Positions 1 through 13,213 of a stretch of DNA of 13,213 nt are shown in pieces. A model generated the notes under the pieces. It was given only the letters and a program-made list of their open reading frames with translations, had not been told where the DNA came from and searched no databases. How positions within the stretch are numbered: the first letter of the stretch is position 1; each line of letters starts with the position of its first letter. The stretch is from Desulfobacterales bacterium (GTDB lineage: Bacteria; Desulfobacterota; Desulfobacteria; Desulfobacterales; Desulfobacteraceae). The position numbers and the translations under genes were made by a program. The stretch spans positions 1 through 13,213 of the forward strand of contig JAKSAU010001049.1 in assembly GCA_022361535.1 (NCBI GenBank), in the 5' to 3' direction.

Positions 1-714
1 GTCAAAGGTGCTTTTACCGGAGCCATCAACGACAAGGTCGGCCGATTTGAAATGTGCAACAAAGGAAGCATCTTCTTGGATGAAATCGGAGAGATTTCTC
101 CTGTGCTCCAGCTAAAATTGCTCGGTGTCATTCAGGACCGGGAATTTGAACGGGTGGGAGACAGCCGTCCCGTCAAGGTGGACACCCGGATTATTGCAGC
201 TACCAATCGGCTTTTGAAAGAAGAGGTTCAAAACGGTAATTTCCGGGAAGATCTTTATTACCGGCTCAACGTGGTAGAAATCAAAATGCCTCCCCTGCGG
301 GAACGCCATGGTGATATCCCGTTGCTGATTGACCACTTTTTGAACCAGTTTAGAAAAAAATACAATAAACCAATTCAGGCGGTATCCACTGAAATTGTGA
401 AGATATTTACTGCCTATCCCTGGCCAGGAAATGTAAGAGAGTTGGAACATGCCATTGAACATGGGTTTGTCCTTTGTACAGAAGATGTGATAGACACAGC
501 TCATATCCCTTCTGAAATCATTCGATTCAATCACCCCGGCGGAGTACAGGCCTCAGATAATGGTACAAAGACAGAGTCAGAAGAGAAGCAGGAGTTGGTT
601 TCCATCTTAGAAAAGACAGACTGGAATAAGGCCAAGGCTGCTCGTCTTTTAGGGGTCAGCCGTCCCACCCTTTACCGAAAACTTGAGAAATTCGGTCTTG
701 AAAAAGAGGTATGA
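1..714 (+). CDS. Sigma-54-dependent transcriptional activator, C-terminal part (5' end outside window)
   Basis: The reading frame is open from base 1, so the gene starts upstream of the window; 237 residues are visible. In this fragment the sigma-54 contact loop GAFTGA is at residues 3-8, Walker B (GSIFLDE) at about 22-28, the IIAATNR sensor I stretch near 63-69, [10 protein letters not shown] with the arginine-finger region after it, and WPGNVREL in the lid. A Fis-type helix-turn-helix closes the protein (about 195-237, with [16 protein letters not shown]). These are the second half of an NtrC-family AAA+ domain plus a DNA-binding domain. The protein would hydrolyse ATP to remodel the closed complex of sigma-54 RNA polymerase. 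Its signal-sensing N-terminus is missing, so the inducer cannot be judged. It points at the TRAP operon 378 bp downstream and may be its activator (inference). No clear terminator follows its TGA stop. Confidence 0.95.
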
Positions 715-1092
715 TACAAGGGGCGGCTCTTTTAAGTATTTTCCATTAAAATTCAGTTAAAAAAATATGACTTTTTCTTAAGAGTTTACTTGACAAATAT
801 CATCTCATAAACTAATCAGATGAGTAGCATGAGTTTACAAGCTGAGATAGGTTGGGTCACTAATAATTTTAAAGAGTTATCTTAAATGATCCTGCCAGCT
901 CAAAAGTACATGGAATATTGGTTTGGCAAAAGGTGGAACTTATATGGGATTGCCGAGTAGCAATGGGCACAAGCTGAATAATCTATAATTTTAAGATGCA
1001 CAAAACCTGCAGATTAAAACTAAATACTTAAGCGTCTAACCATAGGGCCTTGGCCCTGCACTTAACATTAATTCAGAGGAGGTAGATTAGGG
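715..1092. other. Intergenic region upstream of the TRAP operon
   Basis: This 378-bp AT-rich stretch holds no convincing gene or RNA gene. A perfect -35-like TTGACA is at 790-795, but the element 17 bp downstream (TAATCA, 813-818) is a poor -10. A short inverted repeat CATCT/AGATG (801-805 and 818-822) overlaps it and could be an operator. A small hairpin ATTGC/GCAAT lies at 949-953 and 960-964. The best promoter candidate is the sigma-54-like element near the 3' end, listed separately. I found no cobalamin or glycine riboswitch core motifs by eye. Confidence 0.5.
1045..1060 (+). promoter_or_regulatory. Possible sigma-54 (-24/-12) promoter for the TRAP operon
   Basis: GGGCCTTGGCCCTGCA aligns to the consensus TGGCAC-N5-TTGCA. 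GG and GC are separated by exactly the required 10 bp, and the -12 half CTGCA differs from TTGCA at one base. A start site about 12 bp after the GC would lie near 1071, just before the ribosome binding site GAGGAGG (1076-1082), giving a very short leader. The element also forms a 6-bp inverted repeat (AGGGCC TT GGCCCT), so it could instead be an operator or a chance palindrome. The upstream gene encodes a sigma-54 activator, which supports the reading. Confidence 0.4.
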
Positions 1093-2088
1093 ATGAAGAG
1101 AATTGCTAAAATTATGATGGTAGTAGCAGCACTGGCTATGGTAGCAGCAACAGCTCATGCAGGCAAAGTAACGATGCGGGTAGGTGACATTGAAAATGTA
1201 AACAACCTGGGTGCAATCGCCTTGGACAAGTTTGCCGACCAGATTAAAAAAGACAGCAATGGTGAAATCAAAGTTAAAGCCTTTCATGCATCACAGATGG
1301 GCAGTGCAAACAAACAGCTCCAGCTTGTAAAATCAGGTACCCTGCAGTCATTCCGCGGCTCTATTTCCTGGCTGGCACAGTTTGACACAGGTTTCTCCCT
1401 GCTGGACTTCCCATTTACCCTGGGTTCTGCCCAAGAAGCTAAAATCGTTGCTACATCCAGCGCCCTTGATAAACTCAACGACAAACTGGCTGAAAAGCAC
1501 GGTATCCGCTATGTAACTGCCGGCTGGACCCGTCTTCCCCGCCAGATCCTGGTTAACAAACCCATCTCAGACATTGGTGAACTCAAAAGCGTAAAACTTC
1601 GTGTTCCTGAAGTATATGCTTACATTGAATCCTTCAAATCCATCGGTACCTCTCCCACACCGGTTGCTTTCGGCGAAACTTACCTGGCTCTGAAACAGGG
1701 TGTTGTAGAAGGTGCTGAAAACCATGTTGAATCCCTTTACAACATGAAATGGTTTGAGGTTGCCAAGCACCTTGTGATTACTGACCACTCCTATGACATC
1801 ACCGGTTTCATCGTGAATGATGAGTGGTGGAAAGGCCTGACCGACGGCCAGAGAAAACTCATCGTCGATACGTTCAACAAAGTTGACGAATGGTTTGTTA
1901 AAGAAAACGAAAGCCTGCAGAAAAAATACATCGACCTGATGGCTAAAGAAGGTGGTGTTAAGGTTCATACAGTTGATAAAGCCAGCTTTATCAGCAAAGT
2001 TGTTCCCAGCGCCATGATAGCTGCTGAAGAAGCTGGCGAATGGGATAAAGGTCTTTGGAACGAAATCCAGGAACTTTTGAAGAAGTAA
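1093..2088 (+). CDS. dctP: TRAP transporter periplasmic solute-binding protein (DctP family)
   Basis: This 331-residue protein has the usual length of a DctP-family extracytoplasmic receptor. It starts with a clear Sec signal peptide: MKR, a hydrophobic run to about residue 20, and a likely cleavage after AHA at residue 23. It binds the substrate in the periplasm and delivers it to the DctQ/DctM membrane unit. The KLRVPE segment carries Arg170, at the place where TRAP binding proteins usually have the arginine that salt-bridges a substrate carboxylate. The later GVVEGAENHVES segment (about 203-214) is also typical of the family. This suggests a carboxylated ligand (inference), which fits a betaine-like compound but also ordinary C4-dicarboxylates, 2-oxoacids or sulfonates. 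Start ATG 1093 is supported by GAGGAGG at 1076-1082. It is the first gene of the dctPQM set; a strong hairpin follows the stop codon. Confidence 0.95.
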   Translation: MKRIAKIMMVVAALAMVAATAHAGKVTMRVGDIENVNNLGAIALDKFADQIKKDSNGEIKVKAFHASQMGSANKQLQLVKSGTLQSFRGSISWLAQFDTGFSLLDFPFTLGSAQEAKIVATSSALDKLNDKLAEKHGIRYVTAGWTRLPRQILVNKPISDIGELKSVKLRVPEVYAYIESFKSIGTSPTPVAFGETYLALKQGVVEGAENHVESLYNMKWFEVAKHLVITDHSYDITGFIVNDEWWKGLTDGQRKLIVDTFNKVDEWFVKENESLQKKYIDLMAKEGGVKVHTVDKASFISKVVPSAMIAAEEAGEWDKGLWNEIQELLKK

Positions 2089-2121
2089 GATACCGCAACT
2101 TTTAAAAGCGGTTAAAAACAA

Positions 2122-2159
2122 GGCCAGGGTTCCTTTGGGCAAACACGGGAGCCCTGGCT
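2122..2159 (+). promoter_or_regulatory. Intercistronic stem-loop between dctP and dctQ
   Basis: GCCAGGG (2123-2129) pairs perfectly with CCCTGGC (2152-2158). The stem extends through wobble and Watson-Crick pairs to about 13 bp (2122-2134 with 2147-2159), with a 12-nt loop. No T-run follows, so it is not a standard intrinsic terminator. Such hairpins after binding-protein genes often protect the upstream message and allow more binding protein than membrane subunits; that role is inferred from position. Confidence 0.7.
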
Positions 2160-2200
2160 GATCCACCTTTTGAAACACCTATCAAACAAATGAGAGAATC

Positions 2201-2662
2201 ATGAAAAATATACTCGAACGAATGAGTAAGGGGTATATTGCGGCCTTGCTTGTGTCCTTTGCTGTCATAATCATTTGTGTTGTCCTTCAGATTGTGACCC
2301 GTTACGTTTTAAACCAACCATTGACCTGGACAGAAGAGGTTTCCTTATTTGCATTTTGCTGGTTTACCTTCCTGGGTGCGGCCGCCTGTTCCTGGGAAGA
2401 CTCCCACCTGGCGGTGGATTTCTTTTATAATAAGATGGGGAAAAAAGTTAAGAAAATTGCTGACATCTGCATTATGCTCCTGGTCCTTGTGATGTGTGGG
2501 TTCATGATTGTTGATGCTGTAATTGCCATGAAAGAACAGATTGGCATCTCATCGGTGGCGTTAAGAATTCCGATTCCGGCCTATACTGCTGCCATCTTCA
2601 TCGGGTTTGTTGCCATGGCCCTGTTTACCATTTACCACCTGATTAGACGGATCAGGAACTGA
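2201..2662 (+). CDS. dctQ: TRAP transporter small membrane subunit (DctQ family)
   Basis: This 153-residue protein matches the small-subunit family in size and topology, with four hydrophobic segments at roughly residues 12-34, 47-65, 86-108 and 124-147. It carries the typical RYVLNQPLTWTEEVSLFAFCW region after the first helix, including the TEE motif seen in DctQ proteins. It sits in the inner membrane with DctM and helps form the binding-protein docking surface of this sodium-driven secondary transporter. The start at 2201 has a weak GAGAG sequence just upstream (2192-2196). The gene lies 112 bp after dctP and 67 bp before dctM, on the same strand. Confidence 0.93.
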   Translation: MKNILERMSKGYIAALLVSFAVIIICVVLQIVTRYVLNQPLTWTEEVSLFAFCWFTFLGAAACSWEDSHLAVDFFYNKMGKKVKKIADICIMLLVLVMCGFMIVDAVIAMKEQIGISSVALRIPIPAYTAAIFIGFVAMALFTIYHLIRRIRN

Positions 2663-2729
2663 TAATGACTTCAACGTGTACAATTCCGACGGTACGGGTG
2701 TGCACTAAACTATATGTAAGGAATATCTG

Positions 2730-4013
2730 ATGGGAAGCGTTCTTTTCTTATTGGTTTTTGTAGTGTTAATGATTCTAAAGGTACCTGTTGCCTTTAGCCT
2801 GGGGTTTTCCTGCCTGTTTTATTTTGTGACCAATGGAGTTCCCTTAGAAACAGTCCCCACAATCATGCTCGGCACCTTTGAATCCTTTACCCTTCTTGCC
2901 ATTCCCTTGTTCATGCTGGCAGGCCAGATTATGAATATGGGCGGGGTAACGGAACGGCTTTTTGACTTTTGTAAAAAACTTGTGGGGCATATCCCTGGAG
3001 GCCTGGGCCACGTGAATATCGTTTCATCCCTTATTTTTGCAGGGATGTCCGGCTCAGCTACTGCTGATGCAGCAGGGCTTGGCACAATTGAGATCAATTA
3101 CATGAAAAAGGAAGGGTATGACCCAGCCTTTGCAGCGGCAGTTACGGCTGCATCCTCAACCGTAGGTACCATCATGCCGCCGTCTTTAGGGTTTGTTATT
3201 TTCGGTGCCATGACCGGAACATCGATTGCCGGCCTTTTTATTGCCGGTATTGGTCCTGCCATCTTAATGACCATTGCCCAGATGGTCATCGTCTATTTTG
3301 AGGCAAGAAAACGTAATTTTAAAGTTTACCCCCGTGCAACCCTGGTCATGATCCTTTTGGCCTTTTGCAAGTCCTTTTTGCCTATGCTGACTCCCATCAT
3401 CATTCTCGCTGGGATCATGACCGGGTTTGCTACTCCCACCGAAGCGGCAGTACTTTCCATCATTTACGCGGTGTTCTTGGGAATGATTATTTATAAGGAA
3501 CTGGACTTTAAGGGACTGATCCAGACCATGATCAATGTGGGCAAAGGCACCGCCAAGATCATGTTGATTGTCTCTTTTGCCTCTGTTTTCGGATGGATTC
3601 TCACCTATGAAGGCATTCCTGCCATGCTCACAGAGCTTTTGATGGGTATCAGCGAAAGCAAATACGTTATCCTGATGATTCTTAACGTTTTCATCCTGGT
3701 CCTGGGCTGTTTCATGGAAAGTATTTCTGTTATGATGATCGTTGTGCCGGTTCTCATCCCACTGCTGAACACATTGGGAATTGAGCTGATGCACTTCGGT
3801 GTTATACTGGAACTGAACCTTAACATCGGCCTGATCACACCACCACTGGGTGTATGTGCCTACGTAACAGCAGATATTGCAGAAGTCTCTTTTGAAGAGG
3901 TCATGAAGGCAATCTGGCCGTTCCTTGGGGTATTGATTTTTGTATTGATGATTATTACCTATTTTCCGGCTGCCCCGCTGTTCTTACCCCGTTTGTTCGG
4001 ATTCTTGCCTTAA
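2730..4013 (+). CDS. dctM: TRAP transporter large permease subunit (DctM family)
   Basis: This 427-residue, very hydrophobic protein has the length and repeated-helix pattern of the DctM permease (ion transporter superfamily), with about 11-12 membrane segments. Recognisable family stretches are PLFMLAGQIMNMGG near residue 60, the SGSATADAAGLGTIEI region near 107-122, SSTVGTIMPPSLGFVIFGAMTGTSIAGLFIAGIGPA near 142-176, and NLNIGLITPPLGVCAYV near 360-376. It forms the substrate and sodium pathway and uses the sodium gradient rather than ATP. ATG 2730 is preceded by AAGGA at about 2718-2722. The stop is 9 bp before the next start, so it is co-transcribed with the flavoprotein gene. Confidence 0.96.
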   Translation: MGSVLFLLVFVVLMILKVPVAFSLGFSCLFYFVTNGVPLETVPTIMLGTFESFTLLAIPLFMLAGQIMNMGGVTERLFDFCKKLVGHIPGGLGHVNIVSSLIFAGMSGSATADAAGLGTIEINYMKKEGYDPAFAAAVTAASSTVGTIMPPSLGFVIFGAMTGTSIAGLFIAGIGPAILMTIAQMVIVYFEARKRNFKVYPRATLVMILLAFCKSFLPMLTPIIILAGIMTGFATPTEAAVLSIIYAVFLGMIIYKELDFKGLIQTMINVGKGTAKIMLIVSFASVFGWILTYEGIPAMLTELLMGISESKYVILMILNVFILVLGCFMESISVMMIVVPVLIPLLNTLGIELMHFGVILELNLNIGLITPPLGVCAYVTADIAEVSFEEVMKAIWPFLGVLIFVLMIITYFPAAPLFLPRLFGFLP

Positions 4014-4022
4014 GGAGAAAAC

Positions 4023-5384
4023 ATGTCAGTTATAATAGAAAAAGAGAGACAAACCCCTGTATTGGATGAAGCAGATGTATTGGTTGTGGGCAGCGGCCCC
4101 GGCGGCTTATCAGCAGCCATTGCGGCAGCAAGAGCAGGAGTTAAAACCATATTGATTGAGCGCTACGGCTGCTTTGGCGGCAACATGACTGTTGTGGGCG
4201 TTGAATCACTTGCCTGGTACCGTCACGAAAAAACCATTGACTCTGAGGGTATCGGGATCGAGTTTGAAAACCGTGCCATGGAAATGGGTGCCACGGCCAA
4301 AGAAGTCCAGTCTGACAGCCAGGCCCTGAATACGGAATTGTTCAAGCATGTGGCCGACACCCTGGTCACAGAAGCAGGTGTTATTCCGCTGTTGCACTGC
4401 TACGGGGTAGAGCCCATTGTTGAAGGGGACACCATCAAAGGTGTGGTTACCGAAAGTAAATCCGGCCGTCTTGCCGTTCTGGGCAAAGTAGTGATTGATG
4501 CCACAGGGGATGCTGATATTGCCTTTAGGGCAGGTGCTCCCTGCACAATGGAACCGGTTCCCGAACGCCAAGCCGTCACGTTAGCCTTCAACTGCTGCGG
4601 TGTAAACAAAGACCGGTTCATGGAATACATCAAAGAGGACCCTGCCACATACGGAGATTGGGGAGAAGATTGGGCCCAACAGACATCAGGTCTTGAGAAC
4701 GACATGTTCAGCCCCTATTTTCAAAAACAGTTCGACCAAGCCATAGAAAAAAACATCATCCCTAAAAGTGACTGGGATTTATGCGGGTCATGGTCCACTA
4801 TTACAGATGACGGACAGGCCACCTATATGAACCTGGTGCACTTAGGCAAGGTGGATATTACTGATGTCAGGGATCTGACCCGTGCAGAAATGGACGGCCG
4901 CAGACAAGTTCTGGATGCTATCAAGGCCATGAACCACACCATCCCTGGATTTGAAAAGGCCAGGTTGAGAAATTATGCCATGACTATAGGGACAAGGGAT
5001 TCAAGAAAAATCCAGGGTGAATACGAATTAACCGGCCATGATGTCCTCAATGAAGCAAGATTTGAAGATTCCATCGGTGTTTTCCCCGAGTTTGTTGACG
5101 GGTTTGGGGTGCTTCGCCTGCCTGTAACAGGCCGCTATTTCCAGGTACCTTACAGAAGTATCCTGCCTAAGAGAATAGAAAGCCTGCTTGTGGCAGGCCG
5201 TTCTATTGCAGGGGACCAGATTTCCCATGCTGCCACCCGGAACATGATGTGCTGTGCGGTTTCCGGGCAAGGTGCGGGTGTTGCAGCAGCTGTGGCTGCC
5301 AAATCAGGCAAACCGTGCAGACAGGTACCGGTAAAGGATATACAAAACGTACTGGCCGAACAGAATGTCCGCTGCCACTATTAA
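4023..5384 (+). CDS. FAD-dependent oxidoreductase (FAD_oxidored-type flavoprotein)
   Basis: This 453-residue protein has an N-terminal Rossmann nucleotide-binding motif VVGSGPGGLSAAIAAARAG (GxGxxG at 23-28) with Glu46 at the end of the second strand, followed by GCFGGN (49-54). A second FAD-contact stretch VIDATGDADIA lies at about 157-167. A GTRDSRKIQGEY segment is at about 323-334, and the C-terminal FAD motif LLVAGRSIAGD is at 388-398. These fit the FAD_oxidored family (PF12831-like). No iron-sulfur cluster motif or transmembrane segment is evident, so it is probably a soluble flavoenzyme whose electron acceptor is unknown. The strong ribosome site AAGGAG ends 4 bp before ATG 4023, and dctM ends 9 bp upstream, so it is part of the transporter operon. 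It probably oxidises the imported compound or an intermediate (inference); the substrate cannot be read from sequence. Confidence 0.85.
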   Translation: MSVIIEKERQTPVLDEADVLVVGSGPGGLSAAIAAARAGVKTILIERYGCFGGNMTVVGVESLAWYRHEKTIDSEGIGIEFENRAMEMGATAKEVQSDSQALNTELFKHVADTLVTEAGVIPLLHCYGVEPIVEGDTIKGVVTESKSGRLAVLGKVVIDATGDADIAFRAGAPCTMEPVPERQAVTLAFNCCGVNKDRFMEYIKEDPATYGDWGEDWAQQTSGLENDMFSPYFQKQFDQAIEKNIIPKSDWDLCGSWSTITDDGQATYMNLVHLGKVDITDVRDLTRAEMDGRRQVLDAIKAMNHTIPGFEKARLRNYAMTIGTRDSRKIQGEYELTGHDVLNEARFEDSIGVFPEFVDGFGVLRLPVTGRYFQVPYRSILPKRIESLLVAGRSIAGDQISHAATRNMMCCAVSGQGAGVAAAVAAKSGKPCRQVPVKDIQNVLAEQNVRCHY

Positions 5385-5457
5385 TAAAGAAACGTAAAAA
5401 TTATTCTCCTTTAAAAAGTCATCAGGTGTGTGTAGGGTAAATAGGTTTGCCCAGAAT

Positions 5458-5472
5458 GTTCCAACTGGGAAC
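5458..5472. promoter_or_regulatory. Possible operator upstream of the GntR-family gene
   Basis: GTTCC-AACTG-GGAAC is a 5-bp inverted repeat with a 5-bp spacer, 26 bp before the repressor start codon. An overlapping CCCAG/CTGGG pair (5451-5469) adds symmetry. Position fits autoregulation by the downstream GntR protein, but the sequence does not match the usual FadR-type pattern TNGTNNNACNA, so confidence is low. Confidence 0.25.
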
Positions 5473-5498
5473 CATACGCATAGATGACAGGAGCTCTT

Positions 5499-6209
5499 AT
5501 GAGCATCAAAATACAAAAAATAACTGCTACCGAAGCCCTTGTTGAAAACCTTAAGGAACGAATCACCAGCTGTGAGTTCGGCCCTGGTGAAAAGTTACCC
5601 AGTGAGCAGTCTTTGCTGAAAGAGTACAATGTCAGCCGACTGACTTTAAGGGATGCCTTGGCCCGACTGGCGGCCGTGGGAGTAATCCGGGTCCAGCATG
5701 GTAAAGGCGCGTTTGTAAATGCCAAAGTGAGTGTCCCTGCGCTTGAAAATGTTCTGATTCCCATGTTTGTCCAGCAAAACAGGACCAGAATGAAGGAACT
5801 CATAGAAGCCCGGAACCTTATTGAGTCTGAAATTGCTGCAAACGTGGCACTTGGAAGGACAGACAAAGAAATCAAGCATCTTGAAAAACTGCTTAAATAT
5901 GATGAATCAACCATAACAAGTGCTGACATCTTTGCTGACAGGGACTATGCATTTCATCTGGCACTCTCGGAAATTTCAAGGAACGAGTTTTATCACTCCA
6001 TGTACCAGGCCCTGTACCGCCAGATTCGCTTCTTTTTGATTCAATATGCCAAGAGCATTTCAGATTGGAAAGAAGCCCTGGACAGGCACCGTCCTATACT
6101 TGAGGCCATTATAGAACAAGACGAGCAACGGGCACGCAGCCTGGCAAGAGAACATGCCGGTATCTGTGCCTCATTTATTCAGCAATATTCCATAGAGAAT
6201 GATGCCTGA
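5499..6209 (+). CDS. GntR-family transcriptional regulator, FadR subfamily (FCD domain)
   Basis: The N-terminus is a winged helix (about residues 8-75) with the GntR signature PGEKLPSEQSLLKEYNVSRLTLRDALARLAAVGVI and the wing GKGAF. The C-terminal FCD ligand-binding domain (about 90-230) has the metal-site residues of this family: Asp149 and His153 in DRDYAFHLAL, His197 in RHRPILEAI and His219 in REHAG. FCD proteins usually bind a small carboxylic acid and leave the DNA when it binds. I chose ATG 5499 over the in-frame ATG at 5484 because AGGAG (5489-5493) sits 5 bp upstream of 5499 and lies inside the reading frame of the longer version. The product is 236 residues. It lies between the flavoprotein and aminotransferase genes on the same strand and is probably the substrate-responsive repressor of this catabolic cluster (inference). 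Confidence 0.93.
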   Translation: MSIKIQKITATEALVENLKERITSCEFGPGEKLPSEQSLLKEYNVSRLTLRDALARLAAVGVIRVQHGKGAFVNAKVSVPALENVLIPMFVQQNRTRMKELIEARNLIESEIAANVALGRTDKEIKHLEKLLKYDESTITSADIFADRDYAFHLALSEISRNEFYHSMYQALYRQIRFFLIQYAKSISDWKEALDRHRPILEAIIEQDEQRARSLAREHAGICASFIQQYSIENDA

Positions 6210-6260
6210 TCAATCTAATAAATAAAAATAGTTAAGACCAAACGAATAAGAAGGTAAACA

Positions 6261-7370
6261 ATGGAAAACATCTTAAACTCAATTGAAGAAATCACCCTGA
6301 TGGGCCCAGGGCCCTCTTGTGTAGATCCATCTGTTCTGGATGCCATGAGCAAAAGTACCCTTGGCCATCTTGATCCCTCATTCATCAAGATTATGGATGC
6401 CATAAAAGAACAGATGCAGGGTCTTTTACACACAGAAAACAAACTCACCATTCCTGTTTCTGGAACTGGTTCTGCAGGCATGGAAACCGCTTTTGTCAAC
6501 CTGGTGGAAAAAGGTGACCCGGTCCTTATCCTTATCAACGGGGTATTTGGTACCAGAATGCAGGATGTCGCAACCCGTCTTGGTGGCAACGTAGATACCC
6601 TTGAATTTGAATGGGGCACCCCTGTCCTTGTTGAAGATGTCAAAGCCGCCCTTGGTGAAAAATCCTATAAGCTAGTTGCTGTTGTTCACGCTGAAACATC
6701 AACTGGTGTTGAAAACCCCGTGTCTGAAATCGGTGCCTTGCTCAAAGGAACAGATACCATTTTCCTTGTAGATGCCGTAACCAGTTTTTGCGGTATGGAA
6801 ATCCAAATGGATGAGTGGGGTATTGATGCCCTGTACAGCGGTACCCAAAAATGTTTGTCCTGTCCTCCAGGCCTGGCGCCCCTCTCCTTTTCAGACAAAG
6901 CGGTTGAAAAACTGAAGAACCGTACGGACAAAGTACCCAACTGGTACCTGGACTTGACCATGATCATCAACTATTGGGAAGGTGCGACACGAGCTTACCA
7001 TCATACCGCCCCCATCAATATGCTTTACGGACTGTACCAGGCACTTTATCTGGTTCATGAAGAAGGGGAAGCTGCAGTTTACAAACGTCATATGGATGCC
7101 CATCAGCAACTGATCCAGGGTCTTAAAGAACTCGATATTCAGATGCTTGTGGATGAATCCTGCCGTCTTCCCATGCTCAACTCCATTGTTATTCCGCAAG
7201 GGGCTGACGATGCTGGTGTCCGTGGAAAGCTTTTGAAAGATTATAAGATTGAAATCGGCGCAGGCTTAGGTCCTCTTGCCGGTAAAATCTGGAGAATCGG
7301 CCTGATGGGCCATACAGCAAGACCTGAAAATGTCGAAAAGCTCCTTGCTGCACTAAAAACCGTATTGTAG
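6261..7370 (+). CDS. Class V PLP-dependent aminotransferase (alanine/serine-glyoxylate type)
   Basis: This 369-residue protein has the full fold-type I class V pattern: GPGPS near the N-terminus (15-19), the PLP-phosphate loop SGTGSAGME (67-75), HAETSTGV (143-150), the Asp-containing DAVTSFCGME (Asp171), SGTQKCL with the PLP lysine Lys197, RAYHHTAP (244-251) and the carboxylate-binding arginine in WRIGLMG (Arg345). These are hallmarks of the alanine-glyoxylate/serine-pyruvate aminotransferase group, which also includes ureidoglycine-glyoxylate enzymes, so the exact amino donor is open. It could remove the amino group left after demethylation or oxidation of the imported amine (inference). The ribosome site AAGAAGG is at 6248-6253. 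The stop is TAG (7368-7370), notable in a window with a likely pyrrolysine TAG. A very strong terminator follows. Confidence 0.92.
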   Translation: MENILNSIEEITLMGPGPSCVDPSVLDAMSKSTLGHLDPSFIKIMDAIKEQMQGLLHTENKLTIPVSGTGSAGMETAFVNLVEKGDPVLILINGVFGTRMQDVATRLGGNVDTLEFEWGTPVLVEDVKAALGEKSYKLVAVVHAETSTGVENPVSEIGALLKGTDTIFLVDAVTSFCGMEIQMDEWGIDALYSGTQKCLSCPPGLAPLSFSDKAVEKLKNRTDKVPNWYLDLTMIINYWEGATRAYHHTAPINMLYGLYQALYLVHEEGEAAVYKRHMDAHQQLIQGLKELDIQMLVDESCRLPMLNSIVIPQGADDAGVRGKLLKDYKIEIGAGLGPLAGKIWRIGLMGHTARPENVEKLLAALKTVL

Positions 7371-7390
7371 AACGTCCCTTTTAAAGGGCA

Positions 7391-7437
7391 AAAGGCCATG
7401 GAAAAAACATCCTCCCTTTTTCCATGGCCTTTTTTTC
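7391..7437 (+). terminator. Strong Rho-independent terminator after the aminotransferase gene
   Basis: A perfect 16-bp stem (7391-7406 with 7417-7432, core AAGGCCATGG) encloses a 10-nt loop and runs directly into a T-tract (7430-7436). It ends the transporter-flavoprotein-GntR-aminotransferase block and separates it from the methyltransferase genes. Confidence 0.93.
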
Positions 7438-7520
7438 TTCGAACTCCCCCTACCAAAGCCCCTATAGTATAGTAGGTCTCACACGAAATTGAGATTGAAC
7501 CCGAAGAAAAAAGGTGTCCC

Positions 7521-7621
7521 ATATACAAATACCGGCCCGTTTATTCTAAGAAGCGGCTGCCGAATTTTTTTCAAGAAAAATTCGGCAGCCGCTTCCGCGA
7601 TAAAAGAGCCGGTATCCATAT
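7521..7621. repeat. Large nested inverted repeat (about 100 bp), hairpin or MITE-like
   Basis: The core is a perfect 20-bp stem, 7550-7569 pairing with 7576-7595 (arm includes AAGCGGCTGCCGAATTTTT), with a 6-nt loop. Outside it, TTTAT (7540-7544) pairs with ATAAA (7600-7604), ATACCGGC (7529-7536) with GCCGGTAT (7608-7615), and ATAT (7521-7524) with ATAT (7618-7621), with small bulges. No T-run follows on either strand, so it is not a normal terminator. It may be a miniature inverted-repeat element or a structured RNA; no target-site duplication was evident by eye. Confidence 0.75.
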
Positions 7622-7710
7622 TTACCAATACTCTACCGATAAATTTTAAGGCCTACCCTTTAGAGCATGTACCAAAACAAGCAAGCCCAAAGCCACTCAT
7701 CAAAACAGAA

Positions 7711-7727
7711 GTGTAAACCCGTTACAC
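7711..7727. promoter_or_regulatory. Palindromic operator candidate GTGTAA-N5-TTACAC
   Basis: GTGTAAACCCGTTACAC is a perfect 6-bp inverted repeat with a 5-bp spacer, the shape of a dimeric activator or repressor site. It is about 130-145 bp upstream of the putative sigma-54 promoter at 7856, a normal distance for an enhancer-type upstream activating sequence. The binding protein is unknown; one of the two nearby sigma-54 activators is a candidate. Confidence 0.45.
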
Positions 7728-7751
7728 CTATGCCCCTTACACATCTGCCAC
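7722..7751. repeat. Two tandem 15-bp direct repeats
   Basis: TTACACCTATGCCCC (7722-7736) is followed at once by TTACACATCTGCCAC (7737-7751), matching at 12 of 15 positions. The first copy shares its TTACAC with the right arm of the palindrome at 7711-7727, so three half-sites are arrayed on the DNA. This looks like a multi-site binding region for a regulator. Confidence 0.45.
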
Positions 7752-7855
7752 TTGTATCATCTCTGTTGTAAAACACGCGCCCTCATCTTTTCAAGCAAAT
7801 ACCTGATACCCTTTACTGGCAAACCTTTCAAGCCGCGTTGGCGTGCCGGATTTAA

Positions 7856-7871
7856 TGGCATGATTCTTGAT
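7856..7871 (+). promoter_or_regulatory. Possible sigma-54 promoter for the methyltransferase genes
   Basis: TGGCATGATTCTTGAT matches TGGCAC-N5-TTGCA in the -24 part (one change) and in the TTG of the -12 part, with correct spacing. The -12 GC reads GA. The same change occurs in the element at 12897-12912, which makes it more credible. The start site would be near 7882, about 60 bp before the ATG at 7944. Confidence 0.4.
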
Positions 7872-7943
7872 ATTTTTCCTTAAAAAATATTGCCGGCCCG
7901 GTACGAATTGGGCTGAAAAAATTAACAGCCGGGGATTAACATA

Positions 7944-9380
7944 ATGAGTATTGCAACACATTTCAGACTGGTGGATAAAAACAAACTCGAACAGCTTCAC
8001 GATGCTACACTGGATATTCTTGCCGAAACCGGTATTGTATTCCAATCCGATGAATGCCTTGAAATCTTTAAGCAGCACGGCGCTAAAATAGACGGTCAGA
8101 CTGTATTCATCCCAAAGGATATGGTTAACAAAGCCATTGAACACGCGCCATCCGAATTTCGGTGGGAAGCCAGAAACACGGACCGCTCCATCACCTTGGG
8201 TGCTGCCCAGGAAGGGATCCATGTCAGCCACAATAACGGTCCCATTTATATCCAGGATCTGGATGAAGGCCGCCGACTCGGTACCATGACAGACTTGATC
8301 AATCTTTATAAACTGGCCCAGAAGTCCGATACCTGCTCTATTGTAGGCCAAATCCCGGTTGAACCCGCTGATATTACCCACCCTTTGCGCTACCTGGATA
8401 TTTTCCGCCAGTTGCTCAAACATTCTGACAAACCCTTGTTTGGATATGTGGGCAATACCAAGGAAGTTGGGCAGATGTTTGATATGGTCCGCATTTCTTT
8501 GGGTGCAGAACTTGGCGATGACTCTGTGTTCGATCAACACCGCATTTCAGTATCACTGAACCCATTGAGCCCGCTCCAGTTTGACGAGATACCCTGTGAG
8601 ACGCTCCTGACCTATGCTAAACTGCGCCAGCCGGTCATGGTGCTGACCTGTGCCATGGCAGGAGTTACAAGCCCTGTTGATCCTTTAGGGACCGTGGTAC
8701 TTCAAAATGCAGAAATTTTGGCGGGACTCACCCTTGCCCAACTGGTTAACCCGGGAACGCCTGTGGTGTATTCACCGGCATCTGCCATTCCAAATATGCG
8801 GACGGCATCCTATATTACCGGCTCTCCCATTTCCAACTTTATCAACATGGTCGGCATCCAGCTTGCCAGGGAACTGTACAATATACCTTCCCGGTGTATG
8901 GCTGGCTTAACCGATGCCAAAGCACCGGACTGCCAGGCAGGCTATGAAACCATGCAGACCTACCTGATGCTTGCCATGGCAGGTGTTAACATGGTCAACG
9001 AATGTTACGGCGTCCTGGACGCCATCATGACGGTATCCTATGAAAAATTCATTATCGATGATGAAATTATGTCCAGAGCAGCCTGTGTCATGAAGGGTAT
9101 CGACACCATGGAGCCGGATTTTTCTAAATCCATTATCCAAGAAATCGGCCACGGCGGATCATATCTTATGCACCCGTCCACAATGAAACACTGCCGCGGT
9201 TTCTGGACACCCGGTATCTCCACCATGGACTCTTACGAAACTTGGGAGAAAAAGGGCAGCATGGATGTAACCCGTGCGGCCAATGCAAAATTTAAGGAAA
9301 TCCTTGCAGCATGTCCTGACCAGATCATTGATCCGGAAATAGATACGCTGCTTGCAGGATATATTGAGGCTGCCAAATAA
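7944..9380 (+). CDS. MttB-family (trimethylamine methyltransferase-like) corrinoid methyltransferase without pyrrolysine
   Basis: This 478-residue protein is homologous over its length to the next gene and to the trimethylamine methyltransferase (MttB) family, which folds as a TIM barrel and transfers a methyl group from a quaternary or tertiary amine to a cobalamin-bearing partner protein. Shared features include ATLDILAETGIVF near residue 21, the ISVSLNPLSPLQF region (201-213), DPLGTVVLQNAEILAG (246-261) and AGLTDAKAPDCQAGYE (320-335). In the last segment Leu322 aligns with the pyrrolysine of the neighbouring protein, so it belongs to the non-pyrrolysine branch. Characterised members of that branch include glycine betaine methyltransferase MtgB; others act on related betaines. 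Substrate here is unassigned. The ribosome site is weak (GGGGA, 7931-7935). It follows a long regulatory gap and precedes the pyrrolysine gene by 129 bp. Confidence 0.9.
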   Translation: MSIATHFRLVDKNKLEQLHDATLDILAETGIVFQSDECLEIFKQHGAKIDGQTVFIPKDMVNKAIEHAPSEFRWEARNTDRSITLGAAQEGIHVSHNNGPIYIQDLDEGRRLGTMTDLINLYKLAQKSDTCSIVGQIPVEPADITHPLRYLDIFRQLLKHSDKPLFGYVGNTKEVGQMFDMVRISLGAELGDDSVFDQHRISVSLNPLSPLQFDEIPCETLLTYAKLRQPVMVLTCAMAGVTSPVDPLGTVVLQNAEILAGLTLAQLVNPGTPVVYSPASAIPNMRTASYITGSPISNFINMVGIQLARELYNIPSRCMAGLTDAKAPDCQAGYETMQTYLMLAMAGVNMVNECYGVLDAIMTVSYEKFIIDDEIMSRAACVMKGIDTMEPDFSKSIIQEIGHGGSYLMHPSTMKHCRGFWTPGISTMDSYETWEKKGSMDVTRAANAKFKEILAACPDQIIDPEIDTLLAGYIEAAK

Positions 9381-9401
9381 CGGCGCCTTGTTTTTTTAAC
9401 C

Positions 9402-9417
9402 GGCACATTTATGTGCC
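9402..9417 (+). promoter_or_regulatory. Small stem-loop after the first methyltransferase gene
   Basis: GGCACATTTATGTGCC is a perfect 6-bp stem with a 4-nt loop, 21 bp after the stop codon. A T-run precedes it rather than follows it, so it is not a forward intrinsic terminator. On the minus strand the hairpin would be followed by a run of A, also not a terminator. Confidence 0.5.
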
Positions 9418-9445
9418 AGAATTCAGGCGAACAGGCAAAAGTTAA

Positions 9446-9476
9446 GGCACCTTTGGGAACGGTTCTTAAGGGTGCC
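9446..9476 (+). promoter_or_regulatory. Longer stem-loop between the two methyltransferase genes
   Basis: GGCACC (9446-9451) pairs with GGTGCC (9471-9476), and pairing continues inward with a few G-U wobbles to a 3-nt loop at 9460-9462, about 14 bp in all. No T-run follows. It lies 33 bp before the start codon of the pyrrolysine gene and may adjust relative expression or mRNA stability of the two genes. Confidence 0.6.
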
Positions 9477-9509
9477 CGTAAATTTTAACACGAATTAGGA
9501 GGTTTAGTT

Positions 9510-10997
9510 GTGAAACGCAACCAGCATGCAGGTTTCCTGCAGAGCGGGGGATTGAGCCTCAACATGTTTACCCAGGATGAACTCTATGAGATCCACCTGG
9601 CCACCCTGGATGTGCTGCAGCACACCGGCATCTGGTTTGAAGATGAGGAGGCCAGACAGATCTTAGGCGACAACGGTGCAGACGTTGATCCTGTCACACA
9701 TGTGGTAAAATTCCCACCCTACATGGTCGAAGATGCTATTCGTTCGGCCCCGGCAACGGTTAACCTTGCCGGCAGGGATCCTAAGCACGATTACCTTCTG
9801 GGCAACAACCGGGTCGGCTTTACCAATTTTGGTGAAGGCATATCCATCGTGGATATCGAAACCGGGGTCCTGAGGGAAACCGTGAAAAGAGACGTAGAAG
9901 AAAGTGCAGTCCTTGTAGATTACCTGGACGGTATTGATGTCTACGAACGGGCAGTGGGCGCCCATGATGTTAACCAGGATGCCCAGCCCCTGCACAATGC
10001 AGAGGCATTCTTGTCCAACACCACAAAACATTGCTTCCACGGTGCCGGTAACGGCATGTTGATGAAGGCCGCCATTGACATGGCAGCCGCCATCCAGGGG
10101 GGGCATGACAAATTCAGGGAAAGACCCATTATTTCCTTTAACACCTGCCCCATCAGCCCCCTAAAGCTGGTCCGCGACTGCACCGAGATTATCATTGAAG
10201 GTGCAAAAGCAGGTGCCCTGGTTAATGTTCTGACCCAGGCTTTGGCAGGAGGGTCCGCTCCTGTCACACCAGCAGGAACGCTGGTAGTTCACAATGCCGA
10301 AGTATTATCCGGTATTGTCCTGGGCCAATGTGTGCGAAAAGGCACACCCATGATGTTTGGCAGCTCCACCTGCCCACTTGACCTGCGTATGGCAACAGCT
10401 ACGGTTGGATCACCGGAATGCGGCATGATTAATGCCGGCGTTGCGGCCCTGTCCACCTACTATATGCTGCCTTCGTGGGTTGCAGGCGGATAGGCTGACT
10501 CAAAAGTACCCGACGGACAAGCTGCTCATGAGAAAACACTCACAGGTCTCTTAACAGCGTTGGCAGGTGCCAACCTGATCTACGGCCTGGGAATGTTGGA
10601 ATCAGGGGTCACTTTTGACTACGGTCAGCTCGTCATGGATAATGAATTTGCCCAGATGATCAAACATGTTGTAAACGGTATTCCTGTAAATGAAAATACC
10701 CTTGCAGTGGATATAATTGGAAAGGTAGGATCCCAAGGCCAGTTTATCACTGAAAAACACACGTTTGAACATATGAAACAGATGTCACAGCCTTCTCTCA
10801 TTGACCGCAGGGTTCGGGATAAGTGGGAGAGCGCCGGCGGCCAGACCATGCATGAAAAAGCCATGGACAAAGCCCGTGATATCCTTGCAAACCATAAACC
10901 CACACCCCTTCCCGATGAGGTCAGGTCCAAGATGAGATCCATCGTGGAAGAGTGTGAAGCGCAGATAGCCGAAGATAAAGAACGGGACGGCAAATAA
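9510..10997 (+). CDS. mttB: Trimethylamine methyltransferase MttB, pyrrolysine-containing (in-frame amber read through)
   Basis: The gene starts at GTG 9510 with AGGAGG at 9497-9502. The frame runs 327 codons to TAG (10491-10493), then continues without a shift for 167 more codons to TAA at 10995-10997. Read through, it gives a 495-residue protein with pyrrolysine at position 328, close to the length and pyrrolysine position (about 334) of Methanosarcina MttB. Sequence on both sides belongs to the same family: PSWVAGG before the codon, ADSKVPDGQAAHEKTLTGLL and GANLIYGLGMLESG after it. MttB moves a methyl group of trimethylamine to the corrinoid protein MttC; pyrrolysine is thought to bind and orient the amine. 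Bacterial members may use other methylated amines. The corrinoid partner and pylTSBCD genes are not in the window. It is probably co-transcribed with the preceding paralogue and ends at the terminator at 11037. Confidence 0.93.
10491..10493 (+). other. In-frame amber codon decoded as pyrrolysine
   Basis: TAG lies at codon 328 of mttB, at the position where MttB enzymes carry pyrrolysine. Conserved family sequence continues in the same frame immediately after it, and there is no ribosome site or fresh start before the downstream part. An ordinary stop would remove the last third of the barrel. Decoding needs tRNA-Pyl and PylS from elsewhere in the genome. Confidence 0.92.
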
Positions 10998-11036
10998 AAT
11001 AGATGCCATGCCCGGTCTTTGAACCGGAAATGCCTA

Positions 11037-11077
11037 AACGGCGGTACCAGGGTTATCCTGGCACCGCCGTTTTATTT
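11037..11077 (+). terminator. Rho-independent terminator after mttB, between convergent genes
   Basis: AACGGCGGT (11037-11045) pairs with ACCGCCGTT (11063-11071). After one A-C mismatch, CCAGG (11047-11051) pairs with CCTGG (11057-11061), giving a long GC-rich stem. It is followed by TTTATTTT on the plus strand, so it ends mttB transcription. An adjacent CCGGT/ACCGG hairpin is at 11012-11027. Minus-strand transcripts would meet the same stem but with a weak T-tract. Confidence 0.9.
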
Positions 11078-11135
11078 TCATTTCACTGTATGTTTTTGGA
11101 AATCTTTTCACACCAACTATTGAATGATGAATATA

Positions 11136-12764
11136 TCAATTTGCAGGCTTTTTGATTTTCATCTTTTTCATTCTGGAAGAAAGTGTAGTTGGATTGATCC
11201 CAAGTAGCTGTGCTGCGCCGTCATCACCGTAAATCTTCCAATTTGCCTTTTCCAGGGCATTGATGATGTTTTGCCGTTCCATCTGCTTCATCTCGGACTC
11301 GGGTATCACTTCCTGGTCATCAGTCAAGCCTATATGGGTAACAACTTTTTTGTCTGAATCACTTTCAGCAATCTCCTCATACAAATCAAAATGAAGAATG
11401 CTGCCTTGTGTCAAAATGGCGGCCCGTTCGATAACGTTCTGCAGTTCACGCACATTACCCGGCCATTCATAATTTTGAAGCTGCCTGATATTCGAGACTG
11501 ATAATCCAGGAAGCTTTCGGTTGCTCTTTTTATGGATCATTCTTAAGAAATGCTCTGCCAACAAAGGGATGTCGACCTTGCGGGACTTTAAAGGTACCAC
11601 TTCAATGGGGAAAACATTGAGACGGTAATACAAGTCCTGCCGGAACCTCCCTTTTGACACCTCTTTTTTAAGATTCCGGTTGGTTGCTGCAATAATACGC
11701 ACATCAACCTGGCGTGTGATTTCCTCGCCAACCCTTTCATACTGCCCTTCCTGCAGAACACGCAAAAGTTTACTTTGCAGATCAAGAGGAATTTCACCCA
11801 CCTCATCCAGAAAAAGAGTGCCGCCGTCAGCCGCTTCAAACCGCCCGGCCCGGTCTTTTATGGCGCCGCTAAATGCCCCTTTGACATGGCCGAAAAACTC
11901 ACTTTCGGATAATTCCCTGCTGATGGAAGCACAGTTCACTTTTATCAAAGGCCGGTCTTTTCTCAGGCTTCGCCGGTGAATTTCGCGGGCAACCAGTTCT
12001 TTTCCAGTGCCGCTTTCTCCAAAGATTATGACACCGGCATCGGTGGGAGCAACCAGGTCGATTTGTTTAATAAGATTATTTATGGCATCGCTTTCACCGA
12101 CTATATCGCCGAAAGCACGCGCATCATTTACCTCTTGCTGCAAATATGAACACTCCAATTTCAACTGGGCCTGCAGTCCTTGAATTGCCTCAAATGCCTG
12201 GGCGTTGACAATGGCAGTGGCAGCATGGTTGGCTATCATCCTAAGCCAGACCAGTTCTTCGTGTTTGAGCTGAATCCGTGTAAAGATGACCAAAACGCCT
12301 AATACTTCTCCCTTGTAGAGCAGGGGCTGACCGCCAAACCCTATAATTTTTTCTTTACTTGCCCACTCAGGCCTGGCAATCCACGTGTCGTCTTTTCCCA
12401 CATCCTGCACTTCTACAGCTTTGCCGTTGGCAGCAATCCATCCCACTTTACGGGACCCGATAGGAAAACGGCTGAAATCGCCATTAAGGCGGGACCAGTC
12501 TACTTCTCCTTTGAATAGGGAACTGCCCGCACTGGCCATTAAATGAAGGCATCTTTTATGTTCACCACAGGTTGGCTCATAGGCCGGACAGGGACAATCA
12601 CCATCCTTTATCAGCCATAAACGGGCCAAGGCAACATGGGGACGATCAGCAAGACGACGTACGATCAGGTCCAACAGTGGAGCTACGGCATGCTCTCTGG
12701 CCATCTCCAAAAGAAGCGTTTTTAGGGACTCATATTCCGGTTCGTAACTGGGATCAAATTTCAT
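11136..12764 (-). CDS. Sigma-54-dependent activator with N-terminal GAF domain and cysteine cluster
   Basis: This 542-residue protein has an N-terminal GAF-like sensor (about 10-195), a short coiled linker, an AAA+ sigma-54 interaction domain (about 218-450) and a C-terminal Fis-type helix-turn-helix (about 492-538). Walker A is GESGTGKE (249-256), Walker B GGTLFLDE (314-321), and WPGNVREL lies at 434-441. The sigma-54 contact loop reads GAFSGA (296-301) instead of the usual GAFTGA. In the GAF region Cys57, Cys59, Cys66 and Cys72 form a compact cluster before CLHLMASAG, which could bind a metal or iron-sulfur cluster or sense redox state (inference). There is no receiver domain, so it probably senses a small ligand directly. 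It converges on mttB and diverges from the isochorismatase-family gene at 12990. The start ATG at 12764 has no good ribosome site. Confidence 0.95.
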
Positions 12765-12784
12765 GGAAACAGACTACATGAAAA

Positions 12785-12882
12785 TTCGTTGTTTGACCAT
12801 GAAATTTCGTTTTCCACAATTTTTCGTTGTTACCCACCGACACCTCATAACAACAAATAACCAATAATAACAATGTGTTATT
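12785..12882. promoter_or_regulatory. Repeat-rich upstream activating region between divergent genes
   Basis: Three direct repeats TTCGTTGTT (12785-12793), TTCGTTTTC (12806-12814) and TTCGTTGTT (12823-12831) lie about two helical turns apart (21 and 17 bp). GTTGTTA (12826-12832) is the left arm of an inverted repeat whose right arm TAACAAC is at 12848-12854. A perfect 17-bp palindrome AATAACAATGTGTTATT is at 12866-12882. The region sits between the activator start and a sigma-54-like promoter, where an enhancer for the divergent gene and a site for autoregulation would be expected. Confidence 0.55.
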
Positions 12883-12896
12883 AAAAATATCTTATT

Positions 12897-12912
12897 TGGC
12901 ACAGTCCTTGAA
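12897..12912 (+). promoter_or_regulatory. Sigma-54 promoter candidate for the isochorismatase-family gene
   Basis: TGGCACAGTCCTTGAA has a perfect -24 element TGGCAC, the exact 5-bp spacer, and TTGAA instead of TTGCA at -12. The adjacent divergent gene encodes a sigma-54 activator and repeats lie just upstream. The start site would be near 12923, about 67 bp before ATG 12990. Confidence 0.6.
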
Positions 12913-12989
12913 ATTATATCAATTCAACACAGAAGGGAAACCCTGACGTGTTCTAAAAATAAATTCATTCAATCACAAAGGAGAAGAAA

Positions 12990-13213
12990 ATGTCTGATCA
13001 AACACACAAACAAAATCCAGCCTATGCAGAACCTGAAGAAAAAACCCTGCCGGAAAGCAACATGAAGCTGGACCCGAAAAGATCTGCACTGGTAGTCGTC
13101 GACCCGCAAAATGATTTTCTTGACGAAAAAGGCGTCGCATGGGGAGTTGTTGGAAAATCCGTAAATGAACATAAGGTCGTACAACACCTTGAAGACCTTT
13201 TTAAGGCTGCCAA
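12990..13213 (+). CDS. Isochorismatase-family (cysteine hydrolase) protein, N-terminal part
   Basis: The frame is open to the window edge; 74 residues are visible. ATG 12990 has a strong ribosome site AAGGAG at 12978-12983. After a polar N-terminal extension of about 31 residues comes SALVVVDPQNDFLDEKG, the first strand of the isochorismatase-like fold with the catalytic aspartate in VVDPQNDF. Family members hydrolyse C-N or ether bonds in small molecules (N-carbamoylsarcosine amidase, nicotinamidase, isochorismatase). The catalytic lysine and cysteine are beyond the window, so hydrolase activity cannot be confirmed. Context suggests induction by the divergent sigma-54 activator. A role as an amidase acting on an N-methylated compound would fit the neighbourhood but is speculation. 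Confidence 0.85.
   Translation, partial: MSDQTHKQNPAYAEPEEKTLPESNMKLDPKRSALVVVDPQNDFLDEKGVAWGVVGKSVNEHKVVQHLEDLFKAA

Follow-up and report, generated by a model that had tools for sequence, protein, structure and literature searches.

The window analysed here is a 13,213 nt stretch of DNA containing an mttB gene with an in-frame TAG codon. Related loci, numbered L001 onwards, are described below. The features of the window are as follows.

1–714, plus strand: C-terminal part of a sigma-54 activator (Pfam), cut by the window edge
1093–7370, plus strand: block of dctP, dctQ, dctM, FAD oxidoreductase, GntR regulator and class V aminotransferase genes, between the regulator and mttB2
7712–7726, plus strand: dyad TGTAA-N5-TTACA (TGTAAACCCGTTACA), a predicted activator site; TTACAC at 7737 is a further half-site
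7856–7870, plus strand: predicted sigma-54 promoter TGGCATG-N4-TTGA, 5' of mttB2
7944–9380, plus strand: mttB2, MttB superfamily without pyrrolysine, MtgB-like (TIGR02369 317.7 bits, below the cut-off of 525)
9497–9502, plus strand: Shine-Dalgarno sequence AGGAGG, 7 nt 5' of the mttB GTG
9510–10997, plus strand: mttB, pyrrolysine type, predicted trimethylamine:corrinoid methyltransferase (495 codons, GTG start, TAA stop)
10491–10493, plus strand: in-frame TAG, residue 328, predicted pyrrolysine, aligned to Pyl334 (X) of PDB entry 7xcl
10491–10590, plus strand: match to Rfam PYLIS_3 (RF02510), 83.4 bits against a gathering score of 38
11136–12764, minus strand: convergent GAF/sigma-54 activator; in L001 and L002 this place is taken by a BCCT transporter, followed by pyl genes

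A preliminary description of this DNA proposed that one MttB protein was hidden as two open reading frames. This is borne out: positions 9510–10997 form a single frame of 495 codons, and the TAG at codon 328 is its sole interruption. Standard gene calling had been expected to yield a 327-residue protein and a 145-residue fragment; exactly these pieces were returned by our ORF caller, the fragment having a TTG start (10560–10997). The tail after the TAG comprises 167 open codons, a length reached once in 20,000 mononucleotide shuffles; 10 and 16 stops interrupt its two alternative frames.

The read-through protein matches TIGR02369, the equivalog model for trimethylamine methyltransferase, with 735.2 bits (cut-off 525), and PF06253 with 294 bits. 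Alignments to PDB entries 7xcm and 7xcl (416 and 414 bits) span residues 2–483. Both entries are the MttB of Methanosarcina barkeri, which is described with pyrrolysine as residue 334 and residue numbers up to 495 (PMC9842639). For marine Deltaproteobacteria, the MttB described has pyrrolysine at 327 of 485 (Kivenson et al. 2021, PMC8318568). Hence, the match in residue number and length to known pyrrolysine MttB proteins, part of the original argument, is close but not exact. Residues Gly110 and Tyr364 are reported to be fully conserved in pyrrolysine-containing MttB (PMC9842639). Both are kept here, as Gly108 and Tyr358 in the alignment to 7xcl. The M. barkeri and window proteins are thus alike in sequence family, pyrrolysine position and these two residues. 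They differ in that M. barkeri is an archaeal methanogen, in which the methyl group passes on to coenzyme M, and in that its Thr111 corresponds to Glu109 of the window protein.

The in-frame stop could also mean that a nonsense mutation, pseudogene formation or a sequencing error has split an ordinary MttB, and the window proteins scanned included no pyl gene. We examined other genomes for the same codon. A genome scan with the window MttB gave nine loci holding a relative (L001–L009). TAG occupies residue 328 in 9 of the 9 copies from L001–L008 that share at least 57% identity and cover the site; L009 falls outside this count, as the locus ends before residue 328. Two cultured relatives, Desulforhopalus singaporensis and Desulfocicer vacuolatum, have this TAG-containing gene. 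The same was true at L030–L059 (30 of 30), which represent one locus per genome, best copy, from 30 family genomes with a TAG-containing mttB. Throughout L030–L066 the sole TAG away from the site belongs to a His-type paralog in L066, at residue 490. Comparison of the window mttB with L001–L004 gave dN/dS values of 0.08–0.14 after the TAG and 0.04–0.05 before it, figures that are rough because dS is near saturation. The part after the TAG is under weaker constraint than the preceding part, yet clearly under purifying selection. A split gene or an error is difficult to reconcile with the recurrence of one TAG at one residue in many other genomes, with selection after it and with a frame lacking any further internal stop. 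We consider this explanation ruled out by the conserved TAG and the selection, and give it a negligible probability.

Three apparent selenocysteine or ochre variants were rejected. The TGA of a paralog in genome G001 aligns with residue 489 and is by all appearance the gene end. A supposed TAA variant, in a G026 paralog, has no internal stop in its aligned part. A G076 copy with both TGA and TAG has the TAG at 328, divides between two frames at about residue 390 and looks frameshifted. Separately, a diverged MttB in L064 (1938–3356; genome G082), 40% identical and only uncertainly placed in our tree because of its long branch, has TAG at the same residue. One of the two TAG copies in L006 has Ser in the Gly110 column.

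A frame that runs on through TAG would equally be produced if the codon specified an ordinary amino acid, through some other suppressor tRNA or genome-wide recoding. However, TAG is also the stop codon of the window aminotransferase gene, at 7370, and hence still works as a stop in the window; 63 of 119 listed aminotransferase relatives have the same length of 369 aa. Furthermore, the aminotransferase gene ends in TAA in 4 of 6 relatives checked, and the occurrence of TAG-containing mttB tracks that of PylS (see below). Decoding as an ordinary amino acid is, on these grounds, extremely improbable. The L002 mttB frame carries TAG at codon 328 (10982), and the stop that follows, at codon 498 (11492), is TAG as well. 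Thus, TAG seems to serve as residue and as gene end in one gene.

No tRNA was detected by ARAGORN in the 13,213 nt of the window, and there were no pyl genes among the window proteins scanned against families. We also searched the eight related genomes reached via L001–L008 (L005 and L009 share an assembly). PylS was above cut-off in seven of the eight (not G008), compared with 1 of 14 control genomes. For PylD the counts were the same, the exception being G007. Locus L001, from a Desulfobacula sp. MAG, has the order kinase, response regulator, mttB2 and TAG-containing mttB. On the opposite strand after mttB are genes for a BCCT transporter, pylSc, pylD, pylC and pylB; beyond pylB are genes for a methyl-THF:corrinoid methyltransferase and a corrinoid protein, then pylSn and tRNA-Pyl. 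The L001 PylSc, PylD, PylC, PylB and PylSn each score above their cut-offs. The core order is the same in L002, where PylS, PylD and PylB were recognised by family match and PylC by eye. None of the curated cut-offs shown is reached by the corrinoid protein of L001 or by that of L002. In L003, PylS and mttB are on different contigs; in L004 both are on one contig, approximately 79 kb apart. ARAGORN identified tRNA-Pyl in 3 of 14 loci scanned (L001, L002 and L004), many of the 14 being short pieces. Two tRNA-Pyl genes are present in the single pyl locus of L002 (17103–17175 and 19929–20001).

Co-occurrence was measured in 86 genomes of the family around G005, counting TAG-containing mttB among the matches listed. 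Both this gene and PylS were present in 25 genomes, TAG-containing mttB only in 5, PylS only in 3 and neither in 53 (Fisher p 1e-13, a value that overstates independence because the genomes are related). In total, TAG-containing mttB was among the matches listed for 30 genomes. A PylS match was found in 28, of which 27 were above cut-off and one, in G056, was a fragment. The five genomes with TAG-containing mttB and no PylS match (G026, G044, G047, G059 and G078) are perhaps incomplete. PylS without TAG-containing mttB among the matches listed occurred in G040, G056 and G067.

Homology, a TAG at one exact residue, purifying selection and pyl genes in the nearest genomes support the reading of the gene as a pyrrolysine-containing mttB. 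Very probably, the window comes from a Desulfobacteraceae-like sulfate reducer and encodes a single full-length trimethylamine methyltransferase with pyrrolysine, acting as follows. A tRNA-Pyl charged by a split PylSn/PylSc would read UAG at mttB codon 328. The pyrroline ring of MttB would bind trimethylamine, and the methyl group would be handed to a corrinoid protein, from there to tetrahydrofolate and on into the reverse Wood-Ljungdahl pathway. In the window, mttB forms a pair with mttB2, which lacks pyrrolysine, and a sigma-54-dependent two-component activator probably switches on the pair. Decoding in this organism, the substrate, the methyl route and regulation are steps that we infer; what the sequences show is the homology, the frame, conservation of the TAG, selection, pyl genes in relatives and recurrent promoter and dyad motifs.

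The best PDB matches of mttB2 are the glycine betaine methyltransferase (MtgB) entries 2qne and 9yce (312.9 bits), its closest solved relatives, which, unlike the window mttB product, have no pyrrolysine. At the pyrrolysine site mttB2 has Leu. MttB members without pyrrolysine are well known as quaternary-amine methyltransferases (PMC12155760), and mttB2 probably encodes such an enzyme. With this MtgB-like gene adjoining, a BCCT transporter near in L001 and L002, and several diverged TAG-containing mttB copies in some genomes (e.g. G003 and G007), the product of mttB could contain pyrrolysine and have a main substrate other than trimethylamine. Against this, the window MttB is far above the trimethylamine equivalog cut-off and retains the active-site Tyr and Gly. 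We regard another main substrate as unlikely, but as deserving some weight, and favour trimethylamine.

The Rfam PYLIS_3 model coincides with the TAG of mttB. However, the model also scores above its gathering score on paralogs without pyrrolysine (41.3, 39.1, 58.7 and 59.9 bits). These matches of 39–60 bits are at window positions 8907–9006, L002 9316–9416, L006 11988–12087 and L007 12626–12725. Since it matches even paralogs whose site residue is His or Leu, PYLIS_3 was rejected as proof of pyrrolysine. Hence, the model responds to coding sequence that the paralogs share and not to pyrrolysine use, a warning against treating it as evidence for pyrrolysine.

The 6.3 kb TRAP/FAD/GntR/aminotransferase block is absent from the corresponding place in L001–L004. 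It is probably a separate catabolic module, and the assembly may be chimaeric at this point. Among 13 fetched stretches around aminotransferase relatives, an FAD relative was present in 6, a GntR relative in 6 and both in 5; none of the 13 contained a TAG-type mttB. In G065, G066, G068 and G071 the aminotransferase is approximately 6.3 kb from a 31% identical MttB relative. The convergent activator at 11136–12764 has relatives of 78% (G064) and 77% (G030) identity. At the far end, positions 12990–13211 hold the start of a cut-off gene that had no family match and is cysteine hydrolase-like by eye.

Upstream of mttB2 are the predicted sigma-54 promoter and dyad. A first sigma-54 scan, demanding GC at −12, gave no match in the window. 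The relaxed motif was derived by inspection and alignment of upstream regions and is hence post hoc. The sequences TGGCATGNNNNTTG and TGTAANNNNGTTACA each occur once in the window, where 0.09 and 0.01 occurrences are expected, the motifs having been chosen after seeing these sequences. We compared six loci: the window, L001, L002, L003, L004 and L009. In all six, the 420 nt upstream of mttB2 (or, in L004, of mttB) contain both GGCATG-N4-TTG and a TGTAA-N3 to N5-TTACA dyad. Mononucleotide shuffles gave an expectation of 0.01–0.1 dyads per locus. The distance from dyad to promoter is 134–173 bases in five loci and 301 in L003. A second dyad was found in L003, at 2394, and a search for one in L004 found none. 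L001 and L002, both loci with a pyl operon beside mttB, each have one further dyad upstream of tRNA-Pyl (L001 15087–15100; L002 20131–20144). These dyads are 113 (L001) and 108 (L002) bases before −24/−12-like elements, GGCATAAATATTG and GGCACGGATATTG respectively, which end close before tRNA-Pyl. Similar elements precede the BCCT gene (L001 8707; L002 13497). Scans of the window for other signals gave 9 terminator sites (13.7 in shuffles) and 20 sigma-70 sites (18.3 in shuffles), and neither set is relied on.

An orthologue of the 1–714 regulator, 69–83% identical, lies directly before mttB2 in L001–L003 and before mttB in L004; L009 has none. In L001 and L002 the orthologue is full-length and combines a receiver domain, a sigma-54 domain and a Fis-type HTH; that of L002 adjoins a Cache/PAS histidine kinase. 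We infer that this pair of kinase and response regulator controls the dyad and promoter sites. Tentatively, and with slightly more doubt than belief, we suggest that pyrrolysine use forms one sigma-54 regulon. A dedicated kinase and activator, working at TGTAA-N3 to N5-TTACA sites and −24/−12 promoters, would turn on mttB2-mttB, BCCT and the tRNA-Pyl/pyl operon together. In the window lineage the TRAP/FAD/aminotransferase module would lie between activator and target, with pyl genes not next door. The further dyads and −24/−12-like elements before tRNA-Pyl in L001 and L002 make this suggestion likelier. They also render co-induction of pyrrolysine use and its client enzyme testable.

Pyrrolysine-containing MttB of marine sulfate reducers is already known from the genes and loci described by Kivenson et al. 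(2021, PMC8318568). Their account includes expression of such an mttB across the pyrrolysine site in two sediment metatranscriptomes, and raises possible competition of marine sulfate reducers with methanogens for trimethylamine. The loci of Deltaproteobacteria-bbl and relatives, as described there, resemble the window in having a pyrrolysine mttB, a putative glycine betaine methyltransferase without pyrrolysine and a regulator in the same locus. In that description, the loci are related to Desulfobacula, and pyl genes, a corrinoid protein gene and a metH-like methyltransferase gene are near by. Unlike the window, they are described with a lysine/arginine/ornithine-binding protein and ectoine-type transporters as neighbours. 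The window, unlike those loci as described, has the TRAP/FAD/GntR/aminotransferase block, and its 13 kb yielded no pyl gene. In our literature search, with most subscription journals outside its range, only Kivenson et al. joined pyrrolysine with Desulfobacula, and no paper was found that brought together mttB, sigma-54 and pyrrolysine. What we add is the predicted sigma-54 promoter and upstream dyad before mttB2-mttB (6 of 6 loci) and before tRNA-Pyl (L001 and L002). We also add the block between regulator and mttB2, and the PYLIS_3 matches on paralogs without pyrrolysine.

Database relatives of MttB were collected at E ≤ 1e-20, keeping proteins of at least 0.55 of the query length, and the best 120 of 2776 were examined. 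In this set, 78 are no longer than 400 aa and 42 are longer. In all 78 short relatives the last residues are [ST]W[VAT]AGG, immediately preceding the TAG site, and 73 of them are exactly 327 aa. Hence, the truncated annotation foreseen in the preliminary description does occur in databases. Trimethylamine use by marine sulfate reducers is easily under-reported, because the enzyme is mostly a 327-residue stump among these best 120 of 2776 relatives. Among the 42 longer relatives the site residue is Trp in 12, Leu in 10, His in 6 and various or gapped in the other 14. In full-length relatives P0020–P0113 (>400 aa; 46–57% identity), the pyrrolysine site is occupied by Trp, Leu, His or another residue. 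A quick tree of 90 rows places the window MttB in a 5-row clade containing only pyrrolysine types (SH-aLRT 100). The 34 pyrrolysine rows need three changes, two of them forced by starred branches, in a tree where several long branches meet. A 9-row Leu/Val clade (support 92) lies inside a starred set with 33 pyrrolysine rows.
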